A stretch of 64,000 nucleotides of DNA from Candidatus Heimdallarchaeota archaeon (lineage in GTDB: Archaea; Asgardarchaeota; Heimdallarchaeia; Heimdallarchaeales; Heimdallarchaeaceae), in NCBI GenBank assembly GCA_030603365.1, contig JAUVXV010000010.1, forward strand, positions 1-64,000, read 5' to 3'. Position 1 is the stretch's first letter; every line of letters starts with the position of its first letter. The notes beneath the pieces were generated by a model. That model was not told the DNA's origin. It did no database searches and was given only the letters and a program-made list of their open reading frames with translations. This document shows positions 1 to 64,000 of this stretch, piece after piece. Made by a program: the position numbers and the translations under genes.

Positions 1-126
1 ATTCTTCAGTAGATTCTTCAGTAGATTCTTCAGTAGATTCTTCAGTAGATTCTTCAGTAGATTCTTCAGTAGATTCTTCAGTAGATTCTTCAGTAGATTC
101 TTCAGTAGATTCTTCAGTAGATTCTT
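1..126. repeat. Perfect 12-bp tandem repeat (attcttcagtag), 10 full copies plus partial, continuing off the window
   Basis: Direct reading; in frame in the minus-strand CDS, encoding Ser-Thr-Glu-Glu. Confidence 0.97.
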
Positions 127-727
127 CCTCTACTTTTTCTTGCTTTTCGTCTTCAGACTTTGAGAGAAGTTCTTCAAGTTGTTGTTTATCTTCAACAGAT
201 AACGAAGACATGGCTTCTTGACTCTTTTTCATAATTTCTCCTATAATGAGTGTATAGAGAAAAGGGAGGAGAGCGCTAGAATTTGAAAAGGCTTCAAAAT
301 GATCTTGAGCTCTTTGTCGTGCTAATGCCAAATTTTCTGAAGTCATTGTTCCCTCTCCTAAACCAGGAGAATCACTATCAACAAGATAATATTTTTCCCC
401 ATTATAGGCTAAAGGATAAGCTGCACAGTGAATTGGCATAGTAGAATAGACATTGCATATCTTATTATTGTGATCATAAAGAGGACAACCTGAGGGACTA
501 GGATCATTTTCAGTTACAGGTTTCTTTAGTTTTAGTTTTACATAAACTGGAGGTGTTTCTTCTAAATGTATGAAAGGCATAGCATATTGTAGTGTACCAT
601 CATTTATCCAACGTTGCAAATCTTCCAAATAGATTGGTATATCTTCCCATTTCTCACAACATTGTCCACATTTAGTACAGTTATGAATATATTTTTTTTG
701 TTCCTTTGAAGGTTCAGAATCACTCAT
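1..727 (-). CDS. YkgJ-like CxxCxxCC zinc/iron-chelating domain protein with (S-T-E-E)n C-terminal repeat, partial (runs off window)
   Basis: Minus-strand reading from ATG at 727 gives MSDSEPSKEQKKYIHNCTKCGQCCEKW..., then ...HCAAYPLAYNG..., open to base 1; the tail is an ESTEESTEES repeat. Confidence 0.7.
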   Translation of the reverse strand, partial: MSDSEPSKEQKKYIHNCTKCGQCCEKWEDIPIYLEDLQRWINDGTLQYAMPFIHLEETPPVYVKLKLKKPVTENDPSPSGCPLYDHNNKICNVYSTMPIHCAAYPLAYNGEKYYLVDSDSPGLGEGTMTSENLALARQRAQDHFEAFSNSSALLPFLYTLIIGEIMKKSQEAMSSLSVEDKQQLEELLSKSEDEKQEKVEEESTEESTEESTEESTEESTEESTEESTEESTEESTEESTEE

Positions 728-802
728 GTTATCACTTACTAGAGGAGATAGAATTTTTACAAAAAATAAATCTTGTTCTATAGGTATCAATAAAAAAAGA
801 GA

Positions 803-1444
803 CTATTCCCCATAAATTTCTCGTTTTATAGTCTCAAAAATACCATCAATGTTCTCATACATTTGCTCAGATTCATCGATTGCAGATATAGCTTCCCAAT
901 AGTGCCCACTACTTGGATATCTTTCTTTAAGATGGCTCCAAGCTGTTTGATAATGTTCCTTGATAAGTTGATCAGCTTTTCCTTTACTATAATCCAGAAG
1001 ATCCAATTTATTTACCACTAAAAAGAAAATTGCTTTTACTTTTCTAGCTTTTCTCTCAGCTCTGACAACATCATCATCCAAAGTCATTAGATAATAATTA
1101 GACACTTGGGTTAGAGCATCGATTTGGACTTTTGAATCCTGTGTAGGATCAATTAGAAAAATTATACCGTTTGTGTTATAGTCAGCCAAAGCTTTTTTCC
1201 AATATGGCCATAAGCTCATATCTCCAGGACAATCTATTGCTCTAGCTCTATAGCTACGATATTTTTCCAAACTTAGAGCTGATTTATAGGATTGGCTCCT
1301 TAAACGGATTGTTTTTTGGTGGACTTCAATACTTGTTGTAGGGCTTATATCCTCAATACTTTCACCCTTTAAACGCCTTATAAGGGTCGATTTCCCGGCT
1401 CCTGTATTCCCGAGAATTGTCACACTCAAATCTCTTGTTAACAT
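803..1444 (-). CDS. Arf/Ras-superfamily small GTPase
   Basis: G1 GNTGAGKST, G2-like PTTSIE, G3 DCPGD, G4 NKLD, G5-like EAISA; 213 aa. Confidence 0.85.
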   Translation of the reverse strand: MLTRDLSVTILGNTGAGKSTLIRRLKGESIEDISPTTSIEVHQKTIRLRSQSYKSALSLEKYRSYRARAIDCPGDMSLWPYWKKALADYNTNGIIFLIDPTQDSKVQIDALTQVSNYYLMTLDDDVVRAERKARKVKAIFFLVVNKLDLLDYSKGKADQLIKEHYQTAWSHLKERYPSSGHYWEAISAIDESEQMYENIDGIFETIKREIYGE

Positions 1445-1619
1445 TTACAACATTTAATTTGTCTTTTTCAAACTATTTCAACTTTTCTTAAACTGTAATG
1501 TATTAAAAAAATGAAAACAGGAACGTACACAAATTACGCACATTATAAATATATACTCTAAGACTGAAATGATATTATTAACATTAGTTTAATTATATAA
1601 CTCTATACGCAAATAAAAC

Positions 1620-1628
1620 TTTATATAA
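1620..1628 (+). promoter_or_regulatory. Candidate TATA box for the redox operon
   Basis: tttatataa about 50 nt upstream of the korD ATG. Confidence 0.35.
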
Positions 1629-1674
1629 TTAGTTGATACGCGTCGCACAGCGCTAAATATAGTGGTTCATATAT

Positions 1675-1998
1675 ATGAATATTTCACTAGAAAGGAGAAG
1701 GAAAAAACCGGAATGGCCGGCTTTCATTGATATTAGCGAATATAAAATTAAAGCACACCATTGTCACATAATCAAAGAAAGATGTAAGGAATGTGAATGG
1801 TGCATCATATATTGTCCTGAACAGATTTTAGAAAAATCAGATGAGATTAATGCTAAGGGATACCATCCTCCAAGACTGATTAAAGGGAAAACATTTGATG
1901 ATTGTGCTGAATGTCATTTTTGTGAATTGATATGTCCAGAATTCGCTATATTTGTAGAGGTTCTGGAGGAAGAAGAAGGAAGTGAAAATAATGAGTAA
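1675..1998 (+). CDS. korD: 2-oxoacid (2-oxoglutarate-type):ferredoxin oxidoreductase delta subunit, 2x[4Fe-4S] ferredoxin
   Basis: CKECEWCIIYCP and CAECHFCELICP motifs; precedes korABC. Confidence 0.85.
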   Translation: MNISLERRRKKPEWPAFIDISEYKIKAHHCHIIKERCKECEWCIIYCPEQILEKSDEINAKGYHPPRLIKGKTFDDCAECHFCELICPEFAIFVEVLEEEEGSENNE

Positions 1999-3151
1999 TC
2001 AAGATTCAGAAATACCAGTTGTGTTAACAGGACAACACTACACCACAGGTAATCATGCAGCTGCAGAAGGTTCCATAGCAGCTGGATGTAGATTCTTTGG
2101 AGGATATCCAATAACCCCTAGCTCAGAGATCGCAGAACATATGGCACTAAGATTGCCAAAAATAAATGGAAATTTCTTACAATTTGAAGATGAAATAGCT
2201 TCAATTGCAGGAGTTTTAGGAGCATCATGGGGAGGAGTCAAAAGCATGACAGCAACATCCGGACCAGGATATTCGCTAATGGTGGAAAACATAGGTCTAG
2301 GTTTGATGACAGAGACACCATGTGTAATTATAAATGTACAAAGAGGTGGACCATCAACAGGATTGCCCACATTAATTGGACAACAAGACATTATGCAAGC
2401 AAGATGGGGATCACATGGAGATTATGAAATTATAGCACTTTCACCAAGTAATGTTCAGGAATGTTTTGATCTAGCTCTCGAAGCTTTCAATTTTTCAGAA
2501 CAATACAGATTACCTGTAACACTCTTGATGGATGAAGTAATAGGTCATATGAGTGAGAAACTTATCGTACCACCAAAGGAAGAACTTACGATAATTTCCA
2601 GAAAAAAACCAACAGACCCTCCTGATAAACATCTACCTTACAAAGCAGATGATAGCCTGGTACCCCCAATGGCTACTGCAGGTGAGGGATATAGGGTAAT
2701 GGTTACAGGGTTAACTCATGATGAAAGAGGTTATCCAGATTTATCACCAGAAGCTCAAGATAAAGCTGTTAGAAGGATTAATGATAAGATTAGACTTAAC
2801 AAAGACAAGATAATCAAATTAGAAGAATATATGTTGGATGATGCTAAAACAGCTTTAGTGTCTTTTGGAACAAGTGCAAGAGCTGCAAAAGGTGCAGTAA
2901 ACAGAGCAAGAAAGAAAGGAATCAAAGTTGGGTTACTAAGATTAATCACTTTATGGCCTTTTCCAGATGAAAAAATAGACCAACTAGCAGATCAAGTTGA
3001 TAAAATCATCATCCCCGAAATAAACTATGGACAAGTAACTAGAGAAGTAGAGAGAGCAGTTCACGGAAAAACTGAGGTTAAAGGAGATTTCAGACTTGGA
3101 GGAGCAATACACACTCCACAAGAAATCCTTAAAGAAATTGAGAGGAATTAA
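1991..3151 (+). CDS. korA: 2-oxoglutarate:ferredoxin oxidoreductase alpha subunit
   Basis: GGYPITPSSEIAEHMA..., SGPGYSLMVENIG motifs typical of KorA; ATG at 1991 preferred over GTG at 1982. Confidence 0.9.
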   Translation: MSNQDSEIPVVLTGQHYTTGNHAAAEGSIAAGCRFFGGYPITPSSEIAEHMALRLPKINGNFLQFEDEIASIAGVLGASWGGVKSMTATSGPGYSLMVENIGLGLMTETPCVIINVQRGGPSTGLPTLIGQQDIMQARWGSHGDYEIIALSPSNVQECFDLALEAFNFSEQYRLPVTLLMDEVIGHMSEKLIVPPKEELTIISRKKPTDPPDKHLPYKADDSLVPPMATAGEGYRVMVTGLTHDERGYPDLSPEAQDKAVRRINDKIRLNKDKIIKLEEYMLDDAKTALVSFGTSARAAKGAVNRARKKGIKVGLLRLITLWPFPDEKIDQLADQVDKIIIPEINYGQVTREVERAVHGKTEVKGDFRLGGAIHTPQEILKEIERN

Positions 3152-3153
3152 AA

Positions 3154-4020
3154 ATGTCAGAAGAAGAATTTCAATTAATTGAAGCAGATGCCCATCCCTT
3201 GGATGGCTATCTAAGAGAAGGAAGAATACCACATATATTCTGTCCTGCTTGTAGTTTAGGTTCTGTAACCAATATTCTAATTGAAGCTATAAAAGAAGCA
3301 GAATTTGACAGGAAAAAAATATCTGTTGTTTCAGGGATAGGATGTACAGGTAGAATAGCTGGGTATCTCAATTTTGATAGTTTCCATACAACCCATGGAA
3401 GAGCAATACCTTTTGCAATCGGATTAAGTGTAACAGATCCAGAACGTAAAGTTATAGTGATATCTGGAGATGGGGATCTCTTTGCAATTGGAGGGAACCA
3501 TTTCATTCACGCTGCTAGAAGAAATGCAGATATAACAGTAATTTGTGTTAATAATTTTAATTATGGTATGACAGGGGGTCAAGCTGGTCCTACAACTTAT
3601 GTAGGCCAATATCAAACAACCGCACCTTATGGTGCTGTTGAAGAACCATTCAACCTTCCTGATTTAGCTGCATCTTGTGGCGCAGTCTATGTTGCTAGAT
3701 GGTCAGCACTAGATGTTAGAAGAATGAAAGATTCATTCACAGAAGCTTTATTGAAAAAGGGTTTTACATTCGTTGAAGTTTTAGGTAGTTGTCCCACAAC
3801 ATTTGGTCGTAGAAATCAATTAGCTGAAGGGAAAAAAATCCTAGAATATTTCAAAGAAAAAAGCGAAATTCAACATGGAGCTGATACAAAAACTGTCAGA
3901 ATCGATAAAGACAGTCAAATCATTGTAGGTAAATTCGTTGATATCAAAGATAAAAAAACCCTCACAGATCATTTAATGGCAATTCAACGAATGAGTAAAG
4001 CTACTGGAAAAAAAGGGTGA
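3154..4020 (+). CDS. korB: 2-oxoglutarate:ferredoxin oxidoreductase beta subunit (TPP-binding)
   Basis: CPACSLGSV, SGIGCTGRIAGYL, THGRAIPFAIG, SGDGDLFAIGGNHFIHAARRN. Confidence 0.92.
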   Translation: MSEEEFQLIEADAHPLDGYLREGRIPHIFCPACSLGSVTNILIEAIKEAEFDRKKISVVSGIGCTGRIAGYLNFDSFHTTHGRAIPFAIGLSVTDPERKVIVISGDGDLFAIGGNHFIHAARRNADITVICVNNFNYGMTGGQAGPTTYVGQYQTTAPYGAVEEPFNLPDLAASCGAVYVARWSALDVRRMKDSFTEALLKKGFTFVEVLGSCPTTFGRRNQLAEGKKILEYFKEKSEIQHGADTKTVRIDKDSQIIVGKFVDIKDKKTLTDHLMAIQRMSKATGKKG

Positions 4021-4026
4021 TATAAA

Positions 4027-4572
4027 ATGGGTAGAGTAGAAGTACGATTTGCAGGATTTGGAGGTCAAGGAATAGGATTAATGGGAAGATTGGTAGGGGA
4101 AGCTGTTGCTCTCTACGAGGGTAAGAATTCTGTAATGACACAAAGTTATGGTCCAGAAAGCAGAGGAGGAGCAAGCAGTGCTGATGTAGTTATAGATACT
4201 GAAGACATTGACTTTCCAAAAGCAACTGACCTTGATTATTTCGTAGTAATGTCTGAAGAAGCTTATTCAAAATATATCCCCAGATTGAAGAAAGGTGGTA
4301 TACTCTTTGTTGAAGAGGGGTTAGTGACTCTTGATGAACAAGCTGATAAAGCAAAGAAAATATTTAAAATACCAGCCACAAAAATAGCAGAATCATTAGG
4401 CAGTCGTCTTTATGCCAATATAGCAATGCTTGGATTTCTGTGTGCTAATACTAAGGAAATTGTTTCGGAAGAAGCATTACTAAAAGTGATGAAAACGAAG
4501 ATTAAAGCTAGATTCGTGGAAAAGAATTTAATTGCATTTCAAAAAGGAAAGGAACATCAACAAGAAGGATGA
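4027..4572 (+). CDS. korC: 2-oxoglutarate:ferredoxin oxidoreductase gamma subunit
   Basis: FAGFGGQGIGLMGRL, YGPESRGGASSADVV. Confidence 0.9.
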   Translation: MGRVEVRFAGFGGQGIGLMGRLVGEAVALYEGKNSVMTQSYGPESRGGASSADVVIDTEDIDFPKATDLDYFVVMSEEAYSKYIPRLKKGGILFVEEGLVTLDEQADKAKKIFKIPATKIAESLGSRLYANIAMLGFLCANTKEIVSEEALLKVMKTKIKARFVEKNLIAFQKGKEHQQEG

Positions 4573-4573
4573 A

Positions 4574-5017
4574 ATGATGATACAGGAACAAAAAGGAGAG
4601 TTTGAACCAAACATCATAGGTTTTCTGTGTAACTGGTGTAGTTACGCAGGTGCTGATCTCGCTGGAACAAGTAGAATACAATATCCACCAAATATCAGAA
4701 TCATAAAAGTAATGTGCTCAGGTAGAGTCAATCCAATGTTTGTTGTAAATGCACTACAGCAAGGAGCAGATGGAGTTTTAATAGGTGGATGTCATCCTGG
4801 AGATTGTCACTACCAATCTGGAAATTACTTAGCAAGACGAAGAATGGCGGTATTGAAAGTATTGCTAGAGCAGCTAGGTATTGAACCAGATAGAGTAAAA
4901 ATGACATGGGTTTCAGCTGCAGAAGGGAAAAAATTTGCACAAGTTATAGAAGAGGTTACTCGCGATATTAAAAAGCTAGGTCCTATGAAAAAGATAAGGA
5001 GAGATAACGAATGGTAG
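4574..5017 (+). CDS. mvhD: MvhD/FlxD-type [2Fe-2S] subunit (hydrogenase delta family)
   Basis: FLCNWCSYAGADLAGTSR, CSGRV, GCHPGDCHY; start codon overlaps the korC stop region. Confidence 0.88.
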   Translation: MMIQEQKGEFEPNIIGFLCNWCSYAGADLAGTSRIQYPPNIRIIKVMCSGRVNPMFVVNALQQGADGVLIGGCHPGDCHYQSGNYLARRRMAVLKVLLEQLGIEPDRVKMTWVSAAEGKKFAQVIEEVTRDIKKLGPMKKIRRDNEW

Positions 5018-5997
5018 ATCAAAAACAACTTATCAAAACTGCAAAGGAAATAGTATCTCGAGAAGATGTGAAATATATTGTAGGATATAAACAAGGAACT
5101 TACGGTTTTGTAACAAGTCCTGCATTCGCATATACTCCTGAAGATGTTGAAAGTTTCATTTACAATCCATTATGTAAGAAGAATCTAGCAGTTTATCCTA
5201 TTTTAGAAGAAAAACTACCGTTAAAAAGAGGAGAGGAAGAGGACAAGAGAAAAATAGGTCTTGTTGTAAAGGGATGTGATTCTCGAGCTCTGGTACAGAT
5301 AATCCAAGAGAAGGGATTGGTAAGAGAAGACCTTGTTATAATTGGTATTCCTTGCAAAGGTGTTATAGATCTAAAGAAAATTGAAAAAAGATTCCCAAAT
5401 CAGACTGAAGTGGTTGATGTTGAAGAGAATGATAACAGCGAGTATATCATAAAAATAGGTGATACTGTTCACACAATACCTAAAGAAGAATTATTATCAG
5501 AAGTTTGCAAAAGCTGTGAATTTCCAAATCCTCCACTATATGATTTCCTTATGGGAGAGGAAGTCGAAGTAAGAGAAAAAGAAGTATATAGTGGTCTAAG
5601 GGGTCTCGATGAAACTCCTATAGAAGAAAGATGGGCATATTGGGAAAAACATTTTCAAAATTGTATTCGCTGTTATGCTTGTAGAGAAGCATGTCCATTA
5701 TGCTATTGTAAAACATGTATGGCAGATATGCTTGATCCACAATGGATTAGACGTTCAGTGAATCTCTCCGAAAATACCGCATGGAATATAATGAGAGCTT
5801 TTCACCTTGCAGGACGCTGCATAAGTTGTGGAGAATGTGAGAGTGTATGTCCTGCAAATATTCCTTTGATGGAATTGAACAAAAAGCTTGAGAAAGACGT
5901 CAAAGAGATGTTCAAGTACACAGCCGGATTAGACACAGAAGAAAAAACACTATTTGGGACATTTAACCCTGATGATCCCAATGAGTTCATAATGTAG
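5011..5997 (+). CDS. FlxC/FrhB-like iron-sulfur protein (4Fe-4S dicluster)
   Basis: KGCDSRALV, CIRCYACREACPLCYCKTC, CISCGECESVCP; position between mvhD and a HydB/FlxB-like gene. Confidence 0.65.
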   Translation: MVDQKQLIKTAKEIVSREDVKYIVGYKQGTYGFVTSPAFAYTPEDVESFIYNPLCKKNLAVYPILEEKLPLKRGEEEDKRKIGLVVKGCDSRALVQIIQEKGLVREDLVIIGIPCKGVIDLKKIEKRFPNQTEVVDVEENDNSEYIIKIGDTVHTIPKEELLSEVCKSCEFPNPPLYDFLMGEEVEVREKEVYSGLRGLDETPIEERWAYWEKHFQNCIRCYACREACPLCYCKTCMADMLDPQWIRRSVNLSENTAWNIMRAFHLAGRCISCGECESVCPANIPLMELNKKLEKDVKEMFKYTAGLDTEEKTLFGTFNPDDPNEFIM

Positions 5998-6005
5998 GTG
6001 AGAAA

Positions 6006-7031
6006 ATGGAAAATTTAGTTATACAAACTGAAAAATTATCTGAATGGGTAAATGAAATAATTAAGAAAAACAAAGTTTTTGCACCTGTAAAAGAAACTGA
6101 TTTTTCAAATTTCAAGATAGTTAATGATTACTCTGAGATTGATTTATCCTTCTTGCTCCCAATGGTTCCTGCTAAAAAAATATTATTCAAACAAACTGAA
6201 ACTCTGTTTTTATTTACTCCTGGATCAAAAGGAGAAGTTAAATCAAAAGAAATCAGTGATGAAAAGCTTGTAATTTTCTCCATTCGTTCTTGTGATGCTA
6301 AAACATTCTCAATACTTGACCCTGTGTTTCTAGGTGATTATGTAGATCCATTCTACAAAAAAAGAAGAGAAAACAGTATTCTCATTGGTTTGAGCTGTAA
6401 TAAACCTAATGTCAATTGTTTCTGCACATCTTTTGGAGATAGTCCTGCTTCTAGAGATTATGTAGATATTCTATTGACTGACCTAGACGGTAAATATTTA
6501 GTTGAAATTGTTACTGAAAGAGGGAAGAAGTTTATTGATGATTATAAAAAATTCTTCGCTTCTGCTTCAAAAGAAGATTTAGAAAGCAAAGAAAAAGTCG
6601 AAAAATTGGCTATAGAGGGAATCACCCGTAAAATGAAACTTGAGGGAGTTTCTGAGAAATTAGGTAAGATGTTTGAGCATCCTATCTGGTATGAAAATGC
6701 TATGAAGTGTATAGGATGTGGAACATGTACTTTCGTATGTCCAACATGTCACTGCTTTGATATGCAAGATGAAAGCACTTTGAGAGAAGGAGCTAGAATA
6801 AGAGTGTGGGATTCATGCATGTACCCCGAGTATACTCATCATGCTTCTGGACATAATCCACGACCTGCTAGAATGAATAGGGTACGAAACCGAATTTATC
6901 ACAAGTTCAGCTATTATCCAACTAATGAAAATATTGTAGGTTGCACAGGCTGTGGAAGATGCATAGATTATTGCTCTGTTAATATAGATATTATAGATAT
7001 AATAAATGAAGTGGGGGAGGCAAAACTATGA
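6006..7031 (+). CDS. FlxB/HydB/AsrA-like 4Fe-4S dicluster subunit
   Basis: FSIRSCDAKTFSILD, CIGCGTCTFVCPTCHCF, CTGCGRCIDYC. Confidence 0.75.
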   Translation: MENLVIQTEKLSEWVNEIIKKNKVFAPVKETDFSNFKIVNDYSEIDLSFLLPMVPAKKILFKQTETLFLFTPGSKGEVKSKEISDEKLVIFSIRSCDAKTFSILDPVFLGDYVDPFYKKRRENSILIGLSCNKPNVNCFCTSFGDSPASRDYVDILLTDLDGKYLVEIVTERGKKFIDDYKKFFASASKEDLESKEKVEKLAIEGITRKMKLEGVSEKLGKMFEHPIWYENAMKCIGCGTCTFVCPTCHCFDMQDESTLREGARIRVWDSCMYPEYTHHASGHNPRPARMNRVRNRIYHKFSYYPTNENIVGCTGCGRCIDYCSVNIDIIDIINEVGEAKL

Positions 7032-7894
7032 CAAAAAGTAGTGATAGCAAAATTAGTATTCAGAATCCCTACGAACCTTGGTTAGCAGAAGTAGAAAAAA
7101 TAACCAAAGAAGTTGGAGGAGCTCGTGCAATAAAAACATACAAACTAGTTCTTCAAGATGAGGATGCTAAGAAGAATTTCAATTTCATTCCTGGACAATG
7201 TGTAATGATAAGCATATTTGGTAAAGGAGAGAGCATGTTTGCAATCTCCTCTTCGTCTACACAAAAAGATTACATTGAAGTTAGTGTAATGAAACATGGT
7301 AAAACAACAACAGCACTTCATGAAATTGAAGAAGGAGACATAGTTGGATTAAGAGGTCCATATGGCAATAATTTTGATGTTAAAGGATGGGAAGGAAAGA
7401 ATATCGTTTTGATTGGAGGAGGAATAGGACAAGCTCCTTTACGATCTGTTTTGAATTACATTTTAGACAATAGAGAGAAATATGGTACTTTAGATGTAGT
7501 ATATGGCGCTAGAACATCTAAAGATATCTGTTTCAAAGAAGAATTTACAGAATTAGAGAAGAGAGATGATGTAAGTGTCCATCTTTCTATTGATGTTGAA
7601 GAAGAAGGATGGGAAAAATATGTGGGATTTGTCCCTAATAATCTGATGGAAGTAAAACCATCTAGTGAAAATGCAATAGCTATAACATGCGGACCACCGA
7701 TAATGATTGAATATGTAATTCAGAATCTGTTAAAACTTGGTTTCAATGAAAAACAGATTTTTACAACATTGGAGATGCGGATGAAATGCGGTATTGGTAT
7801 TTGTGGAAGATGTAATATAGGTAATCTTTACGTCTGTAAGGATGGACCTGTTTTTTCATATGAACAACTAAAAGGACTTCAAGGAGATATGTAA
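7028..7894 (+). CDS. FlxA/HydG/AsrB-like FAD/NAD(P)-binding oxidoreductase subunit
   Basis: GLRGPYGNNF (FAD), LIGGGIGQAPLRSVL (NAD), C-terminal CGIGICGRCNIG [2Fe-2S] motif. Confidence 0.82.
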   Translation: MTKSSDSKISIQNPYEPWLAEVEKITKEVGGARAIKTYKLVLQDEDAKKNFNFIPGQCVMISIFGKGESMFAISSSSTQKDYIEVSVMKHGKTTTALHEIEEGDIVGLRGPYGNNFDVKGWEGKNIVLIGGGIGQAPLRSVLNYILDNREKYGTLDVVYGARTSKDICFKEEFTELEKRDDVSVHLSIDVEEEGWEKYVGFVPNNLMEVKPSSENAIAITCGPPIMIEYVIQNLLKLGFNEKQIFTTLEMRMKCGIGICGRCNIGNLYVCKDGPVFSYEQLKGLQGDM

Positions 7895-7907
7895 GGAAAG
7901 TGAAAAA

Positions 7908-9875
7908 ATGAAAATTGGAGTATATATTTGTGAGTGTGGAAGTAATATAGCAGGCACAGTTGATACAGAGAAAGTAGCTCAAAGTGCTGAGCCACTACCC
8001 AAAGTTGCTGTGAGTAGAGTGTATAGGTATGCATGCTCAGAACCAGGTCAAAATCTGATTACTCAAGATATAGAAGAACTTGGTTTAGATAGAGTTATTG
8101 TTGCTGCATGCTCTCCCAGTATGCACGAACCAACATTTAGAGCATTACTAAGGGAAAAAGGTTTGAATCCTTATTTGTTAGAAATGGTAAATATCAGAGA
8201 ACAATGCTCATGGGTACATTCAGATAAAGATCAAGCAACAGATAAAGCAATTTCTCTTCTAACAAGTGCAATACTACGAAATACACTTATGAAACCATTA
8301 ACACCAAAGAAAGTTGGTGTAATTAATAAAGCTCTAGTAATTGGGGGGGGAATAGCAGGGATTCAATCAGCTTTAGATCTAGCTGAAGTAGGTTATCAAA
8401 CATATCTAGTTGAAAAAACACCAAGTATTGGAGGTAAAATGGCTCAATTAGATAAAACTTTTCCAACACTTGATTGCTCAGCGTGTATTTTAAGTCCTAA
8501 AATGGTAGATGTAGGTCGTCACCCAAACATCACTTTATTAGCAAACAGTGAAGTCATTGAAGTGGATGGTTATGTTGGTAATTTCAATGTTAAGATAAGG
8601 AAGAAAGCAACCTATGTAGATCCAGTTAAATGTACTCTCTGTGATGAATGTGTTCCAGTGTGTCCAGTAATTGTTCATGATGAGTATAATGCAGACCTTT
8701 CACCACGAAGAGCAATTTATATACCATTTCCACAAGCGGTTCCTGCAACTTATATCATTGATGAAGAAGCTTGCTTAGGAATTGATCCACTTATTTGTGC
8801 AAAATGCAGAGATGTATGTGGCCCCGATGCAATAGACTTCGATATGAAACCGGAGATTATAGAAGAGGAATTTGGAGCAATTATTGTTGCTACAGGTTAT
8901 GAACCATATCCAATCGAAAATATTGGTGAGTATGGTTATGGTACAATTCATAATGTTATTTCAGGATTAGAATTTGAACGCATCATTTCTGCTAGTGGTC
9001 CAACAGATGGAGTTGTAAGAAGACCTTCTGATGGTAAAGTACCTAAGACTGTAGTATTTATTCACTGTGCCGGATCTAGAGATCCTGCTAAACATCTTCC
9101 TTATTGTTCAAAAGTTTGTTGCATGTATTCTACAAAACACGCTTTACAATACAGACATCTTGTTCATGATGGAACAGCAGTTAATTTCTATATCGACATC
9201 CGTACAGCTGGTAAAGATTTTGAAGAGTTCTATCAAAGAGCAGCTGAGGAAGACGGTGTCATCTATATCAAAGGTAAAGTTTCTGAGTTAATAGAGGACG
9301 GTGACCAAGTCTTAGTTAGAGGTGTAAATACTCTTACTTCTGAAACTGTTGAGATGCATGCAGATCTAGTTGTACTAGCTACTGGACTTATTCCAAGTGA
9401 AGGAACAAGACAGATTGCTAAGATGCTAAAGTTACCTGTAGATAGTACGGGGTTCATTAGAGAAGCACATCCAAAACTTAAACCAGTTGATACAGTAATT
9501 TCTGGAGTGTTTTTAGCTGGAACAGCATCTGGTCCAAAAGACATTCCTGAAACAGTATCACATGCAAGTGGTGCAGCATCTAGAGCTAGCACTATTTTAG
9601 CTCAAAAAGAATTAGAGATTGAAGCTACAATTGCAAATGTTAACGAGATATTATGTCGTGGATGTGGAATGTGTGTTGATAGCTGTCCTTATAGTGCTAT
9701 TGAGTTGGTAGCGAAGAATAGTTTTGGTCACACCATCAAAGTTGCAAGTGTAAATGAAGCACTTTGTAAAGGGTGTGGAACCTGTTCAGCAACATGTTTG
9801 AATGGAGCAATAAATCATCTTGGTTATACAGACAGTCAAATTCTCGCTCAAATTCAAGCCTTAGGAGGAAAATAG
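7908..9875 (+). CDS. hdrA: Heterodisulfide reductase subunit A (flavoprotein with 4Fe-4S)
   Basis: CECGSNIAG, VIGGGIAGIQSALDLAE, GRHPNITLL, CTLCDECVPVCP, CRGCGMCVDSCP, CKGCGTCSATC. Confidence 0.93.
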   Translation: MKIGVYICECGSNIAGTVDTEKVAQSAEPLPKVAVSRVYRYACSEPGQNLITQDIEELGLDRVIVAACSPSMHEPTFRALLREKGLNPYLLEMVNIREQCSWVHSDKDQATDKAISLLTSAILRNTLMKPLTPKKVGVINKALVIGGGIAGIQSALDLAEVGYQTYLVEKTPSIGGKMAQLDKTFPTLDCSACILSPKMVDVGRHPNITLLANSEVIEVDGYVGNFNVKIRKKATYVDPVKCTLCDECVPVCPVIVHDEYNADLSPRRAIYIPFPQAVPATYIIDEEACLGIDPLICAKCRDVCGPDAIDFDMKPEIIEEEFGAIIVATGYEPYPIENIGEYGYGTIHNVISGLEFERIISASGPTDGVVRRPSDGKVPKTVVFIHCAGSRDPAKHLPYCSKVCCMYSTKHALQYRHLVHDGTAVNFYIDIRTAGKDFEEFYQRAAEEDGVIYIKGKVSELIEDGDQVLVRGVNTLTSETVEMHADLVVLATGLIPSEGTRQIAKMLKLPVDSTGFIREAHPKLKPVDTVISGVFLAGTASGPKDIPETVSHASGAASRASTILAQKELEIEATIANVNEILCRGCGMCVDSCPYSAIELVAKNSFGHTIKVASVNEALCKGCGTCSATCLNGAINHLGYTDSQILAQIQALGGK

Positions 9876-9890
9876 AGGAGATAGAAGCTA

Positions 9891-10301
9891 ATGTCATATG
9901 AATATATCAAATTCGGAAAAGAAGAAAGAGAATTCAGACAGAAGATAGAAGAAATCTCTGGTGAGAATATCTTTAGCTGTTATCAATGTGGCAAATGTTC
10001 TGCAGGTTGTATGTTTAGTGATAAGATGGATAGAACTGTTAATCAACAAATCCTTCGCATTCAACTTGGACAAAAAGAGAAAGTTCTTTCAGCAAACACT
10101 CATTGGGTTTGTGCTAGTTGTTTAACATGCTCTGTTCGCTGTCCTAGAGATATAGATGTAGCTGCAATCATGGAAGCTATTAGAGAATACACCCTTCGCG
10201 AAGAACCTGAAAAGATCAAAATATCAGAGTTACCCAAGAAAGTACTTGAAAAGCTACCAAACATTGCGTTGGTTGCCAATTTTCGCAAAAAAACAGGATG
10301 A
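9891..10301 (+). CDS. hdrC: Heterodisulfide reductase subunit C
   Basis: CYQCGKCSAGC, CASCLTCSVRCPRDIDV. Confidence 0.88.
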   Translation: MSYEYIKFGKEEREFRQKIEEISGENIFSCYQCGKCSAGCMFSDKMDRTVNQQILRIQLGQKEKVLSANTHWVCASCLTCSVRCPRDIDVAAIMEAIREYTLREEPEKIKISELPKKVLEKLPNIALVANFRKKTG

Positions 10302-10309
10302 TGAAGTAA

Positions 10310-11227
10310 ATGGTACAATACTCTTACTTTCCAGGATGTAATCTAAAAACAAATGCTAAAGGGTTTGAAGAAACTGCTATAGCTGTCAGTAAGAAATTGA
10401 ATGTTGAACTAGTTGAAATACCAAATTGGAATTGCTGTGGAACCGTACATACTATGACCTCAGACAATATCATGAAACGTATTGCACCTGTTCGAGTGTT
10501 ATCAAGATCAAAGAAACATATTGAAACACTTGAAGAATCGCCAAATCAAGTAGTTACTCTTTGTTCTATGTGTAATAGTACTCTAAAAATTGTTAGTAAG
10601 GAAGTTAGTGATAATCAAGACACTTTAGATAAAATCAATTATCAATTAGAAGATGATGAATTGACCTACGAAAATGATATAGAAGTAAAACATTTCCTAG
10701 AAATACTTCGAGATTCTGTAGGTTATGAAGGAATTTCCAAAAAAGTTGTAAAGCCACTTAAAGGATTGAAAGTTTCTCCTTACTATGGCTGCATGTTACT
10801 GCATCCAGAAGAGGCTAAGATTGATGATGAAGAAATGCCAGATGTATTGGAGAGCTTAGTTGAAAGTCTAGGTGCTGAACTAGTAATGTCTCCTTTATTC
10901 AAATATTGTTGTGGTTCTTATCACATTGTGGATCAAGAAAATATTGTTTCTTCTCAAGTTGAAAAAATTGTAGAAGCAGCAACAAGAAGAGGAGCAAATG
11001 CACTAGTAGTTGCATGTCCATTATGCTCATATAACATTGATCAACAACAGAAAGCTATGGCGAAGGAATCAGCAGGTTTCAAACCTATTCCAATTTTTTA
11101 CTTTACACAACTCATGGCTTTAGCAATGGGAGAACCTGTTAAAATCAATCATTTTAAAGAACATTTCATAAATCCTGAACCTCTCCTCAAGGAATTAGGA
11201 TTAATTGGGAGGAAAAAAACAAAATAG
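10310..11227 (+). CDS. hdrB: Heterodisulfide reductase subunit B (two CCG motifs)
   Basis: PGCN...NCCG...CSMC and YYGCML...YCCG...CPLC: both CCG cluster motifs intact. Confidence 0.9.
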   Translation: MVQYSYFPGCNLKTNAKGFEETAIAVSKKLNVELVEIPNWNCCGTVHTMTSDNIMKRIAPVRVLSRSKKHIETLEESPNQVVTLCSMCNSTLKIVSKEVSDNQDTLDKINYQLEDDELTYENDIEVKHFLEILRDSVGYEGISKKVVKPLKGLKVSPYYGCMLLHPEEAKIDDEEMPDVLESLVESLGAELVMSPLFKYCCGSYHIVDQENIVSSQVEKIVEAATRRGANALVVACPLCSYNIDQQQKAMAKESAGFKPIPIFYFTQLMALAMGEPVKINHFKEHFINPEPLLKELGLIGRKKTK

Positions 11228-11239
11228 AGGGTTAGAAAA

Positions 11240-11956
11240 ATGTCAAAGACAGAAACAAAAAAAGAGAATGCACTACCTACAGTAAAGATATACATCATGG
11301 GTTCAGCTCATGAAGTACCAGAATCCCTAACAATAATGAAGGCAATGGAGTATGCTGGTTTTAAAATTAAAAGAGGAGCTGGGTGTAGAGCAGGATTTTG
11401 TGGAGCATGTGGTACAGTTTATCGAAAAGCAGGGGACTATAGATTATACGCTGCTTTAGCATGTCAGACACAAGTCGAAGATGGTATGGTATTAACTCAA
11501 TTACCATTTATACCTGCTCCAAAAGGAATTTATGATATTGATACACTTCAACCTACAGAAAGTTCAATTTTGAGATATTATCCTGAGGTAGCAAGATGCT
11601 TGAGCTGTAACGCTTGTTCAAAGGTATGTCCTCAAGACATCCAGGTTATGGACTTTGTTCAATATAGTCTTCAAGGTCAGATTGATAAAGCTGCAGAAGT
11701 GTCTTTTGATTGTGTTCAATGTGGTTTATGTGCGATTAGATGTCCTGCAGAAATTCCACAATATCATGTTGGTATGCTTGCTAGAAGACTACATGGGAAA
11801 TACAACACAAGCACTCCAGAAACACTTTTGGAAAGAGTTGAAGAAATTGAAAACGGCACCTTTGAGCAGGGTTTTGAAGAACTGCTGTCTCTCTCTAAGG
11901 ATGGTTTAAAGAAACGATATACTGAACGAGATTTCGTTGATCAGAAAAAGGCGTGA
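11240..11956 (+). CDS. Succinate dehydrogenase/fumarate reductase (TfrB-like) iron-sulfur subunit
   Basis: 2Fe-2S motif CRAGFCGACG...C plus CLSCNACSKVCP and CVQCGLCAIRCP. Confidence 0.8.
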   Translation: MSKTETKKENALPTVKIYIMGSAHEVPESLTIMKAMEYAGFKIKRGAGCRAGFCGACGTVYRKAGDYRLYAALACQTQVEDGMVLTQLPFIPAPKGIYDIDTLQPTESSILRYYPEVARCLSCNACSKVCPQDIQVMDFVQYSLQGQIDKAAEVSFDCVQCGLCAIRCPAEIPQYHVGMLARRLHGKYNTSTPETLLERVEEIENGTFEQGFEELLSLSKDGLKKRYTERDFVDQKKA

Positions 11957-13626
11957 TAAAAATGAAGATGATAAAAGGTTATCCTGAAGATATGCGAAAA
12001 AGCATTGATAAAGTTAATAAAACAAGAAACAAGCGTATCGACCAAATTATAGAAGATTTATCTCTAGAAGAACGAAAAGAGGTTCTTGACAATTTTCACC
12101 CAGATTACAATCCAAAATATAAACGAGATATTTCTTGGGGAGTTAATAAAGGTGATAATGTACCCAATGAAGTTGCAGATGTTATTGAAAGCTATCCGAT
12201 GGTAAATCCAGATGATATAGATTTAAACCAAATCGATTATGATGTTAATATATTAATCATTGGTGCAGGAGGTGCTGGTACCTCTGCAGCATTATGGGCC
12301 AACTACTCTGGAGTACCAAAAGAGGAAATTCTACTAGTGACAAAACTCAGACTTGGAGATTGCAATACAGTCATGGCACAAGGTGGTATTCAAGCAGCTG
12401 ATCGTCCTGTAGATAGTCCATTAATTCATTATATGGATGCAATAGGAGGGGGACACTTTGAAAACAAACCTAAGCTGGTCAAAGCCTTAGTTAGTGATGG
12501 TCCGAAAATTATCAAATGGCATAAGGACCTTGGAGTAATGTATGATTGTACTGAAGATGGTAGTTTTATTGAGAATCCTGGAGGTGGTACATCAAGAAAT
12601 AGAATGCATTGTTCTAAGGATTACACTGGACTGGAGATGTTTAGAACATTAAAAGATGAGATAATAAATAAGGAAGTTCCATATCTAGAATTTTCTCCCG
12701 CTGTTGAGCTTATTACTGATGAAACTGGAGGAATAGCAGGAGCTGTTCTATATAACATCGAAACAAAACAATACTTTGTTGTTAGAGCTAAAACAACCAT
12801 CTTAAGCACTGGTGGTTTTGGAAGACTTCATGTAGCAGGTTTTCCAACATCTAATCACTATGGTGCAACTATGGATGGTGTAGTTATGGCTTATCGTGCA
12901 GGTGCTAAATTACGAGATTTAGATGCTACACAATTCCATCCAACTGGTGCAGCATTTCCAGAGCAAATTGTAGGACTACTGATTACTGAAAAAACTCGAA
13001 GTTTAGGAGGTCAAGTTCTTGGACGAAATGGAGAACAGATTTGCTATCCATTAGAACCTAGAGATGTTGAAGCTTCATCTATAATCAAATGTTGTGCAGC
13101 TACTGACAATTACATTGAAACTCCAACCCAAATGAGAGGAGTCTGGCTAGATAGTCCTTTAATTGAGGAAATTAAAGGAAAAGGAACTATCCTAAAGAAT
13201 CTTAGTGCTATGTATCGAATGATGAATAGGTTTGATATTGATATAACTGAAGATCCAATTCTTGTTTATCCTACCTTACATTACCAAAATGGTGGTGTAG
13301 AGCTTGATGAGAATTGTTACACATCTCTTAAGGGACTTTTAGCAGCAGGAGAAATTTCTGGAGGAGTTCATGGAAAGAATCGTCTTATGGGTAATTCTCT
13401 TCTAGAAATCAATGTATTCGGGAGAAGAGCAGGCATCACCGCTGCTAATGAATACAAGAAAAAGAGTACTGCTGGAAAGCTTACACTCGCTCATGTTCAT
13501 AAATCAATTAAATCTCTCGATGCTCTAAATCTAAAGGATAAAAGATATTCCCCCACTATTTTACCAGAATACAGAAGTGATAATGTTAGAGACAGATTAG
13601 TTCAACTCTACGAAACATCACTTTAA
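11953..13626 (+). CDS. Succinate dehydrogenase/fumarate reductase (TfrA-like) flavoprotein subunit
   Basis: IIGAGGAGTSAAL, CNTVMAQGGIQA, TQFHPTG, HYQNGGVELDENC, HGKNRLMGNSLLEINVFGRRAG; overlaps the 11240 gene by 4 nt. Confidence 0.85.
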   Translation: MIKMKMIKGYPEDMRKSIDKVNKTRNKRIDQIIEDLSLEERKEVLDNFHPDYNPKYKRDISWGVNKGDNVPNEVADVIESYPMVNPDDIDLNQIDYDVNILIIGAGGAGTSAALWANYSGVPKEEILLVTKLRLGDCNTVMAQGGIQAADRPVDSPLIHYMDAIGGGHFENKPKLVKALVSDGPKIIKWHKDLGVMYDCTEDGSFIENPGGGTSRNRMHCSKDYTGLEMFRTLKDEIINKEVPYLEFSPAVELITDETGGIAGAVLYNIETKQYFVVRAKTTILSTGGFGRLHVAGFPTSNHYGATMDGVVMAYRAGAKLRDLDATQFHPTGAAFPEQIVGLLITEKTRSLGGQVLGRNGEQICYPLEPRDVEASSIIKCCAATDNYIETPTQMRGVWLDSPLIEEIKGKGTILKNLSAMYRMMNRFDIDITEDPILVYPTLHYQNGGVELDENCYTSLKGLLAAGEISGGVHGKNRLMGNSLLEINVFGRRAGITAANEYKKKSTAGKLTLAHVHKSIKSLDALNLKDKRYSPTILPEYRSDNVRDRLVQLYETSL

Positions 13627-13752
13627 AACCCTTTTTTTTCTTTTCTTTCCCTCTATTTTTCGATTGTTTCCTTTTTGATTGTAAACATTTAAAACAGTCT
13701 TTACAGTATACTTCGGTAGTAGACCTAAGCATCGATGCGAAGGGGGAGTAAA

Positions 13753-16700
13753 ATGAAGAGAACAGGGATAAGAATTTCGTTTGTGTTAATCTTGGTTATT
13801 TTGACATTTTCATCAATAATCATAGTACCAGCACTACAAGATGATAGTTATAGTGGGGAACCAACCGAATCATTAGATGAAGAAACTAACTTTCCTAGTG
13901 AGAAAGAAGAAGATACTGATACAAAATTAGTTGAAGAAGCCAAATCTGATAATTATATTGAAGATGAATTTTTCGAAAAGTATGGATCGAGTAGTGGAGA
14001 TAAGAATATAGATTTTTCAACAAGTTTAAACATGAAATTGGCTTCGACACCTGAATCATTGTGGTCTAGTACAGATGTGCAACTGATTGTATCTTTTGAC
14101 AAAAGAAGTAGATTACTAGATGAGAAATTAACTATATTTCAACCAGAAATTCTAGATATTATGCCGCTGGCTATAGTTAATACAAATCTAGCAAAATTAG
14201 AACAGATTTACAGCATAAAAGGAGTGAAGGGAGTATACCTAAATGAGAATTATCAAATTGCAGAAGGTTGGAATCCAGAAGAAATTAATGATGACGCGGA
14301 ATTTCATACATATCCTTCCGAAGCTCTAATTGGAGCTAGAGAACTTTTAGATATGGGAATAGATGGAACTGGGATAAAAATAGCAATACTAGATACTGGA
14401 ATTGACAAATATCATCCTGATCTTGATGACATGGATAATAACCCTTATACCAATGACCCAAAAGTCATCTTAGAAAAATCCTTTATTGATTACGATGGAG
14501 ACGGAAACGCTGATACTGATACTTCAGATGGATATGGTCATGGAACTCACTGCGCTGGTATTGCAGCGGGGAATGGCATTCTTAAAGGAGTTGCTCCTAA
14601 TGCTTGGCTAATCAATGGCAGAATTGGGGATGATCGGGGATATCTTGAATTATCATGGTTGTTGAAAGCTATTGATTGGGCAGTAATAAGTGGAGCAGAT
14701 ATAATTTCCATGTCTTTGGGTTGGGGAATATATAATGTTATGCCACTATTAAATGAAGCAGCTGATTATGCTTGGGAAAGAGGTGTAATATTAACAGTTT
14801 CAGCAGGAAACAGCGGACCAGAATCTAGAACTACTGCGAGTCCAGGTATGGCTTCAAGATCAATAACTGTTGGAGCTTCAACAAGAGACAATACCATTAC
14901 TAGTTGGTCTAGTCGAGGGCCTTCAATAAATGGAATGATAGATCCTGATGTAGTAGCACCAGGCTCTAGTATACTTTCTACATATCCAGGGAATAGATAC
15001 TATGTAGCATCTGGAACATCAATGTCTGCACCAGCTGTAGCTGGAGTGGCTGCCTTACTTTTATCTTCCAATCCAGATGAGGATATTGGATTAGTCAGAA
15101 GTGCTATTATCAGTACCGCTACAGATTTGGGTTATCATGTTTTCACACAAGGAACAGGTTTAGTTAATGCAAAAGCAGCTTATGAATATTTACAGAATCC
15201 TAGTGTATATGCCTTTCCGGGTTTCTCTGAAACTTCTACTCTCGTACTTAGTCCCGGAGAGGAAATGGAGTACCAGTTTGATATTTATCTTGATGATTTT
15301 TATTCTTCGCTTAGTATCGTACCTGCTTCTGAACTAGTTCCCTATTTAACCACAGAAATCATTGATCCAGTTACTCAAGGTTGGGTTAGGGCAAAGATTT
15401 CTATTACAATGCCCATTGAATCCTTGAATAGCTCTTTGGAAATTAAGGACGGTTCAACTGTTTTATTTCAAGTTCCTTTATGCTTAGAGTTGGGTGTTCA
15501 ACAAAATGATGCAGGTTCAGGTACAGATGCGGGAGAATTGCTAACAGGGGCGGTTCCAGTAGCAATTGGAGACCACTTTTCAGGTCGAGTCCATCGAGAT
15601 GGTTGTGACTTTTATTCATTCCCAGTTGTCAAAGGACAAGGATATGGAATAAATTTGACACAAATAACAGATGAACTAGTTTTCACTTTACATGATGAAA
15701 ATGGTACAATGATGGATTATGAGTATGCTTGGGAATATAACATAGGAACAATTTTTAGTTTCGAAGCAATTAGTACAGGGGATTATTTTATCAATGCACT
15801 AAATATCTATAATGATCAACATGTAAATTACACTCTAGTTGCTTATACTACAGAACTGACACAAGATCCTATAGATATTATCTATTTAACGGGGAATTAT
15901 GATGATTATGCCATTGATGATGACGACAATGGTTTGTATGAAGAATTAGCTATTACAGTTGAGGTTTATGTAAATACACCAGGAGAGTATGAGTTTTATT
16001 ATCGTTTTCACCAAAAAAGATTTGATTACAACTTTCCAAAGTATTACTTGGGGAGTGATTTCATGATGCAATCACTTACTGAAGGATTTCATGAAATTGT
16101 TCTCACAATAGATGGTAAAACCCTTGAAGCTTCTGATTATAATGGTAATTACATCTTAGGATACTTTTCCATAGGTGATCTCTCAACTTATAGAACAATA
16201 TTAGCTGAGTATAATCTTTACACAACTTCAATTTATCGTAGTAACTGGTTTGAACAAATGGATAATAGGATGCTGTATTATTTCTTTGATGATGTGAATA
16301 TAGATAATTCTGGTGGTCCCGAATTATTGGAGATAAACGCTGTTTTTGTTTTTACTGAAGTTGGGACTCACCCAATCACAATGAGACTAATTGATTCGTC
16401 TCAGAATTACATTGTTGGTGGTGATCAAATTGAATTAGAGGTGCCAGAAGCAGGTGTTTATACTGTAAGTTTCACTTTTAGCCCACAAAATTTAGGCATA
16501 ATAAAAGACATAGTTTTAGCGAGTTTCAGTGGGAGCTGCTTTGAGGCTCAAATATTTGTTTACGAAAAAATCTCAAAAAATAAACTATTGGGATATGATC
16601 CACTAGTTTCATATTCAGTTTTAGATACAGCTACAGATACTGATAGTAATGGTAAATATGATTCTATTGAATTCACATTTATAGTGAACTCAAAAATTAG

Positions 16701-18591
16701 CGGGGATCTATCAGTTTATATGAGTACTGTGGTTAGTTTAGTGAATGAAACATCCATTCCTTCAAGTATGTATCATAGTCAATATGTCAATAAAGGCATG
16801 ACAGTTTTCAAAATTTCGTGGGAAGCTACGAGATTAAGACATCTACAAATCTTAGCTCCATTACTTTTTGCTGATGTTAGTTTGTACTTCAATAATGACG
16901 ATTATTATCTTGACTTAGCTGGTTACTACGTAACAAGAGCTTATAATTACATGGAATTTGAATATCCAAATGCTAGATTTACAGGATTCTTGGGATACGA
17001 AAAATTCTTCACAAATGATACAGGAGGTTATGAATTTACATTTGAAGTAACAGCAACAAAAACTGTTGATATTAAAATAAGAACAACAGTATCTGATTAT
17101 GATTCTGAGGACTATTTCTATGAATACATATACACCTATGCAACGGTTGTTGAAGGAAAAAACAACGTGACTGTTGTTCTAGATTATACAGCATTCGCGG
17201 AGGACAAATACACAGGAGATCTAATTATTTCTACTGTATACCTGTATAGATTTGATAATCAACTTCTTGATAGTTTGTATGATGTTGCTGTGATAGAGGA
17301 TACAAATTATCTAGATTTTATCAATTATTTTGATACTAATTTTATTGGTTTCCAGACAGAATTTGTAGATAATAATACGGATGGATTATATGAAGGAGTA
17401 TATCTTCATTTTACCGTTAATGTATCTAAAATTGGAACATATGATTATACTTTCTACACATATGATTTTCTAAGTTACTATTCTGATTATGGTGAAGTAA
17501 ACTTCAATTCGACTGGTATTTACAATATAACTTTCTTCTTTTCCGCAGAGCTTATAGTGAGAGAACTGGAAAGACCCATCCTTGATGGTAATTTATATCT
17601 AGAAAAAGTTACGGAGACATATTTATGGCAAGATTGGCAATATTTTGCGATTGACCTTAATAGAACAAACTTTGCATATGATCTTCCCTTTGAAGTATTA
17701 TCAGTGGAAGAAGATTTTGCTTATGATGTGAATGATGATGGGTTGTTTGATGGTATATCCTTTACAATAAAAGTGAACAATACAGTAGCAGGGTATCCCC
17801 AGCTCAGGCTTTATCTTAAAATCTACTCAGCAGAGATTTACATTCTTGATTCTCTGACTCTAGATACAATGGATGTGTATTATCCTGCAGGAATTCAGAA
17901 TATTACATTTACAATTCAATCATCTTATTTGAAATATATCTCTATTAGTATAGACGCCTTTGGAATAGAACCTATATTCGAAATCAAAATCGTTAATGCA
18001 ATCGCCGATGACAATGTAGGTGATTTTTTTGCTCTCAAAAGTATTCTTAATTTTAACAACACATACAATTTAGATGAGTTTGATATGAGACCTGCTATTC
18101 AAATCAATGAGGTCATAACAGAACTTGAAGAACCCTCTGTTGGAATTTATTCACAGACCATTCTTATCACAATAGTTCTTCAAATACATAGACTAATGGA
18201 TTTTGAGATAGAAATGAGTCTTCGTCTTCTAGAGGAAGGAGCATCTTCTTTCAATCCTACCCATTATGTGTCATTATTCTTTTATCCTACCGAAGAAGGA
18301 GAGTTTAATTACACTATTGTAGTTGATATTGAATCAATATTTGTTGGTAGAATTCCAGAGAGTATTGGATTAAGAGTATCATCTCTATATATTAATGACA
18401 TGGCAAGAAATAGAATTGATAAGTATTATGAGGACTATTATATTTACTATAATACAAACTTTGCACCAGTAACAACTGAGCCAACACCCACACCAACAAC
18501 AACTAAATCGGTTAATTCTATTGCTCCACTAATAGTTGGTTTTGCAGTACTAGCAGCGTTAATCATTAGAAAAAGAAAAAGAAGAAACTAA
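13753..18591 (+). CDS. Secreted, C-terminally membrane-anchored subtilisin-like (S8) serine protease with multiple Ca-binding-like beta-domain repeats
   Basis: Signal peptide; catalytic motifs DTGID, GHGTHCAG, GTSMSAPAVAG; Thr/Pro-rich stalk TTEPTPTPTTT, TM and RKRKRRN tail; purine-rich SD-like agggggag before ATG 13753. Confidence 0.9.
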   Translation: MKRTGIRISFVLILVILTFSSIIIVPALQDDSYSGEPTESLDEETNFPSEKEEDTDTKLVEEAKSDNYIEDEFFEKYGSSSGDKNIDFSTSLNMKLASTPESLWSSTDVQLIVSFDKRSRLLDEKLTIFQPEILDIMPLAIVNTNLAKLEQIYSIKGVKGVYLNENYQIAEGWNPEEINDDAEFHTYPSEALIGARELLDMGIDGTGIKIAILDTGIDKYHPDLDDMDNNPYTNDPKVILEKSFIDYDGDGNADTDTSDGYGHGTHCAGIAAGNGILKGVAPNAWLINGRIGDDRGYLELSWLLKAIDWAVISGADIISMSLGWGIYNVMPLLNEAADYAWERGVILTVSAGNSGPESRTTASPGMASRSITVGASTRDNTITSWSSRGPSINGMIDPDVVAPGSSILSTYPGNRYYVASGTSMSAPAVAGVAALLLSSNPDEDIGLVRSAIISTATDLGYHVFTQGTGLVNAKAAYEYLQNPSVYAFPGFSETSTLVLSPGEEMEYQFDIYLDDFYSSLSIVPASELVPYLTTEIIDPVTQGWVRAKISITMPIESLNSSLEIKDGSTVLFQVPLCLELGVQQNDAGSGTDAGELLTGAVPVAIGDHFSGRVHRDGCDFYSFPVVKGQGYGINLTQITDELVFTLHDENGTMMDYEYAWEYNIGTIFSFEAISTGDYFINALNIYNDQHVNYTLVAYTTELTQDPIDIIYLTGNYDDYAIDDDDNGLYEELAITVEVYVNTPGEYEFYYRFHQKRFDYNFPKYYLGSDFMMQSLTEGFHEIVLTIDGKTLEASDYNGNYILGYFSIGDLSTYRTILAEYNLYTTSIYRSNWFEQMDNRMLYYFFDDVNIDNSGGPELLEINAVFVFTEVGTHPITMRLIDSSQNYIVGGDQIELEVPEAGVYTVSFTFSPQNLGIIKDIVLASFSGSCFEAQIFVYEKISKNKLLGYDPLVSYSVLDTATDTDSNGKYDSIEFTFIVNSKISGDLSVYMSTVVSLVNETSIPSSMYHSQYVNKGMTVFKISWEATRLRHLQILAPLLFADVSLYFNNDDYYLDLAGYYVTRAYNYMEFEYPNARFTGFLGYEKFFTNDTGGYEFTFEVTATKTVDIKIRTTVSDYDSEDYFYEYIYTYATVVEGKNNVTVVLDYTAFAEDKYTGDLIISTVYLYRFDNQLLDSLYDVAVIEDTNYLDFINYFDTNFIGFQTEFVDNNTDGLYEGVYLHFTVNVSKIGTYDYTFYTYDFLSYYSDYGEVNFNSTGIYNITFFFSAELIVRELERPILDGNLYLEKVTETYLWQDWQYFAIDLNRTNFAYDLPFEVLSVEEDFAYDVNDDGLFDGISFTIKVNNTVAGYPQLRLYLKIYSAEIYILDSLTLDTMDVYYPAGIQNITFTIQSSYLKYISISIDAFGIEPIFEIKIVNAIADDNVGDFFALKSILNFNNTYNLDEFDMRPAIQINEVITELEEPSVGIYSQTILITIVLQIHRLMDFEIEMSLRLLEEGASSFNPTHYVSLFFYPTEEGEFNYTIVVDIESIFVGRIPESIGLRVSSLYINDMARNRIDKYYEDYYIYYNTNFAPVTTEPTPTPTTTKSVNSIAPLIVGFAVLAALIIRKRKRRN

Positions 18592-18632
18592 TTTTTTCTT
18601 CTTCCTCCATATTTTTATACATTGTCTTTAGT

Positions 18633-19205
18633 TTGAAGATGATGAATAACACTCTCATCTTCTTACGTCATGGTTCAACATTAATGAACCCAGAAACTCC
18701 TGCTGCTAGTTGGATACTCTCTGAGGAAGGAAAGAAAGAGGTTGTAGAGCTGGTTCAGACAGGAGTATTTGATGATATCAACATCATCATTTCATCTGAT
18801 GAACAAAAAGCGATTCAAACGGCAAAACCTCTTGCAGATAGACTACATAAAAAAGTTATTCTTGAAAAGAATTTTCGAGAATTGGAAAGAGGAACAGCAT
18901 CAATTAAAGAAAAACAAGATTACAATAGAGTAGTTATGAGAATTTTTGAAGACAAAGAATATTCTTATCAAACTTGGGAAACTGCTATTAATACCCTTAA
19001 GAGATTCAATAAAGGATTAGAAAAGATAGAGAGAAATTATTCAGATTCAAAAATCCTTGTAATTAGTCATAGAATAATTTTATCACTATACTTCGCAGAA
19101 TTGTTGAGAACTCCAGATACAGAAATTTTCAATAGATGGAAATTGTTGAGATTCTGTGCATGGGGAATTGTAAGAAAAAAGAAAATTCTGAAAGACATCA
19201 TCTAG
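18633..19205 (+). CDS. Histidine phosphatase (phosphoglycerate mutase-like) family protein
   Basis: FLRHGSTLMNPE and ILVISHRIIL motifs. Confidence 0.75.
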   Translation: MKMMNNTLIFLRHGSTLMNPETPAASWILSEEGKKEVVELVQTGVFDDINIIISSDEQKAIQTAKPLADRLHKKVILEKNFRELERGTASIKEKQDYNRVVMRIFEDKEYSYQTWETAINTLKRFNKGLEKIERNYSDSKILVISHRIILSLYFAELLRTPDTEIFNRWKLLRFCAWGIVRKKKILKDII

Positions 19206-19333
19206 AAGCGTTTTAGTACTAACTATTTTTCTAAAAAGGAAAAAATTATCATGAATCCTACAAAGGGTGATTCTTGATAAAGATCTATATAGATTTATTA
19301 CTATGACATGAATTTCGTACAAATTCTTTAGAA

Positions 19334-19470
19334 GTGTCTAGGACACATCATGGGGACGCCACATCCCCTCCTACACCGCCCACATCCTCTTAAAAGATGC
19401 TTACGGTTCGCTTTTTAAGGTTCGTTGGATGTAGCCTCGAGGATCACCATGAAGTTGGTGCATAGCTACA
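19334..19470. other. GC-rich, highly structured intergenic element (candidate ncRNA or IS200/IS605 end/reRNA remnant)
   Basis: Nested inverted repeats: GTGTC/GACAC, GGGGA/TCCCC, ACATCC/GGATGT, CTTAAAA/TTTTAAG, TGTAGC/GCTACA, CACCA/TGGTG; no ORF. Confidence 0.5.
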
Positions 19471-19546
19471 ATCCTTCAATATATAATCTACACTGGTTTA
19501 TTTAAACACCAAAAAATGTACAAAAAACCTCTTATATCATGCAGAT

Positions 19547-19753
19547 ATGAACGATTGGTCAATATTCCTAGCAATTTTCGCTGGTTTCTTAGTATTGGTT
19601 TTGATTGGTTATTGGATTTATTATAAAAACCATAATGTGAATAGAGAAAAACAACCAAGTCAATCTCCAGATGAGCTAGATAATGCTGATGAAGTAACCA
19701 AAAAAGAAATACTAAGACAAAGAGTTAGAACCTTTATAACTAGATATTTCTAA
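19547..19753 (+). CDS. Small single-TM protein, unknown function
   Basis: 68 aa, N-terminal hydrophobic segment IFLAIFAGFLVLVLIGYWIYY. Confidence 0.45.
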   Translation: MNDWSIFLAIFAGFLVLVLIGYWIYYKNHNVNREKQPSQSPDELDNADEVTKKEILRQRVRTFITRYF

Positions 19754-19810
19754 CTCTTTCGCTTTTAAATTTCAAAAAATGTTTAAATATATTAATAGTA
19801 GACTCACTTC

Positions 19811-20269
19811 ATGAAATATGGATTAGCGGATATATTAAAAGATGCTTTAGATGCCCATGATGTTCATCATAATCCCAAAAAAATCCTAGATGACATTTCT
19901 CCAGATATTGCAAATATTAAACCTGGTTTTTCTATTTATTCAATCAATTGCATTATGTTTCACTTAAACTACTGGCAAGATGTATACATAGATATGTTAA
20001 CCAACAAGGAAGTAGGATATGATGGAGATCCTTCTGTTATATCTTGGCCAAATGAAGAGGAAAGAGGAAAATTAAAATTCCAACAATTGCTTGAGAGATT
20101 TTACAAGGGATTAGAGAAAATGAAAGAATTAATTGATAAGGTCGATTATCACGAAACGGTCCCTTCTTGGGGAGATGCATCTAAACTCAAGCTTATCATA
20201 ATTGTTTTTCAACACAATTCATATCATCTATCTCAGATTTATACAATCAAAAAACATCTCATGAAGTGA
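19811..20269 (+). CDS. DinB-family (four-helix, metal-binding) protein
   Basis: MFHLNYWQ...FQHNSYHLSQI pattern. Confidence 0.65.
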   Translation: MKYGLADILKDALDAHDVHHNPKKILDDISPDIANIKPGFSIYSINCIMFHLNYWQDVYIDMLTNKEVGYDGDPSVISWPNEEERGKLKFQQLLERFYKGLEKMKELIDKVDYHETVPSWGDASKLKLIIIVFQHNSYHLSQIYTIKKHLMK

Positions 20270-20272
20270 AGA

Positions 20273-20539
20273 TTGATGAAGGGTACAATAACAGGAAAAT
20301 TGGTTATAGAAATAAAAGGGAAGGGTTCTCGTTCGGAAGGACCTGTGTACTGGATTATTCCTTCGGATGAATATAAAGATAGATGGGAGCAAATAATTGT
20401 CAGGAAAGAGGGTCTTTTGTGGCAAGAGGATCCTAATTTACATGGGTTTGTTGATCAAGAAGTAGAAATTTATGGAGATATAATAGAAACCCGAACATCA
20501 ATAACGATGGATTATATAGAAGTTAAAGAAAAAAACTAA
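20273..20539 (+). CDS. Hypothetical protein, 88 aa
   Basis: Compact ORF immediately after the DinB-like gene. Confidence 0.5.
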   Translation: MMKGTITGKLVIEIKGKGSRSEGPVYWIIPSDEYKDRWEQIIVRKEGLLWQEDPNLHGFVDQEVEIYGDIIETRTSITMDYIEVKEKN

Positions 20540-20603
20540 AAATAACAGGTTAAATGGACTTGTTCATTTTTTCTAGTAATAACCTACCTATTCATTTTTT
20601 CAT

Positions 20604-21455
20604 GTGGTTAACTATATAGATGTCCCTTGTAACGTAGTAAAGATGAGTAACTTAAGCTATAATGGGGTTAAGCTTATAGCTAGAGATGTAAAAAACCTTC
20701 AAGAATTAGAGAATGTTATAGGGGAAAAGATACCAGAAGTAAAGAGTGCTAGCATGTATAACTCGGGTTTCTCCAATAAAGAAGGTGTAGTTACTAAAAT
20801 AAGTTTACGTCAGAAGAAACTTAGGTATTTACCCGATAGTGTTTGTAATTTTACTGATTTGCAGGGATTATTTCTTAGAGACAACCTTCTAAAGGATCTA
20901 CCTAGTAGTATTAGAAATCTACATAGTTTAGAAGTGTTAGATGTTTTCAATAATCAAATTGAATCTCTTCCAGATAGTTTTGGAGAACTTAAGAAAGTAA
21001 GAAGTGTGGATCTATCTGTAAATCAAATTCATTATCTTCCAGAAAGCATTGGAAAACTAAAGGCGCTTTACAAATTTGGCCTTTACAACATTCAATTGAA
21101 AGCACTTCCCGAGAGTATTGGAGACATGATAAGCTTACAATCCCTTGGTGTATGGAAGAATCATTTAGAAGAACTTCCCGAATCTATAGGTAAGCTTAGT
21201 AATCTAGAAAAATTGTGGTTACAAGATAACAAACTTACAATATTACCTGATAGTATTGGGCAATTATCAAATCTAGTCGAATTGCAGATTTTCAACAATC
21301 CGATTAAAAAACTGCCAAACAACTTATCAAAATTACTAAAACTCCAGAAATTAGGTATTAATAGTAGAGATACAAAGAATCCTTGCAAGTTGAATGAACA
21401 ACTAGAAATATGGGTTGAACAACTTAAAACTAAAGGTTGTAAAGTACACTATTGA
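20604..21455 (+). CDS. Leucine-rich repeat protein
   Basis: Repeated LPxSIGxLxxLxxLxLxxNxL units. Confidence 0.9.
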   Translation: MVNYIDVPCNVVKMSNLSYNGVKLIARDVKNLQELENVIGEKIPEVKSASMYNSGFSNKEGVVTKISLRQKKLRYLPDSVCNFTDLQGLFLRDNLLKDLPSSIRNLHSLEVLDVFNNQIESLPDSFGELKKVRSVDLSVNQIHYLPESIGKLKALYKFGLYNIQLKALPESIGDMISLQSLGVWKNHLEELPESIGKLSNLEKLWLQDNKLTILPDSIGQLSNLVELQIFNNPIKKLPNNLSKLLKLQKLGINSRDTKNPCKLNEQLEIWVEQLKTKGCKVHY

Positions 21456-21518
21456 GCTTTTTAAAGCTGTGAAGAAACTTAATATTCTTAAAGAGATTAC
21501 TCCGATTTAGGTGATGTT

Positions 21519-21911
21519 TTGAGTAATGATCCGCAAACAGAAACTGAAGTAAGAGCATTTTTTGATGAATTTATTGAAGCTTATCCGAAAGATAACATAC
21601 AAAGATATCTTGATCTTTTCCTACAGAATGAGAATCTTGTAATGTTTGGAACAGGAGAAAAATGGTTGGGATGGGAAGATTACAAAGGAGCACCAGCAGA
21701 AGACAAGGTAAGACATGGAAAGATTTCTCTAACATTTGACTGGTTAAAAGTAAACTCTCAAGGACCAGTTGCCTGGATTGCTGCTGAAATTAAAGTGAAT
21801 ATTGAAGTTGAAGGTGAATTGAGAGGTATTCCTGCCAGAATAACTGGTGTTGTAAAGAAAATTGAAAACAAATGGAAAATTGTTCAAGGACACATCTCGG
21901 TATCTGGATAG
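21519..21911 (+). CDS. SnoaL/NTF2-like domain protein
   Basis: TEVRAFFDEFIEAYPKDNIQRYLDLFLQNENLVMFGTG...W...GRWKIVQGHIS-like pattern. Confidence 0.6.
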   Translation: MSNDPQTETEVRAFFDEFIEAYPKDNIQRYLDLFLQNENLVMFGTGEKWLGWEDYKGAPAEDKVRHGKISLTFDWLKVNSQGPVAWIAAEIKVNIEVEGELRGIPARITGVVKKIENKWKIVQGHISVSG

Positions 21912-22059
21912 AAAATTATTCCAAGATTGATCCAGTTCTATTAAATTTGGAAATTGGGGAGATGTAAGGCAAGCACTCCCTTTCAATAAGGTCCACTAAA
22001 CAACAAGCTTATGAGATTTATCAATAGTTTTTTTCCTTTCATTATAATGAAAAAAACTT

Positions 22060-23895
22060 ATGAGGGGTGTAACCTTAACATATACGGTAAAATTGAAAGT
22101 AAAATTATTCTTTTTTCTTTTATTTCTCATTTTTCCTGTAATTCATAGTCAAAATTTAACAAGTGGTATTCAAGCACTTGATTTAGAAAAGGAAGAACAA
22201 ATTATTCTAAACTATAAATCAAGTATAAAGCAAAAAGAATATATTGTCAATTATATCACCCACCCAACTATAGAGATTAAGTCCGACCTTGATTTTGGAA
22301 ATTATAGTTCTACAGGGATAGGTACCCATTATGATCCTTTTATAATTGAGAACTACAATATTACCACAACCAATGATACCGCTATTACTGTTGAAAGTAC
22401 TTCTAGATATTTTGTAATAAGAAACTGCTTACTAAGCGCAAAGATTCATGGTATATACTTGTACAACATCAGTTTTGGAACAAGTTTACTTGAAAACAAT
22501 AACTGTTCATTGAATAATGGTAATGGAATTTGGGGAAAATTCGCACATGGAGCAAAGTTTGTTAACAATACATGCTCAAATAACAGATTTTCGGGGATTC
22601 TTCTAAAAGAATGTAATAATGTAACCTTTAGCGAAAACTACTGTAAATTCAATCCTAGAGGAGGAATCATTTTAGATGATTGTTTGAATTCAGAAGTCGA
22701 AGATAATATAGTTATTAGGAATAGCTTTGTAGCAGGTATAAGACTACACTATTCCAATGGATCCAAAATAGTAAACAATGTTTGTATCAATAACGAGGTG
22801 GCAGGAATACTATGTGGCAGTTCAGATAATTCAATTATTAAAAACAATTACGTTTACAATGACAATGGCTGGGGAGGAATAGGTGTATCTGATTCATTAT
22901 CAGTTGTGATTTTAAATAATACTTCAAGTTCGGATAGAAAAGCTCTTTCAATTACCAGATCACCATACTCAAGTATTATCTCAAATACATTTCTCCTAAC
23001 TGGTATGGACATTGTTGAACCTCAAGATAAAACAAATTATCTTCTTTATACAGTCGAAGATAATACTGTAAATGGTAAGAAACTTGGTTTTTTTACTCAA
23101 ACTAGTAGAATGACCATAGATGAACCCTGTTATGGTCAGCTTATGTTTATTGATTGTCAGAAAATCACAGTAAAAAATCAAAGAAGTGAGGAAGGATTTC
23201 TAGGAATTTCTCTACATAATTGTATTTCAATAAAAATTAAGGATTCACAGATAACCAATAGTGATGCCGACATCAAAACTTGGGGAATTAGGGTTTATGA
23301 TTCTGAAGATATTGAAATAACAAATTGTATTTGTAGTAATGGGAGAGGTATTTATCTTGAGAACACACTGAATTCTTTGATCAAATCTAATCTATGTCAG
23401 GATGGTCCTGTCTATGGTATTAGTTTAGAATATTCTGAAAATTGTGAAATTGTGAATAATACTTGTATTTACAACAATTTTGGTGGAATTGAAATTAAAT
23501 GGTCAAAATACTGCGAGATAACCTACAATCGCATAGAACAAAATGGTTTTACTGAATTTGATGATTTTGGTTTAGAACTCTCTGGTTCTAATAACACATT
23601 ACATCACAACATATTTATCGCCAATGATTTCAATGGAACAGTTAATGCAATTGATGAGGGTTCTGCTAATATATGGTTTGATGAGAAATCTCTAGAGGGG
23701 AATTTCTGGGACACGTGGTCTGGAGATGGAGTATACAATATTTCTGGATCAGCGAATTCAATAGACCCCTATCCGCTCTCAGAAATTCCTGTTTATACTG
23801 AATCAGATTATTTTGCACTATATTTCTCCATTATTCTTATAGTTCCAATAATCACTTTCGCTATAATCAAATTAGTCTCAAAGAGGAAAAATTAA
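22060..23895 (+). CDS. NosD-like right-handed beta-helix surface protein, C-terminal TM
   Basis: N-N-x-C/xxNxGI beta-helix coils; hydrophobic C-terminus with KRKN. Confidence 0.8.
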   Translation: MRGVTLTYTVKLKVKLFFFLLFLIFPVIHSQNLTSGIQALDLEKEEQIILNYKSSIKQKEYIVNYITHPTIEIKSDLDFGNYSSTGIGTHYDPFIIENYNITTTNDTAITVESTSRYFVIRNCLLSAKIHGIYLYNISFGTSLLENNNCSLNNGNGIWGKFAHGAKFVNNTCSNNRFSGILLKECNNVTFSENYCKFNPRGGIILDDCLNSEVEDNIVIRNSFVAGIRLHYSNGSKIVNNVCINNEVAGILCGSSDNSIIKNNYVYNDNGWGGIGVSDSLSVVILNNTSSSDRKALSITRSPYSSIISNTFLLTGMDIVEPQDKTNYLLYTVEDNTVNGKKLGFFTQTSRMTIDEPCYGQLMFIDCQKITVKNQRSEEGFLGISLHNCISIKIKDSQITNSDADIKTWGIRVYDSEDIEITNCICSNGRGIYLENTLNSLIKSNLCQDGPVYGISLEYSENCEIVNNTCIYNNFGGIEIKWSKYCEITYNRIEQNGFTEFDDFGLELSGSNNTLHHNIFIANDFNGTVNAIDEGSANIWFDEKSLEGNFWDTWSGDGVYNISGSANSIDPYPLSEIPVYTESDYFALYFSIILIVPIITFAIIKLVSKRKN

Positions 23896-23970
23896 ACAGC
23901 GAGGTTATTTTCTCTTGACTATGAAAAAGCGATTTACTTATACTGAAAAAATTTTTCAATGCGTGTATGA

Positions 23971-24930
23971 ATGTTAACAATGATGAGAGAGAAACAAAAG
24001 CAAGATATCGAAATGTTTCTAGAGAAAGCTCAGGAGTTCTACTATAATGGAAATTTAAAGAAATCTATTGATCTGTTAGAAAAAGGAGAACCAATTGTCC
24101 ACAGTGAAGGATTTGAAGATTATCTCAAAATACAGTTTTATTTATTATACTGTGAGGTTCTTGTAGTAGCGATTTTCATGGAAAATAGTAGTTTCGAAAA
24201 AGCTATAGAAAAACTGCAATTTTGTGAGAAGCTAATACAAAACGGGAAATCGATAGAAAGCGCTAGAGCAAAATTGCAATATGCAATAGCTTGGGATTAT
24301 AAAGCAGCTTCAACTTCTGAAGAAAAAGAAGAGAATCTAAATAAAGCGGTTGAATATATTAAAGAAGCGATTGAAATACTAGAAATAGTTAAGAGTCCTA
24401 AGTATTTAAGTATGGCATATTTCTACTGTGGTTTGTTTTTTGAGAGAAGAAATCAACTTGAAGAAGCAAGTAAATGGTATAACAATTCATACCATCTAGC
24501 CAAGAATACGAATAACCCAATAGAGATGTCTTTTTCAAGCAGACATTTAGGTTTCTTAGAAATGAGGAATGAAGAACTAGAAAATGCGAAAAGATATTTA
24601 GTAGAGTCTTTGAAACTTAGGGAAGATTCAGGATTTCAAATCGGAATTCCTTTCTCAATACTCAGTCTTGGTGACGTACATGTTCGAATGAAAGATTATC
24701 AGAAGGCAATGGAATTCTATAAAACGGGGTATGAAGCCGCACTAAAGATCGGAATCAAAATTGCACAGGCTATGGGAGCAATTTCTATAGGTAGAACGTT
24801 CATAAGATTAAAACAGGCTGATGATGCAGTACCATATTTAGAGAAAGGAATCGAATTAGCTACACAAATGAAAAATACAGGTTTATTATCTTTAGCAAAA
24901 GAAACCCTAGAAACAAGAAGTGTTGAATAA
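23971..24930 (+). CDS. TPR-repeat protein
   Basis: Repeated helical pairs such as AMEFYKTGYEAALKIG, AVPYLEKGIELATQ. Confidence 0.8.
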   Translation: MLTMMREKQKQDIEMFLEKAQEFYYNGNLKKSIDLLEKGEPIVHSEGFEDYLKIQFYLLYCEVLVVAIFMENSSFEKAIEKLQFCEKLIQNGKSIESARAKLQYAIAWDYKAASTSEEKEENLNKAVEYIKEAIEILEIVKSPKYLSMAYFYCGLFFERRNQLEEASKWYNNSYHLAKNTNNPIEMSFSSRHLGFLEMRNEELENAKRYLVESLKLREDSGFQIGIPFSILSLGDVHVRMKDYQKAMEFYKTGYEAALKIGIKIAQAMGAISIGRTFIRLKQADDAVPYLEKGIELATQMKNTGLLSLAKETLETRSVE

Positions 24931-25003
24931 TCTATAGCATTATAGAAATTAGTCTTTAATATTATTAAGCTCTTTTTCAACTCTTCTAATCATTCTGCGA
25001 AGA

Positions 25004-26137
25004 TTATAGAGGGGAGGATGAAAGGGGATACATGTCCACTGAACCTGCATCACCATCTATTATGTAATTTCCTACCCCTAGGTAGTCTGACCAAAAATTG
25101 CCTAGAAGATTTACTGCATCATACCAGGTATTTGTATTTTCTATCCACCCATCATAAGCTTGAGATATTCCTCCTAAATAATTATCAATAAAAGCATTCA
25201 GATAAACTACATTGAGATAACATTCTATTGGTAACAGCAAACCATATTCCTCACAGTCCTGAAAGAGATTGAATTTGAATACTGAAAAAGAGGTGTGATA
25301 GACCAGTGCACCAAGATGTACGTGATCAATAGTATTGTTACAAATAGTTAGATTCAAACAATCCCAAAGTCTGAAACCTCTTCCTTCAAACTCATACAAT
25401 GGCGCATTATTTTGAAGAGTGTTGTTGAAAATATAACCATAACTTGTATTGTCCAAGTTTATGAGGTCGTTATCACATAATTGAATAAGATTATTGGAAA
25501 TAGTGTAGTTCGAAACCTCATGAAATTGTATGCCAAAAATAGTTTTAGAGATGAAACTATCAATACAGGTGATCAGTGATGAGTGAGTAACCTCAATTCC
25601 AGTATTGAATGATTGAATATTGTTTTCTATAAGAGTGCAGTTCTCTGAGGATGTAATCAAAATAGCATCTAATCCTGCTGAAGTTATGACATTTTCCTTG
25701 ATCAGAATGTTTTGTGAATCTGTTATTTTTATTCCTTCATAAGGTCCTACTTCCGGCCAAGAACCTTCTGTAATCTCGTTGTTGATTATTTTCGCATAAT
25801 CACTTCTTATATCATTTAATACTATACCAATATGGAATTCCGATATAGAACAATTACTAATTACAAAGTTCTTTGTAACATTCTGAACTATTATACCAAT
25901 ATACTTGCCATTAAAATCATAGTCAGCAATTAGATATGGATCTTCGATTGATCCTGAACCACTAAAATCATAATTCAAGAAGTCGTCATCAGAATAAATT
26001 TCAATACCATATTCTATCGTTCCAAAAAGTGAGAGGAACATATTCCAAAGGAAATAACCTACTACTGAAACTATTATCACCGTTACAATAATAATAGAAA
26101 TAACAATTACCATTCTCTTACTCCCTATTGGAGACAT
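25004..26137 (-). CDS. NosD-like right-handed beta-helix protein with N-terminal TM
   Basis: FVISNCSISEFHIGI...IINNEI...NNIQSFNTGIEV coils; N-terminal hydrophobic segment. Confidence 0.75.
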   Translation of the reverse strand: MSPIGSKRMVIVISIIIVTVIIVSVVGYFLWNMFLSLFGTIEYGIEIYSDDDFLNYDFSGSGSIEDPYLIADYDFNGKYIGIIVQNVTKNFVISNCSISEFHIGIVLNDIRSDYAKIINNEITEGSWPEVGPYEGIKITDSQNILIKENVITSAGLDAILITSSENCTLIENNIQSFNTGIEVTHSSLITCIDSFISKTIFGIQFHEVSNYTISNNLIQLCDNDLINLDNTSYGYIFNNTLQNNAPLYEFEGRGFRLWDCLNLTICNNTIDHVHLGALVYHTSFSVFKFNLFQDCEEYGLLLPIECYLNVVYLNAFIDNYLGGISQAYDGWIENTNTWYDAVNLLGNFWSDYLGVGNYIIDGDAGSVDMYPLSSSPL

Positions 26138-26235
26138 AACAAAGCACCATCTAGTGTTATAGGCGTTGCTCTATTTAAACAGTTTCAATTTCTACACTAG
26201 AGACAAAAAGCAAGGTTATCTGATTGGAAAGAGCT

Positions 26236-26769
26236 TTATTTACTCTCATTATCATGTAAAATTTTTTCTTCTACTTCTATTTCTTCTTTCTTTTTATTAG
26301 TAGTGATAAAGAAATAATATAACGCTAAGAAACAAGTAATCGTTGTTAAAGAAATGTAAATAGGGTTTCGATTTTTTAACACACTGAGCTTTAAATGAAA
26401 AGACACTGCAAAGCCAGCATCTGTTAATTCCAATGAGTTAATCTCTCCAGCATATATCAAATAGTCTGAAGGACCAGTCAGTGTTTCAGTGAAATTTGAA
26501 TTTATAGTTACTGTAACTCTTCCTTCCAAATCAGGAATATACAATGAAGACATATTAGATATAGAGATTTTGAATATTTTATGTCGAGTAGTATTGAAAA
26601 CAGCTTCAGTATATGTTATTCCTGCTAATATCTGAACTTCTTCGTCACCTTCTACTAGAAGAATCTCATCTGGGAAATAATATTTGAAAGAAATACTAAC
26701 TAAAGCTAAAGCTAGTATTGATGTAACGAGCAAATAAAACGCAATAGATTCGTGTTTTTTAGATGCCAT
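26236..26769 (-). CDS. Hypothetical membrane protein (two TM segments)
   Basis: N- and C-terminal hydrophobic segments flanking an extracellular beta-rich region. Confidence 0.5.
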   Translation of the reverse strand: MASKKHESIAFYLLVTSILALALVSISFKYYFPDEILLVEGDEEVQILAGITYTEAVFNTTRHKIFKISISNMSSLYIPDLEGRVTVTINSNFTETLTGPSDYLIYAGEINSLELTDAGFAVSFHLKLSVLKNRNPIYISLTTITCFLALYYFFITTNKKKEEIEVEEKILHDNESK

Positions 26770-26844
26770 CTCTTTACCTCGTTGTGATAGTGTAGAATAT
26801 AAAACTTAAAAATATATTTGTTCAAAGATTAGATAGATTAGAAA

Positions 26845-27678
26845 ATGCTTATCGATTCCTTTGAAGCTAAAAGAATTTTAGAAGCCTTTGATGCAGGAAG
26901 AGATTCAATTTTAGCCTTCTTTGATTTACGTTTTACACAAGAGGAAGTAAGATTCAGACAAGGGAAGATTGTAATAGGGGACATCAGGTACAACCCAGAG
27001 GTATTAAGAAAGATTGCTAAAAATCCTGCTGTCTTTTTAGTGGAAGAAACACCAAGAATAGTAGCGTTCTTTGATCAAGGCTATTATAAGTTAGAACCAA
27101 TAGAAAATACTGCGCCTACCATAGAGATAGATGGTATTAGGATGCATAGAACCAAACATCTTACCCCTTTAGAAGATGCTAGGAATAAAATAAAGATAGT
27201 AGGGATTTCTGAAAATGAGGAAGTTCTAGATATTTGTACAGGGCTAGGATATACCGCCATAGAAGCTCATAGAAAAAAAGCTGTAGTTACTACTATCGAA
27301 AAAGACCCTAATGTTCTGGAGATAGCAGAATACAATCCATATTCAAGAGATCTGTTTAAGTGTGTTGAGAAGGAAGAGATAAGGCTTATTGTTGAAGATG
27401 CTACTGTTGCAATAAAATCATTTGAAGCTGATTCATTCGATGTGGTTCTTCATGACCCCCCAAGATTTGCTCTGGCTGGAGAGCTTTACTCTGAGAGTTT
27501 TTATAGAGAGTTGTATAGAGTTCTTAGAGATGGAGGAAGGATATTACATTACGTAGGTAAACCTGGATCAAAATATAGAGGTAAAGATTTCATAAGTGGA
27601 ATTCAACGAAGGTTAAACGATAGTGGTTTTCGAACTAAGAGAACAGAAGATAATGAGAGTGTTCTCGCATATAAGTGA
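26845..27678 (+). CDS. Predicted archaeal SAM-dependent methyltransferase (COG2521-like)
   Basis: VLDICTGLGYTAIEA, TTIEKDPNVLEIA, VVLHDPPRF. Confidence 0.75.
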   Translation: MLIDSFEAKRILEAFDAGRDSILAFFDLRFTQEEVRFRQGKIVIGDIRYNPEVLRKIAKNPAVFLVEETPRIVAFFDQGYYKLEPIENTAPTIEIDGIRMHRTKHLTPLEDARNKIKIVGISENEEVLDICTGLGYTAIEAHRKKAVVTTIEKDPNVLEIAEYNPYSRDLFKCVEKEEIRLIVEDATVAIKSFEADSFDVVLHDPPRFALAGELYSESFYRELYRVLRDGGRILHYVGKPGSKYRGKDFISGIQRRLNDSGFRTKRTEDNESVLAYK

Positions 27679-27719
27679 AGCAATGCAATTTATTAAGTAG
27701 TTTTTTTAAGCGTGTATTA

Positions 27720-28370
27720 ATGCAAAAGGAACTGTATCTAACAGAAGATAATCAGCATCAAAAGATTACTTCATGGATGAAAGAATGCAAGTTAATGAGA
27801 AAGTATGTTGCATATGAATTAGATTCGTCTAAAGCAGCATTATTAGTTCTAGACATGCAAAACTTCTTTCTAGATGAAAATAATCATGCGTTTATTCCTA
27901 CAGCTAAGAATATTATCCCCAATATTCAGAAACTAATCAAATATTTCGATAAGAAAAGTAGACCCATTATTTTTACTCAACATATTGATACTGAAGGACC
28001 CAAGGAGATGATGACAAAATGGTGGAGAGATTCCATAGTTGCTGGAAGTGAAGATTCAAATATTATCCCCCAGCTTTTCACAAATCTTGGAGAAATGGTC
28101 ACTAAAAGTAGATATAGTGCATTTGAAAAAACTGATTTAGAATCAAAATTAAGAGAAAAAGGCGTTGAACAGCTTATTATTACTGGAATAATGTCTCATT
28201 TATGTTGTGAGACAACAGCTAGAGATGCTTTTATGAAAGATTTTGAAGTATTCTTTGTTGCAGATGCCAACGCCACATACACCGAAGAACTACATATAGG
28301 AACATTAAAAGCAATATCTCACGGATTTGGTACTTGTATCCCAACTGAGGGAATTGTAAATGACAGATGA
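27720..28370 (+). CDS. Isochorismatase-family (cysteine) hydrolase
   Basis: LLVLDMQNFF, KSRYSAF, ITGIMSHLCCETTARDAF. Confidence 0.85.
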   Translation: MQKELYLTEDNQHQKITSWMKECKLMRKYVAYELDSSKAALLVLDMQNFFLDENNHAFIPTAKNIIPNIQKLIKYFDKKSRPIIFTQHIDTEGPKEMMTKWWRDSIVAGSEDSNIIPQLFTNLGEMVTKSRYSAFEKTDLESKLREKGVEQLIITGIMSHLCCETTARDAFMKDFEVFFVADANATYTEELHIGTLKAISHGFGTCIPTEGIVNDR

Positions 28371-29289
28371 AATCTATACTGATGTAGCAATAGTGGGAGG
28401 AGGTCCTGCGTGTTGTACAGCTGCAATACAGCTGGTTAGAAATGGTATAGAAATCAAATTAATTTCTGATGATATAGGAGGAAAAATCAGGAATGCTAAT
28501 TTAATTGAAAATCTACTTGGATTTCCTAAAGGAATCAGTGGAGAAGACTATGTGAGAATTCTCAAAAATCAGTATACTGAATTCAAGATTCCTATGATCA
28601 AAGGTATTGCTGAAGAGATTAAGACATTCAGAGAGAGATTCATAATAAGAACTGCTAAGAAAAAAATTGTTTGTAATCACACAATTGTTGGAACAGGGTC
28701 TATACCAATAAGAATGGGAATAGCGAATGAAGAAGAAGCATTCAAAAAGAAAAACCTCTATTATGAAAACTACAATGCTCGTAAGAATGTTAAAGGGAAA
28801 AGTGTGCTCATTATTGGAAGTGGAGATATTGCTTATGACTATGCAATGAATCTTAAAGAAACAGCTAATCACATTTCTATTGTACAAAGAACAAAAAGGA
28901 CTAAGAGTATACCTATTTTACAGGAAAGAGTTTCAAGACAAACGAACATCAGTGTACTCACAAACATTGTTCCAGAAAAAATCAAATTTGAACATAAAAA
29001 AATAATCTTAACAGGAAGAAGAGATGACAAAATCATTCCTTTAATGGCAGATACAATTTTAGTAGCAATTGGCAGAGAACCTAATATAGGCATGTTGTCA
29101 CCAGAATTATTAGCAGCATATGAAAAAGAAGAAGATATACCAAATATCTACTACATTGGAGATGTAAAAAAGGGAAACTACAGACAAGTATCTATAGCTA
29201 TGGGAGATGGGATGAACGCAGCGATGGAAATAGTAAAAAAGACAACTGCAGAGGAAGGTAACTACGGAATCAGAAGAGAGATATGGTAA
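28360..29289 (+). CDS. Thioredoxin-reductase-like FAD/NAD(P) oxidoreductase lacking an evident CxxC
   Basis: VAIVGGGPACCTAAIQL, VLIIGSGDIAYDYA, YYIGDVKKG; overlaps the isochorismatase gene. Confidence 0.8.
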   Translation: MTDEIYTDVAIVGGGPACCTAAIQLVRNGIEIKLISDDIGGKIRNANLIENLLGFPKGISGEDYVRILKNQYTEFKIPMIKGIAEEIKTFRERFIIRTAKKKIVCNHTIVGTGSIPIRMGIANEEEAFKKKNLYYENYNARKNVKGKSVLIIGSGDIAYDYAMNLKETANHISIVQRTKRTKSIPILQERVSRQTNISVLTNIVPEKIKFEHKKIILTGRRDDKIIPLMADTILVAIGREPNIGMLSPELLAAYEKEEDIPNIYYIGDVKKGNYRQVSIAMGDGMNAAMEIVKKTTAEEGNYGIRREIW

Positions 29290-29391
29290 CTAAGAGTTAA
29301 CTAAATCATTCAGTTTTAAGTCTTGTACTTAATTTTTTTGTAAATAACCTCTTTTGATATGAAGATAAAAAAAAGGAAGAGGAGATAACAT

Positions 29392-29562
29392 ATGGAATTA
29401 CTAGGGAAGTATGAGTTAGTTTCTCCTTCAGAACCCAAAGATTCTCAATTAGATCCTTTCGGGACTCCTCCTAAACTGGCGTGGCTTCGGGTTGGCATTG
29501 TATCATTTTTGATAGATGAAAAAAGGTTTTCATACAATCATTACCAGCCTCTGGAACAGTAA
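29392..29562 (+). CDS. Short ORF, possibly a truncated gene remnant beside the TnpB element
   Basis: ATG preceded by ggaagaggagata; 56-aa reading MELLGKYELVSPSEPKDSQLDPFGTPPKLAWLRVG... Confidence 0.3.
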   Translation: MELLGKYELVSPSEPKDSQLDPFGTPPKLAWLRVGIVSFLIDEKRFSYNHYQPLEQ

Positions 29563-29683
29563 ACTGTTCAAAGGATTCATCTCCTAATAAAGGGCACTCA
29601 TTATCGAATCAGTCAAATCAAAGAGACGACAGATTCTCGACCTCGCACATCGAATTTAGCAAAACGATGTATTCTATACAGAA

Positions 29684-31210
29684 TCACTTAAGCCATTGAC
29701 CTAAGGGCAGAAAGCATATGTAATGTCGTAGCGGATGGTAGTCTTCAGTTAGTGTGTCTTTTATGTAGTTAAACTTTGGTTTCAATACATATCGAATCAA
29801 CCTCTTCCCAATATTCTTCGCTCCGTTCAGATCTGCGTCTAGTTCGTAGTTGCATTGGTTGCACTTGAACTGTCCTTGTCCTGTACGGGTAGTGTTCATC
29901 GAATTACACCTAGAACATCTTCTAGAGGTCCAACTCTCATTAACAGCTACCACTCGGTAGGATTCAAATCCATGCTTAGCTAGTTGATGTTTCAACCTAG
30001 TGATAAAGTTGCGATAGCACCATTTATGCACTTTTTTTCGCAAAGATTTGTTTCCACTACCTCGACGGTGACGATTCTGTAGATCTTTAGGATAGCCAAC
30101 AGATATAAACAGATTATAGTGTTTCTTCAACTGAAGGATGAAACCAACCAATTGGTTAACTGCATACCCCAATTCTTGTTCAGTAATAGAACGTCGTCGT
30201 CTTCGTAGACGGAAGAGTGTACTATTTAGCTGTTTAGTGTGTTGTCCATTGTTGAGACTATTGTTCAACTTCCTCTGAGTATCTTTGATCTGTCTACTAA
30301 GTTGCCATATTTTCGACTGCCTCTCCTTATCAACGATAAAACGTATTTCATCCATGATTACTCGACCAGTAGAGTTAAGCAATACTGCAACAGCTGTTTT
30401 CTTGATTCCCAAGTCTATTCCTAACACTGCAGGTGTAAGAGTAGATTGATAGCTGGGAACAGAATACTGGAGGGTAAAATTTGCCCACCACTTTCGCTCT
30501 CTGGATTTATAAACTAGTTCTAATATTTTGATATTATCTAGTTCCAGCTTCTTCTCGTGATAAGGTGAAAAAGCTAATGGTAGTCGAAGTTTTTGATGGT
30601 TTCTTTTACCAGATCGTCTAGTATCAAGAGAATCCCTTAATTCTATCCAAAGATGAGCTTCAGCATTTTTAGGTTTATGATATACCTGAAATGTACCTCT
30701 GCTTCCTGTTCCTTTGAAAAAAGTTCGGGGGGTTTTGTTCTTGAAACATGGTTTACCCAGTTCTTTCTTAGAATTGTCTTTTAGTGCTTTCCAGCTTTCG
30801 TAAGTCCAGATAGCTTTGTTTCTGCATTCTTGAAATTCATCTACTGAGCAACGAGGATAACGTTTCTTCAAGTCGTGAGGAACGGATGTTCGTAACTTGT
30901 ATTGCGTATTCTTTGAAGTAGTTAAAGTTAATTCATCCAAGAGGGAAGTATCAACTTTACCGTTCTTTCGCAGAATTCTATCCTCATTGTGGAAGATGAT
31001 GCGCAGGTAGTGTCGAATGATTCTGGTATCTCTTGCGGTTATTCGCTTCAACCTTTCACACTCTCGAACAGACATCAGTTCCGTCTTGATTCTAAGAGAA
31101 ACAGTCTCATAGAATGTAACTAATGGTGCTTGAGGAGTGTTTTTGACTTTTCCATGTGTCTTGTTTGCAGTTTGTAGTTTTTCCTGTTTATTTGTTTCTT
31201 CATTTTTCAT
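29684..31210 (-). CDS. tnpB: TnpB / OrfB_IS605-family RNA-guided nuclease homolog
   Basis: LGIDLGIKKTAV (RuvC-I), SRRCSRCNS...FKCNQCNYELDADLNGAKNI (zinc finger + RuvC-III). Confidence 0.88.
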   Translation of the reverse strand: MKNEETNKQEKLQTANKTHGKVKNTPQAPLVTFYETVSLRIKTELMSVRECERLKRITARDTRIIRHYLRIIFHNEDRILRKNGKVDTSLLDELTLTTSKNTQYKLRTSVPHDLKKRYPRCSVDEFQECRNKAIWTYESWKALKDNSKKELGKPCFKNKTPRTFFKGTGSRGTFQVYHKPKNAEAHLWIELRDSLDTRRSGKRNHQKLRLPLAFSPYHEKKLELDNIKILELVYKSRERKWWANFTLQYSVPSYQSTLTPAVLGIDLGIKKTAVAVLLNSTGRVIMDEIRFIVDKERQSKIWQLSRQIKDTQRKLNNSLNNGQHTKQLNSTLFRLRRRRRSITEQELGYAVNQLVGFILQLKKHYNLFISVGYPKDLQNRHRRGSGNKSLRKKVHKWCYRNFITRLKHQLAKHGFESYRVVAVNESWTSRRCSRCNSMNTTRTGQGQFKCNQCNYELDADLNGAKNIGKRLIRYVLKPKFNYIKDTLTEDYHPLRHYICFLPLGQWLK

Positions 31211-31272
31211 GGGTTCAACTCCTTAAAAAAGTTAGAAATTTCTAAACGATGAACCTCGTTCAAATTGTCGAA

Positions 31273-31324
31273 ATCATTGGTTCGTCTTCCAGTCTCTTGC
31301 AAAACTAATAGAGGAACCAATGAT
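31273..31324. repeat. Perfect 11-bp inverted repeat ATCATTGGTTC...GAACCAATGAT upstream of tnpB
   Basis: Direct reading, 31273-31283 and 31314-31324. Confidence 0.9.
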
Positions 31325-31418
31325 AGTACTACGTGTATAATTGCATCAGGAACTCGAATAAGATTACAGAAGAACTACTAAACCTCTTTTCTTCACTCCT
31401 TTTTCCTTTTAGTGATAA

Positions 31419-31465
31419 GTGAGATATTAGCTGTCCACGGGGGGTGGAGCTGCAGTATTTCTCAC
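31419..31465. repeat. Long imperfect hairpin with GC-rich apex, candidate transposon-end hairpin
   Basis: GTGAGATA...TATTTCTCAC enclosing AGCT/AGCT and CCAC/GTGG. Confidence 0.8.
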
Positions 31466-31569
31466 TCATCTACGTACAAACCAAAGTTGACTATAAAAAC
31501 ACCAAAGAAATTAAATTAAGATATTCTAGTTCAAATTAGGAGAAAGATTTAACAAGAATATAAAGAACT

Positions 31570-33264
31570 TTGATTGGTTTAACAATGCGAAAGAAGATAA
31601 GGGGGGTTCTGATAATTGTTCTTTTCTGCATAACAATAAATTTTCAGGAAAACAGTCATACAATTGCAAATAACAATGAAATCAATCATAGAGATTTAAC
31701 ATTGGAGTATTCTGTTCATGATCCTATAAGAATAACCAATGATCAGAATTTTACGGATTATGGCTTTTCAGGAAATGGAACAGAAGAAAGTCCATTCATT
31801 ATCGAGAATTTTAATATAACAACAACTAGTAGAATAGGAATTTATATTTACAATACAACAAAGCATTTTGTTGTTCGAAACTGTTATGTTGATGCAGAGG
31901 AGCACGGGATAGCCATCTTTTCAGTAGATGATGGTACAGCAACTGCTACAAATAATATTTGCATTAATAATTATTACTACGGCATCGCTATAAATTCTGC
32001 TCGAGGTTCTACAATTTTCAACAACACTTGTAACTATAATGATAATGGTATTTACACCGGTGATAGTGCGTATTCGAACATTCTTAATAATACTTGTAAC
32101 TATAATGATGTGGGGATACTGTGGCCTTCTTTTTATTCAATTGTAGCTAATAATACATGTAATAATAATGATGTTGGTATTTCGTTGTCTCAATCTACAG
32201 GTTCAATTGTCACTCACAATGAATGTTCAAATAATTATGATGACGGTATCAGTGGTTCTGCCTTTTTCAATCTCACGATTAACTACAACACTTGTAACAA
32301 CAATGGTTTTGATGGTATAGGTCTAGGTGGTCTTAGTAGTCATTATTCTGTAATCAACAATACTTGCAATAATAATGGCATGTATGGTATCTGGATTAAT
32401 AATGAAGGTAGTCATAAGGTTATTAACAATACTTGCAGTAATAATGCGTATGAGGGTATAATTCTCTCTGCTTGGGATCCTTCAGGTGGTTCTTTTATTG
32501 CAAACAACACCTTAACTAATTGTGGATTAACAATAAGTGAGAATTACGTTGATGCCTATCTCTCACATACAGTAGAGAATAACTGGGTAAATGGCAAAAA
32601 ACTAGGATTTTTCACTAACCTTGACTCTGAAATAATAAGTGATTCAATATATGGACAATTAATTTTAGTTAATTGTACTTTGACAACCATAAGTCATCAA
32701 ATACTTAATGCAGCTACAAAAGGGTTATTTCTCTACTCCTGTTCTTCTGTTACACTTCTAAACAATACGTGCGCTTACAACAGTCTATATAGTATTAAAA
32801 GTGAATTATGTACTAGTTTAATTATTATCAACAATACATGTAACAATAACCTTCATGGTATTTACCTTGAAGATACTGATTCTTGTCTCATAACTTACAA
32901 CTTTCTTAAAGAGAATGAGAATTATGGTGTAAATTTGAGAACTCGAACAATAGCCAAATCTGAAAATAATCTTGTTCATCATAATATTTTCTTAGACAAT
33001 AATTTGTTGGGAACATCTCAAGCTAGTGATAGTGGAACCAACAATTTGTGGTATGATTCTGTTACACAAGAAGGCAATGAATGGTCGGACTGGTCTGGAG
33101 CTGGATCTTACTCGATTGATGGTTCTGCTAATTCCGTTGATTTATATCCTCTTGGAGGACCTGTTGTAGCTGAATTTACTCAGAGCATTTTACTAGTTTT
33201 CCTATTATCTATATTCTCATTATTCCTTGTAAGAGTATTATCAAAGAAAATAAGAAAGAAATGA
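31570..33264 (+). CDS. NosD-like right-handed beta-helix surface protein, C-terminal TM
   Basis: Many NNTCNNN coils; LLVFLLSIFSLFLVRVLSKKIRKK tail. Confidence 0.8.
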   Translation: MIGLTMRKKIRGVLIIVLFCITINFQENSHTIANNNEINHRDLTLEYSVHDPIRITNDQNFTDYGFSGNGTEESPFIIENFNITTTSRIGIYIYNTTKHFVVRNCYVDAEEHGIAIFSVDDGTATATNNICINNYYYGIAINSARGSTIFNNTCNYNDNGIYTGDSAYSNILNNTCNYNDVGILWPSFYSIVANNTCNNNDVGISLSQSTGSIVTHNECSNNYDDGISGSAFFNLTINYNTCNNNGFDGIGLGGLSSHYSVINNTCNNNGMYGIWINNEGSHKVINNTCSNNAYEGIILSAWDPSGGSFIANNTLTNCGLTISENYVDAYLSHTVENNWVNGKKLGFFTNLDSEIISDSIYGQLILVNCTLTTISHQILNAATKGLFLYSCSSVTLLNNTCAYNSLYSIKSELCTSLIIINNTCNNNLHGIYLEDTDSCLITYNFLKENENYGVNLRTRTIAKSENNLVHHNIFLDNNLLGTSQASDSGTNNLWYDSVTQEGNEWSDWSGAGSYSIDGSANSVDLYPLGGPVVAEFTQSILLVFLLSIFSLFLVRVLSKKIRKK

Positions 33265-33381
33265 TTTAGAATTATTGTTTCAACTTAGACCGTTTCTTCT
33301 TTTCCATAAAATCCCCATAGAATGAGTTAGACTATATGTTTATATTGCGTTTGAAAATGAAATGGAAATGAGGTACATCAT

Positions 33382-33924
33382 ATGAACTTTATCTCTCAAG
33401 TCGAAGAAATTCTACAACAAATGGAACACATGGGGTCTTCTACACAGATACGCGTTCCACATGGAATAATGTCCTATGCAAGTACATATCAAAACCAGCT
33501 TACTTTTCTCAATAATAATACTCTCAAAAAGAATCTATCTTATCTTTTAATGCTAAATGATTTTCTTACTTGGGCAGTAAGAAGATTTTCACTTGTACCA
33601 GGTATAAAAGATATGTTATTCAAGAATATAATAGCAAATTATGGGTTTGCTGTTGAAGCAATTAACAAAAATCTAGCAAAGAAAATAACAAACAACAAGG
33701 ACATTGGTTTTGATTCCTCTTCTTCTGTTCTGAATGAAAATAACATAATTACGAAATCGATGAAAAAGGAAATTAGATGGTTATACGATATTAGAAATAA
33801 ACAACATTATGATACGCTTCCCAAAGTTGAATTTGAACATTATACATATAGGGATTGTAAGAAAGCACAAAGGATTTTTAGTCAATATATTCGTCAAATA
33901 GGCCAAAAATATGAGGGTGAATAA
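33382..33924 (+). CDS. Hypothetical protein, weakly HEPN-like
   Basis: C-terminal DIRNKQHYD; alpha-helical composition. Confidence 0.4.
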   Translation: MNFISQVEEILQQMEHMGSSTQIRVPHGIMSYASTYQNQLTFLNNNTLKKNLSYLLMLNDFLTWAVRRFSLVPGIKDMLFKNIIANYGFAVEAINKNLAKKITNNKDIGFDSSSSVLNENNIITKSMKKEIRWLYDIRNKQHYDTLPKVEFEHYTYRDCKKAQRIFSQYIRQIGQKYEGE

Positions 33925-34029
33925 TCAACAATATAGACAAAGAAGATTTTCTCGCTGAATACAGGAAAGATAAGAAAAAGGGTGATAGAAGGGTTTTTAA
34001 TCCTTCAGTCATGGCATAATTCCTGGGTC

Positions 34030-34833
34030 TTATGTTGTATAAGATTCTATGAATAAAGTTTCAAATTCTGAAAAATCCATAGTATCAATATCTAGAAACA
34101 CTTCTAAAATGCCATTATCTAGAAGTAGAACCATATCTGCAATAAGTAATTCACTATCTTCAACATATTGAGAATTCAAGTAGATATATTCCCCAATTTT
34201 GAAATTACTCTCAGGAGAAAGTTCTATTAACTTCTTACTAATGATTCCATTTGAATGAACTAAGATATTTCTAATCTCGTAGAAAATATCAATTTTCTGA
34301 AGTATTGGCGGATCTACTTCTAAATTTATATTAATTTTTTCTTTCACTCGATTGAATATTCTTGAGTAATCACCATACAGCATATCTCGAATATATTTAG
34401 AAGTTACTTCCGTGAGAATATCCTGTTTATCATTCTCGTCAGACGTCATAGAATTCTCCAAACGCTCTTTCAAAATCTCAGGTTTCTTTTCCAACCATAT
34501 TTTGAAGATGTTGTATAGATAGCTTTCAAGGATTGTATTTAAATGAACTATCATATTCTTAATTCTGAGACCATTGTATCCTGTGGACAACCATAGTTCT
34601 AAAGCTCCTGACCTGGTTTGTAATTTAGCATCAGAAGTGTACCTCTTTCCGAAAGGATTTGGCTCTGAACTACCGAATTTGGAGAGAATTACATCTATCA
34701 ACTCATCTTGAGAGTATTCAACAGACATGATGTTCAAAGTCATGATGTCAAACAAGGTTTGAGAAGCGTATGTGCTTATTTTCCTATCTCTGTTTTTCTC
34801 AATAAAATCCCTATTTTTGTACTGGTTAAACAT
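34030..34833 (-). CDS. HEPN-motif (RNxxxH) protein, putative RNase/defense
   Basis: YEIRNILVHSNG motif in a helical C-terminal domain. Confidence 0.5.
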   Translation of the reverse strand: MFNQYKNRDFIEKNRDRKISTYASQTLFDIMTLNIMSVEYSQDELIDVILSKFGSSEPNPFGKRYTSDAKLQTRSGALELWLSTGYNGLRIKNMIVHLNTILESYLYNIFKIWLEKKPEILKERLENSMTSDENDKQDILTEVTSKYIRDMLYGDYSRIFNRVKEKININLEVDPPILQKIDIFYEIRNILVHSNGIISKKLIELSPESNFKIGEYIYLNSQYVEDSELLIADMVLLLDNGILEVFLDIDTMDFSEFETLFIESYTT

Positions 34834-34921
34834 AAAATCACATATTGAATTGTGTTTAGTATCTAAATTGTATGTGAGTATAATAATTTTTCATCGAAAT
34901 AAAGATGAAAACTAACTTGAC

Positions 34922-35146
34922 TCAAAGGAAATCTTCCAAATCTGATTGCTTCTTGGGACGCATGAAATCCTTCAGTTCCTTTTCTTTAAGTTCAATAAAC
35001 CATTGTTTGATGAGTTTAGAATCAGGATGAACAACAGACTTAGGAACCCAGATAGGACGGTCAGAGAGAGTATCCACAAAAGCAAGAAAAGCTTTCTCAG
35101 TCTCAAGATCAATCTTACCAAGCTTATAAGTAGAATAATCACTCAT
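34922..35146 (-). CDS. Small protein, member of a local paralog pair (PIWxPKSVV motif)
   Basis: SDYSTYKLG...LSDRPIWVPKSVVHPDSKLIKQWFIELKEKE shares its pattern with 35564-35782. Confidence 0.5.
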   Translation of the reverse strand: MSDYSTYKLGKIDLETEKAFLAFVDTLSDRPIWVPKSVVHPDSKLIKQWFIELKEKELKDFMRPKKQSDLEDFL

Positions 35147-35563
35147 CTTGAGAATTCTAAGAGAAATTAATATAAAAATGATTAAGAGAGATTTGAGTGT
35201 TTGTTCTTCTCATGAAAGCAATTGGAGTAATAGTGCAAGCAAATCAAAGCCTAGTTGTTCAAGAACAACATATACAACTGAGAAACTAAATACACTTATT
35301 GGTATTATAATTTTAATATTTATTTTCATTTTGAGTCTATTTTCACAAACAGCCTTTTAAGCCTTTCTAATCTCATTTTTTGTTATTTCACTTATTTTCC
35401 AAAATATAGAAAATATAGATGATTTTATATTCTATATAGAGACAAATATATCGCGAAATTTCAATTGTATATAGTATATTTCTTTGTATATTTTAAAAGG
35501 AGATATCAAAAGAGTAATTTCCATTAATCTCTCGTTTTATAGAGTTTGTTGGATAAATCTTTT

Positions 35564-35782
35564 TTACTTTCTTTTCCAATTTCTCTTGCCTTCCTTAATC
35601 TGTCTGATAAACCAGTGTTTAATTCTCCAATGTTTATCAACAACAGATTTAGGAAACCAGATGGGTTCATCAGTAAGGTCGTAAATAGTAGCATAGAAAG
35701 AGTTGGCAGATTCACCAAGAAGGTAATCAATAGAATAATCAGAAAAAGAAGAATCTTTAGGAGGAGAATCTTCTAAAACCAT
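35564..35782 (-). CDS. Small protein, paralog of 34922-35146 (PIWxPKSVV motif)
   Basis: FSDYSIDYLLG...LTDEPIWFPKSVVDKHWRIKHWFIRQIKEG; internal Met as start. Confidence 0.5.
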   Translation of the reverse strand: MVLEDSPPKDSSFSDYSIDYLLGESANSFYATIYDLTDEPIWFPKSVVDKHWRIKHWFIRQIKEGKRNWKRK

Positions 35783-35841
35783 AAACGCTTTCAGGCAAAG
35801 AAAAGGAAGAAAGTATAAAAAGACCAAGAAAAACCAAGTAT

Positions 35842-36693
35842 TTGGTAAACATGGAAATTGATACGACAGAAGAACCATTTCTCAAATATAGAGTAAAGAA
35901 ATCCACAAGAATAGATTATGCTGATACATTGGAAATTATATTAGAGAGTGATTTTACTGAAGAAGAGAAGTTTTTCTTTGTGAGATTCAACGATGTTGAT
36001 AGAAAGGTTAAGAAATTTCACAACAATGTTTGGGGATTAAAAGCTACTAGACTTTGGATAAAGGGTAAAGAAGTATATCTTGAGGAGTCAGGTAGACATG
36101 GAATCACTGAGACAATATTTTGTTCATATAAAGAGGATTGTGAAGGGATATGTAAACATAATATGGGATTAGCTAGAACTTGGGAAGTTTCTAGAGATGA
36201 TCCATTCTATGACGAGAAAATAGCTGAAACAGATAGTATACAAGGTATATTAAAAAGGATAGAAAAAGTAAAGGAGGATATAAAACCTGATGAAAGTGAG
36301 GACTATATACTTCGTGAAATGGAAAATTTGTCTATAGTTGAATTGAGATTGGAAGAAAAGAAATATATGATGAACAAAACCGTTTTCAGAAAATATCTTG
36401 AGAAGAAACTGGGATTTGAGTTCGAATATTGTCCAATAATCTCAAAAGATGATACACTTCGAATTATAGAAGGCTTTCCAGAAGAATTCTTGCTATCAGA
36501 GGAAATGATAAGATATCTTACTAGAGATAGATTTGAAACAGGGATGACTGTTTCCAGTTTAGAAAGAACAGAAGGGGAAGAGATAGAGAAAGAGGAATGG
36601 GAGTATGAAAAGAAGCAGGCGGAATTGATAGGAGATGAAGTAGAGAAAAGATTCAGGAAAGTCCTATCAGAGTTTTTCAATAGGAGAGAATAA
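35842..36693 (+). CDS. SWIM-like zinc-finger protein
   Basis: GITETIFCSYKEDCEGICKHNMGLA resembles C...CxH SWIM ending. Confidence 0.45.
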   Translation: MVNMEIDTTEEPFLKYRVKKSTRIDYADTLEIILESDFTEEEKFFFVRFNDVDRKVKKFHNNVWGLKATRLWIKGKEVYLEESGRHGITETIFCSYKEDCEGICKHNMGLARTWEVSRDDPFYDEKIAETDSIQGILKRIEKVKEDIKPDESEDYILREMENLSIVELRLEEKKYMMNKTVFRKYLEKKLGFEFEYCPIISKDDTLRIIEGFPEEFLLSEEMIRYLTRDRFETGMTVSSLERTEGEEIEKEEWEYEKKQAELIGDEVEKRFRKVLSEFFNRRE

Positions 36694-36710
36694 AAATCAC
36701 GCTTTATTGT

Positions 36711-36845
36711 TTAATGTGTGATTATTTCTTCTTCTATCATTTTCTCCCGATTAACTGCCCCACAATTCTTGCAAATCTGTTCTCATCTGGTTTCATCAAG
36801 AACCAAGTTTCGTTCTCCACAAACCGAACAATCAAATTCATCCAT
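36711..36845 (-). pseudogene. TFIIB/TFB-type zinc-ribbon remnant with in-frame stop
   Basis: MDEFDCSVCGERNLVLDETR*EQICKNCGAVNREKMIEEEIITH*; same frame as the upstream 36915-38105 ORF, past its TAG. Confidence 0.5.
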
Positions 36846-36914
36846 ATTGATAGAATAGAGTTTAGCTTCCAGTTCTTCCTGTTCTGTAAGAGATTTAACG
36901 CATCTGGATATGCT

Positions 36915-38105
36915 CTACTCACTCTTATCGGTTCTAGTAATTTCTATATTGAATACATAATCCCCATAATAAACATCGAGTAACTCACAACCTTTGAGTT
37001 CCAATGTATGTATGTCGTTTATTATACGAGAAGGGTATTCCCAGAATTCCATAACAATGAGAAAAACGCTTTTGCAACGCTTACATTCGTGTGTTCCATT
37101 GAATGTATGCTGTTCTTCAATTCCTAGTGATTGCTCTTCACCAGAATCGGTTTGTTCCCAATTGAGATGAAATTCTTGTGTTTTTCCACAATTACAACAT
37201 TCTACAGTTGTTACAGGTTTAATCTTATAGATATCATCTTCAAACTCTCGATTATAGAAAAATCTCTTGTCAATACTTCTAAAAAAATCCATTAAATTAA
37301 CAAAAAAAGTTTCATCTTCTAACCATATATCTAATTCGTTCTTTGAGGATATCTTTTCAAGAAGTTTTTCTTGTTTTTCTTTCCATTCATCAACAAAATC
37401 TTCGAAGTTATTGTATGAAGCTTTTTTGAGAAACTTCATAATTGATTGATTAGGTTGTATGTTTATTGCAGTATACCAATTTTGAATAAATTTTGTGATT
37501 AAATTCTCTAGAATGTTTAAATTCTGGTCTTTTATTGATTTTTTATCTGGTTTCAAATGCAAATAATGTTTGTCAATTATTTCTTTAAACTCATACCAAA
37601 CATCTCCATTTCTCTCAATTTTATTAGTTAGAACTATTTGTAGATTATTTTTTTCTGTTATAACTAATTCCATGTTCTCGTGAATGTATGTCCAATATAT
37701 TGTTGGTGAGGATATAGGATCTTTTCCTACTTCTGAAGAATAATCGACAAAAAAGAAGAAAAATGGTTTACGAGATGCGCTCCATGTTTCAATATAGGTT
37801 TCTTCTATTGGAAAAAGAATTTTACCATCTGATTTTTTATATTCCTCTGTCGTAGATGATTTTATTTGACCAGAAAAATCATATTTAGTAGAATTCGCTA
37901 CTGAATCGAAATATATGTAGTTTCTATATTTGTTTACGCCTTTCTCCTCTGGCATGTGACCGATAATGTCAGTTCCTGTATCAATAAATGGATACTTCTC
38001 TATAAATATACAATGAGGAGAAATTAACTGACATGACAAATGTTTGTATGAAACTTCCTCTTGTATTTTTGTATATAGCATAATTTTACTCAGTGATTTT
38101 CCCAT
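36915..38105 (-). CDS. Hypothetical zinc-binding protein, 396 aa
   Basis: VECCNCGKTQ...HECKRCKSVF paired-Cys motifs near C-terminus. Confidence 0.5.
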   Translation of the reverse strand: MGKSLSKIMLYTKIQEEVSYKHLSCQLISPHCIFIEKYPFIDTGTDIIGHMPEEKGVNKYRNYIYFDSVANSTKYDFSGQIKSSTTEEYKKSDGKILFPIEETYIETWSASRKPFFFFFVDYSSEVGKDPISSPTIYWTYIHENMELVITEKNNLQIVLTNKIERNGDVWYEFKEIIDKHYLHLKPDKKSIKDQNLNILENLITKFIQNWYTAINIQPNQSIMKFLKKASYNNFEDFVDEWKEKQEKLLEKISSKNELDIWLEDETFFVNLMDFFRSIDKRFFYNREFEDDIYKIKPVTTVECCNCGKTQEFHLNWEQTDSGEEQSLGIEEQHTFNGTHECKRCKSVFLIVMEFWEYPSRIINDIHTLELKGCELLDVYYGDYVFNIEITRTDKSE

Positions 38106-38192
38106 TTTGAATCACTTGTATTAACTAAATAAATAGTTAAAAACTCCACAGATTTTTGTGTTCTCCGTTCTCTCCCTAAGAAGAATTACTAC

Positions 38193-40601
38193 TCACGTTA
38201 TTTCCATTTTCAGTAACTGATTAGCTAATTCCCGTTGCGCACAGAGGACGACTTTTTCTTCATTATGAAGTGTTCTTTCCTTCAGTACTTCTTTCAATAA
38301 ATCTTCTAGAGAAGATGATTTTTCCCCAAGTATTGCTTGTTCTATCTCATGTCTGGAGTATCTCTTAATCAGTAGAGAACAAGCATTTCTTGCATTTTTT
38401 CTTATTATTGAGCATTCTTTCTCGTTTTTACTCAACGAACAATAGGTTATACAGACATCATCAGGTTTGAACTTGTGATTAAGAAACGAACTGTTTTGTT
38501 CCTTTGGTTTTTGCCTTTCAGCATTTGTTTTTTTCTCTTTTTGGTAGTTCTTTTTTGAAGTCTGGTTCGACTGAGTAAGTTTGTCGTGAAGAGTTGTTCT
38601 CATTTCTATAAAACTACTAAACAAGAGAGGATAGAGTGAAGAAGAGTATTTTCTTTTAAGAAACAATAGATAGGTCTGATAATCCAAGGGTTTGCAGTTG
38701 AATTCCTTTGTAATTATCTCCAAAGCCTTATTTTCTCCATCTTTCCAGATAAAACAATGACGAATAGGTAGTTGTTGGAGTCGTTCATAATGAAACTCAT
38801 GTAAGTTGAGAGCTTTAGCTAGTTTCTCTGTTTCTTGACCTGAACGAAAAACAATCTTTGTAGAAGAATTAGCATGAACAATATTACTTACATTATGCCA
38901 CATTTGGGTACAGAAGATATGACCAATACCTAAGCTTCTACCTAGCAGAATGTTATTTTCAGCTGTGATCAAAGAAGCCGAACTCTGTGTTCGATAAATT
39001 TTTGGGATAATATTAATCGCTTCTTCTAAAACTAGAACGTAACGAAGCTTATTGGTGAGATCTTTTGCGGCAGCAAACCTATAGAAGAGTTTCAGAATCA
39101 AGTTACAGACAAGATAAATGTCTGAAGGTCTTGCTGCTCTTCGCTGGAATTGGCTGAGATCTAGGATAATAGTCTTCCCTTGATCCATTACATCAAAATT
39201 CAACGTTGTTTGAGACACTCCTAAGATTTCAAAATTACTAGGGTTAAAAATGAAATTCAGTCTATTTAACACAGCATCTAGCGTGTTCTGGATAGTAGTA
39301 ACTCGTTTATTTTTCTTAGCCAAAGTAATAAGGTGCTCTGCAAAAACCTCTAATGTCCTCTTTTCTTCTTTGTGAGTGAGAAAAAGAGCTGTTTCAAAAA
39401 GGTTCTTCATAGATGGACTAAAATTCTGATCAGTAGAAGCAATCATTTCTTCAATAACTAGAAGTGTTCCTCTAACGTCATCCTCATCTTCGGTGTCAAA
39501 GAGATTAACGCAAAGAGGATGTGGACTACCGATAGTAAAGATTTCCACATTGGGTTCTGTAGCAAAAGTCATTGCATATTCTCCTTTAATATCAAAAACC
39601 AAACTTGGCACATTACTATGGATAAGGCTTTGGAGAATACCGCTGACAAATCTTGTCTTCCCTCTCCCTATCATTCCATAGATTTCAACGTTGTAGAGCA
39701 GTTCACCTATACTGATAGAGATTTCATCATCAAGTAATTCATTTATGTATTCGTATCCAAGAAGGATAGATTCTCCTTGCTTGAACACTGTTCTTGGTTT
39801 AGATAGAACAGCTGTAGTTATCTCTTTATAATCTAAAGGAATGTGGAAATACTTTGGTACATCATCAAGTAAAACTATTTCATACTCTTGAACTGAAGAT
39901 GTATTCTGCTTCTTTGACATATTTGTTGCGTTCAAGAATTTCCTGATTGAGAAGTTATCATCAGATAAAGCTGAGAATCTAACGTAAAATTCACCATTAA
40001 TATGTTTCAAGTTTTGAACACTAATCATTAAACTAACATCAGGACAACGTTCAAGAGCTATAGTCTTGTACATCATGTCCATTACATCTATCTCTGTATC
40101 GACCAAAGCAGAGTAATCTAGAGGTATTCTCTTTTTCTTCTTTCTTAGAAAACGAAGAAGAAGTTTAGATTGTTTAGAATTAAGGATATTGAAGTGGCCT
40201 TCATAGTTTGTAGAAAGAGCGTTGGTAACAAGTAGTAATTCTTTTTCTAATTTTTGTAAAATCCTCTTCTTGGAGAAGCCTTGTTTAGAAAGAAGGATGT
40301 AAAGACTCGTTCTCGACTGATATTTGGAGATTACTATCTGGATTTTTTCAACATTCAAAGCAACTAAAGTACTAAAACTGGTATGAATTCCTTCTACTTC
40401 TTCTGAATTGAGTTTAATATTGCAATTAATATGTTTGATAAGTAAAACTACCTTACATCTGTAAAATGGTAGAAGGATTTTTCTCTGTAAAAAAAACTCA
40501 TTGTTTCTGGTTCTGATATAAGGAAACGAAAGAACAAGCAAAAGAATGACAAAAATAGAACTGAACAAGAAAGTTAACAATACTATATCCATAGCTATCA
40601 C
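38193..40601 (-). CDS. Membrane-anchored HerA/VirB4-like (DUF87-type) P-loop ATPase
   Basis: N-terminal TM; Walker A GMIGRGKTR, LVFDIKGEYA, ILDLSQF, Walker B LVLEEAINIIP. Confidence 0.75.
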   Translation of the reverse strand: MIAMDIVLLTFLFSSIFVILLLVLSFPYIRTRNNEFFLQRKILLPFYRCKVVLLIKHINCNIKLNSEEVEGIHTSFSTLVALNVEKIQIVISKYQSRTSLYILLSKQGFSKKRILQKLEKELLLVTNALSTNYEGHFNILNSKQSKLLLRFLRKKKKRIPLDYSALVDTEIDVMDMMYKTIALERCPDVSLMISVQNLKHINGEFYVRFSALSDDNFSIRKFLNATNMSKKQNTSSVQEYEIVLLDDVPKYFHIPLDYKEITTAVLSKPRTVFKQGESILLGYEYINELLDDEISISIGELLYNVEIYGMIGRGKTRFVSGILQSLIHSNVPSLVFDIKGEYAMTFATEPNVEIFTIGSPHPLCVNLFDTEDEDDVRGTLLVIEEMIASTDQNFSPSMKNLFETALFLTHKEEKRTLEVFAEHLITLAKKNKRVTTIQNTLDAVLNRLNFIFNPSNFEILGVSQTTLNFDVMDQGKTIILDLSQFQRRAARPSDIYLVCNLILKLFYRFAAAKDLTNKLRYVLVLEEAINIIPKIYRTQSSASLITAENNILLGRSLGIGHIFCTQMWHNVSNIVHANSSTKIVFRSGQETEKLAKALNLHEFHYERLQQLPIRHCFIWKDGENKALEIITKEFNCKPLDYQTYLLFLKRKYSSSLYPLLFSSFIEMRTTLHDKLTQSNQTSKKNYQKEKKTNAERQKPKEQNSSFLNHKFKPDDVCITYCSLSKNEKECSIIRKNARNACSLLIKRYSRHEIEQAILGEKSSSLEDLLKEVLKERTLHNEEKVVLCAQRELANQLLKMEIT

Positions 40602-40695
40602 TCGTGCTTTATATAAAGTTTAAACTCACAGAATAAACAAAAAAACCATATAAAAACACATCAAAGTATTAGCAAAAACCTCAGAAATAGACAAA

Positions 40696-41697
40696 TCATT
40701 TTCCATATCTAAATTGTGTAATTTCCTCAATAATGGCCAAATACTTAATACATGATTGACTAATTTCCATAAACAGAAATGCTAAGTGTATATCTTTTAA
40801 AACAGTATTCAAGATATTCGTAAATGCTTTCTTCATCTCCGAACTTGGCTCTGTCCTTTTTTTCTTATCTTTATTATCAGAGAAATCAAATTTCACAATA
40901 GAATCGATTATGTAATCTTTTTTCTCCTTTGCTTTTTTGTATTGTTTTCGAAATTTACTTCTTAGTTTTTCCAATTTTGGCAAAGGATTCGCATGTGCTA
41001 TAGAGTTTCGTGTTTCTAAAAATAGGTCAAAGGCAGCTTTATCATTTATGCCTTTATAATCAAAGTAAAAACCATCTATTTGTTCAGGTAACTTATCACC
41101 CATCACTTTAAGTAGGAATTTTGTTTTGTCTTTTATTCCACCTTTTTTGGGATATCCATCTAGCTTCTCTCTTTCTTCAAGAGGAATCTTCTTCTTGAGA
41201 AGTTTCTCAAAGTATTCATCAAGATAAACATCAATATAGGCATATAAAGCAAGAATATAATATGCAGAACAACGTTGAACAATTTTCAACTCTTGCATTC
41301 CTTTTTTGGATAATACATCTTCATTCTTCTTATCTTCTGCTGAACCAAATACAGGGAAAATATGTGGTCTCAGAGTCAAGATTGCTTCAGTAATCTCATG
41401 ATTTTCTTTTTCAGTATCATTTTTAAGAAACATCTCAGTCCCCTCATCTATCAGCTTGTTGTAATAGGGCTCAAGTTTTGGTCTCTTGTTTACTATTGAT
41501 ACAAGTAGTATGATTGCTTCTGTAAAAATCGTAAGATCAGCACATTTGCTTTCAAGTTTCTTTCCAAATTTAGATTCTAGTACTTTATCCAAAAGCGTGA
41601 AACCAAAGTATTTTGATTTGTTAGTTAACTCCTCTGTTTCAATAAGCGCTAATTTCTGACTGATAATACAATGAACATCGTCTTGTGATAAGTCCAT
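40696..41697 (-). CDS. HEPN-motif (RNxxxH) protein, putative RNase/defense
   Basis: LFLETRNSIAHANP motif; helical protein. Confidence 0.5.
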   Translation of the reverse strand: MDLSQDDVHCIISQKLALIETEELTNKSKYFGFTLLDKVLESKFGKKLESKCADLTIFTEAIILLVSIVNKRPKLEPYYNKLIDEGTEMFLKNDTEKENHEITEAILTLRPHIFPVFGSAEDKKNEDVLSKKGMQELKIVQRCSAYYILALYAYIDVYLDEYFEKLLKKKIPLEEREKLDGYPKKGGIKDKTKFLLKVMGDKLPEQIDGFYFDYKGINDKAAFDLFLETRNSIAHANPLPKLEKLRSKFRKQYKKAKEKKDYIIDSIVKFDFSDNKDKKKRTEPSSEMKKAFTNILNTVLKDIHLAFLFMEISQSCIKYLAIIEEITQFRYGK

Positions 41698-41797
41698 ATG
41701 ATAGAAGGCACTTAAAGAGATATAATTGTGTCTATATCAAGGTAAATTAGCACTTATTTGGAGTTCATACTTGAATATGAAAACTGAATTTGCTAGT

Positions 41798-42499
41798 TCA
41801 TTTATTGATAAACATTATTTCCTCATTTGAATACCGTTTCTCTAGCCTATTTCTATATTCCCTAAACAAGTCTCTTGTTTCTAATTGGCAGATTACGATA
41901 ATAATTCGTCCATAAAGCTCAATATTTCTGTCCACTTGACCACTTAACCTATCAAAATCTTCTCGTTTAGGATTCTTCTTAAGTTCAATTGGGATAGAGT
42001 CATTAACTAAGATGTCTACTTGTGTTGGTCCTGCTTCATCTTTAACATTGAATCCATACTTAAGTTCTAATAATGATCTTAGTTCTGTTTGATATCCTTC
42101 TTCTGTTTTATACCTACGAGCAGGTATCCACTTTTGAATTATTATCTCTAAAGGTATTGTTTCTTCTTCGATTACTTCTTGCTCTTTCTCAACGAGTTTC
42201 TCCTCTGTTTTTTCTAATTCTTTTAGAGTTTGCTTTATATTTAGTTTTAAATCATCTACTATTCTATTCCAGAGTGTGTCTTTTGAACCAGAAATAGGTA
42301 AATCAAGCTCCCAACACAAATCAGACAGATGATGCTTGTAAAAATATGCTGTTAAATCATCAAGCTCGAAGTCCTTACAGGAAAGGATACGAAGGATAAT
42401 ATCCTCTTTCTTACCAGATTTATCTAAACCTAAATTTTTTGCTAAATCTTGTACTTCTTCTTTGTAGAGATGTTTCTTCATAAAATCAAAGACATTCAT
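41798..42499 (-). CDS. SAP-like + PD-(D/E)XK restriction-endonuclease-fold protein
   Basis: Two SAP-like segments (VQDLAKNLGLDKSGKKEDIILRIL; LSDLCWELDLPISGSKDTLWNRIV) and E-x-D...PIELKK nuclease pattern (GPTQVDILVNDSIPIELKK). Confidence 0.65.
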   Translation of the reverse strand: MNVFDFMKKHLYKEEVQDLAKNLGLDKSGKKEDIILRILSCKDFELDDLTAYFYKHHLSDLCWELDLPISGSKDTLWNRIVDDLKLNIKQTLKELEKTEEKLVEKEQEVIEEETIPLEIIIQKWIPARRYKTEEGYQTELRSLLELKYGFNVKDEAGPTQVDILVNDSIPIELKKNPKREDFDRLSGQVDRNIELYGRIIIVICQLETRDLFREYRNRLEKRYSNEEIMFINK

Positions 42500-42616
42500 A
42501 GTAAACCAAGAATATCTTAAGAAAGCAAAGTATTAGTATTTTTCGACAGAATTTAGAGGGGATATTGACTGAGTTTTATCAACATGCTTTAAGAACTCAA
42601 ATGTAGTATTATCGGA

Positions 42617-44206
42617 TTGAAGAGTCTGTTTCTCATGTCTGAAAAAAAGCCTAAATCTAAATCTATTTCAGATTTTCCTGAACTAGTTAAGGAATGGCAT
42701 CCTACAAAAAACGGGGATTTGAAACCTGAGAGCGTTTCTTTTGGTTCTAAAGAAGACATATGGTGGAAATGTCTAGAAGGACCAGATCATGAGTGGTTAA
42801 CTAAACCCAATTATAGAACTGGCGGAAAAAAAATAACAGGATGTCCTTTTTGTGCAGGAAAAAAAGTTTCTGTGACTAACTCTTTGGCTATTAATTTTCC
42901 AGAAATAGCTAAAGAGTGGCATCCAACAAAAAACTTAGGGAAAACCCCAGATGAAGTTCTAATGAAATCAAGTAAAGAAATTTGGTGGCAATGTAGAGTT
43001 AACTCTAAGCATAATTGGGTAGCAAAAGTAAATGACAGAACTGGAGTGAATAAATCAGGATGTCCTTATTGTTCTGGAAGATTGGTTTTGGAAGAAGATT
43101 CTTTAGCTGAATTATATCCAGAAATTATCAAAGAATGGCATCCAACAAAAAATACAAATCTAAATCCAAATGAATTATCCCCAGGTTCAAAGAAAAAGGC
43201 TTATTGGATATGCGATAAAGGACCAGATCATATTTGGAAGGCAGTGATAGACAGCAGAATAAGAGGGAATAGGAAATGCCCCTATTGTGCAAATAAAAAG
43301 GTGTCAGTGACGAATTCATTAGCCACTAAATTTCCAGAAATAGCCAAGGAATGGCATCCTACTATGAATAGAGATCTAACACCAAATAAAGTTGTACCAG
43401 GATCTGATAAATTAATCTGGTGGCAATGTTCTCAAAACTCTGAACATATTTGGGACACCAAAATTCATGAAAGAACTGGATCTAAAAAAACAGGATGTCC
43501 GATATGCTCACATAGAAGATTATCTCCTTATAACTCTCTGAGAACACTCTATCCAGAAATAGCTAAAGAGTGGCATCCAACAAAAAATTCTGGACTAACT
43601 TCAGAGATGGTGATAGGAGGTTCTCACAGAGAGGTATGGTGGAAATGCTCAAAAAATTCTGATCATACATGGATAGCTAAGATAAATAATCGGGTTCATA
43701 ACAAAAGTGGATGTCCATTTTGTAACTTATCTGGTGGTTTGGAAATAATAGGATATTTATGGGAAAGAATATGTCACAGAATTGCCAGATACTTATTGGA
43801 AGGGAAGAAATGGAAATGGCAACCGAAAATTGATACTCCAGAAATAGATGAAAGAAATTGGATATTTCCTGAGATACTTATAGAAAATCTTGATGGAACT
43901 TTAGAAATTATAGAAATAAAAAAATCGCCCTCGGCAATAACAAACAAAGACACATCCATTTATCCACTATATGCGGCTGAAGTAAAATTTTGGTGTCTAT
44001 CTGTTGAATTTTCTGATAATTCGGACTTAGCTGAGAGTTTTGAATTTATCTCAAGCAACGAGTTAGTTCAGCAATTAAAAAACAAGATTAATGAGGAAAA
44101 TAAGAAGGGGATTTATAGGATAATTAAAGATATTGAAAGACTTAAAGATGGAAAATTTTCATCTCAACAAAAACTTCTTACAGATTTTATTTCTATAGAT
44201 GATTAA
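42617..44206 (+). CDS. Five-repeat DUF4379-like zinc-ribbon protein with C-terminal nuclease-like domain
   Basis: Five PEIxKEWHPTKN...WWxC...H.W...GCPxC repeats; C-terminal PEILIENLDGTLEIIEIKKS (ExK). Confidence 0.75.
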   Translation: MKSLFLMSEKKPKSKSISDFPELVKEWHPTKNGDLKPESVSFGSKEDIWWKCLEGPDHEWLTKPNYRTGGKKITGCPFCAGKKVSVTNSLAINFPEIAKEWHPTKNLGKTPDEVLMKSSKEIWWQCRVNSKHNWVAKVNDRTGVNKSGCPYCSGRLVLEEDSLAELYPEIIKEWHPTKNTNLNPNELSPGSKKKAYWICDKGPDHIWKAVIDSRIRGNRKCPYCANKKVSVTNSLATKFPEIAKEWHPTMNRDLTPNKVVPGSDKLIWWQCSQNSEHIWDTKIHERTGSKKTGCPICSHRRLSPYNSLRTLYPEIAKEWHPTKNSGLTSEMVIGGSHREVWWKCSKNSDHTWIAKINNRVHNKSGCPFCNLSGGLEIIGYLWERICHRIARYLLEGKKWKWQPKIDTPEIDERNWIFPEILIENLDGTLEIIEIKKSPSAITNKDTSIYPLYAAEVKFWCLSVEFSDNSDLAESFEFISSNELVQQLKNKINEENKKGIYRIIKDIERLKDGKFSSQQKLLTDFISIDD

Positions 44207-44366
44207 TATTTGGAAGTTTACTCATTTAGTAGTCAGAAAAAGCTAAAAAAGAACTAAAAATGAAGGAGTTCGAATTAAATTCTAGATTTAAGCAGTCTCT
44301 GATAAACACAAATAATACTAACTTTCATAACATTTTTAAGAAGACAATGATTTCTTGAAATGACTG

Positions 44367-45311
44367 ATGATGAAGATCTTGGGGAAGTATGGTAAAGACG
44401 ATTTAGCTATACTTTATATCGCGAAACATGATGGCAAAATAGTAGAATTTGTCGAAAGTTTACAACCCCCTATTCCCCGAGAGAAAAAGTGGGTTCTGAT
44501 AATATCTACAATGTATGGATGCCCAGTAGGATGTCTAATGTGTGATGCAGGAGAATACTATCATGGGAATGTCTCCGCAGATGGGATGCTAAAGGAAATT
44601 GATTTTATGATTAAAAACCGCTTTCCTGATGGTAAAATTCCTATAAACAAATTCAAAATCCAATTTGCCCGTATGGGAGAACCAACCCTTAATGAACATG
44701 TTCTAGAGGTTATTAAAACCCTACCTGAGAGATATGAAGCAGCAGGTTTGATGCCTTGTATTAGTACAGTAGCTCCTAATGGTTGTGAAAAGTTTCTAGA
44801 TGAACTAATAAAGATTAAAGATGAGCTCTTTTCAGATGGTAATTTTCAGATACAGTTCTCCATCCATTCAACTGATGATAATGAAAGACACAAGTGGATG
44901 ACTAAGAATATTTGGTCTTTAAAGAAAATTGCGGAATTCGGAAACAGGTGGTTTAAAGAGGGAGATAGGAAAGTGACGCTCAATTTTGCAGTAGCAGAGG
45001 ATTCCAAAATAGATCCAAAAGTAGTTAAAGAACTTTTTAACCCAAAAAAATACTGGATCAAATTAACTCCTATTAACCCAACCAATAAAGCTGTTAATAA
45101 TAAGATTCAAAGTGGAATTACTGAAGACAACACTGAATACTTTCCACTAGTACAAGAATTTCGTAATCTGGGATTTGATGCAGCTATTAGTATTGGTGAA
45201 TGGGAGGAAAATGATATTGGAACTAATTGTGGTCAATTTGCAACACAATACAAAGATGGCAAGGTTGGAATCAAGGATAGCTATACTACCACAAATTACA
45301 CTATGGATTAG
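44367..45311 (+). CDS. Radical SAM protein, RlmN-like
   Basis: GCPVGCLMCDAG (CxxxCxxC), FARMGEPTLN, FSIHSTDDNER, NCGQFA. Confidence 0.75.
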   Translation: MMKILGKYGKDDLAILYIAKHDGKIVEFVESLQPPIPREKKWVLIISTMYGCPVGCLMCDAGEYYHGNVSADGMLKEIDFMIKNRFPDGKIPINKFKIQFARMGEPTLNEHVLEVIKTLPERYEAAGLMPCISTVAPNGCEKFLDELIKIKDELFSDGNFQIQFSIHSTDDNERHKWMTKNIWSLKKIAEFGNRWFKEGDRKVTLNFAVAEDSKIDPKVVKELFNPKKYWIKLTPINPTNKAVNNKIQSGITEDNTEYFPLVQEFRNLGFDAAISIGEWEENDIGTNCGQFATQYKDGKVGIKDSYTTTNYTMD

Positions 45312-45371
45312 TTAAAGACGATTTTCTTAAAATCCAAAATAAGTTTTTTTAAAAAAGAAAAATTGTAAGGA

Positions 45372-47420
45372 TCATTCCTTAACTAATCCCATTTTATCTA
45401 AGACATTTGCATAGATGAAGGCAGTTTCTTTCAGATATTCATATCTTCCAGATGCTCCATGATGTCCTGCGCCCATATTGGTTTTCAATAGAAGTTCGTT
45501 TCCATCAGTTTTTAGAACTCTTAATTTTGCAACGAATTTTGCAGGTTCCCAAAATGCTACTCTAGGATCATTCAATCCTGTTGTTACTAGCATGTGCGGA
45601 TAATCTATTGCTTGAACATTATCATAAGGTGAATAGGACAACATATACTCGAAATTCTCTTTATCTTTAGGGTCACCCCATTCTTTCCACTCTTGTGCAG
45701 TCAATGGGATGCTAGCATCTAGCATTGTATTGATAACATCCACAAATGGCACTCTCGCAACAACATAACGAAACAGATTGGGTTCTATTGTAACAGCTGC
45801 GCCAACAAGTAAACCGCCAGCACTTCCCCCAGCTATCGTCAGTTTGTCTTTTGTGGTCATATTTTCTTCTATTAAGTACTTTGCACTGTCTATAAAATCA
45901 TAGAATGTATTTTTCTTTTTCAGAAGTTTTCCATCTTCATACCATGGTCTCCCAAGTTCTCCCCCTCCTCTAATATGTGCTATAACATAAATGATACCTC
46001 TATCTGTTAAACTCAAAATAGATGATGAGAAGTATGGATCCATGTTAACCCCATAAGAACCATATCCGTAGAGATATGTTGGAGCTGGAGTACTGATGTC
46101 TTTACGATGGACAATAGAAATTGGAACTTTTGCACCATCTCTAGCTGTGATGAATCTTCTTTCAGTTACATATTCTTCCTTTTTATAGTTCTTTACTTCC
46201 TCTTGCTTCTTTAGCTCTAATTCCTTTGTCGAAACATCATAGTCATAAGTTGACATAGGAGTAATAAGGGAAGTATAACCAAGTCTTACAAAATCACTTG
46301 AATATTCATGGTTAGGTCCAGACCAAACTCCATAAACAGATTCTGGTAATTCAATTGTGTGGTTTCTTTCATCTCCCTTTTCATAGAAAATATCTACTTT
46401 TGGTAAACCTTCTTCTCGTTTATAGATAACTAGAAAATTCTCAAAAGCTTCTGTCCATTGAAGTCGTACATCTCCATCATGTGGCAAAATTTCTTCCCAG
46501 TTATCGTTAGCAATATTTTCAATGGGTGTTCGTAATAGTTTGAAATTTATTGAATCATCTGAATTAGTGACAATATAGAAATACCCATCTTTGTGTGTAA
46601 TGAAATATTCATGTACCTCTTCCCTAGGATAAAAAATTTCAAATTCACCTAGGGGTCTATTTAAATCTATGAAATGTATTTCAGAACTTAAAGTAGATTC
46701 CGAATTCATAAAGAGAAATTTGTGATCCTTACTTTTCCAAACTGATACTCTTCGCTCTATATCTTTTTCTTCGAAGATTATTGTATCTCGCTCAGATGGG
46801 TTACCTATGATGTGTCTCTTTAGCATATATGGTCTTTGAGCTTCATCTCTTATGTTGTAAAAAATAACAGTATCATCAGCCCATTCAAAGTTCCAACCAA
46901 TATTTTCAATTCCAGGTGCATAGGTTTCCCCAGTTTCCAAATCTTTTATTTGCATTATGAATTTCTCGTACCCTGTATTATCTATTGAATAAGCTAAGAG
47001 ATTTTGGTTAGGGCTTATCTTGAAAGTTCGAAGTTTGTAATACTCGTAATCTTTTGCCAATTCGTTTATGTCAAGGAGGATTTCTTCTTCAGCATCTAGA
47101 CTTAAGTGTTTTCGACAATAGATTTTGTATTCCTTACCTTTCACATCTCTGTTGTAGTAAAAGTAGTCCTTGTATTTGTAAGGAACGCTTTCATCATCTT
47201 CTTTAATTCGATTTTTCATCTCAATAAAGAGTTCATCAGTGAAAGCATCAAGATGTTTTGTTTTTACTTTAGTATGATCATTTTCAGCTGTTAAATAATC
47301 AATAACCTCTTGATTTTCCTTAAACCGTAACCAAAAGTAGTCATCCTTTAACTCATGACCATGAATTTCAGTAATTTTTGGCTCTTTTTTGGCTATAGGA
47401 GGTTTACTTTGTTCACTCAT
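45372..47420 (-). CDS. S9 prolyl oligopeptidase / oligopeptidase B-like
   Basis: HGHELKDDYFWLR...; catalytic TIAGGSAGGLLVGA; C-terminal GAGHHGASGR; ATG 47420 preferred. Confidence 0.88.
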   Translation of the reverse strand: MSEQSKPPIAKKEPKITEIHGHELKDDYFWLRFKENQEVIDYLTAENDHTKVKTKHLDAFTDELFIEMKNRIKEDDESVPYKYKDYFYYNRDVKGKEYKIYCRKHLSLDAEEEILLDINELAKDYEYYKLRTFKISPNQNLLAYSIDNTGYEKFIMQIKDLETGETYAPGIENIGWNFEWADDTVIFYNIRDEAQRPYMLKRHIIGNPSERDTIIFEEKDIERRVSVWKSKDHKFLFMNSESTLSSEIHFIDLNRPLGEFEIFYPREEVHEYFITHKDGYFYIVTNSDDSINFKLLRTPIENIANDNWEEILPHDGDVRLQWTEAFENFLVIYKREEGLPKVDIFYEKGDERNHTIELPESVYGVWSGPNHEYSSDFVRLGYTSLITPMSTYDYDVSTKELELKKQEEVKNYKKEEYVTERRFITARDGAKVPISIVHRKDISTPAPTYLYGYGSYGVNMDPYFSSSILSLTDRGIIYVIAHIRGGGELGRPWYEDGKLLKKKNTFYDFIDSAKYLIEENMTTKDKLTIAGGSAGGLLVGAAVTIEPNLFRYVVARVPFVDVINTMLDASIPLTAQEWKEWGDPKDKENFEYMLSYSPYDNVQAIDYPHMLVTTGLNDPRVAFWEPAKFVAKLRVLKTDGNELLLKTNMGAGHHGASGRYEYLKETAFIYANVLDKMGLVKE

Positions 47421-47530
47421 ATTTCTAGAACTATGAAAGTTACTTAAAAGAATTGTCAAGAATTAAAAAAAGAGAGTTCTGAGATATTAGTAAAAGGTTT
47501 TACTTTTTTTTCTTGGAAAAGTTAAAAAAA

Positions 47531-47737
47531 TCAATGTGGATGCAACTTCATATTTCCTTCTTTATCGATAATTGCACCAGCATGTCTTAACGCCCAACAA
47601 GAAATAACCACTCCCACAGGCAAACTTGCGGGATGTCGAGCTGCGAATTCCATATGAACATCTAACACTGAAGGTCCTTCACCTAAACTAATGGCACCAA
47701 TTTCTAACTTATTCAAGATTTCAATAAGATTTTTCAA
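47531..47737 (-). pseudogene. Duplicate 3'-end fragment of fumarase alpha
   Basis: LNKLEIGAISLGEGPSVLDVHMEFAARHPASLPVGVVISCWALRHAGAIIDKEGNMKLHPH, ~56/61 aa identical to the C-terminus of 48505-49389. Confidence 0.92.
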
Positions 47738-47743
47738 GTAAAA

Positions 47744-48412
47744 TTATTTCTTCATTCTCAAGATATTATTTCTCTTTCTATTGTAGAAGTAAGAGATTAC
47801 AAATAAAATTGGAAGAAGAACTGAAAATAAAGGAATAGCCTTGAGTTTAAAGGGATTTTCATTGAAAGAGATTTCAGAACCATTATCAGAAATTTCTAGA
47901 GATATTCTTGCTGGAGCTATTATCTCCTCATAGATACTAGCTTTCCATTCACCAATAGTAATTTCATACAGTCCTTTTGGAAGCTCTGTTATAGTAGGAT
48001 CATATATAAAAAATTGAGCAGATGCCCACGAAATAGTTTGACCAGGAGGAAAAGTTAAGGAGACACAGGCCAGAGTACAAATTTCACCTCCATTTTTAGT
48101 CTCTAAACTTTTATTCTGCAAATTGCATTTGACTGAAGAATCCCATAAACATCCATCACCAAATCCTATAATGATATCAGTTAAGTAGATGTTAGTAATA
48201 GTCAAGTCTATAGAGAACTTAAAATTGACTGAATCTTCAAACTGACCCCAAAGATGCCAAGATAAAGAAGAAGGTGTTAAACTAAGCACATTGGTCATTT
48301 CAGATTCATCAGTATTAGAAATAACAGTTTCAGACAAACTACTGATAACAAGGAAAATAGAAAATAGAGGAATAAATAACTGTCTCTTCTTCATTAGATT
48401 TCTAGTAAACAT
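47744..48412 (-). CDS. Secreted/membrane-anchored hypothetical protein lying between fumarase alpha and its tail duplicate
   Basis: Signal peptide and C-terminal TM (LFSVLLPILFVISYFYNRKR). Confidence 0.6.
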   Translation of the reverse strand: MFTRNLMKKRQLFIPLFSIFLVISSLSETVISNTDESEMTNVLSLTPSSLSWHLWGQFEDSVNFKFSIDLTITNIYLTDIIIGFGDGCLWDSSVKCNLQNKSLETKNGGEICTLACVSLTFPPGQTISWASAQFFIYDPTITELPKGLYEITIGEWKASIYEEIIAPARISLEISDNGSEISFNENPFKLKAIPLFSVLLPILFVISYFYNRKRNNILRMKK

Positions 48413-48504
48413 AGTAGAATAGGAATATTAAGCTTTTGTAGAAAAATAATAAGAGCTTTAGATAATGATTCGGAGTGTGAAATATACTAAAATGAGAAAA
48501 AATG

Positions 48505-49389
48505 TTAGTGGGGATGCAACTCCACATTTCCTTCTTTATCAATAGTTGCTCCAGCATGTCTTAAAGCCCAACATGAAATAACTACTCCAACAGGCAAACT
48601 CGCTGGATGTCGAGCAGCGAATTCCATATGAACATCTAAAACTGATGGTCCTTCACCTAGACCCATTGCTCCTATTTCCAGTTTGTTTAAGATACTCAAA
48701 AGTTCTTTTTCAATTGAAGCAATACTTTCATCTTCATGGTACTTAAATAATGGTCGTAAAAGAGCCTTCTTTGCTAGGTTCATACACATATCTTCTCCTC
48801 CACCAACACCCACACCAACTGTATAAGGAGGACATGCGAGCGGACCAGCAGCAGCAACTGCTTCTACAACAAATTCTTTTACACCTTTGATACCTTTACC
48901 AGGAGGAACCATTTTCATTTTACCCACATTTGATGATCCTCCACCCTTAGGCATGGCAATGATTTCACATTTATCTCCCTCTACTAAATCGAAATAAAAC
49001 CATGGAACATATCCGCGGATACCAACGTTATTATTGGTGTTTCCTTTAAACATATCAACTGCATTAGGTCTTAATGGAACCTTTTCTGTTGCTCTCTTTG
49101 TTGCTTTGATCAGAGCTGTTTTAATCTCTGATTTTAGTGGAAACTTATCTCCTACTTTCACAAAGAAAGAAACAAGCCCAGTATCTTGGCACATAGGTTT
49201 GATTTCACTTTCTGCAATTCGAACATTTTCATTAATTGCATGTAATTGTGATTTACCTAAAGCTCCTTCTGTTGTATTTTCACTTTTTATTAAAACCTCT
49301 TTAACTTCAGTTGGTAGTTCAGTAGCAGCCAATTTTAACAATCCTACAGCTGTATCTTCTATTACTTGTGCTATATCCTTCATTATCAT
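48505..49389 (-). CDS. fumA: Class I fumarate hydratase alpha (N-terminal domain) subunit
   Basis: CQDTGLVSFFVKVG, GNTNNNVGIRGYVPW, MPKGGGSSNVGKMKM, GVGVGGGEDMCMNLAKKALLRPL. Confidence 0.9.
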   Translation of the reverse strand: MIMKDIAQVIEDTAVGLLKLAATELPTEVKEVLIKSENTTEGALGKSQLHAINENVRIAESEIKPMCQDTGLVSFFVKVGDKFPLKSEIKTALIKATKRATEKVPLRPNAVDMFKGNTNNNVGIRGYVPWFYFDLVEGDKCEIIAMPKGGGSSNVGKMKMVPPGKGIKGVKEFVVEAVAAAGPLACPPYTVGVGVGGGEDMCMNLAKKALLRPLFKYHEDESIASIEKELLSILNKLEIGAMGLGEGPSVLDVHMEFAARHPASLPVGVVISCWALRHAGATIDKEGNVELHPH

Positions 49390-49560
49390 CACAATTCCTG
49401 TAAAATTTTCTCTTTATTAGCTTCAATATTCTTTTTTGATTCTTCTGTTAAATTTCCACCATGTGTGTCAATTGTTATTGTCAAAGGACCAAATTCTTCT
49501 ACTTCGTAGACCCAGAAACATTCGGTTGAATGCATGTGTTTCACAGAAATAATTTGATTT
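49389..49560 (-). pseudogene. Duplicate 3'-end fragment of fumarase beta
   Basis: ...VKHMHSTECFWVYEVEEFGPLTITIDTHGGNLTEESKKNIEANKEKILQEL* matches the C-terminus of 52479-53075; stop overlaps the fumA start. Confidence 0.9.
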
Positions 49561-49635
49561 AAAATCTTGTGTTATATACTTATACTTATTTTGTAAAATC
49601 AAACGTAGTTATTGGAAGTTTAGGAGATAAATGCA

Positions 49636-52353
49636 TCAAATATCATTCCAATTTGAAACTATATAATCCCAGGTTTCTTCTAAAGCTATCTCAGGTGTGG
49701 AGTCAAGCACTTCCTTCCATATTTGAAATTGAATGTCTTCTACCAATTTATTAAATAAATTATTTTGTATAGGTAGGATAAATGTCCTATTAATCTCTTT
49801 TCTAATAGTCCACTTATCAACACCATATTTTGTTCCAAAACCTAAAAGAACTTCTCTCCAATCTCCATTACCTGTATAGTCAAATTGAACTTGTTTGTCA
49901 ACAACACGAATTCTAAACCCATTTCGAGGTTCAATAGAACTAGGTAAAAAAAACGACCAGTCATCTATTGTTTGGATATATTCTAGTATCCATGAAAAAA
50001 GAGTTGCCCAGACTTCTTTAAATTCAAATACTATTGCAAAAAGAAGTTTGATGTTAAAATCTCCTTCAGAATTTCTAAAATTATAGTTTGTTTTTAGAAA
50101 ATTTACTGGTTCTACAGGAATACCGGACTGAATAAGTCGTTTCTTCCAAGCATCAACTATCTGATTAGAGCTACTGAATTCAACTCCTCTTACATTGATT
50201 TTAAAAGGAAATTGTAAAAGCATTTTACTTAAAGATTCATTAGTTTTAAAAAATTGATTCAAATTCAATTTAACGCCAAACCAAGGTAATCTACCATTAA
50301 ACCCTACAACTTCAACTGGGGATATTGTTTTTCGATCAAAGAAAATTATAGGTTTAATTAATTTTGATTTATGATTTAGATTAAATCCATCTGGTACTTT
50401 ATAAGGTGGTTCTAAATCTCTTAATATTTTTTGTATCCAATTTGGATTATTTAAATAATGTTGCCAAATTTCTTTTTCACATTCAACATTTACACTATCA
50501 CTAACTAAGAGATCTCCAAAGAATTTAGCTTTCAATTTACTCCAACCACTAAAGAAATCAGATCCTTCTGTTATGCGATTTCTTTTGAAAATTTTTTCAA
50601 GTGAATAAGAACATTCCCAATGTTGATGAAATTTATAGGGTACTACACATTTGCTTTCGAAATTTTTGTCTAGTTTTTTAAATGTTTTTTGACCGAAATT
50701 ATTTAGGGTTTCTAGACAATGAAACATCGTCCCACAATTAAAAACTGAAAATTCTTCAATAATTTTCCTTTGGCTAAGAATCATAATTTCATAGTAGATA
50801 GTTCTTTGCATTTCATTAATCTTTTTAACTATTTCAAGTTCAGACATACCATCATGAATCAAACAAGGAGAGAGTTTATCCAGAGCTCCTTTCAAAATTG
50901 AATTCAGCATTGAATAGGTTGGGTATTTATCAGATGATTTTTTACCAGATTTTATCATGTCTTGAAGATTTGTATTAAAACAATCTAGAGATAATCTTAT
51001 TGTTCCATCTTTCGTTTTTACAAAGATTGGCAAAAATACATCTCGATGTATTTTGATTGATATAAATCTATTATTGTTATAACTTGTTCTAGTTTTTACT
51101 TTAAGTTCTATTTCTTGAACAGCTTCATCTGCAACGGTGAAATATCCGTTTTTTGTTACTAATTTATGTGCATTACCATGTTGAATTAAGGAAATTAATT
51201 GGTTTTGCTTTATAGCTCCCTTCAATATTCTATTAATTGTAATTTGAGAAAGCCCTGAATCTATCAGAACATTTCGTAAATTTCCTGATTTAATTTTTTT
51301 ATTAAAGTTGAAACCCACACCAGAAGTTGTGAATAAATATTTCTTTCTTAAAGCATCCACCAAATCATTTGCTTTCTTGAAACCAATCTTTAAATGGATA
51401 AGTTCCACATGTTTTGCTTTCAAAAATGAATCAATATCATCAAATATTTGTGTAGTAAATTTGATATTCTTACTTGTTCTAATATAGTCAAAAAAACCCC
51501 CCAAATCCTCCCCTACTTTCATTTCAACAATCTTAAGATCATACTTTGCAGATTTTCCTTTTCCAATTACTCCTAAAATAATGTCATCGAACCCATTGGA
51601 ACTGGAAAACTTACCTTTTAATCCTCTAATTAATATTTTATCTAGTTTTAATGAAACCCCATTGATATTCCAAAACCGCCGCATTTCATCTTTTTCGAAA
51701 TTTAATTTAATTTGAGCTTTTAGAAAACTCTCAGCTGTATGAGTACTTGTAATTCCTTTAACACCATATTTAGTCAATAGTACTCTTACATATGAATCAG
51801 ATTCTGAAGGTTCAAGAGGTGTCGAAAATTGTTTCAGATCTAGAGAATCAGAGGTTCTTTGATACTTTTGACAATTTCCATTTTTTGAATCATTATAATC
51901 CTTCAAAAAATGAATTCCAAGCTCATTTACATTTCTTTCTCCATATTGATTTAAAGGACCAAAAACCTTGTTGAGGTTTTCAGAATCATTAATGAGAGAA
52001 TTTACCCAATTATCGTAATTACTTTCTGGTTTTCCATGTAGATCGTTTATATCATTCCTAAGACGATTTGAATATTCAATACTCTCATTTAGGTGTGAAA
52101 TTAGAATCTTCTTAAACTGATTTTCGTTCTCCGTCAGATTATTTTGTATAACAAATCTACTCCTTACAAAATTTGAATTATCTTGTTTCATAGTTTCCAT
52201 ACTGAAATCCAAACTATCTTTATTTTGAGCAATTAACTTTGTTATTTGTTTTTTTATTTGCTTAATTGTTTTTAATTCATCTTCTATTTTCTTAAACAAA
52301 TTATCAGATTCTAGCTGTTTGTGAGCTTTGTTTTCATTTATTCTTGTATTCAT
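49636..52353 (-). CDS. Unknown 905-aa protein with PD-(D/E)XK-like motif, inserted between fumB and its tail duplicate
   Basis: N-terminal coiled coil; GFDDIILGVIGKGKSAKYDLKIVEMKVG (D...ExK); no other recognised family. Confidence 0.6.
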   Translation of the reverse strand: MNTRINENKAHKQLESDNLFKKIEDELKTIKQIKKQITKLIAQNKDSLDFSMETMKQDNSNFVRSRFVIQNNLTENENQFKKILISHLNESIEYSNRLRNDINDLHGKPESNYDNWVNSLINDSENLNKVFGPLNQYGERNVNELGIHFLKDYNDSKNGNCQKYQRTSDSLDLKQFSTPLEPSESDSYVRVLLTKYGVKGITSTHTAESFLKAQIKLNFEKDEMRRFWNINGVSLKLDKILIRGLKGKFSSSNGFDDIILGVIGKGKSAKYDLKIVEMKVGEDLGGFFDYIRTSKNIKFTTQIFDDIDSFLKAKHVELIHLKIGFKKANDLVDALRKKYLFTTSGVGFNFNKKIKSGNLRNVLIDSGLSQITINRILKGAIKQNQLISLIQHGNAHKLVTKNGYFTVADEAVQEIELKVKTRTSYNNNRFISIKIHRDVFLPIFVKTKDGTIRLSLDCFNTNLQDMIKSGKKSSDKYPTYSMLNSILKGALDKLSPCLIHDGMSELEIVKKINEMQRTIYYEIMILSQRKIIEEFSVFNCGTMFHCLETLNNFGQKTFKKLDKNFESKCVVPYKFHQHWECSYSLEKIFKRNRITEGSDFFSGWSKLKAKFFGDLLVSDSVNVECEKEIWQHYLNNPNWIQKILRDLEPPYKVPDGFNLNHKSKLIKPIIFFDRKTISPVEVVGFNGRLPWFGVKLNLNQFFKTNESLSKMLLQFPFKINVRGVEFSSSNQIVDAWKKRLIQSGIPVEPVNFLKTNYNFRNSEGDFNIKLLFAIVFEFKEVWATLFSWILEYIQTIDDWSFFLPSSIEPRNGFRIRVVDKQVQFDYTGNGDWREVLLGFGTKYGVDKWTIRKEINRTFILPIQNNLFNKLVEDIQFQIWKEVLDSTPEIALEETWDYIVSNWNDI

Positions 52354-52478
52354 GATGATAACTTCATATTATAATGCTAAAAATGATTTAAAAACTCATG
52401 AAAAAACATATAACTAAGTAAAAGTGGAAAAAGGGGTTAAGATTTAGAAATCTTAGTGAAAAAACCAAAATTATTTTT

Positions 52479-53075
52479 TTACAAGTTTTGTATAATTTTA
52501 TTTTTGTTCTCTTCTATCTTCTTTTTGCTTTTTTCAGTCATATTACCACCATGGGTATCAATTGTTATAGTTAAAGGACCAAAGTTTTCTACATCGAAGA
52601 GCCAAAGCGATTCGGGCATTCCCAACTCCTCAAACCAAAAAACGTCCTTGACTTTCTTTATTCTATTTGCTGCGAGTAGTGCAGCACCTCCTGTAAAGTA
52701 ACCATAAATGCATGTTTCCTCTTGGCATGCTTTTGTAGTTCTTTCTCCCATACCACCTTTACCTATGATGATACCTGGCTGGAAAACTCTAATGAATTCA
52801 TCTTGGAAAATTTCCATTCTTGCTGAAGTTGTTGGTCCTGCTGCAACAACAATCCATTCACCTTCTTCATTCTTCTTCATGACTGGACCGCAGTGGAAAA
52901 GACCAATCCCTTTGAAATCTACGGGAGGTTTTTCTCCTTTTTTATGCAGTTCCAATGCTTTTAGATGAGCCTCATCCCGAGCAGTTACAACCGTCCCTGT
53001 GAGATACACAATATCCCCAATAGATATTTTCTTCAAATCTTCTGGGGGAATTGGAGTAGTCAAATGATATTCCAT
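52479..53075 (-). CDS. fumB: Class I fumarate hydratase beta (C-terminal domain) subunit
   Basis: GDIVYLTGTVVTARDEAH, LFHCGPVMK, AAGPTTSARME, IIGKGGM, TIDTHGGNM. Confidence 0.9.
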   Translation of the reverse strand: MEYHLTTPIPPEDLKKISIGDIVYLTGTVVTARDEAHLKALELHKKGEKPPVDFKGIGLFHCGPVMKKNEEGEWIVVAAGPTTSARMEIFQDEFIRVFQPGIIIGKGGMGERTTKACQEETCIYGYFTGGAALLAANRIKKVKDVFWFEELGMPESLWLFDVENFGPLTITIDTHGGNMTEKSKKKIEENKNKIIQNL

Positions 53076-53200
53076 GAGTTTCGAGCTAACATAAATTATT
53101 TAATCTTTCGAAGGGGACTTATCGAATAGCTGAATAAACTAGTGCTAGTCAAAATTTTAAATAAGCGATAAAGATATACTATAAGATAAAGTGAGATTCA

Positions 53201-53971
53201 ATGACAACCATTTCTGACTTATTAGAAGAAGTTGCTCAGCTAGTTGTTGACGCTAATTCTATAGTTATCTTTACTGGTGCTGGAATAAGTACTCCAAGTG
53301 GCATTCCTGATTTTCGCTCTCCAGGAGGATTATGGGAAAAATATGACCCATTTGAGGTTTCATCAATGAGAGCGTTCAAGAAAGAGCCAGAAAAGGTTTG
53401 GGAATTTTTCAGAGATTTATATCAACAATTTGAGGATCCTCAGCCAAATCCTGCACATTTTGCAGTTACAGACATTCAAAAATTAAAGGGGAGTGATCAT
53501 GTTCATATTGTCACACAGAATATTGATGGACTTCACACAAAATCAGGAGCGAAAAATGTTTTTGAAATTCATGGAAATGCTGAAAAAATGCATTGCTACA
53601 AATGTGCTTTTGAGGAAGATTTGGATGTAGAAAAGCATCTTAATACTCACCCATACCCCAAATGTCCAAATTGTGAAAAACCACTCAAACCAAAAGTTGT
53701 GCTATTTGAAGAATTGTTAGATAATAATTTATTCCAAAGAGCATTAAGATTAGCAGTGAAGAGTGATTTAGCTATAGGTGTAGGCACAAGTCTAGGTGTT
53801 TTTCCTGCAGCAGATATTCTTTTGAGACCTCCTCCAAAAACAAAGAAAGTAATTTTTAATCTCACACCAACCTACTATGATCATTTAATACATTATAGAG
53901 TCAGAGGAGATATTGTAGATACTCTACCTGAATTGGTTAAAGAAGTTAAGAAAAAAATGAGTGACGAATAA
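53201..53971 (+). CDS. Sir2-family NAD-dependent protein deacylase
   Basis: FTGAGISTPSGIPDFRSPGGLW, TQNIDGLHTKSG, EIHGNAEKMHCYKC, CPNC. Confidence 0.92.
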   Translation: MTTISDLLEEVAQLVVDANSIVIFTGAGISTPSGIPDFRSPGGLWEKYDPFEVSSMRAFKKEPEKVWEFFRDLYQQFEDPQPNPAHFAVTDIQKLKGSDHVHIVTQNIDGLHTKSGAKNVFEIHGNAEKMHCYKCAFEEDLDVEKHLNTHPYPKCPNCEKPLKPKVVLFEELLDNNLFQRALRLAVKSDLAIGVGTSLGVFPAADILLRPPPKTKKVIFNLTPTYYDHLIHYRVRGDIVDTLPELVKEVKKKMSDE

Positions 53972-54054
53972 ATAGCAGTTTTTGAAGAAGATTACTACTT
54001 CCAGAAAGTTTAAAGTATTAAGTCCGTTAATTAATAGACATAAGGTAGATTTGA

Positions 54055-55059
54055 ATGTCATTTGATAAAGATCCTGAAGAATTCAAGAAAGAAGTACAAG
54101 AAGAAAGTACTTTTCAAAAAGAACTGCTTGATGCTGTAGAAGACCAAGCAGAGGAAATTGAGGAAGAAGAGGTCCGCTACAAACAGGAAGCCGTTAGGGA
54201 AGAAAAACCAAAGAAAAAGGAAATAGAAACTAGACCTACTCCAGCTCCTGTTGCAAAACCAGTAGATGAGAAGAAAAAGAAAAAGGAACCAAGAGTAGTA
54301 TATACTCATATAGATGTTGATCTATGGAGAACTAAATTACATAAAGAAGAATGGGGAATCAGAAAAGATGCTCAAAGAGCTCAGAAAGATAGACAGTGGA
54401 CAAGAGATATGGATCAACTTGGAACTGTAAAGATTGATGGAGAAGACTACGGGCTTCTAGCTATACGAGAGAAATCTTGGAAAGAAAAAGATCCTCTTGA
54501 AAGAAGATTTGTCATGAAAATGTTCTCTCCAAGTGGTTATTGGAGAGCTAGTATTGAAAGATTACAGGGAGAAAGTTTTGCTAATTCACTAGCAACAAAG
54601 GAACCTTCACCAGCTTATGTTTGTATTTTTAAACACACTCGAAATCTATTCCGAATTCGAAGATTAGCTCATTTCCCACGTTTCCAAGGTCAAATATTTG
54701 GTTTCAGTTATTTGGATGAAACTGATGTTTTTCATTCCTTTGTTATTGATGATAAACGATTACGTTTAGGTTCTGACTGGGTTGTAAAAGATATACATAA
54801 TAAAGTCATAGCTAAAATAAATGGTAAATTCATGAACATCGGTGGTAGATTCAAAATTGATATCTTCAACCAAAAATTGGCTAAAGACAAGACTTTCTTT
54901 AACACTCTAATCTTATTCAGTACTACACTTAGGTTCTATAGAGACATAAAGAAAAACATAAAGAAGGCACTTAAAGAGCTTAAAACTTCTGATGCAGAGG
55001 TTAAACTTGACGATAGTGAAACAAATCTTTACCTCAACCCTAGAAAGCTATCAATATAG
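54055..55059 (+). CDS. Hypothetical protein, charged coiled-coil N-terminus with possible LURP-one/tubby-like beta domain
   Basis: DWVVKDIHNKVIAKINGKFMNIGGRFKIDIFN pattern. Confidence 0.4.
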   Translation: MSFDKDPEEFKKEVQEESTFQKELLDAVEDQAEEIEEEEVRYKQEAVREEKPKKKEIETRPTPAPVAKPVDEKKKKKEPRVVYTHIDVDLWRTKLHKEEWGIRKDAQRAQKDRQWTRDMDQLGTVKIDGEDYGLLAIREKSWKEKDPLERRFVMKMFSPSGYWRASIERLQGESFANSLATKEPSPAYVCIFKHTRNLFRIRRLAHFPRFQGQIFGFSYLDETDVFHSFVIDDKRLRLGSDWVVKDIHNKVIAKINGKFMNIGGRFKIDIFNQKLAKDKTFFNTLILFSTTLRFYRDIKKNIKKALKELKTSDAEVKLDDSETNLYLNPRKLSI

Positions 55060-55148
55060 CTTTACTAGTTTCTCTTTATTTTTTCTTATTTCTCTAATAA
55101 ACAGTGTTTTTATACCTAAATAACATATTTTCTAAAGAAGGAAGGCTC

Positions 55149-56552
55149 ATGTCTATTGAAGTCAATATTCGTTTTAAATTAGCTTTTGATCTTATTCTTG
55201 AAGCTAGTGGAAGGATTGAAGACAAGGAATTGTTAAAATTTCTAAAAGAGAATCCAAAAAAGGAAAATGAATATCGTGCTTCTCCTCATAATTATCAGCT
55301 GATTCAGCGAATAATGAAAACTAAAAAATATATTGTTAATTCTTTTATTCTGGAGGATACAGATTTATCCGAAAATTATCTCAAGAGAATAGGAGTCAAA
55401 TTAGCATTAAGAGATTATCAGATAAAAGCTTTGGATGAATTTACAGATAATGATGGAATGGGCATAGTAATTCTTCCAACGGCAGCAGGTAAAACAATAA
55501 TAGGTTTGAAAGCGATCGAACGCTTAAAACAGAAAACAGTGATAGTTGTTCCTACAAAGAATCTTCTCTATCAATGGGTAGAACATTTAACAAAATATAC
55601 ATCTCTTACAAGAGATTTGATTGGACAACTTGGTGATCAAGTTCGAGATATAAAAGAGATAACAGTTACAACCTATGATAGTGCAAGATTGAACATCAAT
55701 GAATTGAGAAAACACTTTAATTTTATAATATTCGATGAAGCACATCATGCAGGAGCCAAGGAGACTCTTAAGGTATTAGAAGGTCTACCCTCAGCTTATA
55801 GACTGGGCTTAACAGCTACTCCAGATAGGTCAGATAAAGCTGAAGAAATTTTATTCGAACTAATTGGTAAACCCATAAAGGTAGCTAGAGTCACAGATCT
55901 AGCAGAAAATGGATATATTGCAAAATATCAGCATAAAGCCATCAAAGTTCAATTGGATCAGGACGAGAGAGAATTATATAATGATTATATGAAAACATAC
56001 AGAGGATATCTAAAAAGTAGGAACATTCAGATTCGTACGCCTGAAGATTATGAAAAATATTTAATTTTTCGAGTTAATCAAGATTTTAAGGCTAAGGAAG
56101 CTTTAGATTCTCACAGAAAAGCAAGAACTCTGGTTTTCTCATCCAAAGCAAAACTAAGAAAAGTTGAAGATTTATTAATCCAACATAAAAACGACCAGAT
56201 AATCATTTTTTCTGAGTTTAACGATATGGTTTATGATATTAGTAGAAGGCATTTGATTCCTGCAATTACTCATGAAACTAAAAGCAATGAACGCGAGGAT
56301 ATTCTGCAGAGGTTCAACCAAGGAGAATATTCCAAAATAGTTACAGGAAGAGTTCTAGACGAAGGGTGGGATTGTGGTAACGTTAATGTTGGTATAATTG
56401 TTAGCGGTACTGGGCAAGCAAGACAATTCATCCAAAGACTAGGAAGAATTTTACGACCTAAAGAAGGCGAGGCTCTACTCTATGAATTAATTACTCCTGA
56501 GTCTTTAGAAACTGGTACTGCTAGAAGAAGGAAAGATAGTGATGTGATTTAA
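55149..56552 (+). CDS. XPB-like SF2 helicase
   Basis: ILPTAAGKT, DEAHH, LTATPDR, QFIQRLGRILRP; followed by Bax1-like gene. Confidence 0.88.
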   Translation: MSIEVNIRFKLAFDLILEASGRIEDKELLKFLKENPKKENEYRASPHNYQLIQRIMKTKKYIVNSFILEDTDLSENYLKRIGVKLALRDYQIKALDEFTDNDGMGIVILPTAAGKTIIGLKAIERLKQKTVIVVPTKNLLYQWVEHLTKYTSLTRDLIGQLGDQVRDIKEITVTTYDSARLNINELRKHFNFIIFDEAHHAGAKETLKVLEGLPSAYRLGLTATPDRSDKAEEILFELIGKPIKVARVTDLAENGYIAKYQHKAIKVQLDQDERELYNDYMKTYRGYLKSRNIQIRTPEDYEKYLIFRVNQDFKAKEALDSHRKARTLVFSSKAKLRKVEDLLIQHKNDQIIIFSEFNDMVYDISRRHLIPAITHETKSNEREDILQRFNQGEYSKIVTGRVLDEGWDCGNVNVGIIVSGTGQARQFIQRLGRILRPKEGEALLYELITPESLETGTARRRKDSDVI

Positions 56553-58264
56553 TGAGAATAGCATTAGCAGAATTTGAATTTGACATCAAAGGTTCAGGAA
56601 ATAAAGCTACCTTTCACCCTCTATTTCTCAATCCTACAGAAAAAAACAAAGTACAGGCATTTATTCAGTTCCTCAATAATAGTCTGGGGTCTAAAAAAGC
56701 AGACATTAATTTTGAGATTCTAGATGATTTATTTACATCATATAAAATTATTAGATCTCTACAAGTTTCATCTTTGAGATTCTTTTCATTAAATTCACAA
56801 ACCTTTAGTGATATTCTGCAAGAGGGTAAGTCTTCAACTAAAGGTTCAAGCGATATCATTTCGTTCATATCTGAAAAAACCTCTTCAAATTTAGATATTC
56901 TAAGAATGGAGGTTGTTCAGTTTAGAAATAAAATCTTTGATTACTTGAATAAGAACAATAAGGGGTTTGTTAGTTTATCTGAGAGAGAAGAACATGTCAC
57001 TAAACTAGAAAGTGAATTTGGTTTACCTGCTAAATCACTTGATACATTGATGTATATTGATCTTGATTCAGAGAAAGTTTTAACCAAAAGTGATGAGGTT
57101 GACCCTGTTCAACTTATTCGGTTCTATAATTATGATATTGTTGATACTACTCTGTCTTTCTCAATCGATTTACAAATGAGGTTAAAGAGTCTTCCCGGTT
57201 ATTTAGCGAAGAAACTTGTTTATTTTTCAAAGAAAAATTATGTTTTTAGTGATATCGTTTTAGAAGAGGAAGGTTACAGAATTACAATTGAACCGCCATT
57301 GGAAATGTTTAGAGAGAAAGGTGGGTGGGGGAGGAATATTGCAAACGTCGCAACCTACATCCTGAGAGTTTTATTACGAGAAGAAATCCCATTTCAACTT
57401 AATGCAATAGTCGAACCCAGAAACAGAAAATCTCTGTTTAAATTGGATTCTCAGGAACTACCAATTTTACCATCTTTTAGAACAGAGGAAGAGGATATGG
57501 TTTTCAGACCCGCGATAGATTCAAAGGTAGAAGATCAATTCTTAAAATCCTGGAGAAATTACCATGGATGGAAAGCGATACCTGAACCAGAAGCAATTAT
57601 TGTAGGTAAGAAAATGTATGTTCCAGACTTCCTTCTTGAAAGAGGAGATAAAACCATCTTTTTGGAAATTGTCGGATTTTATACATCAAAATATATTCAA
57701 AAGAAAAAGAATCAAATGTCTGAATTAGATAAATTGGGAGTGTCTATTATCTATCTTATTGATGAGAACCTACAAACTCATTTTGCAAATCTTCGGAATA
57801 ATAAAATACTCTATTATTCAGGAACTAAAATTCCAAACCAGGATCTTATTAGATTGCTTGATAAGGATTATTCTGATTTTGAGGAAAGATTACCGAAATT
57901 CCAAGAAACATTGATTCGAGTATGTAAGAATATAGCAGAAAATGGATCTCTTTTAACATTACAAGAATTGAATGGTGAATTACAAACTTATTCTGATAGT
58001 GAAACTGAGAGACTCATGGCATCCGAAAATGTTATTGATATTTTACAAAATCATCAAGTTGTTATGCTTCCAAGTTTTGGTCTAGTAAGTGATGTAATAG
58101 TACAAAAAGTGAAGGATTACATGATTAAAACAAAGAAAATATCCTTGTCCTCGCTAAAAGAAGTATATCCTAAATACAAGGATGCATTAATTGCTATATG
58201 TCAACACATAGGTTGCTCTGTTAAATGGAAATCGATAGATAAAGTAGAGATATCTATGAAATAA
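56552..58264 (+). CDS. Bax1-like (DUF790) XPB-partner nuclease
   Basis: VPDFLLERGDKTIFLEIVGFYTSKY nuclease motif; directly downstream of XPB with overlapping codons. Confidence 0.85.
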   Translation: MRIALAEFEFDIKGSGNKATFHPLFLNPTEKNKVQAFIQFLNNSLGSKKADINFEILDDLFTSYKIIRSLQVSSLRFFSLNSQTFSDILQEGKSSTKGSSDIISFISEKTSSNLDILRMEVVQFRNKIFDYLNKNNKGFVSLSEREEHVTKLESEFGLPAKSLDTLMYIDLDSEKVLTKSDEVDPVQLIRFYNYDIVDTTLSFSIDLQMRLKSLPGYLAKKLVYFSKKNYVFSDIVLEEEGYRITIEPPLEMFREKGGWGRNIANVATYILRVLLREEIPFQLNAIVEPRNRKSLFKLDSQELPILPSFRTEEEDMVFRPAIDSKVEDQFLKSWRNYHGWKAIPEPEAIIVGKKMYVPDFLLERGDKTIFLEIVGFYTSKYIQKKKNQMSELDKLGVSIIYLIDENLQTHFANLRNNKILYYSGTKIPNQDLIRLLDKDYSDFEERLPKFQETLIRVCKNIAENGSLLTLQELNGELQTYSDSETERLMASENVIDILQNHQVVMLPSFGLVSDVIVQKVKDYMIKTKKISLSSLKEVYPKYKDALIAICQHIGCSVKWKSIDKVEISMK

Positions 58265-58318
58265 GTAGATAATTGTTGCGACGAAACATTCTTTTAAGAT
58301 ATATTATATTGTTATGCA

Positions 58319-59080
58319 ATGTCAAAGAAGATTGCAATCATCGGAGGCTCAGGAGTTTATGATTTATTTGAAGGTGCTGAAACCATTATGGTCAAAACAC
58401 CGTATGGTAAGGTTGAGAATGCGAGTAGAATTAAAATATCGGAAAAAGAAATTTTCTTTCTACCAAGACATGGTCCTGATCATTCAATGCCACCACACTT
58501 GATAAATTATAGAGCAAACATTTATGCTTTACACTCACTAGAAGTAGAAGAAATTTACGCTACAAATGCTGTAGGGTCAATCCACACAAAAATCCATCCA
58601 GGAGATTTCGTTGTACCAGACCAGTTGATTGATATGACTAAAAACAGACCTTTGACATTCTTTGATGGTGAAACTGAGATTGTTTTTAAAGATGGTACAT
58701 CAAAAAGAGGAGTTGTACATCTAGATTACACAGAACCCTATACCCCAAAATTAAGAATGAGGTATTTATCTCTGGCTAAGGTATCTTCTAGAAAAGTACA
58801 TGATAAGGGAGTTCTTGTGTGCACAGAAGGTCCTAGATTTGAGACACCAGCTGAAATCAAAATGTTTCAATCTTTTGGAGGAACTTTGGTAGGAATGACT
58901 TCAGTTCCTGAAGCTATACTGGCGCGAGAAGTACAGATTGCATATGCAACTCTTTGTTTAGTAACAAATTATGGTGCAGGGATGCAAGAAGAAGTTACTC
59001 ATGCAGAAGTAATTGAGATTTTTAATAAGAAGATTCAAGTTGTAAAATCAATTATGCAGAAGATAATTGAAGAGAAATAA
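58319..59080 (+). CDS. S-methyl-5'-thioadenosine/thioinosine phosphorylase (PNP family)
   Basis: AIIGGSGVYDLF, LPRHGPDHSMPPHLINYRANI, EGPRFETPAEIKMF. Confidence 0.9.
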   Translation: MSKKIAIIGGSGVYDLFEGAETIMVKTPYGKVENASRIKISEKEIFFLPRHGPDHSMPPHLINYRANIYALHSLEVEEIYATNAVGSIHTKIHPGDFVVPDQLIDMTKNRPLTFFDGETEIVFKDGTSKRGVVHLDYTEPYTPKLRMRYLSLAKVSSRKVHDKGVLVCTEGPRFETPAEIKMFQSFGGTLVGMTSVPEAILAREVQIAYATLCLVTNYGAGMQEEVTHAEVIEIFNKKIQVVKSIMQKIIEEK

Positions 59081-59168
59081 TTATTCACTATCCAGCACAA
59101 ACAATAATACTTTGAGTACAATCCCTAAAATGCAGAAGAATGACGTTAAAACATTAAATTTAATGACC

Positions 59169-59235
59169 TTTATAAAACTTGGTCTTGAAAAGCTTTATAA
59201 ATAGAAGTAGTTTAAAGTCCTTCAACGTTTATAAA
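59169..59235 (+). promoter_or_regulatory. Three TTTATAAA TATA-like boxes upstream of tbp
   Basis: Exact octamers at 59169-59176, 59194-59201, 59228-59235. Confidence 0.6.
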
Positions 59236-59251
59236 GGCGTGATGGTATAAT

Positions 59252-59830
59252 ATGACACCAAAAATTGATTATGGTATAATAATTCAGAATGTTGTAGCCA
59301 GTATTAATCTTTTTACAACCATTGATCTTGTTACAGCATATCAAACACTTATTGATGAAGATGATTTATTCGTCAGTTATAATCCAGAAACTTTCCCAGG
59401 TCTTATTTTAAAAATTAAGAAACCAAAGATTTCCAGTCTAGTTTTCAGTTCTGGAAAACTTGTTCTCACTGGTGCTAAATCTACTAGTATGGTTCATGAG
59501 GGTGTTCTAGAAATGATCAAAATCCTCAAAACTGTAGGAACAAAAATAACTGAAGAACCAGAAATCATTGTACAAAACATTGTAGCATCTGGTCATTTCA
59601 ATCATCGAACAATTAACTTGGAATTAGCAGCTTTATGGTTAGAACATTCCATGTACGAGCCAGAACAATTCCCAGGTTTAATCTACAGACTTGCTGAACC
59701 AAAAACTGTTCTTCTCTTATTCCAATCAGGAAACCTAGTTTGTACTGGAGCAAAAACTGAGGTACAAGTCCGTCAAGCTGTTGAAAATACTTACAACACT
59801 TTAGATGAAATCAATGCTTTTGATTTCTAA
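59252..59830 (+). CDS. tbp: TATA-box-binding protein
   Basis: Two direct repeats: IIQNVVASINL...FPGLILKIKKPK...VFSSGKLVLTGAKS and IVQNIVASGHF...FPGLIYRLAEPK...LFQSGNLVCTGAKT. Confidence 0.95.
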   Translation: MTPKIDYGIIIQNVVASINLFTTIDLVTAYQTLIDEDDLFVSYNPETFPGLILKIKKPKISSLVFSSGKLVLTGAKSTSMVHEGVLEMIKILKTVGTKITEEPEIIVQNIVASGHFNHRTINLELAALWLEHSMYEPEQFPGLIYRLAEPKTVLLLFQSGNLVCTGAKTEVQVRQAVENTYNTLDEINAFDF

Positions 59831-59923
59831 CTTCATTCCCTCCTCTTTTTATTTTGTTTTTTATCTAGTTTAAAACTCATTGTTCATCTAAAAATTTTTA
59901 ATGAAACTAAGAAATTCTGTATT

Positions 59924-60979
59924 ATGCAATCCTATCAAGAAGAAATTATTTCTCTTTTTAAGGAATTATTAGAAATACCCTCTCCTTCTGGTCAAGAAGG
60001 TAAGATGGGAGATTTTATTTTTGAGAAGTTAGAATCTTGGGAATTCAATCCTAAGAAAGATCACTCAGGCAATATATTTGTAAAAATCACTGGAGACAGC
60101 TCAGATGTTTCATGCTGTTTAGCTTCTCATATAGATGAAATTGGGTTGATGGTTACTAAAATCAATGATGATGGCACACTTAACGTTGAACGTGTAGGTG
60201 GTTGTCTTCCTTGGAAATTTGGTGAGAGACCTGTTGAAATCTTTGGGAAAGACAAAATAATCAAAGGTTTAACATCTATGGGTTCTGGTCATGGTGGTAG
60301 AAAAGGTGATACACAGATAAAATGGGAAGAGGTAAAAGTAATTACAGGTTACTCTTCTGAGAAACTAAATAGTTTTGGAATTTTAGCTGGTACAAGGATT
60401 CTCCCTCTTCGTTCTGATTGTGGTCCCCATGTTCTAGGTGATGAATCAGATCCACTATTAGCAGCTTGGACATTTGATGATCGTATGGGAGTAGTTACAC
60501 TCTTAAGACTTCTAAAAACTATTAAGGAGGAAAGAATTCAACCCAAGATGGATATATTCATTGCTTTTACTGTCCAAGAAGAAACCAGTTGTTTCGGTGC
60601 CCGTTCCCTTGCACAAAAACTCAAACCTACTTACTTCATAGCTGTTGATGGATGTCCTACAGCTTCCCATTCACCATTAGAAATGGATGAACGTCCTGGA
60701 ATATGGTTAAAAGATCGCAGACAATTTTATAGTGAAGAACTAATAGAAGGTTTAACTAAAGCCGCAACTACAGTTGGAGTTGAGCTTCAACGTGCAATTT
60801 TCACGGGTGCAGCTAGTGATGCAAGTTCTGTTGGTATGACTGGTTTTTCTGATCAACTTGCTACAATTGGTCATGTTCGTAAAAATAGTCATGGTTATGA
60901 AGTAGCATCTTTAGAAGCTTTTGAGAACCTTTTCAAAACTCTTAAAGAATTCATTTCTACTTGGGTTGATAGTAAATAG
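59924..60979 (+). CDS. M42-family metallo-aminopeptidase
   Basis: ASHIDEIGLMVTKI, TFDDRMGVV, TVQEETSCFGARS. Confidence 0.9.
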   Translation: MQSYQEEIISLFKELLEIPSPSGQEGKMGDFIFEKLESWEFNPKKDHSGNIFVKITGDSSDVSCCLASHIDEIGLMVTKINDDGTLNVERVGGCLPWKFGERPVEIFGKDKIIKGLTSMGSGHGGRKGDTQIKWEEVKVITGYSSEKLNSFGILAGTRILPLRSDCGPHVLGDESDPLLAAWTFDDRMGVVTLLRLLKTIKEERIQPKMDIFIAFTVQEETSCFGARSLAQKLKPTYFIAVDGCPTASHSPLEMDERPGIWLKDRRQFYSEELIEGLTKAATTVGVELQRAIFTGAASDASSVGMTGFSDQLATIGHVRKNSHGYEVASLEAFENLFKTLKEFISTWVDSK

Positions 60980-61011
60980 AATTTGTAGAAACTATTCTTT
61001 CTACTTTCTGT

Positions 61012-62208
61012 CTATTTTATTTTTGCAAGAGCTTGGTCCATATCCTCTATTAAATCATCGATGTTTTCCAATCCGATTGACATCCGAATCATTGTATCTG
61101 GTATTCCTAGAGCTATTCTCTCATCTTGTGTGAGTTGTTGATGTGTAGTGAAAGCAGGATGTGTTGCTAATGTTTTTGTTGTTCCCAGATGTCCTGTATG
61201 GATAATCAAATCAAAGGCATCTATTACATTTTTAGCATCTGTCAGTTCTCCTTTGGTTACGAATGACATTAACGCACTATAGCCCTTCAACTGCTTCTTT
61301 GCCAGTTCATGTTGAGGATGACTTTTCAATCCTGGATAAAGAACAGATTCTACTTTGGAGTGATTTTCAAGAAATTCAGCCATCGCTTGGGCATTCTCAC
61401 AATGTTTGCTCATTCTAAGACTTAACGTTTCCATGCCTAATAATAACAGCCAACTATTGAATGGGCTAATAGAAGGACCTATGTTTCGATAGTCTTTTTC
61501 TCTCATATTATCAATAAACTCAGCACTTCCAGCAACTACACCCGAGATACAAGATGCGTTTCCGCTTAAATATTTTGTAGCAGAATGAACTATAATGTCT
61601 GCACCCAAGGCAACAGGTTGTTGAAGAGCTGGGGAAGCAACTGTATTATCTACTACTAAAGGCAAATCATGTTCATGAGCTAGTTTTGCTAATGCGGGAA
61701 TATCACCTACAAACAAGTTTGGATTGGAAGGAGATTCAACATACAGAAATTTTGTTTTGTTATTAATTCCTTCAGACCAAACCTCAATATCTGATGAGTC
61801 TGTTACAAAAAATGGTTCAAACCCCATTTTTGGAAAAGTTTCAGTGAACAGTTTGTTTGTTCCACCATAGATTTTATTTGATGTTACAAATCCTTCTCCT
61901 TTTTCCATAAGATGAAGACAAGCCATGAATATTGCTGACATTCCAGATCCGGTTGCAAGTGCTTTTTCTGTTAATTCTACAGCTGCTAATCTTTCTTCAA
62001 ACATTTGATTTGTAGGATTGTCCATACGACCATACATGAAACCCTCTATTTCATATCGGAATAGTTTTGCTGCATATTCAGCACTTTCATACGGATAGGC
62101 TACACTCTGATAAATTGGAGGAGTAATCGTTTTTGTTTCTAGAACATCATGTCCTGTGTGAATACAATGTGTATCAAAACCATATTCTTTATCAGGTTTT
62201 TTAGGCAT
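61012..62208 (-). CDS. Cys/Met metabolism PLP-dependent enzyme (cystathionine gamma-synthase/methionine gamma-lyase family)
   Basis: YGRMDNPTNQMFEERLA, VVDNTVASPALQQP, IVHSATKYLSGN. Confidence 0.9.
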   Translation of the reverse strand: MPKKPDKEYGFDTHCIHTGHDVLETKTITPPIYQSVAYPYESAEYAAKLFRYEIEGFMYGRMDNPTNQMFEERLAAVELTEKALATGSGMSAIFMACLHLMEKGEGFVTSNKIYGGTNKLFTETFPKMGFEPFFVTDSSDIEVWSEGINNKTKFLYVESPSNPNLFVGDIPALAKLAHEHDLPLVVDNTVASPALQQPVALGADIIVHSATKYLSGNASCISGVVAGSAEFIDNMREKDYRNIGPSISPFNSWLLLLGMETLSLRMSKHCENAQAMAEFLENHSKVESVLYPGLKSHPQHELAKKQLKGYSALMSFVTKGELTDAKNVIDAFDLIIHTGHLGTTKTLATHPAFTTHQQLTQDERIALGIPDTMIRMSIGLENIDDLIEDMDQALAKIK

Positions 62209-62393
62209 GGTTAGATTTTTCTTTTATGAAGTTAAAATCTTTTTCCTAGATTTAACAAAACTCGAAACTCCATCTAAGTGGATAAACCACATCAATATGA
62301 ACTTGCTTTAAATTACCTAAAAAGAGAAAGAAAACAACTCTCTTCTTGAATGCAATCGTATATAAAGAAGAGACTACAAATATTCTCATAAGA

Positions 62394-63626
62394 ATGAGCA
62401 GAATAAAGGGAACAATTGATTTTATTAAGCGATTTTATTTAGAAATAGTAGCAACAATGTTTTTTGTAGCGGCTTCCATAATTTTATGGTTCTATATTGA
62501 TTTCTGGGATTTCATAATAGCAGAAGCTATCATAGTTATTGTTATGGTAATAATCATATTACTTTTGAGGAAAATTGTTGGAAGAATACGCGATAGAGAT
62601 TCAAAATCTGTTGATAGAGCAGATTACTCAGAGTTGACAGCAGAGACAATACATTCAAAATTAGTAAGAAGGGGAGATATTGGGACTATACTACCAGGAT
62701 TTGCTGGACCTTATGGGGGAAGTAGTCCAAGACCTATGATTAGTATGCATGAAATAGAATATGGGGGTCAAACTGATGGTAAAACACTTTTTGGTCAAGT
62801 AAATATTCCCAGAAATGAAATAAAATTAGAGAAATTAAAGAAAATACTGATTAAAGAACAAAAACAATCTCCTTCCTCAGAAGCTAGGAAGCAGGTTGAA
62901 CAGTTACGTATATATGAAACTAGAATATTTGATATAGGAGGATTAAATATCAAAATATTCAACGATGATTGGGGATTGAGCTATTCATTCATTTTTGATA
63001 AAAATAGCCACCACGGAATATTCTTAGGAGCTACATTGGAGAGAAACCAAGATGGAAAAATAGTCATTGAAGGAATTCTAAAGAAATCACAACCATTTTC
63101 TTTATCCATTCATAAAATAGATGATGAAAAGGAGAAATACTCAACAATTATCAATTCCTCTCTTGAGTGGGAGAGTATTCATCAGCAAGCAGATGTTCAG
63201 AAAATGCTTAATGAGATATTTCCATCTATGGAACATCTGATGTTTGATGAGAAATATTTTACTGCAATCTTCAAAAATCTCAATGATTTACAGTTTATTA
63301 TTGAATTAATAGGGAGGATATATCGTGAATTGTTGAAACATGAATTTGGAAAAGTAGATGTTGATGACATTAAATGTTACAAATGTGGAACAATATTAGC
63401 TCCAACCGATAAAGAGTGTTCAAAATGTGGTTCACAAAGACCAACATGCAAAGTATGCTTGCTTGATCTCTATCCTTCTGAAAAGCAAGAAGTTGTTCAA
63501 ACACCCTGCTGTGGAATATACGCTCATAAACTACACATGATTATGTGGTTAGAAAGAACTCAAAAGTGTCCAAATTGTAAAAAAAGACAACTAAAATGGT
63601 TAGATCAACTTAAAGAATCGTTCTAA
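62394..63626 (+). CDS. Membrane protein with C-terminal zinc ribbon and RING-like finger
   Basis: Two N-terminal TMs; CYKCGTILAPTDKECSKCG and CKVCLLDLYPSEKQEVVQTPCCGIYAHKLHMIMWLERTQKCPNC. Confidence 0.65.
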   Translation: MSRIKGTIDFIKRFYLEIVATMFFVAASIILWFYIDFWDFIIAEAIIVIVMVIIILLLRKIVGRIRDRDSKSVDRADYSELTAETIHSKLVRRGDIGTILPGFAGPYGGSSPRPMISMHEIEYGGQTDGKTLFGQVNIPRNEIKLEKLKKILIKEQKQSPSSEARKQVEQLRIYETRIFDIGGLNIKIFNDDWGLSYSFIFDKNSHHGIFLGATLERNQDGKIVIEGILKKSQPFSLSIHKIDDEKEKYSTIINSSLEWESIHQQADVQKMLNEIFPSMEHLMFDEKYFTAIFKNLNDLQFIIELIGRIYRELLKHEFGKVDVDDIKCYKCGTILAPTDKECSKCGSQRPTCKVCLLDLYPSEKQEVVQTPCCGIYAHKLHMIMWLERTQKCPNCKKRQLKWLDQLKESF

Positions 63627-63691
63627 CACCCCATAATTCTGTTTTTGAGAGAAACTTTTTAGGACAGAGTTTTTTAAAGATTACGAGAAGT

Positions 63692-64000
63692 ATGTCTTTA
63701 GAAGAAGTTTATCAAGAAATAGAGCATAATAAAGATGCATCGATAAATCTTTTATGTGATTTGCTGAAAATTCCAAGTATAGCTGCGAAGAAAACTGGAG
63801 GACCAGAAGCGATAGAATTTTTGTCAAAAGTTTTTGAAGAAGCAGGATTTAGTTATTTCCTAGCTGAAACAGCAGGTAATCCTGTTTTTTGTGCAGAGAT
63901 GAATGTAGGAGCTAGGAAAACTTTACTGTTCTATGATCATTATGATGTTCAACCAGAAGATCCTGTAGATCTATGGGATTCACCTCCATTTGAACCAACA
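63692..64000 (+). CDS. M20-family peptidase, partial (runs off window)
   Basis: MSLEEVYQEIEHNKDASINLLCDLLKIPSIAA...LLFYDHYDVQPEDP. Confidence 0.85.
   Translation, partial: MSLEEVYQEIEHNKDASINLLCDLLKIPSIAAKKTGGPEAIEFLSKVFEEAGFSYFLAETAGNPVFCAEMNVGARKTLLFYDHYDVQPEDPVDLWDSPPFEPT

Follow-up and report, generated by a model that had tools for sequence, protein, structure and literature searches.

The DNA analysed here (the window, 64,000 nucleotides) lies on contig C3 of genome G000, which comprises 3.65 Mb in 17 contigs. On the minus strand it carries fumB, coding for the C-terminal or beta part of a class I fumarase (52479..53075; Pfam Fumerase_C, 2.7e-43), followed by a 905-aa open reading frame termed X905 (49636..52353), a second copy of the fumB 3' end (49389..49544) and fumA, coding for the N-terminal or alpha part (48505..49392; Pfam Fumerase, 8e-84). 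The original prediction had described an intact fumB, a 905-aa gene and a fumB tail copy in front of fumA, and all three elements were confirmed at these positions. It had also claimed that the stop codon of the tail copy overlaps the fumA start, and the overlap was found to be TGATG. The tail copy is real and in frame, with a reading frame from GTG 49544 or ATG 49535 to the stop at 49391-49389, but its start had been placed at 49560, whereas homology begins at about 49523. The onset of homology falls on the ..P-E-C/S-L-W codons, where the Ser156 codon of fumB occupies 52610-52608 and the Cys codon of the displaced copy, which reads E-C-F-W, occupies 49520-49518. The two tails of the window are 77% identical at the nucleotide level. 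The copy matches fumB residues 140-198 in tblastn (E = 5e-16), and the identical gene order in independent MAGs rules against both chance similarity and an assembly error.

A second 3' duplication, absent from the original prediction, lies downstream of fumA on the same strand. Here a 68-aa copy of the fumA C-terminus (47531..47737; Pfam Fumerase, 3.4e-14; 88% aa identity) stands behind a 222-aa open reading frame, Y222 (47744..48412), that is not a relative of X905. In nucleotide comparison both fumA tail copies of the window resemble G019, and this duplication is probably an older one internal to the lineage. Elsewhere the window codes for a TnpB-like protein of 508 aa with a zinc finger and a DADLNGAKN motif recognised by eye (29684-31210), and for a protein of 529 aa that contains five zinc-finger repeats of the treble-clef type (42617-44206; DUF4379, 4.6e-95).

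We searched the fumA protein in 57 genomes, relatives included, and read the surroundings of the matches. In relatives that lack X905, fumB lies immediately next to fumA, as had been supposed with the assumption of an ancestral fumB-fumA operon. This arrangement was seen in 11 genomes of the same genus (G004, G006, G009, G011, G012, G014, G015, G017, G018, G019 and G020) as well as in G021 and G022, which represent other genera of the same family, and judged from this comparison it is the ancestral order. X905 was found in seven genomes, all of one genus, namely that of the window and G010, G003, G001, G008, G007 and G015. The X905 proteins share 47-97% aa identity, the one of the window being 82% identical to that of G010 and 47-55% to the other five. 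Every orthologue is located at fumB and has a copy of the fumB tail downstream of it, and the insertion always falls on one and the same codon of the GMPECLW motif, which is conserved. It has to be considered that X905 and the tail copy are on separate contigs in G001, that X905 is split across two contig ends in G007 and that the filled allele of G015 makes up a contig of 3.3 kb. No further X905 orthologues were found among the remainder of 228 genomes from the phylum, only distant paralogues with 22-29% identity in this genus and in G022.

The two fumB tails of a carrier have different relatives. For nucleotide identities we defined the body as codons 1-150 and the tail as the last 40 codons. 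The bodies of G010 and G007 are 97% identical, whereas their X905 proteins share just 55%. The G010 body is also 94-95% identical to G011, G020 and G015, and its displaced tail matches the same three genomes at 90-92%. In contrast, its own tail shares 89% with that of the window, compared with 80% between the two bodies, and only 68% with its own displaced tail. The own tail of G007 is nearest to G003 and G001 (83 and 81%), while G015 matches its displaced tail at 96%. Likewise, G003 and G001 have bodies with 90-94% identity to G006, G009 and G018, own tails that match each other (91%) and then G007, and displaced tails that reach 88-94% to G014 and G009. The displaced tail of the window is 83% identical to the native tails of G020 and G017. 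Nucleotide alignment of the two tails, which had been suggested for mapping the crossover, placed it at the GMPECLW codons and told the native from the foreign tail, and in the tail tree native and displaced tails were split from cassette tails with a support of 92. A tandem duplication of the fum operon with subsequent decay, to which X905 would be unrelated, could also leave two tails, and G002, in which fumA is present twice together with a fumB tail, indicates that such events occur here. However, the two tails within one carrier are only 65-77% identical, the displaced one is up to 96% identical to native tails of other species, and a decayed duplicate from within the genome would not yield tails that track the X905 tree. 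We regard this origin as scarcely credible.

Topology tests (AU) with six carriers pointed in the same direction. The X905 data rejected the body topology (p = 7e-70), the body data rejected the X905 topology (p = 6e-4) and the own-tail data rejected the body topology (p = 5e-4). Displaced tails favoured the body topology, with a p-AU of 0.91 against 0.09 for the X905 topology, which was not formally excluded. In a comparison across 20 genomes the own tails rejected the body tree with a delta lnL of 148, and displaced tails standing for the carriers also did so, to a lesser degree (delta lnL 71); native tails carry small mosaics near the site. On the evidence of these trees X905 and the own tails share one history and the fumB body has another, with the displaced tails leaning towards the body tree. 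Since the tail and X905 trees agree and the body tree differs, we conclude that tail and X905 travel horizontally as one cassette. The fumB gene of the window is, by the same comparisons, a chimera of a host body (codons 1 to approximately 155) and a cassette-borne, recoded tail (52479..52613, minus strand) that starts at GMPE-Ser(TCG)-LW. The earlier proposal that fumB had remained intact and that its old tail had stayed attached to fumA was thereby upheld, as the displaced tail is the native one and the present tail of fumB arrived with the insert. A single ancestral insertion with vertical inheritance is contradicted by the topology tests, and from the host and cassette trees we infer at least four insertions at one point of fumB. 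The history of insertion, displaced native tail and incoming foreign tail is thus firmly supported by sequence comparison.

The junctions were resolved most directly in the G015 MAG, which contains near-isogenic empty (C371) and filled (C483) alleles together. This pair differs by 2 mismatches in 149 nt to the left of the site and is 94% identical over 52 nt to the right, from GAATGCT on, and on either side similarity is lost no more than about 10 nt from the site. In 30-nt windows, identity to host relatives is maintained until about nt 451-480 of fumB, where it falls. The absence of a co-converted flank in separate insertions would fit a break at the site itself, as ordinary recombination should leave longer tracts.

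Phage 21 and e14 are known to insert at the 3' end of a housekeeping gene, icd of E. coli, where they supply a new tail and displace the old one. These are multi-gene prophages that use an integrase and an att core. The original prediction had drawn this analogy, and with regard to the architecture it holds, as do the regenerated gene and the fixed crossover point that a site-specific integration of this type would produce; a circle with core, new tail and X905 would then have been integrated by X905 or by a recombinase acting in trans. The mechanism does not carry over, however. The fumB insert is a single open reading frame of unknown family, X905 has no match to a recombinase or integrase family, and the junctions of the filled G015 allele (GAATCACTCTGG versus GAATGCTTATGG) have only GAAT in common before mismatches set in, without an identical att core of useful length. 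We therefore consider site-specific integration improbable.

The cassette, composed of the recoded tail, X905 and a 3' spacer, has a recurrent anatomy. An AT-rich spacer precedes X905 and is alike within each cassette type. Comparison of the 3' spacers across carriers revealed a TTTAAA or similar run and an in-frame start a few codons before the displaced tail, which is ATG in six of the seven carriers and TTG in G010. In the window this spacer (49524..49635, minus strand) contains a TATA-like TTTTAAA (about 49564-49558) and an in-frame ATG (49535-49533). Differences between displaced and native tails are mainly synonymous in most carriers, G010 being an exception; for the window we counted 16 synonymous versus 2-3 nonsynonymous codon differences from the G020 and G017 native tails. 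From this we infer that the displaced tail may be translated and aid the expression of fumA.

The cassette tail is altered at the point of insertion. In non-carriers codon 156 lies in GMPE-C-LW, with Cys encoded by TGT or TGC in 13 of the 14 copies compared across genus and family, and Cys was also found at the site in eight of nine sequences at the level of the order. All seven carriers read GMPE-S-LW with Ser encoded by TCA or TCG, so that their own tails have a Ser in place of the Cys codon (TGY to TCN) and synonymous changes at the site in addition. The displaced tails have kept GA(A/G)TGY, with homology starting exactly there, in 6/7 carriers, and in G010 homology starts three codons later. 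The pairing of Ser with X905 gave a Fisher p of 7e-5, which is inflated because the carriers have a common cassette ancestry. Exceptions are one genome of a different family with an AGT Ser codon and G011, which has Ser without X905. At codons ~154-168 of its fumB (L039) G011 carries a cassette-type patch of ~35 nt that takes in the Ser codon, and the remainder of its tail is native. It is plausible, though inferred, that this patch is a conversion scar or a resistance allele.

The nature of X905 itself could not be derived from known families. No credible match was obtained in Pfam, NCBIfam, PHROGs, PADLOC or PDB sequences and profiles, and no LAGLIDADG or GIY-YIG domain was detected with Pfam up to E = 5. 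The AF2 models were poor, with a pLDDT of 43 for the full protein and 46 for residues 185-400. Sequence comparison with homologues revealed a GFDD(I/V)...E-x-K motif, at residues 254-279 of the window protein, that is kept in 9/10 homologues covering the region, including paralogues at 24-29% identity, and is degenerate in the G022 copy. We take GFDD...E-x-K to be the pattern of PD-(D/E)XK nucleases. On the basis of this motif and the insertion pattern we infer that X905 is a site-specific nuclease; this reading has no family or fold support, and cleavage is likewise inferred. The length of X905, which is unusually great for a homing endonuclease, counts against it. A further X-like domain with GFDD...E-x-K forms the C-terminus of a 2979-aa open reading frame with hydrophobic segments and an open 5' end in G006 (L075, C25:1-8937), where it may be the effector portion of a surface protein of giant size.

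Taken together, we consider it rather probable that X905 and the recoded fumB tail form one mobile cassette which spreads by double-strand-break homing, with the nuclease role of X905 and the cleavage being inferred. In fumB alleles that are still empty, X905 would cut at the conserved site GGNATGCCNGARTGY. Repair of the break from a carrier allele, in which the fumB body serves as the left arm and the native tail together with fumA as the right one, would then copy the cassette in. The cassette tail would restore the fumB reading frame, its altered codons would make the new allele uncuttable, and the promoter-like sequence and ATG of the spacer would keep the part consisting of displaced tail and fumA expressed. 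A distant X paralogue may act likewise on a second housekeeping gene, fhs.

X905 could instead be a passenger with some other role that does not drive its own spread. It would have been inserted once by chance, in a break repair that was homologous on one side and illegitimate on the other and copied related DNA, and its later spread would be owed to DNA uptake followed by ordinary homologous recombination. This does not sit well with one identical fumB point in all carriers although host and cassette trees differ, nor with native flanks right up to the site on both sides, where ordinary recombination should drag longer tracts. The main argument in its favour comes from fhs, the gene for formate-tetrahydrofolate ligase, where ordinary genes are found in the same kind of tail duplication. 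Copies of the fhs tail with varying break points enclose NosD/beta-helix genes in G000 and G011, a P-type ATPase and a beta-lactamase in G005, an SBP_bac_5 gene in G006 and an ABC transporter in G010. Moreover, a segment of ~1.96 kb with the SBP_bac_5 gene and an fhs-tail scar is 95% identical at the nucleotide level between the G006 fhs locus and the fumB insert of G003; because of this identity, we conclude that cargo moves between the fumB and fhs sites. The duplications at fumA-Y222 and in G002 also lack X, and together with the ordinary genes at fhs they imply that tail duplication does not need X. On the other hand, a member of the X family is present at this second, unrelated target gene, and we consider a passive role of X905 unlikely, without being able to dismiss it.

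The family member at fhs was found in the search for the gene beside other 3'-end duplications that the original prediction had proposed. In G010 fhs is followed by an X-paralogue fragment, the ABC transporter and a 287-aa copy of the fhs C-terminus, and the fhs gene of G016 has an X paralogue of 868 aa facing its 3' end. The G010 fhs gene tracks that of G011 to about codon 280 and then diverges where the displaced copy begins, and that copy is 92% identical to G011. By this comparison G010 fhs is a chimera of the same type as fumB, and fhs appears as a second target of a distant X paralogue. The orientation of the X gene at fumB is opposite to that at fhs, which also speaks against site-specific integration. 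Besides, several related arrangements were noted. The G003 segment (L040 4326-6284) contains the SBP_bac_5 gene and a 15-codon fhs-tail scar, and outside the window fhs of G000 is followed by a NosD/beta-helix gene in convergent orientation and then, one after the other, by fhs tail copies of about 103 and 24 aa (G000:C3:87707-93688, L110). A HerA-type ATPase in the window (38193-40601) resembles one located by an fhs fragment in G008 (L116 6151-8091). In G002 (L032, C76) fumB-fumA is followed by a prenyltransferase-like gene, a 301-aa open reading frame, a fumB tail and a second fumA that is 89% identical to the first at the nucleotide level, with no X. A cassette-type pattern was looked for in this duplication and in the fumA copy of the window and was not clearly shown. 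In G001 an X-like pseudogene faces an N-terminal fragment of hypD (L078, C102:2467-3226); hypD as a third target remained unresolved, since an intact hypD is present at another place in G001 and no more than the N-terminal fragment lies beside the pseudogene. No general excess of tail duplications was found in 476 kb sampled from G000, where fumB, fumA and fhs were the only housekeeping genes affected and other matches look like paralogous families.

Returning to homing, we suggest only tentatively that X905 founds a new class of large Asgard homing nucleases. Such enzymes would be directed at conserved motifs in metabolic housekeeping genes (fumB, fhs and perhaps others) and would be accompanied by recoded rescue tails, and their cut sites would double as entry points for cargo such as transporters, beta-lactamase and surface proteins.

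Similar C-terminal replacements were described for mORFs of fungal mitochondria in atp6, atp9, cox2 and nad3 of Glomus (PMC3630166), and this source also cites work on a C-terminal-replacing mORF in the atp6 gene of Allomyces macrogynus. As in the fumB cassette, a foreign tail is fused in frame, an open reading frame lies behind it and the native tail is displaced downstream; native tails group with relatives and inserted tails do not. In contrast, fungal mORFs encode LAGLIDADG or GIY-YIG endonucleases in mitochondrial DNA, while X905 has ~900 aa, no family match and a place on an archaeal chromosome, and only the fumB cassette lies in an operon in which the displaced tail is open in frame into the downstream gene. 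By analogy, the fungal mORFs are the closest known counterpart, closer than e14 in icd, and X905 would work like them without being a member of the LAGLIDADG or GIY-YIG families. Synthetic home-and-rescue (HomeR) gene drives are inserted in a needed gene and restore its function with a recoded 3' end (PMC7968924). HomeR relies on engineered Cas9, whereas the fumB cassette is natural; its rescue tail is likewise altered at the putative target site, and its nuclease role is inferred only. Of a drive-like conversion of empty alleles, the sequences display merely the outcome, repeated insertion at one site. Mobile elements of Heimdallarchaeum have been reported as HeimM2, which has a homing-endonuclease homologue, and as aloposons (PMC8813620). 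Like X905 they are mobile elements of Heimdall archaea, the X side including the giant open reading frame with an X domain in G006, but their reported insertions are at tRNA or rRNA genes without replacement of a protein-gene tail. In the literature searched, which did not cover most subscription journals, we found no report of an element like the fumB cassette in archaea.

Selfish nuclease genes are mostly found in introns, inteins and intergenic gaps, as hits in needed genes do harm, and the cassette would avoid this harm by bringing a replacement gene end. It would be the natural equivalent of engineered rescue elements, down to an allele in G011 that may confer resistance. With empty and filled alleles in one MAG the invasion could be followed directly. 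Moreover, the cassette reveals repeated gene flow between Asgard species, and trees of fumB, as well as of fhs, mix two histories inside one gene. As X905 lies outside known families, cleavage activity could define a new nuclease class.
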